NCBI GenBank assembly: GCA_028244835.1
Contig: JAOKBJ010000001.1
Span: forward strand, 62,001 to 126,000
Reading direction: 5' to 3'
Origin: Methylophilaceae bacterium
GTDB lineage: Bacteria > Pseudomonadota > Gammaproteobacteria > Burkholderiales > Methylophilaceae
DNA length: 64,000 bases
This document shows, piece by piece, positions 1-64,000 of the stretch (its first letter is position 1; every line of letters begins with the position of its first letter). The translations under genes were made by a program, and so were the position numbers. The notes beneath the pieces are model-generated. The model saw only the letters and a program-made list of their open reading frames with translations, did not search any database and was not told the origin of the DNA.

Positions 1-1
1 A

Positions 2-448
2 GCTCATAAACCATATGTAGTTATCAAAGCAGATGCTGGTACCTATGGAATGGGGATAATGACAATTAAGAATAGTGAAGAGGTTATAAATCTTAATCGA
101 AAATTGAGGAAAAAAATGTCTGTTGTTAAAGAAGGGCTAAAAGTCACAGAAGTTATTATTCAAGAAGGGGTTCATACTGAAGAGACTATTAATGATGCTG
201 TAGCTGAGCCTGTTGTTTATATGATTGATCATTTTGTTGTTGGTGGTTTTTATCGAGTACATACAAATAAAGAGAAGGATGAAAATCTTAACTCCCCAGG
301 GATGCATTTTGTACCTGTTGCTTTTGAAACATCATGCCTGATGCCAGATCAAGGCAGGCCCTGTGATGATAAAGCCAATAGATTTTATGCTTATGGAGTT
401 ATAGCAAGATTGGCCTTACTTGCTGCTGCGAAAGAACTTCAAAACTAA
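2..448 (+). CDS. gshA: glutamate-cysteine ligase, C-terminal part
   Basis: This is the C-terminal 148 residues of a protein that begins before the window; the frame is open from base 2. It resembles the proteobacterial glutamate-cysteine ligase that makes gamma-glutamylcysteine, the first step of glutathione synthesis. The visible part opens with VVIKADAGTYGMGIM, an ATP-grasp-like stretch, and ends with a long helix rich in Ala and Leu. The ATG at base 50 is internal and is not the start. gshB follows after 5 bases, so the two glutathione genes form an operon. The identification rests on the sequence and on this neighbour. Confidence 0.85.
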   Translation, partial: AHKPYVVIKADAGTYGMGIMTIKNSEEVINLNRKLRKKMSVVKEGLKVTEVIIQEGVHTEETINDAVAEPVVYMIDHFVVGGFYRVHTNKEKDENLNSPGMHFVPVAFETSCLMPDQGRPCDDKANRFYAYGVIARLALLAAAKELQN

Positions 449-453
449 AAATA

Positions 454-1398
454 ATGAAATATTTATTTATAATTGATGAACCAGAAACATTAATTTTTTA
501 TAAAGATACTACTATAGCCTTAATTAAAGAATGTCTTAGTCAAGGTATAGAAGCTCATTTTACGAATATCAGTTCGTTATCTATTGATAAAAAACAGAAT
601 GTAATTATTGAGAGTTATCTTATTTCTAAATTAGCCATCAATAGTATCGAGGAATTAATCGTTGAAAGGTATAAAGGAAAAATAAAAAATAAAATTCAAT
701 ATTTTACAAAAATTTTTATAAGGAAAGATCCTCCTTTTGATAATAACTATTTAAATCTAACTTTCATACTAGAACATGCTAAGAATTTTAATGTTGAAGT
801 TATCAATGATCCTGTTTCAATTAGAAATCATAATGAAAAATTATCAATACTTAATTTTAAAAATTTAATCCCATCTACAATTGTTACATCGGAAGCTAAA
901 GACATAATTAATTTTATTAAAAAAGAAGAAAAAGTGATCCTAAAGCCGCTTGATGGTATGGCAGGTAATGGAATTTTTATGGTTACTCCTAAAGATAAAA
1001 ACATAAATGTTATTTTAGAAACTGCGACAAATAATGGAAAAAAAACTATCATGGCACAAAAGTACTTACCTGAAATTAAGAATGGAGATAAGCGCATCAT
1101 TATAATTAATGGTGAGGCCATTCCCTATTCCCTAGCGAGAATCCCAGCTAAAGGTGAGATTAGGGCTAATTTGGCAAAGGGTGGCAAAGGAAAAGCTCAG
1201 AAATTAACCATTGCAGATAAAAAAATAGTGATGGGGGTTAAAGACTTCCTAATTAAGAATAAACTAAATTTTGTAGGCTTAGATATTATTGGTAATTATT
1301 TAACCGAAATAAATATTACTAGTCCAACTGGAATTGTTGAGATCGAAGAGCTAACAAATTTTAAAGTTGCGGAATATATTGTTAATGCGTTTAAATAG
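454..1398 (+). CDS. gshB: glutathione synthetase
   Basis: This 314-residue ATP-grasp enzyme joins gamma-glutamylcysteine and glycine to give glutathione in the cytosol. The N-terminal domain begins MKYLFIIDEPETL. The central ATP-grasp part carries VILKPLDGMAGNGIF near residues 160-175, and the C-terminal LTEINITSPTGI is the family signature holding metal and substrate ligands. The length is usual for bacterial GshB. It starts 5 bases after gshA, and its 3' end overlaps the apbE start by 14 bases, which implies cotranscription. Confidence 0.95.
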   Translation: MKYLFIIDEPETLIFYKDTTIALIKECLSQGIEAHFTNISSLSIDKKQNVIIESYLISKLAINSIEELIVERYKGKIKNKIQYFTKIFIRKDPPFDNNYLNLTFILEHAKNFNVEVINDPVSIRNHNEKLSILNFKNLIPSTIVTSEAKDIINFIKKEEKVILKPLDGMAGNGIFMVTPKDKNINVILETATNNGKKTIMAQKYLPEIKNGDKRIIIINGEAIPYSLARIPAKGEIRANLAKGGKGKAQKLTIADKKIVMGVKDFLIKNKLNFVGLDIIGNYLTEINITSPTGIVEIEELTNFKVAEYIVNAFK

Positions 1399-2428
1399 CT
1401 TACTTTTATATTTTTTAATAAGTTTTTTATTTGGCTGCAGTGATAATAAAATTCATAACAGCAAAGATTTTATATTTGGGACTCTAATTGATATTAAGAT
1501 TTATGGTGAATCTAAAATTAATGCTGAAAAAGTTTCTAATGATATTTTTAATGAATTTCATCGCTTACATAAATTACTTCACCCTTGGGATAAAAGTCTT
1601 ATTACAGATATTAATAATGCAATCTCTGAAAAAAAATTCATATCTATTAATAACGATGAAGTCATAACTATTTTAAGGGATGCTCAACGTCTTGAAAATC
1701 AAACCCAAAATTTATTTAATCCATCTATAGGTAAGCTTATTAAGTTATGGGGATTCCATTCAAATAATTATGATCAAGAAACAATTCCCAATAAAGAAAC
1801 AATTCAACAATTAGTATCCTCAAATCCCTCAATGCAATCAATTAAAATTGAGAATGGAGTTTTAAAAAGTAACAATAAAAATGTTCAGATAGACTTAGGT
1901 GGATATGCAAAAGGCTATGCATTAGATCAAGCAAAAAAAATACTTATACAGAATAATGTTGAAAATGCTTTAATAAATATTGGGGGAAATATTCTAGCTT
2001 TTGGTAAGCATGGCGAGCGCAATTGGGTGGTTGGAATTCAAAATCCTAGAAAACCCAATGCATTAGCTACGATTAATCTTAAGCCTGGTTGGGCTATTGG
2101 GACCTCTGGTGATTATCAAAGATATATTATGGTTAATAATCAGAGGTATTCGCATTTAATCAATCCGCAAACAGGCTACCCTGGAAGCAAAACTCAATCC
2201 GCCACTGTTTTAATAGCTCCTTCAGAATATTCAGGAGTTCTATCAGATGTCTTTTCTAAACCTCTCTTTATTACTAGTAAAGAAAATAAAGCGAATATAG
2301 CTAAATTACTAAATATTAAAAATTTTTTAATTGTTATGGATGATAAATCAATCCTTATAAGTGAATCTTTAAATAAGAAAATACATTGGGAAGAAGATAT
2401 TGATAAAAAAATTATTACAATCTTATAA
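1385..2428 (+). CDS. apbE: FAD:protein FMN transferase (ApbE lipoprotein)
   Basis: ApbE enzymes attach FMN covalently to Ser/Thr of periplasmic flavoproteins. I place the start at the ATG at 1385, because this gives a clean lipoprotein signal (MRLNSLLLYFLISFLFGC) with the lipid-bearing Cys near residue 18; an upstream TTG at 1367 would spoil it. Family motifs DLGGYAKGYALD and ALINIGGNI are both present. The gene overlaps gshB by 14 bases and the next gene by about 29. No Rnf or Nqr target gene is visible here. The following NusG-II and Gx-transporter genes are the more telling partners. Confidence 0.92.
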   Translation: MRLNSLLLYFLISFLFGCSDNKIHNSKDFIFGTLIDIKIYGESKINAEKVSNDIFNEFHRLHKLLHPWDKSLITDINNAISEKKFISINNDEVITILRDAQRLENQTQNLFNPSIGKLIKLWGFHSNNYDQETIPNKETIQQLVSSNPSMQSIKIENGVLKSNNKNVQIDLGGYAKGYALDQAKKILIQNNVENALINIGGNILAFGKHGERNWVVGIQNPRKPNALATINLKPGWAIGTSGDYQRYIMVNNQRYSHLINPQTGYPGSKTQSATVLIAPSEYSGVLSDVFSKPLFITSKENKANIAKLLNIKNFLIVMDDKSILISESLNKKIHWEEDIDKKIITIL

Positions 2429-2789
2429 AGTAATTAAAGCTGGTGACTGGTTTATTATTATTTTATTCTGTGTACTAATTGTTATTAGTACAAAATTCCT
2501 ATGGGCACTCCCTCAAGGAGAATACCTGGAGATATATAAAAATAATGAAATATTAGCAACTTATACTCTGAATCAAAAAATAACTAAAATAATTAATGGG
2601 ACAAAAGGTGAAATAAAAATTGTAATTGACAATGGAAGAGTTAGATTTTCTTCTTCTCCTTGCCCTAAAAAATACTGTATTCATCAAGGATGGATAAATA
2701 AAGCAAATCAAACAATTATTTGTATTCCAAATCAAATATCTATTTCTATAGTAGGGCCCAAAAGTGGATATGACTCCATCAACTATTAA
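2400..2789 (+). CDS. NusG domain II-containing membrane-anchored protein
   Basis: This 129-residue protein has one N-terminal membrane segment (about residues 17-36) followed by a small extracytoplasmic NusG-II-type beta domain. The domain carries the family's Cys pattern SSPCPKKYCIHQGW followed by TIICIPN. The only plausible start is a TTG at 2400, preceded by GAAGAAGA, and it overlaps the end of apbE by 29 bases. The molecular role is not established. In other bacteria such proteins accompany ApbE and Gx-type membrane proteins near Rnf or flavin-based electron-export loci. The family call is firm; the role is inference. Confidence 0.82.
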   Translation: MIKKLLQSYKVIKAGDWFIIILFCVLIVISTKFLWALPQGEYLEIYKNNEILATYTLNQKITKIINGTKGEIKIVIDNGRVRFSSSPCPKKYCIHQGWINKANQTIICIPNQISISIVGPKSGYDSINY

Positions 2790-3285
2790 AATAACAGATA
2801 GGGATCATCGCATAGCAAAGTTATCTGCTATAGCTGTTGCACTATCATTAGTTGAATTTTTTTTTCCTAGCCCTATCCCTGGAGTCAAACCTGGCATAGC
2901 AAACATAATAATTTTATACACTATCTTTAAATTTGATATCAAAATGGGAATATGGGTCTCTCTTATCAGGGTTTTTGTGACAAGCATTATTCTAGGTTCA
3001 TTTTTAAGTCCCACATTTTTTCTAAGTTTAAGTGGTGCGCTATTTAGCCTACTATCACTTATAATTTTTAAAAATTTGAATCGCAAATATTTTAGTATAA
3101 TTAGTTTAAGTTTAATTGCTTCATTAGCACATATCTTTGGACAGTTTATTATAGTAAGAATTTGGATAATTCCCCATAATGGAATTTTCTATCTTTTACC
3201 AGTTTTTATATTATCGGCATTTATTTTTGGGTTAGTTACTGCACTAATTACAAACAAGCTACTTCAATTAAACACGAAAAAATAA
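2764..3285 (+). CDS. Gx transporter family membrane protein
   Basis: This hydrophobic protein of about 173 residues has some five membrane helices. It belongs to the Gx transporter family, also annotated as heptaprenyl diphosphate synthase component I. The FFPSPIPGVKPGIANI segment near residues 37-52 is the typical conserved loop. The start is GTG at 2764 or ATG at 2770; both lie inside the preceding gene, so translation is probably coupled. The fold suggests a small-molecule or isoprenoid-related membrane carrier, but no substrate can be read from the sequence. It closes the apbE / NusG-II / Gx trio. Confidence 0.8.
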   Translation: MDMTPSTIKITDRDHRIAKLSAIAVALSLVEFFFPSPIPGVKPGIANIIILYTIFKFDIKMGIWVSLIRVFVTSIILGSFLSPTFFLSLSGALFSLLSLIIFKNLNRKYFSIISLSLIASLAHIFGQFIIVRIWIIPHNGIFYLLPVFILSAFIFGLVTALITNKLLQLNTKK

Positions 3286-3325
3286 TTTTTATTAATGATA
3301 AAATAAGAAAAACGAGGAATTAATT

Positions 3326-3478
3326 ATGAAAATCAACTATATATTTTATTTACTGGCTATTTCTCTATTAGTAAGTAGCTGTGGTACAAAGGGTTCGCTT
3401 TATATTCCTGAAGATAAATATCCTCAAGCAAAGGTTAAGAATAATATTCTTATAAATCTTAAATCAGGAATAGGTTAA
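3326..3478 (+). CDS. small lipoprotein upstream of lysA (LptM/YifL-like)
   Basis: This 50-residue reading frame begins MKINYIFYLLAISLLVSSCG, a lipoprotein signal with the lipidated Cys at residue 19. The mature part starts GTKGSLYIPEDKYP. That GxKG(x)LY(x)P pattern just after the Cys matches the small YifL/LptM lipoproteins that lie directly upstream of lysA in many proteobacteria. In enterobacteria LptM assists assembly of the LPS translocon LptDE. There is a Shine-Dalgarno-like GAGGAAT about 8 bases before the ATG, and lysA starts 7 bases after the stop. Confidence 0.85.
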   Translation: MKINYIFYLLAISLLVSSCGTKGSLYIPEDKYPQAKVKNNILINLKSGIG

Positions 3479-3485
3479 ATCTAAA

Positions 3486-4736
3486 ATGACTGAAAATATT
3501 TTAGAATCAAAGGAAGAAAAATTTTATATTGAGAATGTTCTAGTTGAAAATATTGCTAAGAAATATGGCACACCTTCATACATCTACTCTAAGAAAATTA
3601 TTTTAGAAAATTACTTAAATTTTAAAAGTCAATTTAATGATATAGACCATCTCATTTGTTTTGCAGTTAAATCCAACCCAAACATAGCTATTTTAAATTT
3701 GCTAGCAAAGAATGGTGCTGGATTTGATATTGTATCTGGGGGCGAGCTTCAAAGAGTAATTGCTGCAAAAGCAGATCCAAAAAATGTTGTATTTTCTGGT
3801 GTTGGAAAATCTAAAGAAGATATTGAACTAGCTATCAAACATGACATCCTCACGTTTAATGTTGAATCAGAAGCAGAACTTTTTCGTATTCAAAGTATTG
3901 CAAAAAGATTAAGTAAGGTAGTTGGAATATCGATCCGAGTAAACCCGGATGTCGACCCTAAAACACATCCTTATATTTCAACTGGACTTAAAGATAATAA
4001 ATTTGGTATTGATGAACAGAATGCAATTTCAATGTATAAAATTGCCAATGCACTTGATTCAATTGAAATTAAAGGTATTGATTGTCATATAGGATCTCAA
4101 ATAACAGAATTGCGGCCTTTTGAAGATTCAATCAAAAAACTTCTTGTAATGATAGACCATCTCAAATCAATTGATATCTCAATTAAACATATTGATATTG
4201 GAGGCGGAATTGGTATTCAATACTCTGATGAAGTACCCCCAACTTTTTCTGATTACGCTAAAACTGTAAAAAATATTCTTAAGGGTCGTAATCTAAAAAT
4301 TATTTTTGAGCCAGGTCGAGCATTAATTGGTAAAGCTGGTATTTTAATAACAGAAGTAGAATATATAAAAAATAGTTCAGATAAAAATTTTATAATTATT
4401 AATGCAGCTATGAATGACCTGATGAGGCCTGCATTATATGGAGCTTTTCATGAAATTATAAATTTATCTTCATCTGACTCTGATCAAAAACACTATGATA
4501 TTGTTGGCCCCGTATGTGAAACAGGTGACTTTCTTGGTAAGGATCGTTTATTATCTGCTGAAGAAGGGAATATATTAGCTGTTTTGGATGCAGGGGCATA
4601 TGGAATGTCAATGAGCTCCAACTATAATTCTCGGCTAAAGGCATCAGAAATACTTGTAGATGGTGATAAATTATATCTAATTAGAAATCGTGATACTTTT
4701 GCTGACTTAATCAATGGTGAGCAACTACTACCCTAA
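3486..4736 (+). CDS. lysA: diaminopimelate decarboxylase
   Basis: This 416-residue PLP enzyme decarboxylates meso-diaminopimelate to L-lysine, the last step of lysine synthesis. The PLP-lysine motif FAVKSNPN lies near residue 60. Substrate and phosphate loops GSQITE and GGGIGI follow, and GPVCETGD supplies the catalytic Cys of the C-terminal beta domain. It is full length for the family. It follows the small lipoprotein directly, an arrangement common in proteobacteria. Confidence 0.97.
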   Translation: MTENILESKEEKFYIENVLVENIAKKYGTPSYIYSKKIILENYLNFKSQFNDIDHLICFAVKSNPNIAILNLLAKNGAGFDIVSGGELQRVIAAKADPKNVVFSGVGKSKEDIELAIKHDILTFNVESEAELFRIQSIAKRLSKVVGISIRVNPDVDPKTHPYISTGLKDNKFGIDEQNAISMYKIANALDSIEIKGIDCHIGSQITELRPFEDSIKKLLVMIDHLKSIDISIKHIDIGGGIGIQYSDEVPPTFSDYAKTVKNILKGRNLKIIFEPGRALIGKAGILITEVEYIKNSSDKNFIIINAAMNDLMRPALYGAFHEIINLSSSDSDQKHYDIVGPVCETGDFLGKDRLLSAEEGNILAVLDAGAYGMSMSSNYNSRLKASEILVDGDKLYLIRNRDTFADLINGEQLLP

Positions 4737-4743
4737 ATTAACT

Positions 4744-5688
4744 ATGCCAAATGAGATGATTAATATATCGTTAGCTAACCCCAGAGGTTTTTGTGCGGGA
4801 GTCGAAAGAGCAATCTTAATTGTAGAAAAAGCATTAGATAAGTATGGGGCTCCAGTATATGTGCATCATGAAGTTGTTCATAATAAATTTGTAATTAAGG
4901 AGCTCAAAGAAAAAGGTGTAATTTTTGTTGAAAGCTTAAAAGAAATCCCAAAATCAAGTCATGTTATCTTTAGTGCTCATGGTGTATCTAAAGCAATAGT
5001 AAAAGAATCTAAAAAATTTAATCTTATTTCAATAGATGCAACCTGTCCATTGGTAACTAAAGTGCATCGTGAAGTGAATAAATTAAGTAATAATGAATAT
5101 ACAATTATCATGATTGGGCACAAAGACCACCCGGAAGTAGAAGGAACAATGGGGCAAATTGAAAAAAGTTCTTTAAACAGCCAAATCTATTTAGTTGAAA
5201 ATATAGAAGATGTTAATAAATTAAAAGTTTCTAATCCTAATAAACTTAGCTATGTTAGCCAAACCACGCTATCTATTGATGATACCAAGAAAATAATTGA
5301 TGCATTAATAGTAAAATATCCATTAATTGTTGGGCCAAAAAGTAACGATATATGTTACGCAACACAAAATAGACAGGAAGCTGTTAAACAAATGTTTGGG
5401 CAACATGATCTTGTTTTTATTGTTGGGTCAAAAAATAGTTCAAATTCAAATAGACTTTTAGATATGGTCAAAAATAAAAGTATAGATGCTGTCCTTATAG
5501 ACGATATGTCACAATTTCAATCTAGATGGCTAAAAAATAAAAAAAATATAGGTATTACAGCTGGTGCTTCAGCCCCAGAAATTCTTGTTCAGAGCCTCAT
5601 CCAAGAAATTAAAAAAATTACAAAGGTATCTATTTCAGAAATAAAAGGCATTCAAGAAACTACTGTTTTCAAGCTTCCAAAAATTTGA
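4744..5688 (+). CDS. ispH: 4-hydroxy-3-methylbut-2-enyl diphosphate reductase
   Basis: This is the last enzyme of the MEP isoprenoid pathway, converting HMBPP to IPP and DMAPP with a 4Fe-4S cluster. Cluster cysteines are visible in NPRGFCAGVERA, DATCPLVTKVH and SNDICYATQNRQ. The VHHEVVHN and SAHGVS motifs supply substrate-binding histidines. I chose the ATG at 4744; an in-frame GTG at 4714 lies inside lysA and adds only non-conserved residues, and an ATG at 4756 is also possible. The 3' end overlaps the Nudix gene by 4 bases. Confidence 0.95.
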   Translation: MPNEMINISLANPRGFCAGVERAILIVEKALDKYGAPVYVHHEVVHNKFVIKELKEKGVIFVESLKEIPKSSHVIFSAHGVSKAIVKESKKFNLISIDATCPLVTKVHREVNKLSNNEYTIIMIGHKDHPEVEGTMGQIEKSSLNSQIYLVENIEDVNKLKVSNPNKLSYVSQTTLSIDDTKKIIDALIVKYPLIVGPKSNDICYATQNRQEAVKQMFGQHDLVFIVGSKNSSNSNRLLDMVKNKSIDAVLIDDMSQFQSRWLKNKKNIGITAGASAPEILVQSLIQEIKKITKVSISEIKGIQETTVFKLPKI

Positions 5689-6143
5689 AACTACCTCATT
5701 ATAAAATTCCAATATCAGCACTAGTTGTTATTTATACAAAACAGCTTGATATACTATTACTGAGTCGTGCTGATAAGAGTAATTTTTGGCAATCAGTCAC
5801 TGGTAGTTTAGAACATAATGAATCGCCGTTAGAAACTGCAAAAAGAGAAGTTCTGGAAGAAACTGGAATTATTTGCGAAAATTATCACTTACAAGATTGG
5901 AATTTAAGTCATAAGTATAAAATATTTTCTCATTGGCAATATCGATATGGACCGGGCGTTGATTATAATATTGAACATATTTTTGGTTTAGAATTACCAA
6001 AAAAAGTGCCTGTAACTCTTTCTCCTAATGAACATATTGATTTCAAATGGGTCACTTTAGAAGAAGCTAAGAAAACCGTATTTTCCTGGACCAACGTTAA
6101 AGCCCTAGAAAAATTATATGAGATTAAGCTATTAGCAAGTTAA
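5685..6143 (+). CDS. nudB: Nudix hydrolase, NudB-like (dihydroneopterin triphosphate / dATP pyrophosphohydrolase)
   Basis: This 152-residue protein has a complete Nudix box: a Gly, five residues, Glu, seven residues, then REVLEETGI. The start is a TTG overlapping the ispH stop. The N-terminus KIPISALVVIYT and the SDK/NFWQSVTGSLE segment resemble NudB, which removes pyrophosphate from dihydroneopterin triphosphate in folate synthesis. The Nudix fold is certain; the NudB assignment is a likeness judgement, because substrate cannot be read from the box alone. Confidence 0.75.
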   Translation: MKLPHYKIPISALVVIYTKQLDILLLSRADKSNFWQSVTGSLEHNESPLETAKREVLEETGIICENYHLQDWNLSHKYKIFSHWQYRYGPGVDYNIEHIFGLELPKKVPVTLSPNEHIDFKWVTLEEAKKTVFSWTNVKALEKLYEIKLLAS

Positions 6144-6153
6144 AATATATATT

Positions 6154-7251
6154 ATGAATACAGCCACTATTAAATTCGATTCTTTTGAAAACCTTAAAAA
6201 TGAGGATTGCCAAGATAGTATCATTAAAGCCAAAAGAACTTTAGGCGATAAAATTGTTATTTTAGGGCATCACTATCAAAATGAAACTGTTTATAGGCAC
6301 TCGGATTACTCTGGGGACTCCCTTAAGCTTGCACAGTACGTTCAGAACCTAGATGCCAAATATATTGTTTTTCTAGGCGTTCATTTTATGGCAGAAGTTT
6401 CTAATATTTTATCAAGACCAGAACAGATTACAGTATTACCAGATCTTTCAGCTGGATGTTCTATGGCTGATATGGCTAATTTAGCAAAGGTAGAAAGAAC
6501 CTATAGAGAGCTTTCTAAAGTTTTAGATTTTGATAAAACTATCACACCAATTACTTATATTAATTCAGCTGCAGACCTTAAAGCTTTTTGCGGGGAACAT
6601 AATGGTATTGTATGTACCTCAACAAATGCACCGAATGTTCTTGATTGGGCTTTTAAAAAAAGAGAGAAAGTCTTATTCTTTCCTGATCAAAATTTAGGAC
6701 GATGGACAGGGCATAAAATGGGTATTGCCATAAAGGATATGCCGGTATGGGATCCTGATTTACCACTTGGCGGACTAACAGAAAAACAAATACTTGAATC
6801 AAAAGTTTTGTTATGGAAAGGGCACTGTGCGGTTCATCAAATGTTTAGACTGCAACATATTGAGAAATTTAGAGAACTCTACCCTGAAGGTTTTGTTATC
6901 TCACACCCAGAATCACCATTTGAAGTCTGTCAGAACTCTGACTTTGTTGGATCCACTGAATTTATCCTTAACACTGTTACACAAGCCAAACCAAATACTA
7001 AATGGCTAGTTGGTACTGAGCTAAATCTTGTTAATAGATTAGCCAATGAAATGAAGCCTGAAGGAAAATTAGTAAAATTTATGTCTCATGTAGTTTGTGA
7101 ATGCTCAACAATGGCAAGAATAGACCCCCAACATTTGTCTTGGACTTTAGAAAATATTATCAAAGATAATCCAGTTAATATTATTAGTGTTCCAAAAAAA
7201 GAAGCAGAATTAGCAAAACTAGCATTGGATCGAATGCTTGAAATCTCTTAA
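6154..7251 (+). CDS. nadA: quinolinate synthase A
   Basis: This 365-residue 4Fe-4S enzyme condenses iminoaspartate with dihydroxyacetone phosphate to quinolinate in NAD synthesis. Three conserved cysteines lie in the SAGCSMADM, KGHCAVHQMF and VVCECSTMA motifs. The N-terminal ILGHHYQNETVYRHSDYSGDS is the family hallmark. The downstream HIT gene begins inside its last codons, a 14-base overlap. Length and motifs are complete. Confidence 0.96.
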   Translation: MNTATIKFDSFENLKNEDCQDSIIKAKRTLGDKIVILGHHYQNETVYRHSDYSGDSLKLAQYVQNLDAKYIVFLGVHFMAEVSNILSRPEQITVLPDLSAGCSMADMANLAKVERTYRELSKVLDFDKTITPITYINSAADLKAFCGEHNGIVCTSTNAPNVLDWAFKKREKVLFFPDQNLGRWTGHKMGIAIKDMPVWDPDLPLGGLTEKQILESKVLLWKGHCAVHQMFRLQHIEKFRELYPEGFVISHPESPFEVCQNSDFVGSTEFILNTVTQAKPNTKWLVGTELNLVNRLANEMKPEGKLVKFMSHVVCECSTMARIDPQHLSWTLENIIKDNPVNIISVPKKEAELAKLALDRMLEIS

Positions 7252-7666
7252 CTCTGATAATTGTGATCTATGCTCTTCTCAAAAATACCCTATAATTTGG
7301 GCAAATGATTTACTTCGTATTGTATTAATTAATGATCAAAATTATAAAGGCTATTGTCGAGTTGACTTAATTGATCATATTAAAGAAATGTCAGATTTAG
7401 ATGAAGCCATCCGTAATGAGTTTATGGGAGTAATTTTCCAGATGGAGAATATTGTGAAAGAGTATTTACAGCCTGACAAAATTAATTTAGCATCACTCGG
7501 TAATATAACGCCTCACTTACATTGGCACATTATTCCTAGATATCATTCTGATAATCATTTTCCAGGTAGTATTTGGAGTCAAAAAAAAAGAAATGATATT
7601 AATAAGTTTTCTAAGACTCAAGAAATAGAATTTATTAAACATATTAACGAAAAGCTAAATCATTAG
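7238..7666 (+). CDS. HIT-family hydrolase
   Basis: This 142-residue protein contains the histidine triad LHWHIIPRY (HxHxH type) near residue 103, the nucleotide-phosphate-hydrolysing signature. An N-terminal CDLCSS pair could bind metal. It starts at a TTG overlapping the end of nadA. Family members hydrolyse nucleotides joined to phosphate, sulfate or amino acids; the natural substrate is unknown. Its last 12 bases overlap the end of the convergent ferredoxin gene. Confidence 0.88.
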   Translation: MKSLNSDNCDLCSSQKYPIIWANDLLRIVLINDQNYKGYCRVDLIDHIKEMSDLDEAIRNEFMGVIFQMENIVKEYLQPDKINLASLGNITPHLHWHIIPRYHSDNHFPGSIWSQKKRNDINKFSKTQEIEFIKHINEKLNH

Positions 7667-7963
7667 CCTACTTACAGTTATGCCTTTAAGTAGGTGTTTT
7701 TCTATAATTTCGTCAATGTCTTCTTGATCTATATAGCGATACCAAATTCCTTCAGGGTAAATAACCATCAAAGGCCCTTCATGGCAACGATCAAAGCATC
7801 CTCCCCGATTTACACGTACCTTATTAGGACCATTAAGATTTAATGACTTAATCTTTTTTTTCATATAATCAAACATTGGCCCAGCATCAAAGTTTGTACA
7901 GCACTGTTCCCCATCTTCTCTTTGATTTAAGCAGAAGAAAATATGATATTTATAAAAATTCAT
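7655..7963 (-). CDS. thioredoxin-like 2Fe-2S ferredoxin
   Basis: This 102-residue protein shows the four-cysteine pattern of thioredoxin-fold 2Fe-2S ferredoxins: FFCLNQREDGEQC near the N-terminus and GGCFDRCHEGP in the middle. Relatives act as soluble electron carriers, but the partner here is unknown. It converges with the HIT gene, sharing 12 bases at the 3' ends, and lies 2 bases downstream of actP, so it may be read with it. Confidence 0.88.
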   Translation of the reverse strand: MNFYKYHIFFCLNQREDGEQCCTNFDAGPMFDYMKKKIKSLNLNGPNKVRVNRGGCFDRCHEGPLMVIYPEGIWYRYIDQEDIDEIIEKHLLKGITVSRLMI

Positions 7964-7965
7964 AA

Positions 7966-9600
7966 TTAATAAGCATTAGGTTTATCAATACCTACTCCAG
8001 TTTGCGATCTAAAATACTGAGATTCAAATAATTTCTTCTCATTTATAGAGTTTTTTGATTTATCAGTTTTCGAAAAGAACCATATGCCAACAAATGTAAC
8101 TATCATAGAAAATAAAGCTGGATACTTATATGGAAAGATTGCTTCATTATTACCAAAAATATCTACCCACACAACTGGCCCGAGTATTACTAAAAATATT
8201 GCAATAAATAATCCAGCAGACCCGCCAATAACTGCTCCTCTTGTAGTAAGATTTTTCCAATATATAGAAAGAATTAATATTGGAAAATTTGTAGTCGCTG
8301 CAATAGCAAAGGCTAAGCCAACCATAAATGCAACATTTTGTTCTTCAAAAAGAATGCCTAGAAATACTGCAAGAACTCCTAAAAATATTGTTGCAAGCTT
8401 TGAAACTTTCATTTCTATTTTTTCGTTATTTTGTCCTTTTATGAATGCGTTAGCATAAAGATCATGGGATATTGCAGAAGCCCCTGCAAGTGTTAGCCCA
8501 GAAACAACTGCTAAAATAGTAGCGAAAGCAACTGCCGAAATAAATCCAAGTAAAATATCCCCGCCCACTGCGTGTGAAAGATGAATAGCTGCCATATTAT
8601 TATTCCCAATTAAAGCACCAGAATTATTTAAATATTCTGGATTATTAGAAACTAGCACAATAGCTCCGAACCCTATAATGAAGGTTAATATATAAAAATA
8701 ACCAATAAATCCTGTTGCATAGACCACTGATTTTCTTGCTTGTACTGCGTCTGGAACAGTAAAGAATCTCATCAATATATGTGGAAGACCTGCAGTACCA
8801 AACATTAGAGCAAGGCCTAATGAGATAGCTGAAACTGGATCAGAAATTAATCCGCCAGGGGCCATAATATATTCGCCTTTGCTATGAATATTAACAGCCT
8901 CAGAAAAGAGTTGGTTAAAATTAAATTCAAATTGAGATAAAACAAGAAGTGCCATTAGCGTTGCTCCAAATAACAAAAGAACAGCTTTAATTATTTGAAC
9001 CCAGGTCGTAGCAAGCATTCCACCAAAAGTGACATATGAAATCATTAATCCACCAACAATCATTACAGCTGAATAATAAGGTAAACCAAATAGAATTTCT
9101 ATAAGTTTTCCAGCACCTACCATTTGGGCTATTAAATATAAAATTACAGTGGACAATGAGCCACAAGCAGCAAGTATTCTGATGGGTTTTTGTTTGAGCC
9201 TAAAAGAAACAACATCAGAAAAACTATATTTACCTAAGTTGCGGAGTGGTTCAGCGATTAATAATAAAATGATGGGCCATCCAACTAAAAAACCGATTGA
9301 ATAAATGAGACCATCAAATCCGGATAAGTAGACTAACCCAGAAATGCCAAGAAAAGATGCCGCCGACATAAAATCACCTGATATTGCAAGACCATTTTGA
9401 AGTCCTGTAATATTTCCACCTGCCGTATAGAAACTTTTCGCTGTGTGAGTTTTTTTTGATGCCCAATAAGTAATAAAAAGCGTTACGCCAACAAATAAGA
9501 TAAACATAATAATTGCTGTGTAGTTTGGTTCTTCATCGCCAGCACCAGCATATAATAAATTCGAAATCAAAAGTCCTAGTAAAAAAATTAATTTATACAT
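7966..9600 (-). CDS. actP: cation/acetate symporter
   Basis: This 544-residue inner-membrane protein of the sodium:solute symporter family has about 13 hydrophobic helices and a cleavable signal-like N-terminus ([20 protein letters not shown]). Conserved SSS elements [21 protein letters not shown] and [12 protein letters not shown] are present. ActP takes up acetate and related short carboxylates. Its start overlaps the DUF485 gene by 8 bases, the usual yjcH-actP pairing, which supports acetate or pyruvate scavenging. Confidence 0.93.
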
Positions 9601-9880
9601 TTGTTTGAATCTTATTAATTAATGGTTCAAGAATTTTATTAGCAAGATAAACGTATATTAAAGTTATTAGGAATATTAAGAGGATTAATAGAAAGCCTAA
9701 AAAAATACCAATCGAAATATTTGTATCAAATATTAATATGCCAAAAAAAATTGGGTTAAAAGCAATTATCCAAATAAAGAAAAAATAGGAAGTAATCGTT
9801 AGCAATATCAAAGGTATTAATATCTTAATTCTTGCTTTTTTTAATTGCTGGTAAATTTCTTTAGTGTTTCTAGTTTGCAT
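9593..9880 (-). CDS. DUF485 small membrane protein, partner of ActP
   Basis: This 95-residue protein has two membrane segments (about residues 18-40 and 50-80). It sits directly before actP with an 8-base overlap, as the DUF485 protein YjcH does in many bacteria. The family call rests on size, topology and context more than on a single motif. It is probably needed with ActP for transport, but its molecular role is not known. The upstream gap of 70 bases would hold the promoter; I see no clear -35/-10 pair. Confidence 0.75.
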
Positions 9881-9950
9881 ATTATAACTTTGCTATAAAG
9901 CTTAAGGTTACATGATGAAATTAATATATCCAATTATAAATAGAGGAATT

Positions 9951-10664
9951 TTAAATTATCACTTTACTTATTTTTATATATGCTTGATTAGCTAAAACTT
10001 TTCTATCAGAAATACTTTTAATCTCGGGCAAAATTGTTAATTTGGCCTCTATATTATCAAATTTAATTAAATTTCTAATTGAATCTAATAATGATAAATC
10101 TGCATAGTATGCAGGTGCCGAACAAAATTTTTGCTTATGCAAATATTGAATAGCAATTGGAAGTACCGAAATATTCTTTTTAATTGTCGTTTGTAACAGC
10201 GTACTTTTGAAATTAAGAAGTTGTGATCCATCTGTTGAAGTCCCTTCTGGAAAAATACAAATGCTTCCTTTATGTTGAAGAAAATTCTCTACTTCCTTAG
10301 ATGTTTTTTTTATCTTAGTCATTCTTTTACGATCAATAAAAATTGTTTCTGCGGCTTTGACAAGCCAACTGAGGATTGGCCATTTTGAAATACTTTGTTT
10401 AGCAACAAAAGCAACTGGGTAAGCTGAATTAATAACAAAGATATCTATCCAAGAAATGTGATTACTGACTATCAAATAGTTTTTTTTACATAATATTTTT
10501 TTTAAATCATTGTTAACAACTAAATTAATTTTAAATATCTTTAAAAGTAATAAAGACCACCACCTAATTATAAATTTTTTTGATTTTCGATTAATTACTG
10601 GAAAAATTATGATACATACAGTACCAATAAATAGATGGATTAAAATTAATATAATTTTAAACAT
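9951..10664 (-). CDS. plsC: 1-acyl-glycerol-3-phosphate acyltransferase family protein
   Basis: This 237-residue protein has an N-terminal membrane helix. It carries the acyltransferase motif NHISWID (HX4D) near residue 90 and the phosphate-binding motif FPEGTS near residue 160. Such enzymes acylate lysophosphatidic acid or related lysolipids at the inner membrane. Whether this is the main PlsC or a lysophospholipid or ornithine-lipid acyltransferase cannot be settled. ugd lies 18 bases upstream on the same strand. Confidence 0.85.
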   Translation of the reverse strand: MFKIILILIHLFIGTVCIIIFPVINRKSKKFIIRWWSLLLLKIFKINLVVNNDLKKILCKKNYLIVSNHISWIDIFVINSAYPVAFVAKQSISKWPILSWLVKAAETIFIDRKRMTKIKKTSKEVENFLQHKGSICIFPEGTSTDGSQLLNFKSTLLQTTIKKNISVLPIAIQYLHKQKFCSAPAYYADLSLLDSIRNLIKFDNIEAKLTILPEIKSISDRKVLANQAYIKISKVII

Positions 10665-10682
10665 TTTCTCGGCTCTTGAAGT

Positions 10683-11849
10683 TTAATCACTATTTTTAAT
10701 GTCTTTTGAATAAACCTTATCTTTTACTTTTTCTAATTCAGGATGGTATCGATTAGCAATTATAATTTCAGATTTGTTCATAAATTCATTTAAATTGTTA
10801 ATCATCGTTAGTCCCTCTAATTGTGTCTGACTAATTTGAGGTTCATAAATAATTATATCTACATTTTTTTCTTTTAATCTTTCTATAATTCCTAGGATTG
10901 CTGACTCTCTATAATTATCAGAATTACTTTTCATTATTAAGCGATAAATACCAATTACTTTAGCCTTAGTATTTATTATTTCGTCTACAAGAAACTCTTT
11001 TCTAGTTTCATTGCTATCAACAATAGCCTGCATAATATTATTTGGAATATCTTTATAATTTGCTAGTAATTGTTTTGTATCTTTGGGAAGACAGTATCCG
11101 CCGTAACCGAAAGATGGATTATTATAATAATCTCCTATTCTTGGATCCAAACTAACACCATCAATTATTTGCTTTGTGCTTAACTCATGCTTTGATGAAA
11201 AAGTATCTAATTCGTTAAAAAAAGTAACTCGCATTGCTAAATACATATTTGAGAACAGCTTTATTGCTTCAGCTTCAGTTGGATCTGTATATAAAATTGG
11301 TATATCTTTTTTTATTGCTCCTTGAACAAACAATTCCGCCAACTCCGGTCCTTTATTTTCTTTGTTGCTTATGATAATTCTTGAAGGATACAAACAATCA
11401 TATAAAGCCTGGCCTTCTCTTAAAAATTCTGGCGAAAAATTAATATGAGGTATATTAAATTTTAATCTTAAATTCGCCGTATACCCAACGGGGACTGTTG
11501 ATTTTATTAAAATTGGTACCTTATTATTTATTTCAATTATTTTATCTATTGATTCTTCAATTGACTTGGTATTAAAAAAGTTTGTAGCAGGGTCATAATC
11601 TGTAGGGGTAGCTATAATAACTAATTCAGCATCTTTATAAGCACTACTTTCATCCATAGTTGCATGAAGATCTAATTTAACTTTCTCCAAGTATTCGGTA
11701 ATATATGCATCTTGGAAAGGGGACTTTTTTTGGTTTATTAAGTCAACTTTGTCAGAAATGATATCAATTAAGGTAACGCTATGATTTTGTGCGAGCAGAA
11801 TTGCATTCGCTAAACCAACATAACCAATTCCTACAACTGTAATTTTCAA
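10683..11849 (-). CDS. ugd: UDP-glucose / nucleotide-sugar 6-dehydrogenase
   Basis: This 388-residue NAD-dependent enzyme oxidises UDP-glucose, or a similar nucleotide sugar, to the uronate. The N-terminal Rossmann motif is VVGIGYVGLANAILLA. The catalytic Cys lies in GYGGYCLPKDTKQL near residue 260, and SPEFLREGQALYD is the substrate-domain hallmark. Its length matches the short Ugd class found in enterobacteria. It supplies precursors for surface polysaccharide; no polysaccharide cluster is attached here. Confidence 0.9.
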   Translation of the reverse strand: MKITVVGIGYVGLANAILLAQNHSVTLIDIISDKVDLINQKKSPFQDAYITEYLEKVKLDLHATMDESSAYKDAELVIIATPTDYDPATNFFNTKSIEESIDKIIEINNKVPILIKSTVPVGYTANLRLKFNIPHINFSPEFLREGQALYDCLYPSRIIISNKENKGPELAELFVQGAIKKDIPILYTDPTEAEAIKLFSNMYLAMRVTFFNELDTFSSKHELSTKQIIDGVSLDPRIGDYYNNPSFGYGGYCLPKDTKQLLANYKDIPNNIMQAIVDSNETRKEFLVDEIINTKAKVIGIYRLIMKSNSDNYRESAILGIIERLKEKNVDIIIYEPQISQTQLEGLTMINNLNEFMNKSEIIIANRYHPELEKVKDKVYSKDIKNSD

Positions 11850-11876
11850 AAATTATCCTTATTTAATAAATAAAAT

Positions 11877-13619
11877 CTATTTTGTAAGTTGATACACACT
11901 TATATAATCTCCTTGCTTATACCCCATAATTTTATTTCCCCCAGCTACAACAGCAACGTATTGTGTATCATCAATCATATAAGTAATTGGTGGCGCATTC
12001 ACTCCTGCACCTATATTTGTTTGCCAAATTAATTCCCCAGTAACTGCATTAAAAGCATTGAAGTCCCCATTACCTTCACCTAGAAAAACTAAATTTCCTT
12101 TTGTAGCAAGAGAGCCCCCTAAAAGAGGTTGCTCTGTCGTATGTTGCCATTTAATTTTACCAGTTGATGCATTTATAGCTGTCAACAGTCCCCATTGAGG
12201 ATCATCAGAAGGTTCAGAGCTAGTATATTTAATTACTTTATTATTAGATTTTTTTTCATGCAGAGTATATTTAATCGGGGCATGAATACCAGAAACATAT
12301 ACTAGATGATGATCTAGGTTCATACTCACCGGTGACCAATTTGAGCCCCCAAGAATGCCCGGATAAATTATAGTTCCTTCAGGAGTTGCTTTAGCAAATA
12401 AATTATTTTGAGGGACAAATGCTTCTGATTTAACTAAAAGCTCACCATTATTTCTGTTGTGAATATAGAACCAGCCTGTTTTCCCTGCTTGACCAACAGC
12501 AGGTATTATCTTGCCATCCTTAATAGTATTAAATAATAAAGGCGGGCTAGCAACATCATATCCCCATGTATCATGGGGCACTTGCTGATAAAACCATTTT
12601 AGTTTACCTGTATCAGCATCTAAAGCCACCAATGAAACTGTATAAAGGTTATCGCCTGGCCTGGTTTCTGCACTCATCTGTGGAGAAGGGTTTCCAGTTC
12701 CAAAGAAAAGTGTATTTGTTATTTCATCAATAGCAGGTGTCGTCCATGCAGAACCTCCACCATATTTAGCAGAGTCTGGATATTGAGCTAGTGCTTTTTT
12801 TTCAAGATAGGTATCACGATTAAGCACTTCGCCATCACCAGTATAATTTGTAAATTTGCCCTCCCATCCTTGCTTGGGAATTGTATCAAATTGCCATACT
12901 TGCCTACCGGAATGAACATCATAAGCCGCTAAGAACCCAGGCCTTCCAAACCTTCCAGCGACTCCAACCACCGCGCCTAATGGTGAGTTGCTACCCTGTT
13001 CTTCTATATGAAGACCATAGCCAACACCTGTAATCCCAATGATTACTTTATTTTTATAAATAACAGGCGCCATAGAAATACCAACGCCAGTTCCACCACT
13101 TATAACTTTATCTCGATTTAGATCAAATTCACTTAGCGAGTTTAAAGACTCTGTCTCTACTACATTCTCTACTACATTAATATCCCAAATTTTTTCGCCA
13201 GTTTTAATATCAAGTGAAATTAGTCTTGCATCAACAGTCCCAAAAAAAATTTGCTCACCATGGACTGCAACCCCACGGTTCGTTGGCCCACAACACATTT
13301 TCCAGTTAGGGTTTCTATCGTGTTCATAACGCCACAACTCTTTACCTGTCTTTCCATCCAAAGCAATTACATGATTAAAAGGCAAAGATACATACATAAC
13401 TCCTTTATGGACAATAGGAGTAGCTTGAAAAGTTGCACTAATTCCTGTTTGATATTGCCAACCTAATTCCAAATTTTTAACATTTTTAATATTAATTTGG
13501 TTTAAATTTGAAAATCGCTGATTGGTAAGATCTTTGCCATAAGAACTCCAATCATCGTTTTCTTTTTGGCAAGCAGTTAAAAAAAACAAACTCAAGAAAG
13601 TGATTAATAAAATTTTCAT
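11877..13619 (-). CDS. PQQ-type quinoprotein dehydrogenase, lipoprotein, atypical active site
   Basis: This 580-residue beta-propeller protein belongs to the methanol/ethanol quinoprotein family. It starts with a lipoprotein signal (LFFLTACQKE, Cys17), so it is membrane-tethered. It keeps the vicinal disulfide (Cys109-Cys110), repeated propeller tags such as AAYDVHSGRQVWQF, and FFGTGNPSP with the metal-ligand Asn310. By eye, the Glu of GAE(L/F)G is Gly200, and the catalytic Asp of HDxWD is Gly353 in HDTWGYD, with Asp355 two residues on. About 25 extra residues follow Gly200. It is clearly a quinoprotein; whether it binds PQQ, which metal it uses and its substrate are open, and it should not be labelled MxaF or XoxF. 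Confidence 0.8.
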   Translation of the reverse strand: MKILLITFLSLFFLTACQKENDDWSSYGKDLTNQRFSNLNQINIKNVKNLELGWQYQTGISATFQATPIVHKGVMYVSLPFNHVIALDGKTGKELWRYEHDRNPNWKMCCGPTNRGVAVHGEQIFFGTVDARLISLDIKTGEKIWDINVVENVVETESLNSLSEFDLNRDKVISGGTGVGISMAPVIYKNKVIIGITGVGYGLHIEEQGSNSPLGAVVGVAGRFGRPGFLAAYDVHSGRQVWQFDTIPKQGWEGKFTNYTGDGEVLNRDTYLEKKALAQYPDSAKYGGGSAWTTPAIDEITNTLFFGTGNPSPQMSAETRPGDNLYTVSLVALDADTGKLKWFYQQVPHDTWGYDVASPPLLFNTIKDGKIIPAVGQAGKTGWFYIHNRNNGELLVKSEAFVPQNNLFAKATPEGTIIYPGILGGSNWSPVSMNLDHHLVYVSGIHAPIKYTLHEKKSNNKVIKYTSSEPSDDPQWGLLTAINASTGKIKWQHTTEQPLLGGSLATKGNLVFLGEGNGDFNAFNAVTGELIWQTNIGAGVNAPPITYMIDDTQYVAVVAGGNKIMGYKQGDYISVYQLTK

Positions 13620-13627
13620 ATCAGTAT

Positions 13628-14470
13628 TTAAGAAAAAATTTGAATTGGGATGTTTAATACTTTCATTTTAATCGCAATGACTTCTAATTCGGATTCTGTA
13701 AGTCGTGTTAATTTATTTTTACTAGGCTGTTCAGATAGTCTAGCTAAACTATAAAGATGTATTCCTTTAATCTTATTCTCATAAGGTTTTAAAAAATTAA
13801 TATATTCCCCTAATGACTCTGAACTGGGTAATTTTTCATTTAACTTAAACAAACAGGTTTGAATAACCGTAGGACTATTATTAAGTGCAGCCTCAAGATT
13901 TTTTTTAATAGTCACTAATGATAAATTAACTTGGTTGACTGTTCGTATGTCATCTTTATTTACACCATCAATTTTAAACCAGATTTCACGATTAATATTT
14001 CTTATTAATGATAATGATTCTTGTATAACAAGATTAGACATATAGCTACCATTTGTAATTAATCGAATTATTATTTTTTGATCTAATTTGTATTCGGCAA
14101 CCTTCTTAATTAAAATACTAACTACATCCTTAAACTGTTTAGATGCTGTTGGTTCTCCATTCCCAGAGAAAGCAATATCTTTGAACTCTGTTTGAATTTT
14201 AGTATATTGATTTAAAAAAGATTTATTAGTAATTTGATCAAGCCAATAATCAAGTTCACTCTCTAGTTCTTGTAAATTAATAGCCTCTGGTTTGCCTCTG
14301 ACTAAATTTGGAACTTCACAATAAATACACTGCCAATTACAAGCACTGTTTGTATTTAAATTAATTCCTAAAGATAAGCCACCTGCTCTCCTTGACACAA
14401 CTGGATATATATATTTCCCTTGAAAAATATTACGATCGTGTTTTGTTATAGTTAAAATATCGATAGGCAT
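13628..14470 (-). CDS. radical SAM protein
   Basis: This 280-residue protein has the radical-SAM cluster motif CNWQCIYC (CxxxCxxC) near residue 43, followed by a TIM-barrel-like pattern with SGNGEPT, the SAM-binding GxxE segment. It resembles the COG0731 group, which is related to wyosine-type tRNA enzymes, but no substrate-specific motif is evident. It ends 8 bases before the quinoprotein start on the same strand and could be cotranscribed with it. A role in quinoprotein or PQQ maturation would be speculative; it lacks the extra cysteine clusters expected of PqqE. Confidence 0.8.
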   Translation of the reverse strand: MPIDILTITKHDRNIFQGKYIYPVVSRRAGGLSLGINLNTNSACNWQCIYCEVPNLVRGKPEAINLQELESELDYWLDQITNKSFLNQYTKIQTEFKDIAFSGNGEPTASKQFKDVVSILIKKVAEYKLDQKIIIRLITNGSYMSNLVIQESLSLIRNINREIWFKIDGVNKDDIRTVNQVNLSLVTIKKNLEAALNNSPTVIQTCLFKLNEKLPSSESLGEYINFLKPYENKIKGIHLYSLARLSEQPSKNKLTRLTESELEVIAIKMKVLNIPIQIFS

Positions 14471-14510
14471 GATGACTTATTATTACAATTATCACTACAT
14501 AATACTAGAT

Positions 14511-15113
14511 TTACTTACTAAACCACATTCTTCGTAGTGTTCCATCCTTGTCTAAGAAAGAATGTTTCAGAGCTCCAATAATATGAAAAAGTAAGACACA
14601 TAAAATTAATAGTCCAAAAATTTGATGAAATTCAAGAAATAACTCTCGTAAACCAGAATCGTCGATACCAGGAACAACTTTAATACCAAACCATTTAATC
14701 CCATATTTACTACCGATGGACATAATAATCCCTGATAAAGGGATTAAAAACATAAGCAAATAAAGTCCATGATGAACGATGGTAGCTAATCTTTTTTCCC
14801 AGGATTTCATTGTTTCAAGTAATGCCGGTGGGCGATGCGTGAATCGCCAAATAATTCTAAAAATTATAAGGACAAATATTGTAAGCCCAATAGACTTATG
14901 AAGATTAAAATAGAAAGCTCTTGGTGTGGCTTCTTTGTTTAACTCCCAAGTATATAAACCTAAATCAAATAAGTCATAGCTTAAAGCTTTTGCACCCTCT
15001 TTAGGTAAAGCTTCCATAAACCATCCAAGATAGAACATAAAGAAAATGCCAATAGCAATGAGCCAATGTAAAACTATTGCAACATTAGTATATTTTTTTG
15101 TAGAACTGCTCAT
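14511..15113 (-). CDS. cytochrome b561 family protein
   Basis: This four-helix membrane cytochrome has histidines placed for two b hemes: IVLHWLIAIG in helix 1, NLHKSIGL in helix 2, VHHGLYLLMF in helix 3 and HQIFGLLILCVLLFHIIGALKH in helix 4. I start it at the ATG at 15113 (MSSSTKKYTNVA); an upstream ATG at 15149 adds 12 non-conserved residues. Members pass electrons between quinol and periplasmic acceptors or superoxide. It lies next to the quinoprotein gene and the periplasmic metallohydrolase, which hints at a shared redox function. Confidence 0.88.
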   Translation of the reverse strand: MSSSTKKYTNVAIVLHWLIAIGIFFMFYLGWFMEALPKEGAKALSYDLFDLGLYTWELNKEATPRAFYFNLHKSIGLTIFVLIIFRIIWRFTHRPPALLETMKSWEKRLATIVHHGLYLLMFLIPLSGIIMSIGSKYGIKWFGIKVVPGIDDSGLRELFLEFHQIFGLLILCVLLFHIIGALKHSFLDKDGTLRRMWFSK

Positions 15114-15166
15114 AATTAAAATAGGGTAAAATAAAGATAATGTAATCATAGCGCCAATTTAACAAA

Positions 15167-16096
15167 ATGAAAAAAAAACTAACTCTTTTTCTCTTTTTTT
15201 TATATTTTGCAGCACAAAATACCATAGCAAGCTCTTCTCATGTAGATATTGTTGAAGTAGCGCCAGGAATATTTGTTCATCAAGGAAAACATTTTGATGT
15301 TGATGAAAGCTATCAAGGGGATATTGGTAATATTGGTTTCATTATTGGTAAACATAGCGTTGCAGTTATTGATACTGGAGGAACTTTAGCGATAGGTAAA
15401 TCACTCAAAGCAAGTATTCGAGAAAAGACATCCTTACCGATTAAATATGTAATTAATACCCATGTTCATCTTGATCATATATATGGAAATGCAGCATTTA
15501 ATGATAAAAATACCAAATTCATAGGCCACAGTAAACTTCCAGAAGCCATGCAATTTAGAAAAGAATTTTATGAAGAATTAAATCTTAAATATTTAAATAT
15601 CCCAGTTGAAAAAACTATCCAAATTCCACCTTCAATTTTAATTAAGACTAATAAAAGTATGATTTTAGATTTAGGTGAAAGAAAAATAAAAATAAGTGCC
15701 TACTCTACTGCTCATACAAATAATGATATTACTATTGAAGATTTATCAACTGGAACCTTTTGGGCTGGTGATTTATTATTTATTGAGCGAACCCCCGTAG
15801 TTGACGGAGATATAAATGGCTTTATGGATATTCTTGACCAATTTATGTCACTAAACATTAAGCTTGTGATACCAGGGCACGGAACGCCAACAAAGAACTG
15901 GAAAGCGGCTTTTAAGAAACATAAAAATTATTTTGTAGTCTTGAGGGACGGAATAAGACGAGCAATTGAAGAAGATTTAGGCCTTCAAGAAGCCATAGAA
16001 ACCGTAGCTCAGTCCGAAGCAGGAAAGTGGGAATTATTTGATATTCAAAATGCTAGAAATATAAATCAAATATACCCACAGCTAGAATGGGAATAA
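15167..16096 (+). CDS. periplasmic metallo-beta-lactamase-fold hydrolase (quinoprotein relay type)
   Basis: This 309-residue protein has an N-terminal signal peptide (about residues 1-21, LYFAAQNTIASS). The zinc motif NTHVHLDHIYGN (HxHxDH) lies near residue 103, with later ligands in STAHTNND, WAGDLLF and PGHGTP. It resembles the zinc metallohydrolases annotated near quinoprotein and PQQ genes (quinoprotein relay system). The reaction is unknown. It is divergent from the cytochrome b561 gene, with a 53-base gap that must hold both promoters. Confidence 0.83.
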   Translation: MKKKLTLFLFFLYFAAQNTIASSSHVDIVEVAPGIFVHQGKHFDVDESYQGDIGNIGFIIGKHSVAVIDTGGTLAIGKSLKASIREKTSLPIKYVINTHVHLDHIYGNAAFNDKNTKFIGHSKLPEAMQFRKEFYEELNLKYLNIPVEKTIQIPPSILIKTNKSMILDLGERKIKISAYSTAHTNNDITIEDLSTGTFWAGDLLFIERTPVVDGDINGFMDILDQFMSLNIKLVIPGHGTPTKNWKAAFKKHKNYFVVLRDGIRRAIEEDLGLQEAIETVAQSEAGKWELFDIQNARNINQIYPQLEWE

Positions 16097-16114
16097 AAAA
16101 GCTAAGCTTTAGTC

Positions 16115-16516
16115 TTATTTTTTCAGCCCATCAATACTAAAACCATTAGCTGGATGAGCCCCCATGTAGAAAAGGCCGCCAGTAATAGTTAAATACTGGA
16201 GTGACATTAATAATAAATGTGGCTGTCCTGAAAAAGCATTGATTAAATATACTATAGCCCAAACAAATGAGTAAGCAGCCAGTACGTATGCTGTAATTTT
16301 GATTTTATATCCGATAATTAACGTTAATCCTGCTACAAATTGAATTAAAATACTTAATGGTGCAAAAATACCTGGAAGTCCTCTTGCTCCCAACATATCT
16401 TGATAAGCTCCATAACCATTTGGAGTAGTTAAGATATTACTTAAAATAAATAATACTGAGATAAAAAATATAAGTGACAATAAAACTCTTGCGATAGGAT
16501 CAATAAACTTCTGCAT
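16115..16516 (-). CDS. DoxX family membrane protein
   Basis: This 133-residue inner-membrane protein has four hydrophobic helices in the DoxX/DoxD pattern. It carries LARVLLSLIFFISV-like helix 1, GLPGIFAPLSILIQFVAGL in the middle and a final short GGLFYMGAHPANGFSIDG tail. Relatives associate with thiosulfate or sulfide oxidation or with SodA/SseA redox complexes, but many are of unknown role. It ends 18 bases from the convergent metallohydrolase gene. Confidence 0.82.
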   Translation of the reverse strand: MQKFIDPIARVLLSLIFFISVLFILSNILTTPNGYGAYQDMLGARGLPGIFAPLSILIQFVAGLTLIIGYKIKITAYVLAAYSFVWAIVYLINAFSGQPHLLLMSLQYLTITGGLFYMGAHPANGFSIDGLKK

Positions 16517-16597
16517 AATCTTAATTCCTTACTTTTTTTAATTAATTTGAATCATGCCTTGTAATTATGTTGGTCGCAACCCCTAAACAAAAATAAA

Positions 16598-17650
16598 CTA
16601 TAGGGCTGCTCCATCTTGTATTAATTTTTTTAATATTTTCTTCACTGGTGCGGGATATGCCCCCTCTTCAATTTTATCTTTATCATGCCATACCCCTCCT
16701 GAAAAATCGGCCTTATTTTTTAGATTTTTTACTTTTATATGCTGATAATACATTTTAAGTTTATAGTGAGTAAAGACTGAGGTCATAACTCCATTCTGCA
16801 ATAATCTAAAATCACTAACTTCAAGATTATTTAAAACCCACTGTTTAATATCCAACTCCTCTTTAGATTCTAGGAATGACCAAAGTCCACCCCATATTCC
16901 TTTTTTTGGTTTCTTAATAAATAGAAATTTTGATTTGCTTTGAACAATATAAAAATAAGATATCTCAGTTAATTTTTCTTTTTTTGGTTTTGGCGCTGGA
17001 ATAATATTAGTCCATTTATGTAAAAAACTTTTACAACTATTATTAATAGGGCATTGTGAACACATTGGTTCTTTTTTAACACAGATTGTTGCTCCTAAAT
17101 CCATAAGAGCTTGGTTATAATTTCCAAATTTACTTTCAGGGAGATTTTTTTCTGCCATAGTCCATAATTTTTTTTCAACGGATATAACACCTGCCCAATC
17201 TTTAATCCCATAAAGTCGGGTGAAAACTCGTTTAACGTTACCATCTAATATTGGTGTTTTTTGATTTAATGCAAGAGAGCAAATTGCTCCTGCGGTAGAG
17301 CGTCCTATTCCTGGAAGAGTTAATAAATCAATGAGTTTTGTTGGGAATTTATCTTGGAATTTAGTATGTATTATTTTTGCACTTTCATGTAAATTTCTTG
17401 CCCTCGCATAATAACCTAGCCCACTCCATAACTGCATCACATCATCATCATCAGCTAATGCCAAACTTTTTACATTTGGAAAGGTTATTATAAATTTTCG
17501 ATAGTACGGTAATACTGTTTTAACTTGGGTTTGTTGTAACATAACTTCAGATACCCATATGTAGTATGGATTCTGTGTGCCTTGCCAGGGCAAATTATTC
17601 CGACCAAACTTTTTTTGCCACGGAATAAGTTGATCTGAAATTAAACTCAT
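16598..17650 (-). CDS. mutY: A/G-specific adenine glycosylase
   Basis: This base-excision enzyme removes adenine opposite 8-oxoguanine. It has WVSEVMLQQTQV, the helix-hairpin-helix LLTLPGIGRSTAGAI, the catalytic-Asp region LDGNVKRVFTRLYGI, and the 4Fe-4S loop CVKKEPMCSQCPINNSC (C-x6-C-x2-C-x5-C). A C-terminal NUDIX-like domain that reads 8-oxoG follows. I start at the ATG at 17650 (MSLISDQLIPWQ); the upstream ATG at 17671 would lie within the exoD-like gene. The starts overlap the preceding gene by 4 bases. Confidence 0.95.
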   Translation of the reverse strand: MSLISDQLIPWQKKFGRNNLPWQGTQNPYYIWVSEVMLQQTQVKTVLPYYRKFIITFPNVKSLALADDDDVMQLWSGLGYYARARNLHESAKIIHTKFQDKFPTKLIDLLTLPGIGRSTAGAICSLALNQKTPILDGNVKRVFTRLYGIKDWAGVISVEKKLWTMAEKNLPESKFGNYNQALMDLGATICVKKEPMCSQCPINNSCKSFLHKWTNIIPAPKPKKEKLTEISYFYIVQSKSKFLFIKKPKKGIWGGLWSFLESKEELDIKQWVLNNLEVSDFRLLQNGVMTSVFTHYKLKMYYQHIKVKNLKNKADFSGGVWHDKDKIEEGAYPAPVKKILKKLIQDGAAL

Positions 17651-18297
17651 TGGCTGAACTGAAGAGCCCATTCTGGTAAATGCTGCATACCCTCTGAGCC
17701 AAGATAATATAACCCATAAGCAAATAAACTAAAATATAAAATTGAGAATACTATCCAAAAGATTGCCAGAATAATAAAAGCCCCATCTTTTTCAAATTGT
17801 GCAATTGTGGCAAATAATATAGCCAGTCCGGGAAAAAAATTATTTAATGGTAATAACATTGCAAAAGGTATTGCCATTAATAAGCCACCTAAAATAAAAA
17901 TCACACCTTCAAACTTAGCCCCTGTTTCGTTTGAAACAAAATAAAGCAATCTAGCCCTAGTAATTTTTTTTACCCAATAAATTATGAAAATACAAACTTT
18001 TGTAATCCATTTCCAACTTTTATTGCTTGGAGTAATAACCAGAAGTCTTTTAGGTAAAACTGGAAAGGGTTTTCTTTTTAAAAGCTGAATACCTAAAGCT
18101 GCAATAGTTAATCCCCCAATAACACTTAGAGGCCCTACTGGGAAGGGCTGCATAAATGGAAGTACTAAGATTAATGCAATAAGAGAAAAGCCAAAATGAT
18201 CTAACTCTGCAATAGCTTTCTTAATTGATATTGGTTTACTTTCTGATAGTTTTTCAATTTTCTTTAAAATTGGAATTAAATTTTGATAATTTTTCAT
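17647..18297 (-). CDS. ExoD-like membrane protein
   Basis: This 216-residue integral membrane protein has several helices and the ExoD-family stretch LILVLPFMQPFPVGPLSV plus GGLLMAIPFAMLLPLNNFFP. ExoD was first linked to exopolysaccharide synthesis in rhizobia; the biochemical role is unknown. I use the ATG at 18297 (MKNYQNLIPILK), 8 bases after uppP, because the in-frame extension to 18390 runs through uppP and is unconserved in character. It lies in a uppP-exoD-mutY run. Confidence 0.82.
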   Translation of the reverse strand: MKNYQNLIPILKKIEKLSESKPISIKKAIAELDHFGFSLIALILVLPFMQPFPVGPLSVIGGLTIAALGIQLLKRKPFPVLPKRLLVITPSNKSWKWITKVCIFIIYWVKKITRARLLYFVSNETGAKFEGVIFILGGLLMAIPFAMLLPLNNFFPGLAILFATIAQFEKDGAFIILAIFWIVFSILYFSLFAYGLYYLGSEGMQHLPEWALQFSQ

Positions 18298-18305
18298 TAA
18301 AATCT

Positions 18306-19103
18306 TTAAAGAAAATAATAAATAGTTAAACAACCCACTATGATTCTGTACCAACCAAACACAACAAAAGTGTTGTGAGCTACAAACCAAATAAAAATCT
18401 TAATGATAAAGTAAGAACTCAAGAATGCAGTTATAAAGCCCATTACAAATATTGGTATATCACTTTTGCTTAAGATATCTATATTTGAAGATAAATCAAA
18501 AATAGAAGCTGCAAAAATAATTGGAATGGCCAAGAAAAAGGAAAATTCTGTTGCAGTTTTTCTATCCAGGCCTGCTATCAGGCCACCCATAATTGTTGAA
18601 GCAGCTCGAGATATTCCTGGAATCAGAGAAAAGCATTGTGCTACTCCAATAACCAACGCTTGTTTATTGCTGATTTTATCAACATTAACTTTAGGTCTCC
18701 TTGTTAATTTTTTTTCGATAATAATCATAAAAATTCCACCAACAACCAATGCAACCCCAACGACAATCGGATTAAACAGATATAACTTAATCAGACCATG
18801 AAAAAAGAAACCTAATATTGCTGCTGGAATAAAAGCGATAATCAAATTTTTAGTAAAAACTTGAGCAACCTTATCTGTTTGAATGCCAATAAAAGTGTCT
18901 AAAATTTTCTTTCTGTACTCTACCACCACAGCAAAAATTGCACCAAGTTGAATAAATATCTCGAATACTTTACTAGAAGGCTCAGTGAACCCCAAAAGCT
19001 CAGCGCCAATTATTAAATGCCCTGTCGAACTAACAGGAAGGAATTCTGTTACGCCCTCAATAATCCCTAATAAAAATGCAACCCATAAAAGATAAAAGTC
19101 CAT
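18306..19103 (-). CDS. uppP: undecaprenyl-diphosphatase
   Basis: This 265-residue membrane enzyme (BacA family) recycles undecaprenyl diphosphate to the monophosphate lipid carrier for peptidoglycan and polysaccharide synthesis. The first catalytic motif is GIIEGVTEFLPVSSTGHLII near residues 14-33, and the second is the PGISRAAST motif near residue 165. About eight membrane helices are seen. It is 7 bases downstream of thiC on the same strand. Confidence 0.95.
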   Translation of the reverse strand: MDFYLLWVAFLLGIIEGVTEFLPVSSTGHLIIGAELLGFTEPSSKVFEIFIQLGAIFAVVVEYRKKILDTFIGIQTDKVAQVFTKNLIIAFIPAAILGFFFHGLIKLYLFNPIVVGVALVVGGIFMIIIEKKLTRRPKVNVDKISNKQALVIGVAQCFSLIPGISRAASTIMGGLIAGLDRKTATEFSFFLAIPIIFAASIFDLSSNIDILSKSDIPIFVMGFITAFLSSYFIIKIFIWFVAHNTFVVFGWYRIIVGCLTIYYFL

Positions 19104-19110
19104 TATTTAA

Positions 19111-21006
<1,896 letters not shown>

Positions 21007-21037
21007 TTAAAACTCCTTTTTAAACGTAAGGAGCATT

Positions 21038-21125
21038 TAAAATGCTTTCCCTACGGCGGCATTACCCACATCAGGTTCGAAGGGTATTTCTCACTATTTT
21101 TTAATTAAATAGACCCCTAGCAGTA
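21038..21125 (-). promoter_or_regulatory. TPP riboswitch (THI element) of thiC
   Basis: Read on the minus strand, this leader contains the conserved THI-box pieces in order: CTAGGGGTC, GTGAGAAATACCC, TTCGAACCTGAT, GGGTAATGCC and CGTAGGGAA. These make the P1, P2/P3 and P4/P5 arms of the thiamine-pyrophosphate aptamer. An ATTTTAAAT-centred stem with AGCATTT/AAATGCT follows at about 21029-21042. AAGGAG lies just beyond it, close to the thiC start, which suggests control at translation initiation. Confidence 0.95.
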
Positions 21126-21321
21126 GCTTTATAGACTATTCGAATATCAGTAAATGTGCAAGCTAATCTATTCAATATGATAAGTAGATAGATGGTAAAT
21201 AGTCGCAATTAGTTTACCTCTCTAATATATAATTAACTTGTGAAGACGAACCTTATTAACAATATTTACTCCTATAGCTTCAAAGTAGACTTTATTAAAT
21301 TAAATTTATGTTTTAAAACAA
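21126..21321. other. divergent intergenic region between thiC leader and tolC-like gene
   Basis: These 196 bases separate two outward-pointing genes and must hold the promoters for thiC (-) and the TolC-like gene (+). The stretch is AT-rich. I found no convincing spaced -35/-10 pair, no tRNA and no open frame with a ribosome site. The ATG of the TolC-like gene has no clear Shine-Dalgarno. Confidence 0.5.
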
Positions 21322-22719
21322 ATGGAAATTATTTTTAATCTTAAAATTTTATTACAGCGACTTTTATTAGCTATATTTTATTCTATTGGGCTATTCAGTC
21401 CTATTTTGCATGCACAGGAAACTATAGATTTAATATCACTATATCAAGAAGCTTTAAGAAATGACTCCTTACTCTCTTCTGCTCGCTTTCAAAACGAAGC
21501 AGCTCAAGAATTAGTTATACAAGGTAAATCTTTATTCCTGCCAAGCATCATTATGAATGCAAGTTTTGACAACCAAAATAAAGAAAGGAAGTTTTTAACT
21601 CCGTCTCTACCAAGCAATGATTTATTATCAGGAAAGAAAACAAACTATAAAACATATGATTACGGCGTTACAATCAAACAGCCTTTATTTGACTATTCTG
21701 CTTATGCTGAATATAAAAAAATATTAACCCAAACTAGTCTTTCTGATAAGCAGCTTATTAACACACAGCAAGATTTAATCTTTCGAATATCCAAATCCTA
21801 TTTTGAAACATTGTTAGCAAAAGACCAGGTGGACCTTTTTCAATACCAAAGAGCAGCTATTCAAGAGCAATTATCAAAAGCTGAGGCACAATTTGAGGTC
21901 GGACTGATTTCAGTTACAGATATAAATGAAGCAAAAACAAAAAAAGCGCTGATTGAAGCTCAACAGATAAGTGCCGTACAAAAATTCAAAATTAAGAAAA
22001 GAGAAATACAAATAATTACTGGCAAACTTCCTGGCAAACTTACTCCATTGAACCCAGTTATTACATTTACAGAAATTAATAATTTAGCAGATGAGTGGAT
22101 TTCAATGTCTCAGGAAAATAATATAAAACTTCAAATAAAAAAAGATGAAATCAAGATTGCAGAAAGCGAAATTGATTCTAGACGTTCTGGTCATTATCCA
22201 ACTATAAATGCCATTGCCTCTCGATCAAGAAATTGGGACAAAGGTGGCTATCCTTATGGTGCAACCAAGAATGAAGGTATGAGAAGCTATTCGGATAGCA
22301 TTGGTGTTGAAATTAGTATTCCAATTTTTTCAGGGGGAATGACAAGCTCAAGAATTAGGGAGGCCGTCTTACTTAAAAGTAAATTAGAGGAAGATATAAA
22401 ATATCTTAGAAAGGAAATTGAGCTTCAAGTAAGAGATTATTATTTAAGTCTACAAACTAATTTCTCTGAGATATCAGCCTATCAACAAGCCATGCAAGCA
22501 GCAACGCTTCAACTAGAATCAACCCAATTAGGATTTCAAGAAGGCTTAAGAAATAGTGTTGAAGTTTTAGATGCACAACAAATACTTTTTAATGCTAAAT
22601 TGAATGTATTAGAATCGCGCTATAATTATATAATGAATTTCATAAACTTAAAATTATCAGTCGGAATGTTATCCATTGCAGATCTAGATGAAATTAATCA
22701 ATATTTAATGGCGAACTAA
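21322..22719 (+). CDS. tolC: TolC family outer-membrane efflux protein
   Basis: This 465-residue protein has a signal peptide (about residues 1-30, ending near LHAQ), then the duplicated alpha-helical outer-membrane-factor repeats. The first repeat starts DLISLYQEALRNDSLLSSARFQNEAAQE. NSVEVLDAQQILFNAK near residue 415 is the second-repeat hallmark. It forms a trimeric outer-membrane channel for type I secretion or tripartite efflux. No inner-membrane partner is adjacent; a stand-alone tolC is common. The isochorismatase-like gene follows after 2 bases. Confidence 0.9.
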   Translation: MEIIFNLKILLQRLLLAIFYSIGLFSPILHAQETIDLISLYQEALRNDSLLSSARFQNEAAQELVIQGKSLFLPSIIMNASFDNQNKERKFLTPSLPSNDLLSGKKTNYKTYDYGVTIKQPLFDYSAYAEYKKILTQTSLSDKQLINTQQDLIFRISKSYFETLLAKDQVDLFQYQRAAIQEQLSKAEAQFEVGLISVTDINEAKTKKALIEAQQISAVQKFKIKKREIQIITGKLPGKLTPLNPVITFTEINNLADEWISMSQENNIKLQIKKDEIKIAESEIDSRRSGHYPTINAIASRSRNWDKGGYPYGATKNEGMRSYSDSIGVEISIPIFSGGMTSSRIREAVLLKSKLEEDIKYLRKEIELQVRDYYLSLQTNFSEISAYQQAMQAATLQLESTQLGFQEGLRNSVEVLDAQQILFNAKLNVLESRYNYIMNFINLKLSVGMLSIADLDEINQYLMAN

Positions 22720-22721
22720 TT

Positions 22722-23276
22722 ATGATTGCCCTTAAAGAAAAAAGTCAATTAGTAATAATTGATATGCAAGAAAAATTATCAACAGCTATGCCCAAAGAAG
22801 TAATAAATAAAATTATCAAGCGTTGTGAATTATTAATAACAGTAGCTAATGAGTTAAATATTTCACAAATTTGTACTGAACAATACCCAAAAGGTCTTGG
22901 GCATACTTTAAGCTCAATGATGCCTTTCTTATCTGAGGCAAAGTTTGTTGAAAAAAATGTTTTTGCATGTACAGACGAGCCAATTTTTTTAAGGTACTTA
23001 ATTAAAACACGCCCTCAAATATTTCTAATGGGGATGGAGGCTCATATTTGTGTTTTACAAACTGCACTTGGCCTAATCAAGTCAGGTAAAGAGGTATTTG
23101 TTATAGAAGATGCAATAGTTTCAAGAAATATTTCAAATAAACAAAATGCTTTAAACAGGCTAAGAGAGGCTGGGTGCCATATTACCAATACTGAGTCAGT
23201 TGTATTTGAATGGCTCAAAACTTCTGATAATGAAACTTTTAAAAAAGTTACGCCATTAATTAAAGATATTGATTAA
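22722..23276 (+). CDS. isochorismatase-like cysteine hydrolase
   Basis: This 184-residue protein has the isochorismatase-fold triad: Asp in LVIIDMQEKL near residue 14, a Lys in the FVEKNVFACTDE region, and Cys in MGMEAHICVLQTALGL near residue 111. It is closest in look to YcaC-type hydrolases. No substrate can be assigned. It is close-coupled to the tolC-like gene (2 bases), and its last 17 bases overlap the convergent waaA gene. Confidence 0.85.
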   Translation: MIALKEKSQLVIIDMQEKLSTAMPKEVINKIIKRCELLITVANELNISQICTEQYPKGLGHTLSSMMPFLSEAKFVEKNVFACTDEPIFLRYLIKTRPQIFLMGMEAHICVLQTALGLIKSGKEVFVIEDAIVSRNISNKQNALNRLREAGCHITNTESVVFEWLKTSDNETFKKVTPLIKDID

Positions 23277-24525
23277 CCAATCTGACAATCTTGTTAGTCC
23301 CTCCAGATGATTTCTTTATATATTGCCGAGCATTTCTAAGTATGTCCTGATTTACTTGGCCCTCATTTAGTAAATTTTTTATAATATTATCTAATTGAGC
23401 TATATTGTTAAATCTAAAAATTGCGTTATGCTTCTCGGCAAGACTAACCAAATCTTTAAAATTATAAACTGATGGGCCAACCGCAGTTTGAATATTTAAG
23501 CTCATAGGTTCGATCGGGTTTTGTCCGCCATAATCTAAAATACTGCCCCCAATAACTGCCAAACTTGCTATCCCATAAATTTCATATAGCTCACCCATTG
23601 TATCGCCCAGGATATATTTTGGGACTTCCTTTAACTTTCCTAATGTACTTTTTCTTATAATTTTTAAATTCTGTTCCTTGAAAATTTTCTCTACTTCAAT
23701 AAATCTTTCTGGATGCCTAGGAGCTAATACTAAAATAAGATCTTTGCGATTTAATTTTTTTACAAGCTCTAAGAGAAGTTTTTCTTCTCCAGGTCTGGTG
23801 CTTCCTGCTACTAAAACAAATTGATTAGTTATTTTTAGTTTCTTTTTAAATTGATTAATCTTCTGACGAGTGCCTTTAGGAGGCGTAGATTCAAATTTAA
23901 TATTACCCATTATTTTAATATTAGATTCAGTAAGGCTCCTGAAATTATCTAGATCCTCCTTAGATTGAACATAAATTGAATTCAACTGAGATAATCCAGC
24001 ATTACTAAACTCTCTAAAAGATAAATATTTACTTAAAGATTTTCTTGATAGTCGTGCGTTAATTAAATGTAATGGGATTTTTTGTAATTTGCATTGATTT
24101 ATTAAGTTAAACCATAATTCTGTCTCAAGTATTAACCCCATTTTAGGTTGAAAATAAAACAAAAATCTTTTAGTAGCTCTCTTTGTATCATAAGGTAAAT
24201 AAGTTCGATGAATTCTTGAGCTATTAGGCAATTTAGTATTTCTTCCTGTTAAAGTTCCGTGGCTAATAAGAAAATATGTCTTAGGGTGTCGTTTTAATAA
24301 GATCACAATAAGATTAAAGATAGCTTTAGTCTCGCCAACAGAAACGCAATGAAACCAAATTGTTTGTCTTGATTCCCATAAAGCTTTTTTATCTTGGGAA
24401 TAAAAAGCAAAACGCTCATTTAAATATTTTAATTGTGTAGGATTTATTAGGGCCCGATACAAAATCTTTGCTAGTGCAAAAGGCATTAAGCAAAGAATTA
24501 TAATCTCATAAATAAATAAGTGCAT
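23260..24525 (-). CDS. waaA: 3-deoxy-D-manno-octulosonic acid transferase
   Basis: This 421-residue inner-membrane GT30 glycosyltransferase adds Kdo to lipid IV-A in lipopolysaccharide synthesis. It has an N-terminal membrane anchor, then FHCVSVGET near residue 55, the acceptor Glu in LILETELWFNL, VAGSTRPGEE, and the nucleotide site GGSILDYGGQNPIEP. All fit WaaA/KdtA. It confirms a Gram-negative LPS-bearing cell. The 3' end overlaps the opposing hydrolase gene by 17 bases. Confidence 0.95.
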   Translation of the reverse strand: MHLFIYEIIILCLMPFALAKILYRALINPTQLKYLNERFAFYSQDKKALWESRQTIWFHCVSVGETKAIFNLIVILLKRHPKTYFLISHGTLTGRNTKLPNSSRIHRTYLPYDTKRATKRFLFYFQPKMGLILETELWFNLINQCKLQKIPLHLINARLSRKSLSKYLSFREFSNAGLSQLNSIYVQSKEDLDNFRSLTESNIKIMGNIKFESTPPKGTRQKINQFKKKLKITNQFVLVAGSTRPGEEKLLLELVKKLNRKDLILVLAPRHPERFIEVEKIFKEQNLKIIRKSTLGKLKEVPKYILGDTMGELYEIYGIASLAVIGGSILDYGGQNPIEPMSLNIQTAVGPSVYNFKDLVSLAEKHNAIFRFNNIAQLDNIIKNLLNEGQVNQDILRNARQYIKKSSGGTNKIVRLVNQYL

Positions 24526-24653
24526 ATTGTAATTTTCTCACAATGTGAAATTTATTTATATTTTTATTTTTTGCTAATCAATTGTTAAATAAGGCTTAAA
24601 TAATGCTTGTGCAAAATTACTATGAAAATTATGAACTTTTATCAAAATAACTC

Positions 24654-24681
24654 TTGACCAAACACAACCAGATGTTAAAAT
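24654..24681 (+). promoter_or_regulatory. candidate sigma-70 promoter of nrdJ
   Basis: TTGACC at 24654-24659 and TAAAAT at 24676-24681 are 16 bases apart. The -10 is extended by TG at 24673-24674. The placement gives a 5' leader of about 85 bases before the nrdJ ATG. The call is based on consensus likeness only. Confidence 0.5.
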
Positions 24682-24708
24682 TTTTTTCATTGGCACAACA
24701 TGTAGTGG
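24662..24708 (+). promoter_or_regulatory. candidate tandem NrdR boxes
   Basis: Two 16-base imperfect palindromes resemble the NrdR box (ACACwATATwTwGTGT): ACACAACCAGATGTTA at 24662-24677 (about 9 matches) and GCACAACATGTAGTGG at 24693-24708 (about 11 matches). Their starts are 31 bases apart, three helical turns, the phasing expected for cooperative NrdR binding. The first overlaps the promoter spacer. NrdR represses ribonucleotide reductase genes in many bacteria. The matches are imperfect, so the call is tentative. Confidence 0.5.
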
Positions 24709-24772
24709 TTTTATATATAAAGCCTTTTTTCAATGAAATAATGCAACAAAAATAAATAAACAGGGGAAATAA

Positions 24773-26935
24773 ATGCTCAATGCAGTTCCGTCAGAGTCCA
24801 CACAGGAAGATTCTGAAAGTAAAAAAATACCTTTTCAATCTGTTTCAGAAGATATTTGGGACAAAAAATATAGGTTAAAATCAAAAAAAGGTGATTTTAT
24901 TGATAAGGATATTAACGGAACTTATGCAAGAGTAGCTGAAGCCCTAGCTAATGTTGAAGAACCTAAAAATAGAAAATTATGGCACAAAGAATTTTTATGG
25001 GCCTTGCAAAATGGAGCAATTCCTGCCGGACGTATTACCTCAAATGCAGGTGCCCTAGACCACAAACCAGCAACAAGTACTATCAATTGTACTGTTTCAG
25101 GAGTAATTGAAGATAGCATGACTGACATACTTGATAAGGTCCATGAAGCCGGACTAACTTTAAAAGCCGGGTGTGGAATTGGTTATGAATACTCAACTCT
25201 AAGGCCAAAAGGGGCTTTCGTTGCAGGCGCAGGTGCATACACAAGTGGACCACTTTCATTTATGGATATATATGACCGTATGTGCTTTACAGTTTCTAGT
25301 GCTGGTGGTCGACGTGGGGCACAAATGGCAACATTTGATATTGCTCACCCTGATGTTACTGATTTCATAAAAGCAAAAAGAGAAGATGGCCGTCTGAGAC
25401 AATTTAATTTATCTTGCCTTATTACAAAGGACTTTATGGAAGCAGTTAAATTAGATTCAGATTGGAAACTTGCTTTTCCAGTTACAGAAAAAGAAGTAAA
25501 AGAAGACATGTTAGATTTAACAGATCCCAAAAAAATAGTTTGGAAAAATTGGCCTGTGAAAGGAAAATATTTAACTGAAACAGAAGGGGCTAACGCAGGA
25601 AAAGTTGCTTGCCGCGTTTATAAAATAATCAAAGCTAGGCGGGTTTGGGATATCATTATGTCATCTACCTATGACTATGCTGAACCAGGATTTATTCTTA
25701 TTGATCGTGTTAATGAAATGAATAATAACTGGTTTTGTGAGGACATTAGGACTACAAACCCGTGTGGTGAACAACCTTTACCTCCATATGGTGCATGTCT
25801 TCTAGGTTCAATTAATTTAACAAAATTTGTTAATCATCCTTTTACTGATAAAGCATCTTTTGACTGGGATAAATATAAAAAAGTAATAAGTACTTTTACC
25901 AGAATGCTTGATAATGTTGTTGAAATTAATGGCTTGCCTCTTGAAAAACAAAGAACAGAAATTGCCAGAAAGCGTCGTCATGGTATGGGTTATTTAGGTT
26001 TGGGATCCTCACTAAGTATGATGCAAATGGTCTATGGGGATGATGAATCAATTAAATTTACGGAAGAAGTAACGAAGGTTTTAGCTCAAATAGGCTGGGA
26101 AATTGGAATTGAATTAGCAAAAGAAAAAGGAGTAGCTCCAATAATGGATGAGGAGTTTAAAGTTAACGCCGAAATGCTAGCAAAACGCCCAGAAATGAAA
26201 AAAGATGGGCATAAAATTGGTGATAAAGTAAAAGGGAAGGTGCTTTTAGGAAGATATAGTCGCTATATGCAACAGTTTCCAAAAAAACTTCAAGATCAAA
26301 TTGCAGAATCTGGTATTCGCTTTACTCACCATAGCTCAATTGCTCCAACAGGGACTATCTCTTTATCATTAGCAAATAACGCAAGTAACGGTATCGAGCC
26401 TTCTTTCGCCCATCACTATAGCCGCAATGTCATTAGGGAAGGTAAAAAAAGTAAGGAGAAAGTAGATGTATTCTCTTTTGAGCTTTTAGCATACCGCCAT
26501 CTTATAAATCAAAAAGCTATGCCATTCTCAGAAAAAGAAGATGAAAAATTACCAAATTATTTTATTGATTCTTCTACAATTAAAGCAAAAGCTCATGTTG
26601 ATATACAAGCCGCTTCTCAAAAATGGATTGATAGCTCAATTTCTAAAACAATCAATGTCCCTACTGACTATGATTATGAAGATTTTAAGAATATATATTT
26701 ATATGCTTATGAAAAAGGTCTTAAAGGCTGCACAACATTTAGATTTAATCCTGAAGCTTTCCAAGGTGTTTTAGTAACTGACAAAGACTTAGAGGAAACA
26801 TCATACCAATTTACTTTAGATGATGGTGCAAAGGTTGAAGTGAAAGGAAATGAAGAAATTGAATACGATGGGGAAACTCATTCAGCAGCAAACTTGTATG
26901 ATGCTTTAAAAGAAGGTTACTACGGAAAATTCTAA
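24773..26935 (+). CDS. nrdJ: adenosylcobalamin-dependent ribonucleotide reductase, catalytic part
   Basis: This 720-residue class II reductase makes deoxyribonucleotides with a B12 radical. It has STINCTVSGVIEDSM, the KAGCGIGYEYSTLRP loop, SSAGGRRGAQMATF, and the finger-loop motif TTNPCGEQPLPPYGACLLGSI containing the catalytic NPCGE. ISLSLANNASNGIEPSF and INVPTDYDYEDFKNIYLYAYEKGLKG-like segments follow. The protein stops without the usual C-terminal Cys-rich tail, which is encoded by the next gene. This two-part layout is known as NrdJa/NrdJb in some proteobacteria. No class I nrdAB is in the window, and the enzyme works with or without oxygen. Confidence 0.94.
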   Translation: MLNAVPSESTQEDSESKKIPFQSVSEDIWDKKYRLKSKKGDFIDKDINGTYARVAEALANVEEPKNRKLWHKEFLWALQNGAIPAGRITSNAGALDHKPATSTINCTVSGVIEDSMTDILDKVHEAGLTLKAGCGIGYEYSTLRPKGAFVAGAGAYTSGPLSFMDIYDRMCFTVSSAGGRRGAQMATFDIAHPDVTDFIKAKREDGRLRQFNLSCLITKDFMEAVKLDSDWKLAFPVTEKEVKEDMLDLTDPKKIVWKNWPVKGKYLTETEGANAGKVACRVYKIIKARRVWDIIMSSTYDYAEPGFILIDRVNEMNNNWFCEDIRTTNPCGEQPLPPYGACLLGSINLTKFVNHPFTDKASFDWDKYKKVISTFTRMLDNVVEINGLPLEKQRTEIARKRRHGMGYLGLGSSLSMMQMVYGDDESIKFTEEVTKVLAQIGWEIGIELAKEKGVAPIMDEEFKVNAEMLAKRPEMKKDGHKIGDKVKGKVLLGRYSRYMQQFPKKLQDQIAESGIRFTHHSSIAPTGTISLSLANNASNGIEPSFAHHYSRNVIREGKKSKEKVDVFSFELLAYRHLINQKAMPFSEKEDEKLPNYFIDSSTIKAKAHVDIQAASQKWIDSSISKTINVPTDYDYEDFKNIYLYAYEKGLKGCTTFRFNPEAFQGVLVTDKDLEETSYQFTLDDGAKVEVKGNEEIEYDGETHSAANLYDALKEGYYGKF

Positions 26936-26945
26936 GGGTTAAAAA

Positions 26946-27623
26946 ATGGTAATAAAAATTGAAAAAAAGATTGTGGGGTATAGTGTTCTCGATAAAAACG
27001 CAGCGAAGGAGGAGAGGTCTAAGCCAGCTGAAATATTTCAACTAGGTGACCCGCTAAGCAGACCGGATCAAATTACAGGCTCAACCTATAAAGTAAAAAC
27101 GCCTGTAACAGAACATGCGCTTTATATAACTATCAATGATGTTTTAATGAACGAAGGAACAGAACAAGAACATCGGAGACCTTTTGAAATATTTGTTAAT
27201 TCTAAGAATATGGAACATTTTCAATGGATTGTTGCTTTAACCCGAGTTATGTCTGCAGTCTTCAGAAAAGGTGGGGATATAACTTTTCTTGTTGAAGAAT
27301 TAGGGAGCGTATTTGATCCAAATGGCGGCTACTATAAAAAAGGTGGCAGATATGTACCAAGTCTTGTAGCTGAGCTAGGACAAGTTGTTGAACAACATTT
27401 AATCAATATTGGTATGCTAAAACAACAAAAACCAGATGAACACCAACAAAATTTAATTGATGAAAAGAAAGCAAGCTTTATTAAAAATAACCCAGATGGT
27501 TTAGACTCAGATACTGGCTTTCCTAATGGCTCTCAATTATGCACTAAATGTAATATTAAGGCTTCTATCATGATGGACGGGTGTTTGACTTGCTTAAATT
27601 GTGGTGAAAGTAAATGTGGTTAG
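26946..27623 (+). CDS. NrdJb: TSCPD / C-terminal redox subunit of class II reductase
   Basis: This 225-residue protein lies 10 bases after nrdJ. Its middle carries a TSCPD-like domain that recalls the C-terminal part of one-piece NrdJ, including NSKNMEHFQWIVALTRVMSAVFRKGGD. It ends in a Cys-rich tail, CTKCNIKASIMMDGCLTC then CGESKCG, likely zinc-binding and able to re-reduce the active-site disulfide of the partner. The split is seen in known NrdJab systems such as that of Pseudomonas. That it works with the preceding subunit is inferred from context. Confidence 0.88.
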   Translation: MVIKIEKKIVGYSVLDKNAAKEERSKPAEIFQLGDPLSRPDQITGSTYKVKTPVTEHALYITINDVLMNEGTEQEHRRPFEIFVNSKNMEHFQWIVALTRVMSAVFRKGGDITFLVEELGSVFDPNGGYYKKGGRYVPSLVAELGQVVEQHLINIGMLKQQKPDEHQQNLIDEKKASFIKNNPDGLDSDTGFPNGSQLCTKCNIKASIMMDGCLTCLNCGESKCG

Positions 27624-27689
27624 TTTAATATGAACTAAGATTGTAATTTAGACTCTATTACGCACTTCTAATTTGAGCTAATAAGTCCT

Positions 27690-28673
27690 ATGAAAAACTT
27701 TTTATTTATTCTTTTATTTTTTTCTTTCTGTATATCCGCTACCCCTTCCCCAGAATTATTATTCAAAATAAATAGATCAGTTGTTAAAGTCAACGTTTCA
27801 AATAAAGAAGGGAATCATGGGGTTGGCTCTGGTGTTGTAGTTAAAAAAGATCATATTGTAACTAATTGCCATGTAATAGCTGACGCCCAAGGAATCAATG
27901 TTAACAAATATGGAAATAGTTATGTTCCAGATGCAATAATCGCAGATTGGAAAAATGATATTTGTATTTTAAAATTTAAATACCTAGGACTTGATCCAGT
28001 TAAACTTTCCTCAAATAAGTCTTTAGAATATGAAACAAAAGTTTTTGGTAAAAGTTATGGTGGCAATACAGTAAAACCACATACTTCATTTGGTCGCATA
28101 AAAGGCATATACCAACTAAATAATTTTAAAGTAATTCAATCTTCAGCTTGGTTTGCTATGGGAGCTAGTGGAGGTGGACTTTTTAATTACAAAGGTGAGC
28201 TATTAGCCATAACGACTTTTAAAACTGCTGGTAATACAGCTTTTTATTACAGTATGCCAGTTGAAATAATAAAAGAAATGTTGGCTAACGGAAAAGAAAC
28301 TTCTTTAACTATTCAGCCAGAACTTCCTTTCTGGGATGCCCCACCTAAAAATCAACCCTATTTTATGCAAGTTATAGGGCCTATGAAAAAAAATTCATGG
28401 GGGACACTTAAAAAAATTACGTTAGAATGGCTCCAAGAGAGTCCTAATGAAATCGAAGCACAATATCATCACGCATTCGCATTATATCAATTAGGGGAGT
28501 TTGTTCCTGCTAAGAATATTTTAAAAAAACTTATCAAAAATAATAATAATCATGCCTTAGCTTATTTATATTTATATAAAATCTCTAATAAAGAAAATCA
28601 GAAGGATGCTATGAATTACTATAAGTCTCGAGTATTAGAACTAGATAATTCATTAATCGGACAAAAAAATTGA
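27690..28673 (+). CDS. periplasmic trypsin-like serine protease with C-terminal TPR
   Basis: This 327-residue protein has a signal peptide (to about residue 18) and an S1C-like protease domain with His61 (TNCHVIA), Asp90 (KNDICIL) and Ser160 (MGASGGGLF). From about residue 225 the tail looks like tetratricopeptide repeats (EAQYHHAFALYQLGEF) instead of the PDZ domains of DegP. It may be a periplasmic processing or sensing protease. It overlaps the next lipoprotein gene by 4 bases, suggesting a functional pair. Protease class is clear; target unknown. Confidence 0.83.
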   Translation: MKNFLFILLFFSFCISATPSPELLFKINRSVVKVNVSNKEGNHGVGSGVVVKKDHIVTNCHVIADAQGINVNKYGNSYVPDAIIADWKNDICILKFKYLGLDPVKLSSNKSLEYETKVFGKSYGGNTVKPHTSFGRIKGIYQLNNFKVIQSSAWFAMGASGGGLFNYKGELLAITTFKTAGNTAFYYSMPVEIIKEMLANGKETSLTIQPELPFWDAPPKNQPYFMQVIGPMKKNSWGTLKKITLEWLQESPNEIEAQYHHAFALYQLGEFVPAKNILKKLIKNNNNHALAYLYLYKISNKENQKDAMNYYKSRVLELDNSLIGQKN

Positions 28674-29044
28674 AACATAAATTTTTCTTATTATTTCTAA
28701 TTGGAAGTATGTCCTGCGCATGCTCTTTAGATAATATACCTAAAATTGATGTACTGCCTAATATATTCTCAGAAGAAAGCGCAGAGAAAAATATACGCCC
28801 TGAAAATTCTATTGAATATAATTGTAAGAACAAAAAAATATTTTTTTTAACATACCTAAATGAAAAAAAATCTGTTTGGTTAGTTCTGCCAGGCAGAGAA
28901 TTTAAGCTTAACCGAATTGATGAATCTGAGAATGCTTATACTAATGATATTACTACTTTAGAAATTTCTGATGAGAAAACTCAAATTAAAAATGATAAAG
29001 AAGTTTTATACAGCGAATGTATAGAAAAAAAAGATGCTGTATAA
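28670..29044 (+). CDS. MliC-like small lipoprotein
   Basis: This 124-residue protein starts at a TTG overlapping the protease gene. Its lipoprotein signal (FLLFLIGSMSCAC) has the lipid Cys near residue 17-19. The mature part has YNCKNKKIFFLTYLNEKKSV, WLVLPGREFKLNRI and a closing YSECI, the strand and disulfide pattern of MliC/PliC C-type lysozyme inhibitors. The usual Ser-Gly-Ser-Gly-Ala loop that blocks lysozyme is not evident (DESENAYTND). The MliC call is therefore tentative; it could be a related periplasmic lipoprotein. Confidence 0.5.
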   Translation: MKHKFFLLFLIGSMSCACSLDNIPKIDVLPNIFSEESAEKNIRPENSIEYNCKNKKIFFLTYLNEKKSVWLVLPGREFKLNRIDESENAYTNDITTLEISDEKTQIKNDKEVLYSECIEKKDAV

Positions 29045-29110
29045 AGTTGATTCATTGATTAAGTTGGAGTAAATTTGTATTATTGCATTTACCAAACCAT
29101 TAGGAGTGGT

Positions 29111-29311
29111 ATGGACAACAAATACGGATTAGGAAGTTCAAAGGTAGCAGTTGAACTTCACAAGAAAAAAGAAGGCATGAAATGCCGAACTTGTGAAAGT
29201 ACCCAACTCCAATTTTGCCCAACTATGCAAGATCACCAATGTGAAAAATGTGGTGAATGGCAAAATGATGTTCCTAATAATTACTCTACTGGTAGAAGTA
29301 CGGATTACTAA
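29111..29311 (+). CDS. small zinc-ribbon protein
   Basis: This 66-residue protein begins MDNKYGLGSSKVAVELHKKK. It carries two Cys pairs, KCRTC and QCEKCGEW, spaced 21 residues apart, plus an extra Cys at QFCPT: a likely zinc ribbon. I chose the ATG at 29111 because AGGAG lies just before it; an in-frame upstream start at 29075 lacks a ribosome site. No family name is recognised. The gene is not obviously coupled to the preceding lipoprotein. A nucleic-acid or protein-binding role is possible. Confidence 0.7.
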   Translation: MDNKYGLGSSKVAVELHKKKEGMKCRTCESTQLQFCPTMQDHQCEKCGEWQNDVPNNYSTGRSTDY

Positions 29312-29394
29312 TATTATTAAAGGAAAACTAGAAGATAATTTTAAACCAAAATATTTATATTAATATCTAAGTTTTTTTTAATAAATTATTTGTT

Positions 29395-30636
29395 TTATCT
29401 AGGGAGAGGGAAGCCTTTAGGAAGCATAACCCATATTTCTCCTGATTGTTTCATTGATCCAGCTTTAGCCCCTGCAGCTTTTCCTTGTCCCCAATAAAAG
29501 TCAGCTCTAACTCCTCCATTAATTGCACCGCCTGTATCTTGAGCTATCATAAATTTATTTAAAGCGATATCTGAATTAGGTTCAGTTGTTGTTAAAAATA
29601 TAGGGGCCCCTAATGGAATAAATTTTCGATCAATAGCTACAGATCTGCCAGAAGAAATTGGGACTCCTAATGCACCAATTGGCCCAGGTAATCCTTGTGG
29701 GAGTTCTCTAAAAAAAACAGTGCTTGGATTTGCATTTAGAAACTTTTGTAACTTTCTTTGATTTTTTTTGGCCCAAGCTTTAATACTTTGCATGGATACT
29801 TTATTTCTTTTTAGTTCACCTTGTCTTATTAGAGCCAACCCCATAGAGCGATATGGATGGCCATTTTGGTCGGCATATCCAACTTGGGTTGTTGAGCCAT
29901 CTTCAAATTTTATAACTCCTGAGCCTTGAATCTCTAAAAAAAAGGATTCAACAGAATTTTCTACCCATAGTAATTCATTCCCTTGTAATGGATAATTATT
30001 TTTTGATATTTCTTTCCTTGTAAGATACGGAATTAATTTATTACCTTCCACTCTACCTCTTAATCTCTTATATTTTAATTCAGGATATATCTCACTTAAA
30101 TCAACTGTAATTAAGTCGAGTGGTGGAGTGTACAGAGGTATTTTATATTTTTTTGTTTTAGTTCTACTCCCCTTTAACAATGGCTGATAATACCCAGTAA
30201 TCAAACCCTCTGAAGATCCGTCTTTATTTTTTGCTTTATAAAGATCAAAGTATGTATGTAAATAATTTATAACTTCTTTATTTGATGGAGATGAAAGATT
30301 TTTTGCTGCTTCACAAGAGATTTTCCAATCATTTTTTTTAATTAATTTTTCGCATCCATGCATCCATGCTTGCCATGCTTGACTTGGCTCATCTTGTTCA
30401 AGTTTCTCTTCAATTTCATCCCATTGCACCTTTGTTAATAACCCATATTCAGGAACTATGTTTGAGAGTATTTTAATAGGTGGCACTTTAAGATCTTTTA
30501 ATTTACTAAGTTCGGCCTCCATCATTGTTAAAGCATTTTTCTCTACTTCACAATCACATGAGTTTTGAACATTTAATTGCCCACAGCTAATTAGCAGGCT
30601 AAAAAGTAAAATCGATAAAAGATATTTCACTATCAA
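29395..30636 (-). CDS. mltA: membrane-bound lytic murein transglycosylase A
   Basis: This 413-residue outer-membrane lipoprotein (LLISCGQ lipobox) cleaves peptidoglycan glycan strands to anhydromuropeptides. The MltA domain shows LITGYYQPLLKGSR, LLWVENSVESFFLEIQGSG and the double-psi-barrel 3D domain with the catalytic-Asp region MIAQDTGGAINGGVRADFYWG. The start is TTG at 30636, overlapping the apaG stop by 4 bases; a GTG at 30630 is possible. Confidence 0.93.
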   Translation of the reverse strand: MIVKYLLSILLFSLLISCGQLNVQNSCDCEVEKNALTMMEAELSKLKDLKVPPIKILSNIVPEYGLLTKVQWDEIEEKLEQDEPSQAWQAWMHGCEKLIKKNDWKISCEAAKNLSSPSNKEVINYLHTYFDLYKAKNKDGSSEGLITGYYQPLLKGSRTKTKKYKIPLYTPPLDLITVDLSEIYPELKYKRLRGRVEGNKLIPYLTRKEISKNNYPLQGNELLWVENSVESFFLEIQGSGVIKFEDGSTTQVGYADQNGHPYRSMGLALIRQGELKRNKVSMQSIKAWAKKNQRKLQKFLNANPSTVFFRELPQGLPGPIGALGVPISSGRSVAIDRKFIPLGAPIFLTTTEPNSDIALNKFMIAQDTGGAINGGVRADFYWGQGKAAGAKAGSMKQSGEIWVMLPKGFPLPR

Positions 30637-31022
30637 TGAAGTGTCCTAGGCATATTTAATTCAAATTCAGATATTTTTGCATCAAATTCTAACCCTTCTT
30701 TAGTTACCATATGATAAGAACCCTTCATATTGCCCGAAGGAGTATTTATCTCGGTTCCACTAGTATATGTAAATTCGGCGCCAGGTTGAATAATAGGCTG
30801 CTCACCTACGACTCCATCTCCTTTTACTTCAAATTTCTCATTATGAGCATTATTAATAATCCAGTGACGTGAAATGAGCTGAATTGTATGTGATCCTTGA
30901 TTCTTAATTGTCACAGTATAAGCAAAAAAATATTGATTCTCTTCAATATTTGAACGTTCTTGAATAAATTCAATTTCTACTAAAATTTTAATATGGGATT
31001 GTGACATAGGCTTATTTACCAT
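30633..31022 (-). CDS. apaG: ApaG (DUF525) protein
   Basis: This 129-residue protein has the ApaG immunoglobulin-like fold: YFAYTVTIKNQGSHTIQLISRHWII, then VVGEQPIIQPGAEFTYTSGTEINTPSG, both characteristic. The biological role is unclear; a link to Co2+/Mg2+ and Ap4A metabolism was suggested in enterobacteria. Its ATG directly follows the thiG stop codon, and its end overlaps mltA, so thiS-thiG-apaG-mltA looks like one transcript. Confidence 0.93.
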   Translation of the reverse strand: MVNKPMSQSHIKILVEIEFIQERSNIEENQYFFAYTVTIKNQGSHTIQLISRHWIINNAHNEKFEVKGDGVVGEQPIIQPGAEFTYTSGTEINTPSGNMKGSYHMVTKEGLEFDAKISEFELNMPRTLH

Positions 31023-31826
31023 TTATTTAATTAGCCCTTTAATTGGTGAGCTTGGTGAGGCGCTATAAAGTTTTTTATCCATACGTCCAGCAATAAATGC
31101 TTCTCGTCCAGACTCAATTGCTTTTTTCATAGCTGAGGCCATTAAGATTGGATTTTTTGCCAAAGCAATGGCTGTATTCATTAAAACACCGTCGCAACCA
31201 AGCTCCATTGCAATAGTTGCATCTGAAGCAGTTCCTACCCCAGCATCTACAATTACTGGTACGTTTGCTTTATCAATGATTATTTCTAAATTCCAAGGGT
31301 TCAGTATTCCCATACCTGAACCGATTAGCGAAGCTAATGGCATAATTGCACAGCAGCCAATATCTTCTAATTGTTTCGCAATTATTGGATCATCTGAAGT
31401 GTAAACCATAACGTCAAACCCATCTTTTACAAGAATTTTTGCAGCATTGATTGTCTCAACAACGTTTGGAAAAAGTGTATCTGGATCGCCTAATACTTCT
31501 AACTTTACTAAGTTATGGCCATCTAATAGCTCCCTTGCTAAACGTAATGTTCTGATAGCATCATCAGAAGAATAGCAACCAGCAGTATTCGGTAGATAAG
31601 TAAATTTATTAGTAGGGAGAAATTCAAGTAATGAAGGTTCATTTGGACTCTGTCCAAGATTTATTCTTCTAATCGCAACTGTTACAATTTGTGCATCACT
31701 TGAATCAATTGCAGCCCTTGTTTCCTTGAAATCATTGTATTTACCAGTACCTATTAACAATCTAGATTGGAAAGAGCGGCCTGCAATAATCAACTTATCA
31801 TTAATATTTGAAATTTTATCCTCCAC
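31023..31826 (-). CDS. thiG: thiazole synthase
   Basis: This 267-residue TIM-barrel enzyme builds the thiazole phosphate of thiamine from deoxyxylulose phosphate, glycine imine or iminoglycine, and ThiS thiocarboxylate. Motifs [41 protein letters not shown] (with the Schiff-base Lys) and [14 protein letters not shown] are intact. It overlaps thiS by 11 bases. Confidence 0.97.
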
Positions 31827-32019
31827 CTACTGCTCCTATAATTTCTATCTTATCCCCATCGTTAAAATAAATGTCACGAAAATAAGTTTTAGAAATTATT
31901 TCTCCATTTTTCTCAATTGCGAAACGTTTACCATTCAAATTAAGCTGATTTATTAGTTCCTCAGCAGTAATTTTTTCCCCCCCAAACTCTTTAGTACTTC
32001 CATTTATATTTATTTTCAT
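31816..32019 (-). CDS. thiS: sulfur carrier protein ThiS
   Basis: This 67-residue ubiquitin-like protein ([12 protein letters not shown]) ends in GAVGGG, the C-terminal Gly-Gly that is adenylated and thiocarboxylated to deliver sulfur to ThiG. It overlaps thiG by 11 bases. No THI-box riboswitch is visible in its upstream region, unlike thiC. Confidence 0.95.
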
Positions 32020-32152
32020 ATTATAATAAGTCCAATAAAAATTTTAAATATAACTTATTTTTATTAAATTAAATTGAATTTTTGTATCAATTTTGCATCA
32101 ATTCAGTATTGGGACAAAATCCCTATCTATTAATTTCCCAAAAGGAATAAAA

Positions 32153-32305
32153 ATGCTTAATACTAAAAAAATTGCTAAATCTATTGATGCTGATAAAAAT
32201 AAACTTAACGCTATAAAATCTGTAGTCAAGAAAAAAATTCAAAGCAAATTAAATCAAAAAACAGAATTCCATCGCTCCCTGGAAGCGTTTTCAGACTGTG
32301 TTTAG
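32153..32305 (+). CDS. small basic protein of unknown function
   Basis: This 50-residue frame (MLNTKKIAKSIDADKNKLNA...) is Lys-rich, about a quarter of residues, and probably helical. A good Shine-Dalgarno (AAAGGAAT) lies 7 bases before the ATG. I recognise no family. It is divergent from thiS, with a 133-base gap, and its last 4 bases overlap the convergent dienelactone hydrolase gene. It may be a nucleic-acid-binding micro-protein, which is inference from charge only. Confidence 0.5.
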   Translation: MLNTKKIAKSIDADKNKLNAIKSVVKKKIQSKLNQKTEFHRSLEAFSDCV

Positions 32306-33042
32306 TTATTTAAGGTTCTTGAAAACATTCTAAAGCATAGTTGGTAACAAAGCATAGCTAACTCAGGGTCATATCTATCCCCTTCATCCCTCATGAAGGC
32401 ATGTTGTGCATTAAATTCATGCCAACTAAAGATAATATCTGTTTCTAATAATCTTTGATGTATTTGATTCCTAGCATCCGTTGGTATGTGGGTATCTTGT
32501 TTTCCCCAAATCATTATTAATTCTCCCTTAATATCCGATAAACGCTCCATACTATGTTGGCTTGGTTTATTTGGAATAGTATTGGTATGTAAATCAGTTG
32601 CGTAGAAACAAGCTGTCGACTTAACTTCATCGTTCAATGCTGCACGGAATGCTAAATGGCCACCAATACAAAACCCCATAGCACCAATATTATTATTTGA
32701 CCAATTTTGTTGTTTCACCCAATCAATCATAGCTTGATTATCAGAATCATAAGCTTGGGCATCTTTAGTCTCTTTGTCAGAATTTCCTTTTTCTCTTCCA
32801 GCATCATCATATTTTAAAACTGTACCAATAGGATTTAACTCATGGAATACTTCTGGAACCAGGACTGCATAACCTTGACTAGCAACTATTTTGGCTGCTC
32901 GCTCAATTGGCCCTGTTTGGTGGAATATTTCTGAATAAAATAAAATAACTGGAAAATTACCAGGCTTAGTTGGCCTATGAATATAAGTTCTCATTTTTCC
33001 TGTTGGAGTATCAAGATCAATGGACTCGGATTGAATTAACAT
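32302..33042 (-). CDS. dienelactone hydrolase family protein
   Basis: This 246-residue alpha/beta hydrolase has the DLH nucleophile motif GAMGFCIGGHLAF with Cys near residue 124. The Asp is in IWGKQDTHIP and the His in NAQHAFMRDEGDRYDP. Carboxymethylenebutenolidase is the archetype, but many family members have other ester substrates and no aromatic-degradation genes are nearby. The reaction is therefore left open. Confidence 0.88.
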   Translation of the reverse strand: MLIQSESIDLDTPTGKMRTYIHRPTKPGNFPVILFYSEIFHQTGPIERAAKIVASQGYAVLVPEVFHELNPIGTVLKYDDAGREKGNSDKETKDAQAYDSDNQAMIDWVKQQNWSNNNIGAMGFCIGGHLAFRAALNDEVKSTACFYATDLHTNTIPNKPSQHSMERLSDIKGELIMIWGKQDTHIPTDARNQIHQRLLETDIIFSWHEFNAQHAFMRDEGDRYDPELAMLCYQLCFRMFSRTLNN

Positions 33043-33116
33043 ATTGTACCTTCGATAATTTAAAGATTTTATTCTACTTGATATTTATCGGAATCTAAAT
33101 GGTCTATTTTTTTCTA

Positions 33117-33899
33117 TTAATTTTTTAAATGTTTATTTTTTGCAACTATTTCTTCCTCCAAGCTCTCATCAGTAACATATAAATTATATTGTAATGTCCA
33201 TCGATCTGTATTTTCCATCTCTAGTTTTTCTACGCCGTGAAATGAGTTATTAGTTTTAACAAAACAAAATGCAGAATTAGGGACATATGGCATTGTAATC
33301 ACTTTATGGAAATGTTCATGGGGATAATGCTTATGAGGTAATTTCTTATCTAGTAAGTTCAAATCTTTTGGCATGTAAATTGATGTGCCTGTTTCTTTCT
33401 GAGTCAAATCTTTTGGCAAATAAAATAAAATAGATATAACTTTGCTTGGTTTATCTGTATGTGGCCCTAAAGAGTAATTTTTTTTATCCAAGATGAGCCT
33501 TACTTCATCATGAAATGAAACATTTTCTAAATATTGAAAACGCATATCGAGAAATCTCTTAAACTTGCTTTTAAGGAGTTTACCAAACTCGCCTTTAATA
33601 AAAATTTCTCCAAATTCTTTTAAAAATTCTTGTTTATTTTTTTCAAACATACTTAACTCTTCTTTTTTTCCAAGATTTAATATGAATCTATCTTTGTAGC
33701 CCGCTAAACCCCAATTAGCTTTATCGCTGTCTGCTAAAGATTTAAGATCTTTTAATTCAGGGAAATTTTTAAGAAGCTTGGAGTAAAAATCTGCAGGGAA
33801 AATATTTTCTACATAAATATGTGGGAATGGAAAATTTAAGATAGGGGTATTGGCAATTTTATAAGCAAGATGTAACTCAGCGTCTAAAAACATATTCAC
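33117..33899 (-). CDS. 2-oxoglutarate/Fe(II)-dependent oxygenase-like protein
   Basis: This 260-residue protein has the double-stranded beta-helix metal site GPHTDKPSKVISILFYLP (HxD) near residue 142. The distal His is in NSFHGVEKLE, and an oxoglutarate-binding Arg is likely in DRWTLQYNLYV. Members hydroxylate proteins or small molecules. It overlaps the FkbM-type methyltransferase gene by 23 bases, so the two probably act together, perhaps on a surface glycan or peptide. The substrate is unknown. Confidence 0.78.
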   Translation of the reverse strand: MNMFLDAELHLAYKIANTPILNFPFPHIYVENIFPADFYSKLLKNFPELKDLKSLADSDKANWGLAGYKDRFILNLGKKEELSMFEKNKQEFLKEFGEIFIKGEFGKLLKSKFKRFLDMRFQYLENVSFHDEVRLILDKKNYSLGPHTDKPSKVISILFYLPKDLTQKETGTSIYMPKDLNLLDKKLPHKHYPHEHFHKVITMPYVPNSAFCFVKTNNSFHGVEKLEMENTDRWTLQYNLYVTDESLEEEIVAKNKHLKN

Positions 33900-34647
33900 T
33901 CATCCCCTTAAATGGTCCTTCTTTTCTCGCATCCCTATCTACCTGATCTTGAGAAAACTTAAAGCCTAAATTTTGTAAAAGTTCTACTGTATCCATATGT
34001 TCTTGCAGATCTTGACTTAATTCAATAATAACTGATTTAATCTTTTTATTTTTAAGGGTTTCTTTTGCTCCCTCAATTACTTTATGCTCAAAACCATCAA
34101 CATCGATTTTAATATAATCTGGTATTTGTAAATTGTTAGTTTCTACTAAAGTATCGAGCTTATAAGTTATACAGCCTTGTGCAAAACCGATATTACTATC
34201 AAATGCCTGAAGTTTGCAATTTAAAGGTTCTCCCACCGCGTGATTGCCATCTCCTGCACCCATATTTCCCATGAAAAGATAATCAAAAGAATCTTTATCA
34301 GAAACGCCAACACAGTAAGCAGCTACCAAGTGATCTAGGCTATTGAGTCTGATATTCATATTCAGCAGTGAGTAATTTTGTGACTCTGGCTCTAATGCAT
34401 ATACTGTTGCGTCTCTCATAACGGCTGCATAAATAGTATACATTCCCACATTAGCGCCTATGTCCAATAAAATTTCTTTTGGTTTTATTTGATTTAACCA
34501 ATCTATTGTATTCGGCTCTTTTGTTAACAAAGTATCGACTCTCCACTTTGTTATGAGATTTGGAGTTTGGAAAATTAGCTTTTTACCTTCTAAATCTACT
34601 ACAGACTTGGGATTTAGTTTTTCATATTCTTCTAGGGGTATATCCAT
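33877..34647 (-). CDS. FkbM family methyltransferase
   Basis: This 256-residue SAM-dependent methyltransferase has the motif I region LLDIGANVGMYTIYAA near residue 61, VYALEPESQNY, and the FkbM hallmark IPDYIKIDVDGFEHKVIEGA near residue 165. FkbM enzymes O-methylate sugars or polyketides. It overlaps the 2OG-oxygenase gene by 23 bases. A hairpin at 34698-34713 separates it from the upstream pqqA. Confidence 0.88.
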   Translation of the reverse strand: MDIPLEEYEKLNPKSVVDLEGKKLIFQTPNLITKWRVDTLLTKEPNTIDWLNQIKPKEILLDIGANVGMYTIYAAVMRDATVYALEPESQNYSLLNMNIRLNSLDHLVAAYCVGVSDKDSFDYLFMGNMGAGDGNHAVGEPLNCKLQAFDSNIGFAQGCITYKLDTLVETNNLQIPDYIKIDVDGFEHKVIEGAKETLKNKKIKSVIIELSQDLQEHMDTVELLQNLGFKFSQDQVDRDARKEGPFKGMSEYVFRR

Positions 34648-34690
34648 AAAAATTTCACAGATTAGATAAATCTAAAAAAAATTGTAACAC

Positions 34691-34720
34691 AAAAAAAGGG
34701 AGCATCTGCTCCCGTTTTTT
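34691..34720. terminator. intrinsic terminator after pqqA, symmetric
   Basis: The stem GGGAGC (34698-34703) pairs with GCTCCC (34708-34713) around a 4-base loop. It is flanked by seven A on the left and six T on the right, so it reads as a rho-independent terminator on either strand. On the minus strand it closes the pqqA transcript 20 bases after its stop. Confidence 0.85.
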
Positions 34721-34739
34721 ATATATTATAAATAAACAA

Positions 34740-34811
34740 TTACTTGTTCATTACGTACATTGTTACTTCAAATCCGAAACGCATTTCTGTTGCTGCTGGT
34801 GTTGTCCACAT
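34740..34811 (-). CDS. pqqA: PQQ precursor peptide PqqA, orphan copy
   Basis: This 23-residue peptide, MWTTPAATEMRFGFEVTMYVMNK, matches PqqA. It carries the GFEVTMY core with Glu15 and Tyr19 separated by three residues, the pair that is cross-linked and excised to form pyrroloquinoline quinone. AAGGAG lies 8 bases before the ATG and a strong terminator lies after the stop, so it is a complete single-gene unit. No pqqB, C, D or E is present nearby. It must be served by enzymes encoded elsewhere. The gene is short but the motif is very specific. Confidence 0.93.
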   Translation of the reverse strand: MWTTPAATEMRFGFEVTMYVMNK

Positions 34812-34950
34812 AATGTAAACTCCTTATAGTTTTCAAATTCTATTGCAAGTTATTTTGCATATAGTTGTGACACTATAGATTAGAAACAGGGAATATTCAT
34901 TAATTTATCTTATGAAATAAGCCTAAGTATAATCATGATTAAAAATTTGC
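34812..34950. other. pqqA upstream region
   Basis: These AT-rich bases lie between the amtB terminator and pqqA and must carry the pqqA promoter. TATAGT-like and TTGCAA-like elements can be found on the minus strand, but not in a convincing spacing, so no promoter is called. No other open frame with a ribosome site is seen. Confidence 0.4.
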
Positions 34951-34978
34951 AAAAAAAAGCCCATTTACATGGGCTTTT
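34951..34978 (-). terminator. intrinsic terminator of the torF-glnK-amtB unit
   Basis: AAAAGCCCAT (34955-34964) pairs with ATGGGCTTTT (34969-34978) around the loop TTAC. On the minus strand it is followed by further T residues. It lies about 44 bases after the amtB stop and separates this unit from pqqA. Confidence 0.85.
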
Positions 34979-35021
34979 CTCAGATCACTCAAATTACAAC
35001 AATTACAACAGGAGGAAGTAA

Positions 35022-36410
35022 TTAAGAGTGGTACGCTGTTTCACCGTGTGAAGTTGTATCTAAACCAGCTCTTTCGTCTTCTTCAGAAACACGAAGACCA
35101 ACAGTGGCATCAACTATTTTGAACAGAATAAAGCTGATTACACCACACCAGATAATAGTAAACCCAACTGACTTAGCCTGAATCATGAATTGACTCATCG
35201 TAGTCACACCATCATCGTATCCAACACCGCCAAATTGTGGTGCCATTAGGATTGCTAAGCCAACTGCGCCTACAATACCTGCAACGCCATGGATACCAAA
35301 TACGTCAAGTGAATCATCATATCCCAAAGACTTTTTAAGGCTAGTACAAGCCCAATATGCAATCATGCTGGCTATAAAGCCAAGAACGATCGCGCCCATT
35401 GGCCCCACTACTGCACATGCTGGAGTAATAGCCACAAGTCCTGAAATCGCTCCAGAAGCTCCGCCTAACATTGAAGGTTTTCCTCGAGCCATCCATTCCA
35501 TTATGATCCAACCTAATACGCCTGCTGCAGCTGCAACTTGTGTATTAATCATAACTAAACCAGCAGTACTATCAGCAGCAAGCTCACTACCTACATTGAA
35601 ACCAAACCAGCCAGCCCAAAGTAATGAAGCACCGATCATAGTCATTGGCATATTATGTGGAGCCATGACTTCTTTCCCGTAACCAAGTCTTTTACCAAGG
35701 CAGATTGCAAGAACAAGTGCTGCAACACCAGCATTAATATGAACCACGGTACCGCCAGCAAAATCAATTGCACCCCATGAACTAATTAAACCGCCACCCC
35801 AAACCATATGACAAATTGGAAGGTAAACAACAGTTAGCCAGAGTGTTAAAAATACTAGCATGCCGGAAAACTTAATTCTTTCAGCAAAACCACCCACAAT
35901 AAGTGCAGGAGTTAAAGCCGCAAAAGTTAGCTGGAAAGTTACGAATACATATTCAGGAATGGTTCCAGAAATTGAATCTCCTGAGATACCTCCTAAAAAT
36001 GCTGCACCCAATCCACCAATCCAAGTATTGTATGGTCCCTCGGTGAATGCCAAACTGTAGCCATAAATAACCCATAGTACTGACATTAATGAGAAGGTAA
36101 CAAAGACTTGCATCAAGACCGACAGCATATTTTTGGACCTAACTAAGCCCCCATAAAATAATGCTAATCCTGGAATTGCCATGACAATCACAAGGATTGT
36201 TGCAACAATCATCCAGGCTGTATCCCCTGTATCTAAAGAAGGGGCTTCTTCTACTGCTTCTCCTGCGGTTGCTACTTCTGTATTATCAGCAAGTAACATT
36301 GTCCCATTCGATAAATCAAATACTTCATTCGACATACCGACTTGTGAAAATCCAATTAAGAAAAAGCTGAGTAATCCAACCAATCCAATTTTAGAAAATA
36401 TTTTTTTCAT
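35022..36410 (-). CDS. amtB: ammonium transporter
   Basis: This 462-residue Amt-family channel has a signal peptide-like first segment, then 11 membrane helices. Family motifs include ALFYGGLVRSKNMLSVL, the twin-His channel region DFAGGTVVHINAGVAAL, and DVFGIHGVAGIVGAVG with the second pore His. It follows glnK by 9 bases, the near-universal PII-Amt pairing in which the PII protein plugs the channel under nitrogen excess. Transcription is probably from the sigma-54 promoter upstream of torF. Confidence 0.97.
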   Translation of the reverse strand: MKKIFSKIGLVGLLSFFLIGFSQVGMSNEVFDLSNGTMLLADNTEVATAGEAVEEAPSLDTGDTAWMIVATILVIVMAIPGLALFYGGLVRSKNMLSVLMQVFVTFSLMSVLWVIYGYSLAFTEGPYNTWIGGLGAAFLGGISGDSISGTIPEYVFVTFQLTFAALTPALIVGGFAERIKFSGMLVFLTLWLTVVYLPICHMVWGGGLISSWGAIDFAGGTVVHINAGVAALVLAICLGKRLGYGKEVMAPHNMPMTMIGASLLWAGWFGFNVGSELAADSTAGLVMINTQVAAAAGVLGWIIMEWMARGKPSMLGGASGAISGLVAITPACAVVGPMGAIVLGFIASMIAYWACTSLKKSLGYDDSLDVFGIHGVAGIVGAVGLAILMAPQFGGVGYDDGVTTMSQFMIQAKSVGFTIIWCGVISFILFKIVDATVGLRVSEEDERAGLDTTSHGETAYHS

Positions 36411-36419
36411 GTCAGTCTC

Positions 36420-36767
<348 letters not shown>

Positions 36768-36785
36768 CTAAATATCTTTAAAATT

Positions 36786-36809
36786 GGAGGGGAGTTCAAT
36801 TTCCCCTCC
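36786..36809 (-). terminator. hairpin between torF and glnK
   Basis: GGAGGGGA (36786-36793) pairs with TCCCCTCC (36802-36809) around an 8-base loop. On the minus strand it follows the torF stop by about 16 bases and is followed by AATTTTAAAG, a weak T-tract. It may be a partial terminator or processing stem that lets torF be made in excess of glnK-amtB. Confidence 0.65.
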
Positions 36810-36824
36810 ACAAAAATTACCTAC

Positions 36825-37610
36825 CTAAAATCCTGCAGATAAATAAACTCCGCCAGTACCGTCACCTAAATAGACATTGTTAACTGTCCAAGAAGATACT
36901 TTCTGGTTTGTGTCTGTATAAAAACCACCCACAGCAAAAGTATCATTGATTCCGTACTCTAAATTTACTTTCCAATCTGTGTAGTCAAATGGTTCATTGC
37001 CATTACCTTCAAAAGTTTGACGACCGACATGGAAGGAAGCAGTCATTGGTGTTTCACCAATAGGAACATCTACATCAGCGGTATAGTACTTACTTCCGTC
37101 TGCATCTGCGAAGCCCCATGCGTCATCAGAAACTACAACATAAACACCAAGGCTAGCGCTAACTGGCCCAATGTCTTTACCTAGGCTTGCGTAAACCTCT
37201 GTAGCATCTGTATCAGCGCCGCCAGCACCAGCAAAAGTATTTTCACCTGGGTAGTAGAACTTTAAGATACCAACATCATATCCAATACCAGTTTCACCGA
37301 AACCACCAGCAAAACCACCATAAAAATCAAGCTCTAAACTGTTGTCATCCATATACTCGCCTTCGGTTGTCCAATTTACATTGGATGCCCAAACACCAGC
37401 ATATAAACCACTTTCATGTTCTATATCAAATCCACCTTGTAATGCTGGATCGTTTTTTGTTTGTGTATAACCTCGAAATATATAATCAGAATATAGACCA
37501 ACGTTTCCGCTAATACTAAAAGCTGACTTAGATTCCTCAGCAACTACAACTGAAGTTAAAGGGAACATCAAAGCTCCTATCACTGCAGATTTTAATTTAT
37601 TCAATTTCAT
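36825..37610 (-). CDS. TorF family putative porin
   Basis: This 261-residue outer-membrane beta-barrel protein has a signal peptide (about residues 1-24, ending near VVVAEE). It shows the TorF-type opening FSISGNVGLYSDYIFRGYTQTKNDPALQGGFD and alternating amphipathic strands to a C-terminal aromatic VYLSAGF. These porins are found beside glnK-amtB in betaproteobacteria. Here it is the first gene after a sigma-54 promoter, so it is likely a nitrogen-limitation porin. An AGGAG lies 9 bases before the ATG. Confidence 0.88.
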   Translation of the reverse strand: MKLNKLKSAVIGALMFPLTSVVVAEESKSAFSISGNVGLYSDYIFRGYTQTKNDPALQGGFDIEHESGLYAGVWASNVNWTTEGEYMDDNSLELDFYGGFAGGFGETGIGYDVGILKFYYPGENTFAGAGGADTDATEVYASLGKDIGPVSASLGVYVVVSDDAWGFADADGSKYYTADVDVPIGETPMTASFHVGRQTFEGNGNEPFDYTDWKVNLEYGINDTFAVGGFYTDTNQKVSSWTVNNVYLGDGTGGVYLSAGF

Positions 37611-37622
37611 TACATCTTTCTC

Positions 37623-37646
37623 CTAAGTTAATACGTATGAGCTCAT
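37623..37646 (-). other. possible 7-codon leader reading frame before torF
   Basis: A frame reading MSSYVLT starts in the palindrome. Its TAG stop overlaps the torF AGGAG (37620-37624). A perfect AGGAGG (37659-37664) lies 12 bases before its ATG, which is longer than ideal. It might be an upstream coupling or attenuation peptide. Only the sequence arrangement supports it. Confidence 0.3.
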
Positions 37647-37653
37647 ACGTATT
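37630..37653. repeat. perfect 24-bp palindrome in the torF leader
   Basis: The sequence from 37630 to 37653 is identical to its reverse complement; its core is ATACGTATGAGCTCATACGT. It lies about 15 bases downstream of the expected sigma-54 start site and upstream of the torF ribosome site. It could be a dimeric repressor operator, or an RNA stem of about 10 bp in the mRNA leader. Confidence 0.9.
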
Positions 37654-37675
37654 TTATTCCTCCTACATACTAGTT

Positions 37676-37694
37676 AAAGCAATTTTCGTGCCAA
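37676..37694 (-). promoter_or_regulatory. sigma-54 promoter of torF-glnK-amtB
   Basis: The minus strand reads TTGGCACGAAAATTGCTTT, which matches the sigma-54 consensus YTGGCACG-N4-TTGCW in every fixed position, with GG and GC correctly spaced. The start site would fall near 37667, about 57 bases before the torF ATG. Because glnK and amtB follow, NtrC-dependent activation under nitrogen limitation is expected. Confidence 0.92.
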
Positions 37695-37805
37695 ACTTTT
37701 ATTAATCAATTAAATATTTTTTATTGGGGAATAATAAAATATTTTTAATAGTCATAAATAAAACAAAATTCCTGTTAGAATCAATGCTTTACAGGAATAA
37801 AGTTT

Positions 37806-38042
37806 ATGTTAAACAAAGAAAAAATACAAAATTTATCAAACAAAATAAGACATATAATTAAAGATTCACCAGTAAGTGACATAGAAGATAATATAAATGC
37901 ACTATTAAAGAGCACGTTCACCAAAATGGATCTAATTAATAGAGAAGAATTTGATGTGCAAACTGAAGTCTTAAAAAGAACGAGGGCTAAATTAGAAACG
38001 TTAGAAGCAAAAATTATAGACTTGGAACACAAATTAAAATAA
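37806..38042 (+). CDS. ubiK: ubiquinone biosynthesis accessory factor UbiK (BMFP)
   Basis: This 78-residue protein has the N-terminal membrane-fusogenic region (MLNKEKIQNLSNKIRHII) and the C-terminal coiled coil (FDVQTEVLKRTRAKLETLEAKI) typical of BMFP/UbiK. UbiK binds UbiJ and helps aerobic ubiquinone synthesis. It is in the usual place next to glnK-related genes seen in betaproteobacteria. Confidence 0.88.
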   Translation: MLNKEKIQNLSNKIRHIIKDSPVSDIEDNINALLKSTFTKMDLINREEFDVQTEVLKRTRAKLETLEAKIIDLEHKLK

Positions 38043-38050
38043 TTAGATCG

Positions 38051-38082
38051 AAAATTTATTTTTTAAATTAAATAAATTTTTT
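38051..38082 (+). terminator. AT-rich hairpin after ubiK, possible terminator
   Basis: AAAATTTATT (38051-38060) pairs with AATAAATTTT (38071-38080) around a 10-base loop and ends in T residues. It lies 8 bases after the ubiK stop. The stem is all A/T and so weak; the call is tentative. Confidence 0.4.
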
Positions 38083-38144
38083 CATACAAACATAACCTGT
38101 CTTAGTTTCTTGATTTGTTCTAACTATTAAACTAAAATCACCTT

Positions 38145-38212
38145 ATTCGAGGAACGCTGCAAGAAAAATCCCAGGCTCGGATTGCAATTCATTTTGTAAA
38201 CTGCGTTCGCCA
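38145..38212 (+). promoter_or_regulatory. S-adenosylhomocysteine (SAH) riboswitch upstream of metH
   Basis: The leader carries the SAH aptamer pieces TTCGAGGAACGCTGCAA, CCCAGGCTCGG and CTGCGTTCGCC. P1 is TCGAG (38147-38151) with CTCGG (38176-38180). The pseudoknot GAACGC (38152-38157) is an exact complement of GCGTTC (38203-38208). An ATTGCAAT element lies between. SAH riboswitches turn on methyl-cycle genes when SAH builds up, which suits metH. About 135 bases separate the aptamer from the metH start and would contain the expression platform. Confidence 0.9.
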
Positions 38213-38347
38213 TAATTTAACCGTATCAGAAGCGGAATATTTGGTGAACCAAAATTCTTTCTGGTCACATAGTTTTAGGGAAAATAAGCACAGTGACTTA
38301 TCTAATATTTAAAAAATTGCATATCAATTTTATAATAAGGCTTTAAA

Positions 38348-41300
38348 TTGCTAACCACCGAAAAAATTCTTAAGAAATTACTCGCAGAGAGAATTTTGTT
38401 AATGGATGGTGCAACAGGCACTATGATCCAACAACATCATTTATCTGAAGAGGATTACAGAGGATCTAAATTTTTAGACTTTTCTGCCCCAAAAGGTCAA
38501 AGAGAAATATTTTTAAAAGGTAATAATGAATTACTAAGTATTACTCAGCCCAAAATAATCCAAGATATACATGAAGATTATCTTGCTGCCGGTGCTGATA
38601 TTATCGAGACAAATACATTTGGTGCAAATTCTATTGCACAAGATGATTATCATATGCCCCACCTCGTAAACGAGATGAATATTAATGCAGCTAAACTTGC
38701 AAAAGCAGCTGCCAAAAAATTCTCAACTCCTGAAAAACCAAGATTTGTTGCAGGGGCTATTGGGCCCACCCCCAAGACTGCTTCAATATCTCCAGATGTT
38801 AATGATCCTGGGGCAAGAAATATTAACTTTGACCAGTTAGTATTAAGTTATCAAGAACAAACAATAGCCCTAATAAAAGGAGGCGTTGACATATTATTAG
38901 TAGAGACTGTTTTTGATACTCTTAACTGTAAAGCTGCACTTTTTGCTATTAATTCTATTTTTGAAAAACAATCAATCCGTCTTCCACTGATGATTTCTGG
39001 AACAGTTACAGATGCGTCTGGAAGAATACTATCTGGACAAACTGTCAGTGCATTTTGGAATTCTGTTCGCCATGCAAAACCTCTAACCATCGGCCTAAAT
39101 TGTGCTTTAGGTGCAGCATTAATGAGGCCTTATGCTGAAGAGTTATCAAAAATTTCAAATACTCATATATGTATTTATCCAAATGCAGGATTACCAAACC
39201 CAATGTCCGATACTGGCTTTGACGAAAAGCCTGAAGATACATCTTCACTTCTAAAAGAATTTGCCGATAGTGGTTTTGTAAATATTGCAGGGGGTTGTTG
39301 TGGAACTACTCCAGCTCATATTGAAGCCATCGCAAATGCAATGAAAGGTCTAAAACCAAGAAAAATTCCATCACAACAAACATATACGCAATTATCAGGT
39401 TTAGAGCCTTTAGTAATCAATGATGACTCGCTATTTATTAATGTAGGCGAAAGAACTAATGTCACTGGCTCGAAAGCTTTTTCTAATTTAATTATTAATG
39501 AAAAATATGAAGAAGCAGTATCTGTTGCAAGACAGCAAGTAGAAAACGGAGCACAAATCATCGATATTAATATGGATGAAGGTATGCTTGATTCCTTAAG
39601 CGCAATGAAACACTTTCTTAATTTAATTGCCTCTGAACCAGATATATCAAGAATTCCCATAATGATTGATTCTTCAAAATGGGAAGTGATTGAAGCAGGA
39701 TTAAAATGTGTACAAGGTAAATCTGTTGTAAATTCAATATCATTAAAAGAAGGTGAGGCAATCTTTCTTCAACAAGCGCAACTTTGTCTTAGTTATGGGG
39801 CAGCAGTAATTGTGATGGCATTTGATGAAAAAGGACAGGCAGATACTTATGAAAGAAAAATAGAAATATGTAAACGAGCTTATGATACTCTAATCAAAAA
39901 GTTAGGCTTCCCCCCTGAAGATATTATATTTGACCCAAATATTTTTGCAGTTGCAACTGGAATCGAAGAACATAACAACTATGCTGTAGATTTCATCAAC
40001 GCAACAAAATGGATTACAGAAAATCTTCCTTACGCGAAAGTTTCAGGTGGAGTATCCAATGTTAGCTTTAGCTTTAGAGGAAATAACTTAGCTCGGGAGG
40101 CTATTCATACTGTATTTTTATATCATGCAGCAAAAGCAGGGCTAACTATGGGTATTGTTAATGCAGGCATGTTAGGTCTATACGATGACTTAAATGATGA
40201 TTTAAAAGAAGCAGTTGAAGATGTAATACTGAACAGAAGTCCTGATGCTACTGAAAAAATGATTGAAATAGCAGGGACTCTAAAGGGAAGCAAAAAAGAA
40301 GAGCTTAAGTTAAATTGGCGTGGGGATGAAGAAGACCTAATCCCTGTGAAAAAAAGAATTGAGTACGCATTAGTTCATGGTGTGACTGATTATATTGTTG
40401 AAGATACTGAAGAAGCACGAACAAAGATAATGAAAGAAGAAGATGGACGCCCAATCAAAGTAATTGAAGGTCCTTTAATGGACGGCATGAATGTAGTTGG
40501 TGATTTGTTTGGCCAAGGGAAAATGTTTTTACCCCAAGTAGTTAAATCTGCTCGAGTAATGAAACAAGCTGTAGCACACCTTGTCCCTTTTATTGAAAAA
40601 GAAAAAGAAGCTGAAGAAAAAAGAACTGGCATTAAAGCAAAGCCAAAAGGGAAAATGCTAATTGCAACTGTTAAAGGTGATGTTCACGACATAGGTAAAA
40701 ATATTGTTTCAGTCGTATTGCAATGTAACAACTTTGAAGTAGTTAATATGGGCGTTATGGTGCCTTGTTCAGAAATACTAGCCAAAGCCAAGGAAGAAAA
40801 CGTAGATATTATTGGTCTGTCTGGACTCATTACTCCTTCACTTGAGGAGATGACCCATGTTGCAAGTGAAATGCAACGAGATCCATACTTTAAAAATAAT
40901 AATGTTCCTCTTTTAATTGGTGGGGCGACAACCTCCAGAGCCCATACAGCTGTAAAAATTGCTCCTAGCTATGAAGGTCCAGTTATACATGTTCCAGATG
41001 CCTCTCGATCGGTCTCAATGATGCAGTCACTCATGGATCCCGTAAAAAAAGTTGAATATCTTATAGGACTATCTAAAGATTATGAAAATGTAAGGGAGCT
41101 GCACCTAAATAAAAAAGGTGCTAAATATATTTCACTCGAATCTGCTAGAGAAAATAAACTGCAGTTAAAATTTGAACCAAAAAAACCTAAATTTATTGGT
41201 CGTAGAGTTTTTGAGAATATTGATCTCAATCTACTTGCTGAATTTATAGACTGGTCTCCTTTTTTTCAAACATGGGATTTACATGGCAAATATCCAGCTA

Positions 41301-42097
41301 TCCTTAAAGATAAAGTTGTTGGGGAAAGTGCCTCTCAACTATTTATTGAGGCTAAAACAATGCTCAATAAAATAATTAATGAAAAAAAATTGAAAGCAAA
41401 TGGTGTTATTGGTTTTTACCCTGCAAACTCGGTTAACGATGATATAGAAATATATGAGAATGAAGATAGGGCTAAACCTATTTTTACCTATTATTGCCTA
41501 AGACAGCAAACTGAAAAACCAAGTGTTAAAGGAAAATCAAATCCTAACCAATGTTTGTCTGATTATATTGCTCCAAAATCAACCGGCGTAAAAGATTATA
41601 TTGGAATGTTTGCTGTAACTTCTGGAATCAATGCTGAGATTTATGAAAAAATATTTGAAAAAGCTGAAGATGACTATAGCTCAATTATGATTAAAGCTAT
41701 TACTGACAGGTTAGCTGAGGCTTTTGCTGAATATATGCATGATAGAATAAGACAGGATTTATGGGGATACCAAACTACCAATGAAATATCAACAGAAGAT
41801 ATGATAAAAGAAAAATATGAGGGAATTAGGCCTGCTCCTGGATACCCAGCCTGCCCTGAACATACTGTAAAAAAAGATATATTTGAGCTATTAAAAACAA
41901 ATGAAATTGGAATGGAATTAACAGAGAGTATGGCTATGCTGCCAGCCTCTTCAGTAAGTGGCTTTTACTTCTCCCATCCTAACTCTAAATATTTTAGTGT
42001 TGGAAGTATTGATGAAGACCAAGTCAGCGATATGGCAAAACGCAGAGATATTTCTGTTGATGTAATTAAAAAATGGTTAGCTTCTAATTTAAGGTAA
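38348..42097 (+). CDS. metH: cobalamin-dependent methionine synthase
   Basis: This 1249-residue enzyme transfers the methyl of methyltetrahydrofolate through B12 to homocysteine. The order is: homocysteine barrel with zinc Cys in GLNCALGA and [11 protein letters not shown]; pterin domain ([24 protein letters not shown]); cobalamin domain with the cobalt-binding His in [14 protein letters not shown] near residue 780 and [13 protein letters not shown]; and a C-terminal AdoMet reactivation domain with [13 protein letters not shown]. The start is TTG, with AAGG 8 bases before it. A SAH riboswitch lies upstream. mpl follows after 5 bases. Confidence 0.98.
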
Positions 42098-42102
42098 GAA
42101 GT

Positions 42103-43464
42103 ATGCATATTCATATACTAGGTATATGTGGAACATTTATGGCGGGAATTGCTGCTATAGCAAAAGCCCAAGGACATAAAGTAACGGGGTGCGATCTGAA
42201 TGTTTACCCGCCTATGTCAACTCAACTTGAACAATTAGACATAAAAATAACTGAAGGCTACGATGTAAAACAAGTTGAAATAAAACCAGATATATTTATT
42301 GTTGGAAACGTTATTACCCGAGGCAATCCTTTAATTGAATCAATATTAAATCAACAGCTTAAATATCAATCGGGACCTCAATGGCTGTATGAGAATATTT
42401 TATATAACAAGTGGGTTCTTGCAGTAGCTGGAACACATGGTAAAACTTCAACTACTGCCATGCTAGCTTGGATTCTAGAAGCTAATGGTTTGGCACCAGG
42501 TTTTTTAATTGGTGGTATCCCAAATAACTTTAATGTTTCAGCAAGATTACCCATCAGTAACAATAAAAACTCTCCTACTTTCTTTGTCATTGAAGCAGAC
42601 GAGTATGACACTGCATTCTTTGATAAACGATCGAAGTTTATTCACTACCACCCAAATACATTAATTTTAAACAATCTAGAATTTGATCATGCAGATATTT
42701 TTGAAAATATTGAGCATATTGAAAAACATTTTCATCATTTAATTAGAACCATTCCAAATATCGGTAAAATCATTTTCAATAATGATAGCTTATCAATTAA
42801 AAAAGTATTGAAGCAAGGCTGTTGGTCAGAAGTTGAAAATTTTGGGTCTATGGGTAAATGGACTTATCAGAAAATAAATGAAAATAAATTTGAAGTGCAC
42901 TTTCAAAAAAAATCTCAAGGCATCCTCGAATGGAACTTAATTGGGCATCATAATGCCCAGAATGCGTTAGCTGCAATTGCAGCAGCCAAACATGTCGGAA
43001 TATCTTCAGATAAAGCAATCAGCGCTTTGAGTAAATTTAAAAATGTGAAAAAAAGAATGGAGCTTTTAGAGTCCATTAAAGAAATAAATATTTATGATGA
43101 TTTTGCTCATCATCCAACAGCTATAAAAACTACATTGGAAGGCTTAAGGAGTAAAATAGGTAGGGGCCGAATACTCACAATAATTGAACCAAGATCAAAC
43201 ACTATGAAATTAGGAGAAATGAAAGATAATTTACTTAAAAGCCTAAAGGAAGCGGATATTATTTTCTGTTTTTCAAAAAATCTATCATGGGACGCTAAAA
43301 AATTATTTAAAGACATTCCTAATGCAACTGTTATGACAGATATTGAGGAATTAGCTCATAAAATTTCTATCTCTTGTCGGCCCGGTGATAATATTATTTT
43401 TATGAGTAACGGTGAATTTTCAGGACTCCAAAATAAAGTAGTACGGCTATTAAAAAGTGAATAA
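42103..43464 (+). CDS. mpl: UDP-N-acetylmuramate:tripeptide ligase Mpl
   Basis: This 453-residue Mur-ligase-family enzyme reattaches recycled murein tripeptide to UDP-MurNAc. It opens HIHILGICGTFMAGIAAIA, where Mpl has this in place of the MurC variant. It carries the ATP motif AGTHGKTSTTAML near residue 108, then IEADEYDTAFFDKRSKF and the DDFAHHPTAI signature. Its 3' end overlaps the TonB-like gene by 8 bases. Confidence 0.94.
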   Translation: MHIHILGICGTFMAGIAAIAKAQGHKVTGCDLNVYPPMSTQLEQLDIKITEGYDVKQVEIKPDIFIVGNVITRGNPLIESILNQQLKYQSGPQWLYENILYNKWVLAVAGTHGKTSTTAMLAWILEANGLAPGFLIGGIPNNFNVSARLPISNNKNSPTFFVIEADEYDTAFFDKRSKFIHYHPNTLILNNLEFDHADIFENIEHIEKHFHHLIRTIPNIGKIIFNNDSLSIKKVLKQGCWSEVENFGSMGKWTYQKINENKFEVHFQKKSQGILEWNLIGHHNAQNALAAIAAAKHVGISSDKAISALSKFKNVKKRMELLESIKEINIYDDFAHHPTAIKTTLEGLRSKIGRGRILTIIEPRSNTMKLGEMKDNLLKSLKEADIIFCFSKNLSWDAKKLFKDIPNATVMTDIEELAHKISISCRPGDNIIFMSNGEFSGLQNKVVRLLKSE

Positions 43465-44191
43465 TTTCCAAAAATATGGCTTGCTACTGGCTATTATCTT
43501 TTCTATTTTATTTCACCTTATTGTTATAAAAAGTTTTTCTTTCAAAATATTTCGTTCTGATCAAGAAACTTTCGATGATATGGAAATAACTATAGTAAAT
43601 CAGATAAATTTAGCCTCTCCTAAAACCAAAGAAAGCTTAACTAACAATAAAAATTCTTCCTCGAAAAAAATCTTATTCATTTCTGACAAAAAAATTAATG
43701 AAAATGATGCTAATGAGAAAGTTATAACTCCAGAAGTTTCCAACCCCTCTGTTATCCGATCAATTAATATATCAAAAATTTTATCTGATATAAGCAACAT
43801 AGACTTTTCCACTAAAACAAAAACCCATAGCAATAAGCAGAGAATTAAGTCAATTTCAGCTAATACTACTGATTATCTTTATAAACTATATTTTGAAGCT
43901 TGGAGACAAAAGGTAGAAAAAATTGGAGCAATGAATTATCCGAGAGAAGCATCTAAATTAGGAATGTTTGGCTCATTGAAATTAACTGTGTCACTGAATT
44001 CAGATGGAATGATAGAAAATTTATTTATTAATAAATCTTCTGGCTATAAAGAACTTGACGAAGCAGCCCTAAATATTGTTAAACTTGGTGCCCCATATGC
44101 TAAATTCCCTGCAAAAATCCATAAAGAAGTTGATATCATAAATATCACTCGCAAATGGAAATTCACTGAAAAGAATAATTTTTCTCAATAA
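43457..44191 (+). CDS. TonB-like energy transducer
   Basis: This 244-residue protein has one N-terminal membrane anchor (GLLLAIIFSILFHLIVI), a long low-complexity periplasmic stretch and a C-terminal TonB domain (YPREASKLGMFGSLKLTVSLNSDGMIENLFINKSSGYKELDEAAL). It would couple the proton motive force to an outer-membrane receptor. No exbBD is adjacent, and the spacer lacks the usual Pro-rich repeats. It overlaps mpl by 8 bases and ends 1 base from hemE (convergent). Confidence 0.82.
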   Translation: MNNFQKYGLLLAIIFSILFHLIVIKSFSFKIFRSDQETFDDMEITIVNQINLASPKTKESLTNNKNSSSKKILFISDKKINENDANEKVITPEVSNPSVIRSINISKILSDISNIDFSTKTKTHSNKQRIKSISANTTDYLYKLYFEAWRQKVEKIGAMNYPREASKLGMFGSLKLTVSLNSDGMIENLFINKSSGYKELDEAALNIVKLGAPYAKFPAKIHKEVDIINITRKWKFTEKNNFSQ

Positions 44192-44192
44192 G

Positions 44193-45260
44193 TTATCCTT
44201 GATGATACTGAATACTATAATTTCTAACTGTTTCTAATAGCGCCTGAAGATTCTCAGGGGGTGTAAATTGTGTAATGCCATGGCCTAAATTAAAAATATG
44301 TCCTTCACCATGTCCGTAATCATCGAGGATTTTTTTTACAAATTTCTCTATAACTTTAGGACTTGATAATAAAATAGCTGGGTCAAGATTTCCTTGTAAC
44401 GCAACTTTATCATTCACCAACTTCCTAGCAGAGGCAATATCCGTTTGCCAATCTATTCCAAGCGCATCAGCCCCACTACCAACTTGAGACTTTATCCACT
44501 GGCCCCCACCTTTGGTAAACAAAATTTTAGGTATGTCTTGATAGCCTAATAAATTAAGGTTTGAAATAATAACTTTCATATAATTTAAAGAGTAACTTTC
44601 ATATTCACTATGTGCTAAAGCTCCTCCCCATGAATCAAAAATCATAACCACATCTACACCTGCATCAATTTGACAAGCTAAATATTTAGTTACAGTTTCA
44701 GTATTTATTTTAAGAATATGATTAATTAAATCTGGGCGACTATACAACATTTGTTTTATTTTTAAAAAATCTGTTCTTCCCTTACCTTCAACCATATAAG
44801 TTGCAAGTGTCCAGGGGCTACCTGAAAATCCAATTAATGGGACTCTATTTTTAAGAGTATCCTTAATTGAACTAACAGCCTTAAAAACATATGATAATTC
44901 TTCTTCAACATCTGGTATATCTAACTTCTGAACTGATTTCTCATCTTGCAATGGATTTTTAAATTTTGGACCTTCGCCTTCCTCAAAATAAAGACCTAAT
45001 CCCATTGCATCAGGTACGGTTAAAATATCAGAGAATAATATCGCAGCGTCTAGATTAGGATATCTTTCAAGGGGCTGCATTGTCACCTCAGTTGCAAAAT
45101 CCTGATTCTTACAAAGATCTAAAAAATTTCCTGCTTTTTTTCTAGTCTCACGATATTCGGGAAGGTATCGTCCAGCTTGTCTCATTATCCAAACGGGAGT
45201 GTAAGGTGTTTTTTTTCTTAACAGAGCTTTTAAAAAAACATCATTGATAATAGAAGTCAT
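44193..45260 (-). CDS. hemE: uroporphyrinogen decarboxylase
   Basis: This 355-residue enzyme decarboxylates the four acetate side chains of uroporphyrinogen III in heme synthesis. Both PROSITE-type signatures are present: [18 protein letters not shown] near residue 21 and [16 protein letters not shown] near residue 142. Asp in AAILFSDIL is the active-site residue. It lies 15 bases downstream of gltD. Confidence 0.97.
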
Positions 45261-45275
45261 ATTAAGCTAATTAGA

Positions 45276-46703
45276 TTATCTTGGAAGAACTGAAGAACCC
45301 ATTAAAAATTCGTCTACAGCTCGTGCACATTGTCTGCCTTCTCTAATAGCCCAAACAACTAGTGATTGCCCACGTCTCATATCACCAGCAGCAAAAACTT
45401 TTTCTCTTGAAGTAAAATAAGCTTTATCTCCGTCTGTTAAAGCCTTAACATTACCGCGTTTATCTTTTTCGATTAAAAATTTATCTAGCATTTTTTGTTG
45501 TGGCCCCATAAAACCCATCGCTAATAAAACTAAATCTGCTTTTAATTTGAATTCTGTATTAGGAATTTCTTGCATTTTCCCTTCTCGCCATTCCACTTTT
45601 ACGCCGATTAATTCTTTAACTTTTCCTTCTTCACCCACAAAAGATTTAGTAGCAATTGACCAATCCCTGTCACAACCTTCCTCATGAGAGCTAGATGTTC
45701 TCATCTTTAATGGCCAATATGGCCAAACCATAGATTTATTTTCTTGCTCGGGTGGCTGTGGCATTAATTCAAATTGCGTCACTGAAGCTGCGCCATGTCT
45801 ATTAGAAGTTCCTACGCAATCAGATCCAGTATCCCCGCCACCAATAACCACGACATGCTTTCCAGTTGCCTTAATTTGCTTAGATACCTTATCGCCGGCT
45901 ACAATTTTATTTTGAGAAGGTAAGAAATCCATGGCAAAATTAACCCCTTCTAGCTCCCTTCCTGGCACTGGAAGGTCTCTTGGCCATTCCGCCCCACCTG
46001 TTAGAAGAACTGCATCATAATCTTTTACTAATTTTTCAGGGTCAATGGTCTCACCAACATTTTGATTTGTCTTAAATTTTACCCCCTCAGCTTCCATTTG
46101 ATCAACTCTTCGATCTATATGAATTTTCTCCATCTTAAAATCTGGAATCCCATAACGAAGAAGCCCTCCAACGCGATCATTCTTTTCATAAACATCAACA
46201 TCATGTCCCACCCTTGCTAACTGCTGAGCTGCTGCAAGCCCTGCAGGACCTGAACCAACAATAGCAATTTTCTTTCCAGTTTTATTTTTTGCTATTTGAG
46301 GAAGAACCCAATTGTTTTCCCAAGCTTTATCTATAATTGCATGTTCTATTGATTTAATTCCTACAGGATCTGAATTAATATTTAAAGTACATGCTGCTTC
46401 ACACGGTGCAGGACATATACGTCCAGTAAACTCTGGAAAATTATTAGTAGAATGAAGAACATTAATTGCTGCTTCCCAATTTTGGTTAAAAACTAAATCA
46501 TTCCAATCTGGAATTATATTATTTACTGGACATCCATTATTACAAAATGGGATTCCACAATCCATGCAGCGAGCGCCTTGAACTTTTGCTTCCTCATCTG
46601 ATAGATGCAAAATAAATTCTTTATAATTCTTTACGCGTTCTTCTGCAGGCAGATTGCGCTCAATTTGTCTAGGAAAATCCATAAATCCTGTAACTTTTCC
46701 CAT
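45276..46703 (-). CDS. gltD: glutamate synthase small subunit
   Basis: This 475-residue NADPH- and FAD-binding subunit has N-terminal cysteines for 4Fe-4S clusters ([17 protein letters not shown] and CPAPCEAAC). Two Rossmann folds follow: [19 protein letters not shown] near residue 146 and [17 protein letters not shown] near residue 285. It passes electrons to GltB. The genes touch (TAATG), so they are translationally coupled. Confidence 0.97.
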
Positions 46704-49700
46704 TAAGCAACTTCCTTTTTCTTAATTTCTTTCATTTCATTCAAAGCTCTCATATATTCTATTGGCATAACTTTAACAAAATTTTCTAATTCAATATCCC
46801 ATTGGTTTAATATTTTTTTTGCAATACTACTTTCAGTATACTGACAATGATTTTGGATAAGAGTTTTCAATATTTTCTCATCTGGCAAATTAAGATGAAG
46901 TGGCATATCAGTTTCAACATTTTGTTTTTTTACTTTATGGAGCGTTACCATTGATAAATTACAGTAATTTTTAAATGTTTTTTGAGGATCATAGATGTAA
47001 GCAACCCCACCTGACATACCAGCTGCAAAATTTTGACCAGTTCCGCCTAAAATTATTACAGTTCCACCAGTCATATATTCACAGCCATGGTTTCCAACAC
47101 CTTCAATAACAGCACTGGCTCCTGAATTTCTTACACAGAACCTCTCGCCACCAATACCATTAAAATAAGTTTCTCCGGATGTTGCTCCATACATAGTTGT
47201 ATTTCCAGTAATAATATTTTCTTCAGCTATACCTTTAAATTTTTTAGGGGGCTGTATGATAATCTTTCCGCCACACAATCCCTTACCAACATAATCGTTA
47301 CCTTCTCCATTAAGAGTAAAAGTTATTCCTTTCGCTAAAAATGCTCCAAAGCTTTGTCCGGCAGTTCCGCTTAAATTAATCTTTATGGAGTCATCTGGCA
47401 AACCTGTATTACCGTATCTTTTTGCTATTTCATGCGAAAGCATAGTCCCCACAGTTCTATTAACATTTGTAATTGTCGTATCAAACTCAATATTTGTTTT
47501 ATCAGTAATTGCAGAAATAGACTTATTTATTAATTCATTATCAAGTGCATTTTCAAGTCCATGATCTTGGCTTTCAGTATTGTATTTAGTAAAATCATTT
47601 GCCATTTCTGGCTGATAAAATATTTTACTAAAATCAAGTCCATTGATTTTCCAATGCTCAATGCCTTTTTGTTTGTCTAATAAATCAGATCGTCCAATTA
47701 AGTCATTAAATTTCCTAATGCCTAAAGATGCCATTATTTCTCTTGCCTCTTCAGCCACAAAGAAAAAGAAGTTAACTACATGTTCTGGCTGACCAGAAAA
47801 CCTTTTTCGTAATTCTGTATCTTGAGTAGCAATTCCAACAGGGCAAGTATTTAAATGACATTTTCTCATCATTATGCAGCCTTCCACTACAAGTGGTGCC
47901 GTAGCAAAACCAAACTCATCAGCTCCTAACATCGCACCTACAACAACATCTCTCCCTGTTTTTAATTGGCCGTCAACCTGAAGTATCACTCTGCTTCTTA
48001 ATTGATTTAATATTAATGTTTGTTGAGTTTCTGCTAACCCAATTTCCCAAGGTCCGCCTGCATGCTTAATCGAAGTTAGTGGTGACGCTCCGGTTCCACC
48101 ATCGTGGCCTGCTATAACAATATGATCTGCCTTGGCTTTAGTTACTCCAGCAGCAACTGTACCAACACCAGTTTCAGCAACTAATTTTACTGAAATACTA
48201 GCATTGGGATTTGCATTTTTTAAATCGTGTATTAATTGAGCTAAATCCTCAATAGAATAAATATCGTGATGTGGTGGAGGGGAAATTAATCCCACGCCAG
48301 GAACAGAGAACCTAAGCTTAGCTATATATTCACTAACTTTATGCCCCGGGAGTTGCCCGCCCTCTCCGGGCTTGGCTCCTTGTGCCATTTTAATTTGAAT
48401 TTGGTCTGCAGACGCTAAATATTCTGCAGTTACTCCAAATCTTCCAGATGCGACTTGTTTAATTCTAGACCTTAAAGAGTCCCCTGCTTTTAAATTAATA
48501 TTTTTCATTATAGTATCTGAATCTAAATGTTCAGAAATTGAAGTATCTTTTAAAATTGGAAAACTCCGGCGAATATCTTCACCTCCTTCTCCAGTATTAG
48601 ATTTTCCACCTATTCGATTCATTGCTATAGCCAAAGTTGAATGTGCTTCAGTCGATATCGAGCCTAAAGACATTGCTCCCGTTGTAAATCTTTTAACGAT
48701 TTCTTTTGCTGACTCAACCTCACCTAAAGGAATTGGTTTTTTTGTTTTAAGAGAAAATAAGCCCCTCAATGTCATATGTCTATGAGCTTGGTTGTTTATG
48801 AGCTCTGCATACTCTTTATAAGTCTCAAAATTATTTTTTTTTGTTGAGTGTTGAAGTTTAGCTATAGATTCAGGTGTCCACATGTGTTCTTCACCTCTAA
48901 TCCTAAATGCATATTCACCTCCAGCATCCAATGCATCATTTAAAACAGGATCATTACCATAAGCTAATTGATGAATTCTTTCAGTCTCAATAGCAACTTG
49001 CTCTATACCGATTCCATCGACGTTAGATACTGTTCCAGTAAAATACTTTTCAATGAACTGTTCATTTAGTCCAATTGCTTCAAAAACTTGAGCACCACAA
49101 TAAGATTGATATGTTGATATTCCCATCTTAGACATAACCTTAAATAAGCCTTTACCTATAGCCTTAATATAGTTTTCTTGAGCAGTAAAAAAATCATCCG
49201 TTAATGTTTTAATTGTTTCATAAGTTAGCCATGGACAAATAGCTTCAGCGCCATAACTAGCTAATAAAGCAAAATGATGGACCTCTCTTGCTGATCCAGT
49301 ATCTATAACTAACCCTGCATTTGTCCTATTACCAGACTTAACTAAATATTGATGCGTTGATGAGCAAGCAAGCAGAGCTGGAATTGCTAACTTTTTAGCA
49401 GATGTCTCCCTATCAGAAAGAATTATTATATTAAATCCATCATTAATTGCACGATCTGCTTCTTTACAAATTACGTGTAAAGCATTTTTGATTCTAACAG
49501 CAGAATCTTTATCTGAACCGGGTTCATAAGCATAAGTTATGTCTATCACTTTTGATTTAAACTTATCTTGTGTCAACGAGCCGATTTGTTTTAATTGTTC
49601 CAATTCATCGATACTTAATATTGGCTGGCTAGCTTCTAATCTGTCTGCAGGCTCTTTTTCTTCAATTCCTAAAAGGTTAGGCTTAGGCCCAATAAATGTT

Positions 49701-51328
49701 ACTAATGACATCACAATATCTTCACGTATTGGATCTATTGGTGGATTGGTAACCTGTGCAAATAATTGTTTAAAATAATTATATAAAATTTTTGGACGAT
49801 TTGATAAAACAGGGAGAGCAGAATCATTGCCCATGGACCCAGAATTTTCTTGTCCTAATTTAATCATTGGCTTTAATATAAAAGAGAGGTCTTCTTGGCT
49901 ATATCCGAAGCTTTGCTGCAAATCTAACAAACTTTCTTCATGACTAAATTTCACTCCTACAGCTTTTAAGTCGCCTAAAAAATAACGGGACTTTTTCAAC
50001 CAATCTTGATAAGGCTTTTCAGAAGACAATAGTTTTTTGATTTCATCATCCTCAATAAGCTTTCCTTTTTCAAGATCAATAAGCAACATTTTTCCTGGCT
50101 CAAGTCGCCATTTTTTAATAATTTTCTCTTCAGGAAATTTTAAAACGCCCATTTCCGAAGCCATCATTAAATCGCCATCTTCAGTTAATAAATATCTAGC
50201 AGGCCTTAATCCATTTCTATCTAATGTTGCCCCAATCATTTTTCCATCTGTAAAAGCAACGGCTGCTGGTCCATCCCATGGCTCCATCAAAGCTGCATGA
50301 TATTCATAAAACCCTTTTCTTTGCTCACTCATGAGTGCATTTCCAGCCCATGGTTCGGGTATTAACATCATCATTGCGTGAGGCAAGCTGTATCCTCCAG
50401 CTACTAAAAGCTCTAAACAATTATCAAAACAAGCTGTATCTGATTGTCCATCCTCAATTAACGGCCATAGTTTTTCTAAATCTTTTCCAAGAAGTAAAGA
50501 ATGCATTTTTTCACGACGAGCATTCATCCAATTGACATTGCCTTGTACAGTATTAATTTCTCCGTTATGCGCTATGATCCTGTATGGATGTGCTAATTCC
50601 CAAGAAGGAAAAGTATTGGTCGAAAACCTTTGGTGCACTAACGCTAATGCAGACCGCATTAATTCATTTAATAAATCTTCAAAATATATACCAACTTCAT
50701 TTGCAAGTAGCATGCCTTTATAAACAATTGTCCTTGAAGACATTGAGGCTATATAAAATTTTGCTGGATCGTCAATATTTAGTTTATTGACCTCAATTTC
50801 AATTCTTTTTCGGATAACAAATAACTTTCTTTCAAAATTATCTTGTGACGCACAATTTTTATTTCTACTAATAAGAATTTGCTTAATAACTGGTTCAACA
50901 TCGCGAGCTGCATTAGCAATATCCTTGTTATTAACTGGGACTTCTCGCCATCCAATTATAGCTTGACCTTCTTCTTCAACAATCTTTGTAATAATTACTT
51001 CGCATTTTTCTCTTGCTGTCTTAGACTGAGGTAAAAAAACCATCCCGATGCCGTAATGCCCAAATGCAGGTAGTTTTATTTTTTGAATTTGAATCTCATT
51101 TCGAAAAAAATCATCGGATATTTGTATTAAAAGGCCAGCACCATCGCCTAGCTTCGGGTCATAGCCAGTTGCCCCGCGATGCGTAAGGTTTGTAAGAATT
51201 TCTAACCCTTGCTGAACAATCTGGTGACTTTTTATGCCATGAATATTAGCAATAAACCCAACGCCACAAGAATCATGTTCATTTTTTGGGTGATATAAAC
51301 CTTGTTTTAAATTTTTTTTATTTGCCAT
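46703..51328 (-). CDS. gltB: glutamate synthase large subunit
   Basis: This 1541-residue enzyme makes two glutamates from glutamine and 2-oxoglutarate. The N-terminal amidotransferase nucleophile Cys is in [12 protein letters not shown], after a propeptide of about 20 residues. The central and FMN-binding domains include [24 protein letters not shown] and [14 protein letters not shown]. The 3Fe-4S loop is [13 protein letters not shown], and a C-terminal beta-helix ends the chain. It is full length. Confidence 0.98.
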
Positions 51329-51422
51329 TAAACTTTATTTTTTAAATTATGTTGCCTTGCTAAAGGGACCGCCAATTTTATGCCTATTTATCAGTTTATT
51401 CAATGATTTGAGAAAAATTATT

Positions 51423-52709
51423 TCATTCATTTAAGCTTTCAAACGCCTTATAAGATGCATCAATTGTTTCTTTAATATCTTTTTCTGTATGGGCTGCAGA
51501 AACAAAACCCGCCTCGAACGCAGAAGGGCCAAAATAAATACCCTGTTCCAACATAGAATGAAAAAACTTATTAAATTTTGTTCGGTCGCTATCCATAATT
51601 TCATCGAAGCTATTTGGCGGTGATTCTCTAAAATAAAGACCGAACATTCCCCCCATACTTCTTGCTGAAAATTCAACACTTTTTTTACCTGCAGCCTCAA
51701 TCATTCCATCAACTAAATTTTTCGTCACTAAGCTTAATTTATGATAAAAATTTGGTTTCTGAATTAATTCAAGGGTTTTTAATCCAGCGGCAACTGCAAC
51801 TGGGTTTCCAGATAAAGTGCCAGCTTGATAAACTGGTCCTAATGGTGCCAACTTTTGCATAATATCTTTTCTACCTCCAAAAGCACCGACCGGCAGTCCG
51901 CCGCCTATTATCTTTCCTAGTGTCGTCATATCGGGGATAACCCCATACAATTCCTGAGCTCCTCCTAACGCAACTCTAAATCCGGTCATTACTTCATCAA
52001 AAATTAGAACAGCACCATATTGTGTACAAAGTTGCCTCAATGTTTTTAGAAATTGAACATCGGGTAAAATCAAGTTCATATTTCCTACAATAGGCTCAAT
52101 AATCACACATGCAATATCGTCTCCCATCTCCCTAAAGCATTTTTTTAAAACCTCAGTGTCGTTAAAAGCAAGTGTATGGGTGTGCTTTGCTAAATCTTTA
52201 GGAACACCTGCAGAACTTGGTTGCCCGAATGTTAAGGCACCAGAGCCAGCTTTTACTAATAATGAATCTGCATGCCCATGATAACAACCCTCAAATTTCA
52301 CTATTCGGTCTCTTGACGTAAAACCTCTTGCAACACGAATTGCACTCATAGTTGCTTCCGTTCCACTACTTACTAATCTAACCTGCTCCATACTTGGAAC
52401 CAATTTAACCAACATCTCAGCCATATCTAATTCCTTTGAGGTAGGGGCCCCAAAAGATAAACTATTTTTTGCTCCCTCTTGAACTGCTTTAATTACCTCT
52501 GGATGAGCATGGCCTAAGATCATCGGCCCCCATGAATTAATATAATCAATATATTCTTTGTTATTTTCATCCCAAAGCCTAGCTCCCAATCCTTTTTTAA
52601 AAAAAATTGGCGTACCCCCCACTGATGAAAATGCTCTAACTGGGGAATTTACTCCTCCAGGAATAAATTTCTGGGATAAATCAAATAAGTTTTTATTTTT
52701 ATCTTTCAT
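51423..52709 (-). CDS. hemL: glutamate-1-semialdehyde 2,1-aminomutase
   Basis: This 428-residue PLP enzyme makes 5-aminolevulinate in the C5 heme pathway. The PLP-Lys is in [17 protein letters not shown] near residue 265. [13 protein letters not shown] and [16 protein letters not shown] are class III aminotransferase signatures. It overlaps thiE by 4 bases. The hemL-thiE-thiD order is typical of betaproteobacteria. Confidence 0.97.
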
Positions 52710-53347
52710 AATTCCTCGTTTATATTAATAAGACTTGAAAATTGTCTAGCCGTTCCTTCTATATCCTTCGCTTTAAATAAATTATTAATAAGTGCGACAC
52801 AATTAACCCCCTCATTAATAAGTAATTCTATATTCTCAAGATTAATGCCCCCAATTGCAACTACAGGGATTTTAAATTCTTTTAAAACTAAAGCTATAAA
52901 ATCTAATGGGGCTCTTGGGGCATTTGGTTTTGTTGTTGTTGGGAAACATGCCCCTAATGCTATATATGTTGCTCCCTTATCCACTGCTTTTATAACTCGC
53001 TCAATCGAGTTATAACAAGAGGAGCCTATTATCTTTGAAGGGCCCAGTATTAAACGTGCTTTTTCTAAACTATCGTCATCTTCTCCTAAATGTACCCCAT
53101 CTGCGTCTAAAATACGACATAATTCAATATCATCGTTTATAATTAGTGGTACTTTATAGAAATCACATACTATTTTAACTTTTCTTGCTTGTTCCTTGTG
53201 CTCAATTTTAGAAAGTGTCTTAGCGCGATATTGAATAAGCCTTGCTCCGCCCTTAATACACGACTCCACTTGCGAACTTAATACACTTGAGTCTTTTTCT
53301 TCTGGCGTTACAGCATAAAGCCCTTTAATGATGTTTAAATTTTCCAT
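52706..53347 (-). CDS. thiE: thiamine-phosphate synthase
   Basis: This TIM-barrel enzyme joins HMP diphosphate to the thiazole phosphate to give thiamine phosphate. Conserved pieces are [48 protein letters not shown] and [16 protein letters not shown], with the substrate-phosphate loop VVAIGGI. I use the ATG at 53347 ([13 protein letters not shown]); in-frame ATGs at 53362 and 53350 are possible. It overlaps thiD and hemL. Confidence 0.95.
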
Positions 53348-54158
53348 CATCTTCAAAATCATTAGCTCGAAAAAAACGATTTGGGATCAATTGCCCCATC
53401 CCTGGTTTAAAACCATTCTTTAATGTTTGCCATGTAAAATATTGGGCTTCCTCTACAGCCTCAGTAATTGAAAATCCTAACGCATAATAAGCACATATGG
53501 CAGAGGTCAATGTGCATCCTGACCCATGGTAACTGCTAGGAAGGCGATCCCAATGATAGGGAATTATTTGATTTGATGAGCTATATAAAGTATTAATTAC
53601 ATTTTTCGTATTCTCATGCGTCCCGGTTATTAAAATATTCTCACACCCTATTTCTTTTAAACGATCAGCGCATGCGCCAATCGATATGTCTGATAACTCT
53701 TCGTCATTACTTATTAGTTGCCTTGCTTCTAAGCTATTTGGCGTAATTAATAAAGATTTAGGAAATAGTAACTCAATCATCATCTTCCTGGCTTCAATAT
53801 CAATGAAATTGTCTCCACGGCCAGAAGCCAAAACAGGGTCAATAACTAAAGGGACATCTGGATAATCTGCAATAATTTCAGCAATGGCAACAATATTTTC
53901 TTTGCTACATAATAGCCCTAATTTAAATATCTCAACTTCCATATCAGCTAAAAGAAAACGGGCTTGGTCACTTACAAATTCAGAATCGATAGGGATTAAT
54001 TTACTAACACCAGAGGTATCTTGAATAGTAAAACCTGTCGAAATTGAAATTGGGTGGCACCCCAAACTTGAAACAGTTAGGACATCAGCTTGCAAACCAG
54101 CGCCGCCAGTAGGGTCTGTTGCAGAAAAAGACATAACTTTTGGTGGATGTTTAATCAT
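53325..54158 (-). CDS. thiD: hydroxymethylpyrimidine (phosphate) kinase
   Basis: This 277-residue ribokinase-family enzyme phosphorylates HMP and HMP-phosphate. SATDPTGGAGLQADV at the N-terminus, VIDPVLASGRGDN and the catalytic anion hole YHGSGCTLTSAICAYYALG near residue 220 are all standard. It overlaps the thiE start, placing pyrimidine activation and coupling in one transcript. Confidence 0.95.
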   Translation of the reverse strand: MIKHPPKVMSFSATDPTGGAGLQADVLTVSSLGCHPISISTGFTIQDTSGVSKLIPIDSEFVSDQARFLLADMEVEIFKLGLLCSKENIVAIAEIIADYPDVPLVIDPVLASGRGDNFIDIEARKMMIELLFPKSLLITPNSLEARQLISNDEELSDISIGACADRLKEIGCENILITGTHENTKNVINTLYSSSNQIIPYHWDRLPSSYHGSGCTLTSAICAYYALGFSITEAVEEAQYFTWQTLKNGFKPGMGQLIPNRFFRANDFEDDGKFKHH

Positions 54159-54189
54159 ATTGTTATTGTATATGAATTAAATAAACCCT

Positions 54190-56379
54190 TTAAAATTCAA
54201 TCGGGTCTACATCTACAGACCACTTCACTCGATTAGCCAAGGTACTTTGTCTTAAATAAGTAATCCATTTTCTTAATAAATTATGTAAATCTTTCCTAGA
54301 ATTAGCTTGAATAAATAACTGAAATCTCTCATACCCGTTTAACTTCTCTATTGAAGGCCTTACAGGATCATAAATAACCACTGTATTTGATAAAGATTTA
54401 GCATATTTAGATGCATCATTAATAAACTGTTCTCCATACTTTAATTGTTTAGATTCAGCCCTTAAAATAGCAGTAAAGCAATATGGTGGGAGGCTCATTT
54501 GCTTTCTTTCTTGAAGCATTGTTAGAGCAAAGCTTTCATAATTATGGTTTTTAACCCCCTCAAATACTGGATTGTTTGGGAATGCAGTTTGAATGAGGAC
54601 TGTGCCTTTTATATTGGAGCGGCCAGCCCGTCCAGATACCTGCATTAATTGTGAAAATAATTTTTCTGGGGCTCTATAATCTGGACTATATAAAGCATTA
54701 TCTGCATCAAGAACGCCAACCAAAGTCAAAAAAGGAAAATCGTGCCCTTTTGCCAACATTTGTGTTCCAACTAGAATATCAATTTCTCGGTTATTCATTT
54801 TTTCATGGAGCAACGTTAATGATTTCTTAGATTTTGTAGTATCTCTATCAACTCTTAATATTGAAGCCTCAGGGAAAAATCTATTCAAAACCTCTTCTAT
54901 TCTTTGCGTCCCTGAACCAAGGGGCATTAAATTTCTACTATCACAATTTGGACATTGGATAATAAGCTTTTGATCATATCCACAATGATGACATTTCAAT
55001 CTATTTTTGTTTCGATGAACTACCAATTTTGAGCTACATCTTTTACATTGCGAAGACCAGTTACAAGAAGAACAGAAAAGAGTTGGAGAAAAACCTCTAC
55101 GGTTAATAAAAATTAATGATTGCTCTTTGCGTTTCAGTCGATCATTTATTGCATCAACTAATATTCTTGAAATTCCATTTTTAGTTTTATCATTTACTAG
55201 AACTGTTTTTATTTCTGGAACTGATGCATTTTGAACTGCTCGAAAACTTAACTTTAAAAAATTATACTTATTTTCTACCCGCGTAGAATTATGCCAACTC
55301 TCCAAAGATGGCGTTGCAGTTCCCAATACAATAGGTATGTTAATATTTTTAGCTCTTACTAATGCCACATCTCTTGCATGATAGCGTAAACCATCTTGCT
55401 GTTTAAATGACATATCATGCTCTTCATCAATGATAATTATTTTAAGAAAAGGCATCGGAGTAAAAATTGCCAATCTTGTGCCAATAATAATTCTAGCTTC
55501 GCCTGACTTTGCTTTTCTCCAATTATCTAGTCGCTCAATATCAGTTAAATGGCTATGCAAACTTACTAATTTTTTGTTAGGAAAGCGTGAACAGAATCTG
55601 TTTTCTAACTGTGGAGTCAAATTTATCTCAGGTACTAGAATCAAAGCCTGGCTCTTTGGTTCTTTTAAATAATGTTCAATTAATTGCATATAAACCTCTG
55701 TTTTACCACTTCCTGTAATACCAAATATTAAAGATGCTTGATAGCCTTGTTTTTTTGTAATAGTTTTAATAACTGATTCTTGTTCAGCGTTTAATGACGG
55801 TATTTCAACAGGTGAAACATCAACTATAGGTTCATATATCATTGACTTCACGCACCCATAGCTTTCTAATTTACGAATACATTCTGACCAATTTGAAACT
55901 AATTTCATAACCTCTGTTTGCCTTCTATCTTTAGCTAATATTGCCTCTGCAATCTTCCTTATCCTCATTTGGCGTGATGGTAATTTGTTAATAAATTCTT
56001 TGGTTAATTTTTCGGTTGCTTGATAAATTAACTCAAATTGACGTAATTGATTTAAATGCTTTTTTAAACGGCTAGGGACAACAGACATTATAGTTTGGCC
56101 AATTGGATAATGATAATATTCTGAAACAAAAGTTAATAATTTTAACATTGGTGCATCAAAAATTATTTCAGGGTCTACATTAATAATTGATTTTAGTTTA
56201 GATGGATGAATATCTGAATTTGAAGATATCTCATAAATAACCCCAATCAATTTTCTTCTTCCAAAAGGAATCGTTACATACTGTCCAACAGAAAAAGGCT
56301 CATCGTTTGGTAAATAATGAAATAGTTGATTAATAGGGACATCAATAGCAACTTTTAAAAATTTTTGTTTATCGTTCAT
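54190..56379 (-). CDS. priA: primosomal protein N' (PriA helicase)
   Basis: This 729-residue replication-restart helicase has a DNA-binding N-terminal domain, then Walker A GITGSGKTEVYMQL near residue 220, the DEEH box IIDEEHDMSFKQ, and GTATPSLESW. A zinc-binding insertion with cysteine pairs follows (CSSC, CKRC, CHHC, CPNC), then motif V/VI VSGRAGRSN. It reloads the replisome at stalled forks. Confidence 0.97.
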   Translation of the reverse strand: MNDKQKFLKVAIDVPINQLFHYLPNDEPFSVGQYVTIPFGRRKLIGVIYEISSNSDIHPSKLKSIINVDPEIIFDAPMLKLLTFVSEYYHYPIGQTIMSVVPSRLKKHLNQLRQFELIYQATEKLTKEFINKLPSRQMRIRKIAEAILAKDRRQTEVMKLVSNWSECIRKLESYGCVKSMIYEPIVDVSPVEIPSLNAEQESVIKTITKKQGYQASLIFGITGSGKTEVYMQLIEHYLKEPKSQALILVPEINLTPQLENRFCSRFPNKKLVSLHSHLTDIERLDNWRKAKSGEARIIIGTRLAIFTPMPFLKIIIIDEEHDMSFKQQDGLRYHARDVALVRAKNINIPIVLGTATPSLESWHNSTRVENKYNFLKLSFRAVQNASVPEIKTVLVNDKTKNGISRILVDAINDRLKRKEQSLIFINRRGFSPTLFCSSCNWSSQCKRCSSKLVVHRNKNRLKCHHCGYDQKLIIQCPNCDSRNLMPLGSGTQRIEEVLNRFFPEASILRVDRDTTKSKKSLTLLHEKMNNREIDILVGTQMLAKGHDFPFLTLVGVLDADNALYSPDYRAPEKLFSQLMQVSGRAGRSNIKGTVLIQTAFPNNPVFEGVKNHNYESFALTMLQERKQMSLPPYCFTAILRAESKQLKYGEQFINDASKYAKSLSNTVVIYDPVRPSIEKLNGYERFQLFIQANSRKDLHNLLRKWITYLRQSTLANRVKWSVDVDPIEF

Positions 56380-56457
56380 TACCTATTTGTAGTTTATTCC
56401 TCAAAAATAACTCAGTGGATAGGGTAAAATAACTCTTTTAATTATTATTGTAACCTT

Positions 56458-58116
56458 GTGAAAGCATACCTGACCGAATTACTTTTTTCAGTAGTTAAAC
56501 AAATCACCGATTTGACTGATTCGTCTATTATTGTCATTGATAGGCCCAAAATAATCAGCCATGGTGATTTTTCAACAAATCTATGTCTAGTATTATCAAA
56601 AAAATTAAAAAAATCACCTCGAGCAGTTGCTGAAATAATTTTGGAAAAATTACCGCCTTCTGATCTTATTAATAAAATTGAAATAGCAGGAGCAGGTTTC
56701 CTAAATTTTTTCTTAAGTAGTAAGGCTAATAATGAAATAATTAATAGTGTTCTAAACTTAAAAGATTTTTATGGTAAGAACAACACAGGCGGGAATCAGA
56801 AAATACAAATTGAATTTGTTTCTGCGAACCCAACAGGGCCGCTTCACGTTGGCCATGGAAGAGGAGCTGCAATCGGTGATTGTTTAGCACGTCTTTTTGA
56901 AGCATCTGGTTGGATTGTTACAAGAGAGTTCTATTACAATGATGCTGGTGACCAGATTAATAATTTAACTTATTCCGTAAAGGCATCCTGCCAAAATATT
57001 CCGACTAATGATTCTCAATTTCCTGCTGATGGTTACCATGGAGCTTACATACATGATATTGCAAAAGCTTATTTATCTAAAAAAACAATAGAGTGTCAAG
57101 GGCAAAGCATTCAAGCATCTGGAGAAATTGATGATGCTAAATCTATGAAAGAATTTAGTGTTGCCTACCTTCGAAACGAACAAGATCAAGATCTCAAAGC
57201 TTTTAGAACTAAGTTTGATATCTATAGTTTAGAGTCTTCTTTTTATAAAGAGGGAAAAGTAGAAATGGTAATCAATAAGCTTATTGAAGAAGGGCACACA
57301 TATGAAAAAGATGGTGCACTATGGCTAAAAACGACAAATTTTGGGGATGATAAAGATCGTGTAATGAAAAAAACAGATGGTAGCTATACCTATTTTATAC
57401 CTGATGTTGCTTATCATTTAGATAAATGGGAAAGAGGATTTAAAAAAGTTATTAATGAGCAAGGGGCTGATCATCATAGTACAATTAGTCGGGTTCGCGC
57501 TGGCCTTCAAGGGTTAAACCAAAACATACCTGAAGACTGGCCAGAATATGTACTTCATCAAATGATCACAGTTATTAAAGAAAATAAAGAAGTTAAAATT
57601 TCAAAAAGAGCTGGTAGTTATTTAACTTTAAGGGAATTAATCGATGAAGTGGGTTGCGATGCGACTCGATATTTTTTAGTAGCAAGAAGATCCGATTCAC
57701 AATTAGTCTTTAACATTGATTTAGCTAAAAGCCAAAATAATGATAATCCTGTTTTTTATATTCAATATGCCCATGCAAGAATCTCTAAGGTATTAGAACA
57801 ATGGGGGGGTGACATTTCAAAACTAAAACTTGATACTTCTTTTAATTTCGAAAGCCAAGCTGAACTAAGATTAATCAAAAGCATTAGTATTTATCCTGAA
57901 ATTGTTTCGCAAGCCACTAAGGAACTTGCCCCTCATCAAATTGCTAATTTTCTCAAAGATTGTGCAGCAGAGCTTCATAGCTATTATAATGAAAGTAAAT
58001 TCTTAGTTGAAGACGAAAAAATTAAAATAGCTAGGCTATCATTAATCAATAGTGCAAAGTATGTATTAAGAAATGGGTTGCACTTATTAGGAATTGAAGC
58101 TCCTAAACAAATGTAA
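56458..58116 (+). CDS. argS: arginyl-tRNA synthetase
   Basis: This 552-residue class I synthetase starts at GTG 56458. The HIGH-type motif is ANPTGPLHVGHGRGAAIGD near residue 125. The KMSKS-like loop is KISKRAGSYLTL near residue 380. An anticodon-binding DALR domain closes the protein. The argS, SPOR-protein, dsbA order is typical of betaproteobacteria. Confidence 0.97.
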   Translation: MKAYLTELLFSVVKQITDLTDSSIIVIDRPKIISHGDFSTNLCLVLSKKLKKSPRAVAEIILEKLPPSDLINKIEIAGAGFLNFFLSSKANNEIINSVLNLKDFYGKNNTGGNQKIQIEFVSANPTGPLHVGHGRGAAIGDCLARLFEASGWIVTREFYYNDAGDQINNLTYSVKASCQNIPTNDSQFPADGYHGAYIHDIAKAYLSKKTIECQGQSIQASGEIDDAKSMKEFSVAYLRNEQDQDLKAFRTKFDIYSLESSFYKEGKVEMVINKLIEEGHTYEKDGALWLKTTNFGDDKDRVMKKTDGSYTYFIPDVAYHLDKWERGFKKVINEQGADHHSTISRVRAGLQGLNQNIPEDWPEYVLHQMITVIKENKEVKISKRAGSYLTLRELIDEVGCDATRYFLVARRSDSQLVFNIDLAKSQNNDNPVFYIQYAHARISKVLEQWGGDISKLKLDTSFNFESQAELRLIKSISIYPEIVSQATKELAPHQIANFLKDCAAELHSYYNESKFLVEDEKIKIARLSLINSAKYVLRNGLHLLGIEAPKQM

Positions 58117-58129
58117 AAGGAAGAAGTTT

Positions 58130-58687
58130 ATGGCAAACGATTATAGAACTAAACAAGCACAAAAAGCTGAGGGAACTCCCTTTACTAATGGAGTGTTTGT
58201 TGGTTTACTTTTTGGTATTCTAGTTTCTATTGCTGTAACTCTTTTTATTACAAGCGGTAAAAGTCCTTTTATATCAAAAGATACTGCTGGAGCCTGTATT
58301 GAAATCAATTCAGCACTTGGAGATGAAGATGTCATTAATATTGATGAAGACACTGGATTTGATTTTTATGATGCACTACCGCGTGATAGTTTAGACTATG
58401 CAAATGACAATATAAAAGCTGATCCAGATAAAAATAGAGATGTAAACTACTATTTGCAAGTTGGCGCTTTTTCACAAGTTAGCCCAGCAGATAACTTAAA
58501 GGCTAAATTAGCCTTAATGGGATTTGAATCCGTAATCATGTCCGCCAAAATCGGCGATAATAATTTTCACCGTGTTTGTGTTGGGCCTTATAGTGATTTT
58601 ATTAAAACAAGAGATATGCGCGAAAAACTTATTAAAGAGGGATTTAAGGCGAACTTAATTAAACTTACTAAGCCTAAAATTAACTAA
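58130..58687 (+). CDS. SPOR domain-containing inner-membrane protein
   Basis: This 185-residue protein has a short cytoplasmic N-terminus, one membrane helix (GVFVGLLFGILVSIAVTLFI), an acidic linker and a C-terminal SPOR domain (YYLQVGAFSQVSPADNLKAKLALMGFES). SPOR domains bind denuded peptidoglycan at the septum, as in FtsN. I use the ATG at 58130, with AAGGAAGAAG just before it; the upstream start at 58094 lies in argS. Confidence 0.88.
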   Translation: MANDYRTKQAQKAEGTPFTNGVFVGLLFGILVSIAVTLFITSGKSPFISKDTAGACIEINSALGDEDVINIDEDTGFDFYDALPRDSLDYANDNIKADPDKNRDVNYYLQVGAFSQVSPADNLKAKLALMGFESVIMSAKIGDNNFHRVCVGPYSDFIKTRDMREKLIKEGFKANLIKLTKPKIN

Positions 58688-58707
58688 AAAAATTTAAAGG
58701 AAGAAAT

Positions 58708-59346
58708 ATGAATAAGCTTTTATTGATAATATTAATTACATTTTCAACTTTAGTATCTGCTGTCCAGCCTCAACCAGGAGTAAACTTTAAACCAACTAAA
58801 GAGGCAATCCCTACTGAATCAAAAGAAAAAATTGAAGTTGTTGAGTTGTTTTGGTACGGCTGTGTCCATTGCTATAATATGGACCCTTATTTAGATAAAT
58901 GGGCAGATACTTTACCTAAAGACGTTATCTTTAAAAGAATACCTGCAATACCAAGAAAAGATTGGGTTGAAGCTGCAAAGGCATACTATGCCTTAGAGTC
59001 TTTGGGTATTGTAAATAAATTACACGAAAAATTATTTGATGCCATACACGAAGAAAAACTTTTTAAACATAATGATACTAAAGCACTCATTAATTGGATT
59101 GCTATAAACGGAAAGCTTGATAAAAAAGATGTGAGAGCAGCCTTTAATTCTTTCTCAATGAAATCTAAGCTATCTCGCTCATTTAAAATCTTCAAGGCGG
59201 CAGGAGCAACTGGTGTTCCAACAATGATTATAGATGGAAAATATTTTACGTCTAGCACAATGGCTGGTGGGGAACAAAATGCTATAGATATCATGAATTT
59301 TATCATCAAAAACGTTAGAAAAGACAAGACCAAAGCTGAAAAATAA
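58708..59346 (+). CDS. dsbA: thiol:disulfide interchange protein DsbA
   Basis: This 212-residue periplasmic oxidase has a signal peptide (about residues 1-18, ending VSAVQ). A thioredoxin fold carries the active site WYGCVHCYN (CxxC, CVHC) near residue 53 and the cis-Pro loop GVPTMI. It introduces disulfides in exported proteins; several Cys-bearing exported proteins occur in this window. RBS AAGGAAG precedes the ATG. Confidence 0.93.
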   Translation: MNKLLLIILITFSTLVSAVQPQPGVNFKPTKEAIPTESKEKIEVVELFWYGCVHCYNMDPYLDKWADTLPKDVIFKRIPAIPRKDWVEAAKAYYALESLGIVNKLHEKLFDAIHEEKLFKHNDTKALINWIAINGKLDKKDVRAAFNSFSMKSKLSRSFKIFKAAGATGVPTMIIDGKYFTSSTMAGGEQNAIDIMNFIIKNVRKDKTKAEK

Positions 59347-59350
59347 ACTA

Positions 59351-59968
59351 ATGATTGAACACAGAAGACCTGAAACACTTAGCGATTTCGTTGCTTTAAG
59401 TATTACTAAATTTTTAAGACTTTTTGCTGATACCTTTTTTGCTAAAAGATATGGGCATAGAGCTGTTGTGCTAGAAACCGTTGCAGGTGTCCCAGGAATG
59501 GTTGCTGGTATGTGGATTCACTTAAAATGTTTAAGAAAAATGCAAAGTGATCGGGGTTGGATAAAATTACTACTTGATGAGGCAGAAAATGAGCGGATGC
59601 ACCTCATGACTTTTATTGAAATTGCTAAACCTAATTGGATCGAGAGAGCCATGATATTATTTGCTCAAGCTTTATTTTGGCATTTCTATTTTATTTTATA
59701 TGTATTCTTTCCTCGCACAGCTCACAGGTTAGTAGGTTACTTTGAAGAAGAGGCTGTCATTAGTTATACGAGTTATTTAGAGCAAGTTAAGAAAAATCCT
59801 GAGTTAAATATACCTGCCCCTCAAATAGCAATTGATTATTGGAAATTAAAAAGTAATGCTAGATTAATTGATGTTATTAAAGTAGTTCGTGAAGATGAAA
59901 AAGGCCATTCAGAAGTAAATCACGGATTAGCTGATACCTTAGATAAAGATTCTAAAATAAATAGTTAA
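59351..59968 (+). CDS. aox: alternative oxidase
   Basis: This 205-residue di-iron quinol oxidase reduces oxygen to water without pumping protons. All four helix motifs are present: LETVAGVPGM (Glu42), NERMHL (Glu81, His84), YFEEEAVISY (Glu132/133) and REDEKGH (Glu183, His186). The length matches the short bacterial form without the plant transit peptide. It follows dsbA by 4 bases and may be cotranscribed. Its last 4 bases overlap the convergent nuclease gene. AOX is sporadic in bacteria, so gain by transfer is possible. Confidence 0.93.
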   Translation: MIEHRRPETLSDFVALSITKFLRLFADTFFAKRYGHRAVVLETVAGVPGMVAGMWIHLKCLRKMQSDRGWIKLLLDEAENERMHLMTFIEIAKPNWIERAMILFAQALFWHFYFILYVFFPRTAHRLVGYFEEEAVISYTSYLEQVKKNPELNIPAPQIAIDYWKLKSNARLIDVIKVVREDEKGHSEVNHGLADTLDKDSKINS

Positions 59969-60771
59969 TCTATTTTAGCCCTCTGCTTAGCGTATGCGCA
60001 ATTTTCGCAACTAGGGTGAGATGCAGGTACAGTCGTTTGGTTGATTAATGCGATCATTTCTTCTACCTTATCTGTAACCCAAGAAATATTATGTTCATAA
60101 GGTACTAAAGTTTCACTGAAGTCCATCTTTCCATGAAAACCCTTTGCTGATCGATCAGCATTTACTACTAAGAAATATGAAAGGCTACCTATCTGAAACC
60201 CCATAGCAGTTAGCAAGTAATTATAAAAATCCATTTGGATTTTATAGCCCTCATGATATGGGGATGCTAAATAATAATCTGTTCTCACCTCATAATTACT
60301 AGCTTGAGATTTATAATCGACAACGATTAAATCTTTTGTCTTTGTATCTTGCCAAATATCATCAATTCCTCCAGATAAGATAATATTAGTCTCCTTAAAC
60401 CGAGACATCAGTCCCTTACTTAAAGAGTTTCTCCAATCATCCATATCAGAATGTTTAAATGGAACTAAATGATTTAACCCATTATCGAGAAATATTCTAT
60501 GAGGCTGTTGTTCTTCTCGACATATATCAAATTCTTTTTTCAATAAAATATCTGTAGTTTCATTTAATGACCACCCTGGCATACCAGGACTTTTAAACCC
60601 TTTAACACGGTCTAAATAAAAGCATCGCTGACAGGTTAAAAAATCATTAAATTTACCACGACTAATTTTAAAATCTTCTGATTGATTAGGAGTGTATATT
60701 GAAGAAGCACGGCTGCGAGTACCGGATGCTTCTACTAATTCTAATTTACCATTTCTTTTTAAATTAATCAT
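59965..60771 (-). CDS. PD-(D/E)XK nuclease, Cas4/AddB-like with cysteine pairs
   Basis: This 268-residue protein has the nuclease core GGIDDIW and LIVVDYKSQ near residues 138-155 (D...DYK), followed by YKIQMDFYNYLL. An early CQRCFYLDRVKG and a late HPSCENCAYAK give two CxxC pairs that could hold a 4Fe-4S cluster, as in Cas4 and AddB. No CRISPR array or cas genes are present. It is 5 bases downstream of the YqaJ-type nuclease, which suggests a DNA-processing pair. Confidence 0.78.
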   Translation of the reverse strand: MINLKRNGKLELVEASGTRSRASSIYTPNQSEDFKISRGKFNDFLTCQRCFYLDRVKGFKSPGMPGWSLNETTDILLKKEFDICREEQQPHRIFLDNGLNHLVPFKHSDMDDWRNSLSKGLMSRFKETNIILSGGIDDIWQDTKTKDLIVVDYKSQASNYEVRTDYYLASPYHEGYKIQMDFYNYLLTAMGFQIGSLSYFLVVNADRSAKGFHGKMDFSETLVPYEHNISWVTDKVEEMIALINQTTVPASHPSCENCAYAKQRAKID

Positions 60772-60776
60772 AATTT

Positions 60777-61400
60777 TTATAAGTATTTATAAAGTTCTTC
60801 TGAGTTTCTTAACTTCATTTCTTTATATTTCTCTTCTACTTCGCCAACAAAAATAATTGCTTTTTCATGAATATTTTTTATTAATTCATTTTCAGGTAAA
60901 ACTCTTTTTACGTAAAGTTTATAGTCCGCTTCAGGATGATATGCCACAAAATCACACCATGCTCTATTTGTGCATGCTAGTTGAAACTGAATCTGAAGAT
61001 TGTATTGCTTAGGTATGGTTTGTTTTTTTATAATTTCATTATGACTTTTGATATTAAGACATTTAATCTCAATTATACCGTCTTCTCCAACCAAGCCATC
61101 AGGACTAGCTCCTGCTTCTTTTATAGTTGGATGGTCTATAAATCCAATTAATGTAACTTCTTGATTTAATTTTTCATATGCTTTTCTTGCCTCAGATTCC
61201 AGCTCTAAACCTCTAGCCATTGGACCTGTAACAATATTTTTAGTTGGCGAGCCTGATAAACGTTCTAGAGTTAAATCTTGCAATAATTTTGATCTTGTTG
61301 ATGAATTTTCTTTGAGTGACATTATTTTATGAATAGTTGATCCAGTAATCTTACCTAGTCTTTTTTTAAGCCATTCATCTGTACCTTGGGAAGCATTCAT
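60777..61400 (-). CDS. YqaJ-type phage recombinase exonuclease
   Basis: This 207-residue protein fits the YqaJ / lambda-exonuclease class of PD-(D/E)XK enzymes. It has QGTDEWLKKRLGKITGST at the start, a late GASPDGLVGEDGIIEIKCLN (D...E-x-K) near residue 95, and QLACTNRAWCDFVAYHPE. Phage members chew 5' ends to feed a single-strand annealing protein, but no such annealing partner (RecT/Bet) lies next to it. It may be of phage origin, now kept with the Cas4-like nuclease. Confidence 0.85.
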   Translation of the reverse strand: MNASQGTDEWLKKRLGKITGSTIHKIMSLKENSSTRSKLLQDLTLERLSGSPTKNIVTGPMARGLELESEARKAYEKLNQEVTLIGFIDHPTIKEAGASPDGLVGEDGIIEIKCLNIKSHNEIIKKQTIPKQYNLQIQFQLACTNRAWCDFVAYHPEADYKLYVKRVLPENELIKNIHEKAIIFVGEVEEKYKEMKLRNSEELYKYL

Positions 61401-61578
61401 ATAACTATCTTACTAGAAATTTTCTTTTTATTACTATTAACTTATAAAGATATATATACGCTATTTTTAATAGCGTATATATCAATTTCATTATTAATAC
61501 ATAGGCTATAAAAACAACGGGAGGCCTTGCCTATTATTAATTGACATGGTTATTTGCCCCACTCATGCCTTGGGTATA
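61401..61578. other. intergenic region between exported-protein cluster and nuclease pair
   Basis: This 178-base gap holds a long perfect inverted repeat (61452-61482, listed separately) and a short GGAGGCCTTGCC stretch near 61520. It lies after the exported-protein operon and before the YqaJ gene on the same strand. No RNA gene is recognisable. Confidence 0.5.
61452..61482. terminator. 14-bp inverted repeat, likely hairpin or bidirectional terminator
   Basis: ATATATACGCTATT (61452-61465) pairs perfectly with AATAGCGTATATAT (61469-61482) around a 3-base loop. It lies about 100 bases after the 199-residue exported-protein gene and about 50 before the YqaJ start. No strong T-run follows, so it could equally be an operator or recombination site. 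Confidence 0.55.
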
Positions 61579-62178
61579 CTAATTTGATGCCATTCTCTGA
61601 ATACTATGTTGCTCACATATTTCATGTGCTTTTTGTCTAGCAGCAATATAGCCATTTAAATCATATACATCCCATTTAACATCAAATAATTTTGAGAAAG
61701 GCGCATCTACTTCAATTTTTATTTTTTTTAATTCTCTCATTCTTAAATCAAGACCTCGACCCATATGAAAATGAGAAAAATTTGCTACAGTTAATGAGGG
61801 GGTATAATCCATCGCAGATATAAAATCTGTTTTAATTTTCACTGTTTCAGGAATTTGAGTTATTTCAGGAAAAGAAACTTTTAAAGGGATAATTTTTCCA
61901 TTAAGTTTTTTTTTAAGAGAAGCAGCATTTTCTTCATATGTGGATATTGCTAAATATAGGACATCAACATCACATGCTCCAGGCCTAATCATCCATCCAA
62001 ATATATGCCCGTTAACATTAGTTCCATTTGTTGAATATCTTATGATGCCATCAATAAAAAAATCAATAGTCCAATTTTTATAAGTAGTTTCTTTAGAGGC
62101 TCCAGCATTAGCGTAGCTGAATGGAAGAGCAAACATAAAAACAATAAGTATGGAAATAAATAATTTTTCTAAGCTCAT
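61579..62178 (-). CDS. exported protein of unknown function
   Basis: This 199-residue protein has a signal peptide (MSLEKLFISILIVFMFALPFSYANA). The mature part is mixed alpha/beta with aromatic strands (NWTIDFFIDGIIRYSTNG, NGHIFGWMIRPGACDVDVLYL). Two cysteines, near residues 74 and 190, could pair. I do not recognise a family. Its ATG overlaps the stop of the upstream lipoprotein-like gene (TAATG), so it is the last gene of the small exported-protein operon. Confidence 0.7.
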   Translation of the reverse strand: MSLEKLFISILIVFMFALPFSYANAGASKETTYKNWTIDFFIDGIIRYSTNGTNVNGHIFGWMIRPGACDVDVLYLAISTYEENAASLKKKLNGKIIPLKVSFPEITQIPETVKIKTDFISAMDYTPSLTVANFSHFHMGRGLDLRMRELKKIKIEVDAPFSKLFDVKWDVYDLNGYIAARQKAHEICEQHSIQRMASN

Positions 62179-62366
62179 TACTCTCCTCCTTTATGAGCAG
62201 TTTTAAATTGCTCTTGAATTACAATGGTTACTTTTCCAACTTCAACTTTGGAAGTTGCACACCCAATCAAAGAAAATAAGATTAATAGAATTACTATTGT
62301 GAGAAAAAGAAAAGGAAAGCTCTCACTTTCCCAATCCTTCAGGAGAAATCTATTGTGTTGAAACAT
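62178..62366 (-). CDS. small lipoprotein-like membrane protein
   Basis: This 62-residue frame begins MFQHNRFLLKDWESESF, then has a strong hydrophobic segment ending in a lipobox, LILFSLIGCATSK, and a short mature tail. The lipobox is unusually far in, with Cys near residue 36. I chose the ATG at 62366, preceded by GAGAAG. A longer frame from 62402 would run deeper into the 40-codon gene. The family is unknown. Confidence 0.6.
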   Translation of the reverse strand: MFQHNRFLLKDWESESFPFLFLTIVILLILFSLIGCATSKVEVGKVTIVIQEQFKTAHKGGE

Positions 62367-62472
62367 TGATCTTCTCAATTCTTTTTTGATTTCCATTTTC
62401 AACTGCTTTCGCTAAAAGAGACAGGGCTAAAAAAATTAAAACAACCATATAAAAATTTTTACGTTTATACAT
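62350..62472 (-). CDS. 40-residue exported or membrane micro-protein
   Basis: The frame begins MYKRKNFYMVVLIFLALSLL and ends ENGNQKRIEKINVSTQ. It has a basic N-terminus, a hydrophobic core of about 13 residues and an Ala-Lys-Ala site, so it reads as a signal peptide or small membrane protein. AGGAGAG is 5 to 6 bases before the ATG, which lies 9 bases after the Sel1-protein stop. It overlaps the next frame by 17 bases. It is supported by its ribosome site and context only. Confidence 0.55.
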   Translation of the reverse strand: MYKRKNFYMVVLIFLALSLLAKAVENGNQKRIEKINVSTQ

Positions 62473-62481
62473 AAAACTCTC

Positions 62482-63789
62482 CTAGTTAGCAACGTAAAGT
62501 TCAACATCATTTGGTTCTCTTAATTCTAGCGCTGCTGTCATTAATTTTGCTTCATCTAAATTTTGTATAGCAGCCTTTTCAAACCAATAATTTGCTTTAT
62601 CTAAATCTTTTTTTACAGACTGTCCGTTTTTATAAAGAAGCCCTAAGTGGTACTGTGCTTGTGGATAATTATTCTTCGCAGCTTTTGTAAAATATTCAAA
62701 AGACTTATCAAAATTTACTGATGTACCTAATCCATAGTGATGTAAAAATGCAATATTTAAATCAGCTTCGGGAATAGAGTTTAAAGATGCCTTCATGTAA
62801 TGATTCATAGCTTGAACATAGTCTTTATTTGTTCCTCGCCCATAATGCGCCATCAAACCTAAATTGAAGTCTGCTTCATGCATTCCTTGTTTGGCTGATT
62901 TTTTGTACCATGTATAAGCCTCGAAGTGATCTTGGATGCTGCTTGGTCCATAGTGATACATTTGAGCCAAGTTAAGTTGTGCTTCAGCAAGTCCTCGTTC
63001 TGCTGCAAGTTTATAATTTTCCATACCTCGATCAAAATCATAGTTAATTCCCTCTCCAGATAGCAATAATTTTGCTAGATTAAATTGCGCTTCTTTCATA
63101 CCATTAGCTGCAGATTTTTCATACCATTTAGCAGCTAGAGACATATCTTTAATTGTTCCAATACCATAGTGATGCATTTGGGCTAGATTAAATTGAGCCT
63201 CAGTAACTCCAGTTACGGTAATTTGGCATTGATTAATATCTAAAGTTATTTGGTCTTTTGCTGATTTTGAAAACCATTCATAAGCCTTATATTGATCTTT
63301 ATCACGCCCTAATCCGTATCGGTTCATTAGCCCTAAATTAAATTGCGCTTCTGGGCTATTATGCTTAGCAGCTTTTTCATAATATGTATAAGCCTCTGAT
63401 AAATCTTTTACTTTGCCTTGCCCATAATGATTAATTAACCCTAATTTGAAATTTGCCTGAGTTAGCCCTGAATCGGCTGCTCGTGTAAATAAATCTAAAG
63501 CACGTTGGTAATCTTTTGTTAATACTTTCCCGTTATGATAATTCTCTGCAAATCTATACTGTGCTTTTGAGATCTCTTTTTGACTAGGTGGCACTCCAAA
63601 TCCTTTAAATTGATTTGAGTTGTCAAACCAAGATGTCCAAAAAGTTTCTTGTTTGCAATTTGCAGTATTTACTTTTTTAATTTGATCGATTCGTTTTATT
63701 GGTTCATCATTTTGTTTTGCTACAGTCACGCCAATTGCAGAAATTAAACCAAGTTGTGCTAAAACTAATATTATTTTTTTAAATTTCAT
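62482..63789 (-). CDS. exported Sel1-repeat protein with recurrent HYG motif
   Basis: This 435-residue protein has a signal peptide (about residues 1-24), a linker with a Cys at 45, then about eight Sel1 (TPR-like) repeats from residue 70 onward, such as EAYTYYEKAAKHNSPEAQFN. In five repeats the usual YxxG turn reads HYG (121, 207, 279, 315, 351), and twice HHYG. Residues 179-196 interrupt one repeat with a 12- to 18-residue insert containing Cys188. Sel1 proteins scaffold protein complexes. The function here is not known. Confidence 0.85.
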   Translation of the reverse strand: MKFKKIILVLAQLGLISAIGVTVAKQNDEPIKRIDQIKKVNTANCKQETFWTSWFDNSNQFKGFGVPPSQKEISKAQYRFAENYHNGKVLTKDYQRALDLFTRAADSGLTQANFKLGLINHYGQGKVKDLSEAYTYYEKAAKHNSPEAQFNLGLMNRYGLGRDKDQYKAYEWFSKSAKDQITLDINQCQITVTGVTEAQFNLAQMHHYGIGTIKDMSLAAKWYEKSAANGMKEAQFNLAKLLLSGEGINYDFDRGMENYKLAAERGLAEAQLNLAQMYHYGPSSIQDHFEAYTWYKKSAKQGMHEADFNLGLMAHYGRGTNKDYVQAMNHYMKASLNSIPEADLNIAFLHHYGLGTSVNFDKSFEYFTKAAKNNYPQAQYHLGLLYKNGQSVKKDLDKANYWFEKAAIQNLDEAKLMTAALELREPNDVELYVAN

Positions 63790-63804
63790 AATTTTCCCTA
63801 AAAA

Positions 63805-63835
63805 AAATGGTTACGCCTCTAAGACGTAACCATTT
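63805..63835 (-). terminator. intrinsic terminator between two Sel1-type genes
   Basis: AAATGGTTACG (63805-63815) and CGTAACCATTT (63825-63835) form an 11-bp stem with a 9-base loop. On the minus strand the stem is followed by a run of T. It ends the upstream Sel1 transcript 24 bases past its stop codon and lies just before the next Sel1 gene, which therefore needs its own promoter or read-through. Confidence 0.85.
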
Positions 63836-63858
63836 ATAAAAAAGTCAGGGTATTACAA

Positions 63859-64000
63859 TTATTTATTAATCATTTTCTTACTTATCATATATTCAATATT
63901 AAATTTTGCTCTCTGATTCCCTTGTGCTGCAGATTTTTTGTACCACTCATAAGCTTTATTAGGATTTTTTTCTACACCGTTTAATCCTTGCTCATAAATT
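63859..64000 (-). CDS. Sel1-repeat protein, C-terminal part
   Basis: This is the last 47 residues of a protein that continues past the right edge. Visible residues include EKNPNKAYEWYKKSAAQGNQ then RAKFNIEYMISKKM, a complete Sel1/TPR-like repeat and tail. A tandem Sel1-repeat pair is therefore present, on the same strand and separated by a terminator. The start and any signal peptide lie outside the window. Confidence 0.75.
   Translation of the reverse strand, partial: IYEQGLNGVEKNPNKAYEWYKKSAAQGNQRAKFNIEYMISKKMINK

Follow-up and report, generated by a model that had tools for sequence, protein, structure and literature searches.

The quinoprotein-like gene and its host genome

The window, i.e., the whole stretch of 64,000 nucleotides that was analyzed, carries on its minus strand a quinoprotein-like gene with the following general features:

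11877..13619, minus strand: quinoprotein-like gene, 580 amino acids, of a subfamily in which the catalytic Asp and the metal-ligand Glu are both missing (open reading frame, orthologs, dN/dS)
13569..13619, minus strand: signal peptide and lipobox Cys (LTAC), residues 1 to 17 (translation; variable among orthologs)

The host, whose small genome (G000) spans 1.08 Mb on 15 contigs at a completeness of 81%, belongs to a streamlined genus of the Methylophilaceae, a methanol-using family. Its XoxF-type protein (P0002) is encoded on contig C11, with the XoxF structure 6dam as the best solved match (675 bits), and pqqE is located on contig C12. The lipobox of the window protein reads L14-T15-A16-C17 in the translation, and the pattern was matched by 37 of 80 ortholog N termini in a rough count that takes in a few nonorthologous or cut open reading frames and some false matches. 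Lipid anchoring, which an earlier note on this DNA had ascribed to the protein, is therefore predicted for the window protein and is usual in Methylophilaceae members, but it does not extend to the whole clade.

Orthologs were considered in two sets. The first comprised 43 proteins (window protein included) chosen by whole-protein similarity with a line drawn at 590 bits; L070_3461 (474 bits) fell under this line and was tallied among 29 other rows. The second set (A2; 53 rows, window protein included) was composed of loci picked by RPGDNLYT or PHDxWGYD from the best 80 of at least 594 matches and is thus motif-biased. Two repeats (L188 of L130 and L192 of L157) were not counted.

Loss of the catalytic Asp and the metal-ligand Glu

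Four sites of the window protein bear on the acidic residues of known PQQ alcohol dehydrogenases:

12555..12575, minus strand: HDTWGYD motif, residues 349 to 355, with Gly353 in place of the catalytic Asp and Asp355 retained (alignments, ortholog counts)
13020..13022, minus strand: Gly200, which by spacing corresponds to the metal-ligand Glu (ortholog counts, 43/43 and 53/53 in A2; weak profile match to PedH and 1kb0)
12951..12953, minus strand: Arg223, opposite the metal-ligand Glu by automatic alignment; variable (HMMER, MAFFT, ortholog counts)
13425..13427, minus strand: Gln65, which occupies the position of MDH Glu55 (Gln in 43/43 orthologs)

HMMER placed Gly353 of PHDTWGYD opposite the Asp of PNDAWDFS in ExaA (1flg), which is Asp316 by a count along the alignment (as for ExaA Asn266, below) and is, like MDH Asp303, the catalytic Asp. 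Position 353 was Gly in all 43 orthologs chosen by whole-protein similarity and Asp in 28 of the 29 other rows, the lone exception being L070_3461 (Gly), which the tree groups with the orthologs. The A2 set contained 51 Gly and 2 Asn, a count that weighs less because A2 was partly selected on the motif, while profile searches added 12 distinct rows with 10 Gly, 2 Asn, and no Asp. The replacement of the catalytic Asp by Gly353, as previously proposed, was upheld by HMMER against 1flg, MAFFT, and hhalign.

Asp355 was indeed kept, in 43/43 orthologs and 53/53 A2 rows, so that the clade has G-x-D (rarely N-x-D) where XoxF has D-x-D. It was also present in 27 of the 29 other rows and looks ancestral for that reason; accordingly, it says little on lanthanide use, with which the earlier note had associated this position in XoxF.

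For the metal-ligand Glu (Glu177 in MDH), two placements were obtained. The profile of 53 orthologs gave weak separate matches (7 to 10 bits) of ITGVGYGL to "..GGEFGV" in PedH and "..GGAEYGV" in 1kb0, setting the Glu opposite Gly200 with unchanged spacing, and HMMER and MAFFT set Arg223 of GRFGRPG opposite ExaA Glu179. Both placements are defensible because the extra segment sits between the two places. Position 223 was variable, with Glu in 3/43 orthologs and 2/53 A2 rows (24 of the 29 other rows have Glu in this column), whereas Gly200 was invariant, which makes Gly200 the better structural candidate for the Glu site. The window protein has no Glu at either place; the claim of a Glu-to-Gly200 change is sustained by spacing and the weak profile match, and its rival, Arg223, is not Glu either.

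The Gln65 column contained 17 Glu, 10 Gln, 1 Asn, and 1 Leu in the 29 other rows, and PedH (6zcv and 6zcw) aligns Gln there like the window protein, while ExaA has Glu. This change was overlooked earlier and is not special to the clade.

If the alignment had been misread, an ordinary alcohol dehydrogenase that depends on Ca or Ln would account for the retained Asn310, Asp355, and whole fold. Nevertheless, phmmer, MAFFT, hhalign, and hmmsearch concurred on Gly353 with the flanking HDxW and D in register, and Glu was missing from both places in all but the few members given above. As to the residues, the alignments have already refuted this explanation, and we consider it highly improbable overall.

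Two inserts and candidate new residues

Compared with its paralogs, the protein contains extra segments around the loop of the metal ligand:

13089..13163, minus strand: insert 1, approximately residues 153 to 177, missing from the compared paralogs (profile-profile gaps; limits approximate)
12954..13025, minus strand: insert 2, residues 199 to 222, an extra beta hairpin with strands 203 to 206 and 216 to 219 (alignments, model)
13008..13010, minus strand: His204 within insert 2, a candidate for a new role in catalysis or at the metal site (43/43 orthologs, 51/53 A2)
13002..13004, minus strand: Glu206 in insert 2, candidate new metal ligand (Asp/Glu in 42/43 orthologs, 50/53 A2)

Insert 2, with a length of ∼23 residues, corresponds to the approximately 25 extra residues reported earlier near Gly200, while insert 1, just upstream of it, had been overlooked. 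Insert 2 begins in the loop from which known enzymes provide their metal-ligand Glu, and in the AlphaFold2 model its hairpin (insert pLDDT, 76 to 80) comes directly after the strand formed by residues 191 to 197. Residues 190 to 199 and 214 to 223 are alike (GKVIVGITGV and LGAVVGVAGR), ranking 17 of 15,196 local pairs. This likeness is at most suggestive of a tandem duplication, given that the neighboring pair 171/191 scores higher and that the blades of propellers repeat anyway.

From the position of the insert, His204 and the acidic residue at 206 may lie near the PQQ site. His204 was replaced by Thr in L157, L161, L190, and L191 and by Phe in L177 (a second copy in G354) and L070_3461. The former four form a Methylomirabilis-type branch in which Thr204, Arg206, Asn353, and Asp427 (from Asn427) occur all together; this joint change hints at one shared pocket, although it concerns a single lineage and perhaps one event. 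The latter two are divergent proteins that lack His204 and retain Gly353, and their Phe204 speaks against His204 as a universal base.

PQQ pocket and co-occurrence with PQQ synthesis

The residues expected around the cofactor were retained:

13290..13295, minus strand: vicinal pair Cys109-Cys110 (43/43 orthologs, 53/53 A2)
12744..12746, minus strand: Trp292 (43/43 orthologs, 50/53 A2)
12690..12692, minus strand: Asn310 (43/43 orthologs, 53/53 A2; aligned to ExaA Asn266)
12480..12482, minus strand: Lys380 (43/43 orthologs, 53/53 A2)

A vicinal Cys pair like Cys109-Cys110 stacks on PQQ in known enzymes. Trp292 corresponds to Trp243 of MDH, which also stacks on PQQ, Asn310 to the metal-ligand Asn261 of MDH (Asn266 of ExaA), and Lys380 to the PQQ-contacting Arg/Lys331 of MDH. 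Arg115 was likewise conserved in 43/43 orthologs.

The gene also accompanies PQQ synthesis. pqqE was found above cut-off in 42 of 46 carrier genomes (those behind 47 of the 80 loci in the best-80 ortholog list), and the four carriers without it (G111, G136, G140, and G145) all stand behind MAG records. In the class sample of 275 genomes besides the own genome, pqqE was present in 7/7 ortholog carriers versus 41/275 genomes overall (hypergeometric P = 1e-6); the carrier number may be too low, as scoring was limited to the top 4 candidates of each genome. Eleven genomes of this sample besides the own matched at 1e-120, four of which (G155, G204, G336, and G412) matched more weakly and were left out of the carriers; their proteins keep the Glu and the Asp without the insert, and all four genomes have pqqE. 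In the order sample, pqqE exceeded the cut-off in 5/6 carriers, being split across two contigs in the sixth, versus 3/34 noncarriers. All these figures are inflated by shared ancestry, and carriers often have further PQQ enzymes, which would by themselves account for pqqE.

Taken together, the kept residues and the co-occurrence with pqqE suggest that the window protein is probably a PQQ protein. They also bear on the possibility of an empty propeller with a structural role and no PQQ, like BamB, whose fold the window protein shares, or like the "acido-empty-quinoprotein" family TIGR04528, a precedent by its name that gave a score of 334.6 bits. With the pocket intact, the residues of the PQQ sandwich and of carboxylate binding invariant or nearly so, and PQQ synthesis tightly co-occurring, an empty propeller is unlikely; moreover, the TIGR04528 score is under the curated cut-off of that family (650 bits, group A) and under the TIGR03075 score (below). 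We give this alternative little credence.

Fold and relationship to known families

The AlphaFold2 model, computed on A2, is an eight-bladed propeller (mean pLDDT, 89.4; pTM, 0.90). A search that covered solved structures returned PedH (Z, 42.5), quinohemoprotein alcohol dehydrogenases, and XoxF as the best folds (Z, 41.7 to 42.5; root mean square deviation [rmsd], 1.9 to 2.2; 480 to 487 residues), with 6zcw superposing over 480 residues at an rmsd of 1.9; conclusions from it are limited to the families among the matches listed. Compared with PedH (6zcv and 6zcw) and ExaA (1flg), the fold similarity is high (Z, 40.6 to 42.5; 34 to 36% identity over the structural alignment), and the Cys-Cys pair, Arg, Trp, and Asn metal ligand are common to all, whereas the window protein lacks both the catalytic Asp and the metal-ligand Glu and has two extra segments. 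With XoxF, it shares the fold and the Asp at the +2 "lanthanide" position, but D-x-D has become G-x-D and the Glu is absent.

In comparisons with family profiles, the protein passed PF01011 (PQQ propeller superfamily; 317.3 bits versus a gathering cut-off of 26.7) and failed TIGR03300 (BamB; 102 bits versus 285.2) and TIGR04528. For TIGR03075 (methanol/ethanol family), it scored 424.3 bits, under the curated cut-off of 480.05 and compared with 603 bits for XoxF-type P0002 of the same genome. Six further members scored singly (412.7 to 438.5 bits) all fell under the cut-off too, and the best E value among 53 members (1.8e-136) was weaker than 1.1e-144, which matches 483 bits. This test is soft, since L055, which has both acids, also falls short (476.4 bits). 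Among TIGR03075-type features, the propeller, vicinal Cys-Cys, and PQQ-stacking Trp are present, while the catalytic Asp and metal Glu are absent. Hence, the earlier wording that the protein is "plainly" of the methanol/ethanol family was too strong, although the fold and the Cys-Cys pair on which it drew are there. TIGR04528 has the same PQQ-dehydrogenase fold, with cofactor binding doubtful by its name, and we presume from the family name and idea that it is expected in genomes without PQQ synthesis; the present clade, in contrast, accompanies PQQ synthesis in the own genome and in the carriers and keeps the PQQ pocket.

A conserved clade across several bacterial groups

In a maximum likelihood tree of 89 rows, inferred by a quick method with SH-aLRT rather than bootstrap support, 60 orthologs and L070_3461 (a long branch) formed one group of 61 (SH-aLRT, 99). 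Gly200 and Gly353, for which the earlier note had proposed such a tree, are clade-wide, the latter with rare Asn. The neighbor group in the tree, with a sister-relation support of 88, keeps the Glu and both Asp. Members of the Burkholderiales sister clade (L055 to L057 and L079 to L081) share several motifs and ∼42 to 47% identity over the aligned parts with the window protein, but retain the Glu and both Asp (TNGGEYG and HDVWDLD), are without either insert, and have Glu at the place of Asn394 in those six rows; we know of no characterized member of that clade.

The clade extends over three groups of proteobacteria (alpha, beta, and gamma) and also takes in Methylomirabilis and other lineages. 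Named members among the best 80 of at least 594 matches included Methylophilaceae, Methylophaga, Zoogloea, Hyphomicrobium, Methylopila, Hansschlegelia, Neptuniibacter, Panacagrimonas, Thiotrichaceae, and Methylomirabilis, along with single MAGs labeled Rokuibacteriota and Gemmatimonadetes. The dN/dS ratio of the window gene versus five relatives was 0.07 to 0.09, the two most distant being near saturation at silent sites. Within the genus, the gene was detected in 9 of 14 genomes that were at least 90% complete (the same-genus genome G004 also has it), and in the rest of the family sample it was detected in 26 of 30, two split copies included. The gene is under strong purifying selection yet dispensable in the genus. 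One supported clade, clade-wide residues, and purifying selection together support a distinct subfamily, in agreement with what had been suggested from the sequence.

Neighbor genes and methylotrophy

Genes for a radical SAM protein, a cytochrome b561, a metallohydrolase (TIGR04559), DoxX, and ActP adjoin the gene in the window, and their relatives accompany it mainly in the genus and near relatives. The b561/metallohydrolase pair was dismissed as a dedicated partner because it also occurs in complete same-genus genomes without the quinoprotein gene (G001, G003, G006, and G016). A different b561-family gene adjoins the quinoprotein gene in L068, and the metallohydrolase family occurs near it in Limnobacter L120 and Panacagrimonas L140 and L143 (by Pfam for L120 and L143). 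Neighborhoods varied from lineage to lineage, and no conserved partner or common theme emerged from 40 neighbor proteins of 28 loci examined by Pfam together with open reading frame comparisons, the other ortholog flanks having been covered by BLAST comparison at most. In three betaproteobacterial loci (L111, L113, and L116), a gene of ∼700 to 730 amino acids lies just upstream on the same strand, identified by Pfam as a TonB-dependent receptor in L111 and L116.

Such a receptor would suit cofactor traffic, as would be expected if the protein were a PQQ binder without dehydrogenase activity, i.e., a periplasmic reservoir, carrier, sensor, or partner of another quinoprotein, binding PQQ with metal or without it, in which catalysis was simply lost. 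Both classical acids are lost across the clade while the PQQ-holding residues stay, and the lipid anchor in this lineage and the pqqE co-occurrence would fit as well. On the other hand, the nearly invariant new His204, the acidic residue 206, and the hairpin in an active-site loop look like gain rather than decay, and the examined flanks contained no conserved partner gene. We regard a noncatalytic binder as the main rival of the explanation preferred below, possible though rather unlikely.

Many of the named carriers among the best 80 of at least 594 matches come from groups known for methylotrophy (Methylophilaceae, Methylophaga, Hyphomicrobium, Methylopila, Hansschlegelia, and Methylomirabilis), which reflects the query, the ranking being by similarity to a Methylophilaceae-led alignment. 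In Methylophaga (L121 and L127), a molybdopterin protein is encoded close to the gene; the domains that Pfam identified in it for L121 are typical of formate dehydrogenase, and L127 has open reading frames of like size and order as well as an ABC ATPase nearby. These observations would accord with a PQQ formaldehyde/aldehyde dehydrogenase of methylotrophs, of the dye-linked type reported from Hyphomicrobium zavarzinii, a special case of the explanation preferred below. According to a review, PQQ is the most common cofactor of the dye-linked formaldehyde dehydrogenases from H. zavarzinii and Methylococcus (PMC8879981). Another paper states that the protein from Methylococcus has been identified as either a sulfide/quinone reductase or an FAD-dependent oxidoreductase (PMC5784242). 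Besides this reassignment and the bias of the carrier list, the carriers include Zoogloea, Panacagrimonas, and Thiotrichaceae, and XoxF was not enriched among them: the class sample revealed no XoxF link (3/7 carriers versus 18/34 other PQQ makers). Across the 46 carrier genomes, XoxF was found in at least 21, a lower bound given that the threshold (E value, 1e-120) is harsh on split alignments. The H. zavarzinii formaldehyde dehydrogenase link is a lead only, and this specific assignment seems improbable.

Proposed role and implications

The reading that we favor overall, at roughly an even chance, is that of a PQQ redox enzyme whose active site has been rebuilt. The protein would be a beta-propeller that binds PQQ in the periplasm and, in this lineage, carries a lipid anchor; it has lost the Asp of classical catalysis and the Glu that serves as bidentate metal ligand, the Glu-bearing blade having presumably been rebuilt by the two inserts. 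PQQ would lie between Cys109-Cys110 on one face and Trp292 on the other, with Arg115 and Lys380 at its edges. The metal site may have kept Asn310 and Asp355 and probably recruited the acidic residue 206 from the insert, and the role of the base would pass to His204, also from the insert, or to Asp355. The PQQ-dependent soluble glucose dehydrogenase works with a His base. The putative reaction is the oxidation of a small alcohol, an aldehyde hydrate, or a like substrate, with electrons passing to the respiratory chain.

The earlier note had left a rebuilt active site and a noncatalytic role side by side. The kept pocket and the pqqE co-occurrence argue against an empty or decayed protein, and of these two readings we hold the rebuilt site to be the likelier, with a chance close to one half. 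More tentatively, and at somewhat less than an even chance, the clade may represent a second catalytic design for propeller PQQ enzymes, in which the general-base Asp and the bidentate Glu were lost and the metal-ligand loop gained a hairpin that supplied a His base, an additional acidic ligand, and, with them, different chemistry; if so, this design would be conserved from alphaproteobacteria to Methylomirabilis.

The titles and abstract openings of the open-access literature matches listed contained no description of such a subfamily, which is weak evidence of novelty; the variant is real and conserved and apparently new to the literature. In a recent ocean survey, the metal of PQQ dehydrogenases is assigned by a D-x-A/S/T or D-x-D motif (PMC11996626), a scheme that would leave the G-x-D (rarely N-x-D) clade without an assignment. 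Judging from its sequence, the protein probably has a role related to PQQ alcohol oxidation, with a rebuilt active site, that is shared by relatives in several bacterial groups. If inactive, it would be a conserved PQQ-binding protein of a kind without a report among the literature matches listed; if active, it would be an example of a PQQ enzyme that works without the textbook base.

Genomic surroundings of the quinoprotein gene

Two neighbours upstream of the quinoprotein gene form a divergent pair, and the likeness of the next gene downstream was judged by eye:
14511-15149, cytochrome b561
15167-16096, "quinoprotein relay system zinc metallohydrolase 2" (TIGR04559)
10683-11849, UDP-sugar dehydrogenase look-alike, for which the ORF list gives TTG as start codon

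The metallohydrolase scored above the cut-off of its family, and the b561 and metallohydrolase genes were present in 29/31 and 28/31 genomes of the genus, respectively, with or without the quinoprotein. The UDP-sugar dehydrogenase look-alike also adjoins the quinoprotein gene at locus L083; it was not found in the compared flanks of five further loci (L011, L017, L019, L025, and L076), which were short except for that of L076. At three betaproteobacterial loci (L111, L113, and L116), the ortholog is immediately preceded by a co-oriented gene of ∼700 to 730 aa, which is a TonB-dependent receptor in L111 and L116 according to Pfam and which adjoins genes that cluster with a HisKA_3/LuxR two-component pair.

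Split and divergent copies

In two genomes, the quinoprotein gene was recovered as two adjoining matches (G029:C1:378642-380251 and G059:C1:73925-75656), which would reflect a frameshift or sequencing error. The label of locus L156, "Klebsiella pneumoniae MAG," probably names the wrong species, a contig of identical length (G061:C1; 251,852) being placed in the window's own order.

Four PQQ-dehydrogenase-like genes occur inside 20 kb at locus L070 (G083:C21:25001-45000). One of them, at 3461-5629, is a divergent clade member that retains neither the Trp position that stacks on PQQ (GGGSIIASP) nor His204. A divergent second copy within a single genome (L177, G354:C35:513-2195) keeps Gly200 and WGYD, with Phe at residue 204 and an insert without a GRFG-like end.

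Active sites of related groups

In the Burkholderiales sister group (L055 to L057 and L079 to L081), Glu stands at the position of Asn394, the residue that contacts PQQ (GGVEWxP), in each of the six rows of the first alignment, as it does in three more look-alikes (L173, L176, and L178); the group retains the catalytic Asp and the metal-ligand Glu. A separate paralog group, comprising two genes of L051 (10108-12078 and 2032-3756) and one of L070 (14978-16741), keeps the catalytic Asp, but its column for the metal-ligand Glu holds Gly, and it lacks the vicinal Cys pair. This group thereby departs from the textbook site in another way.
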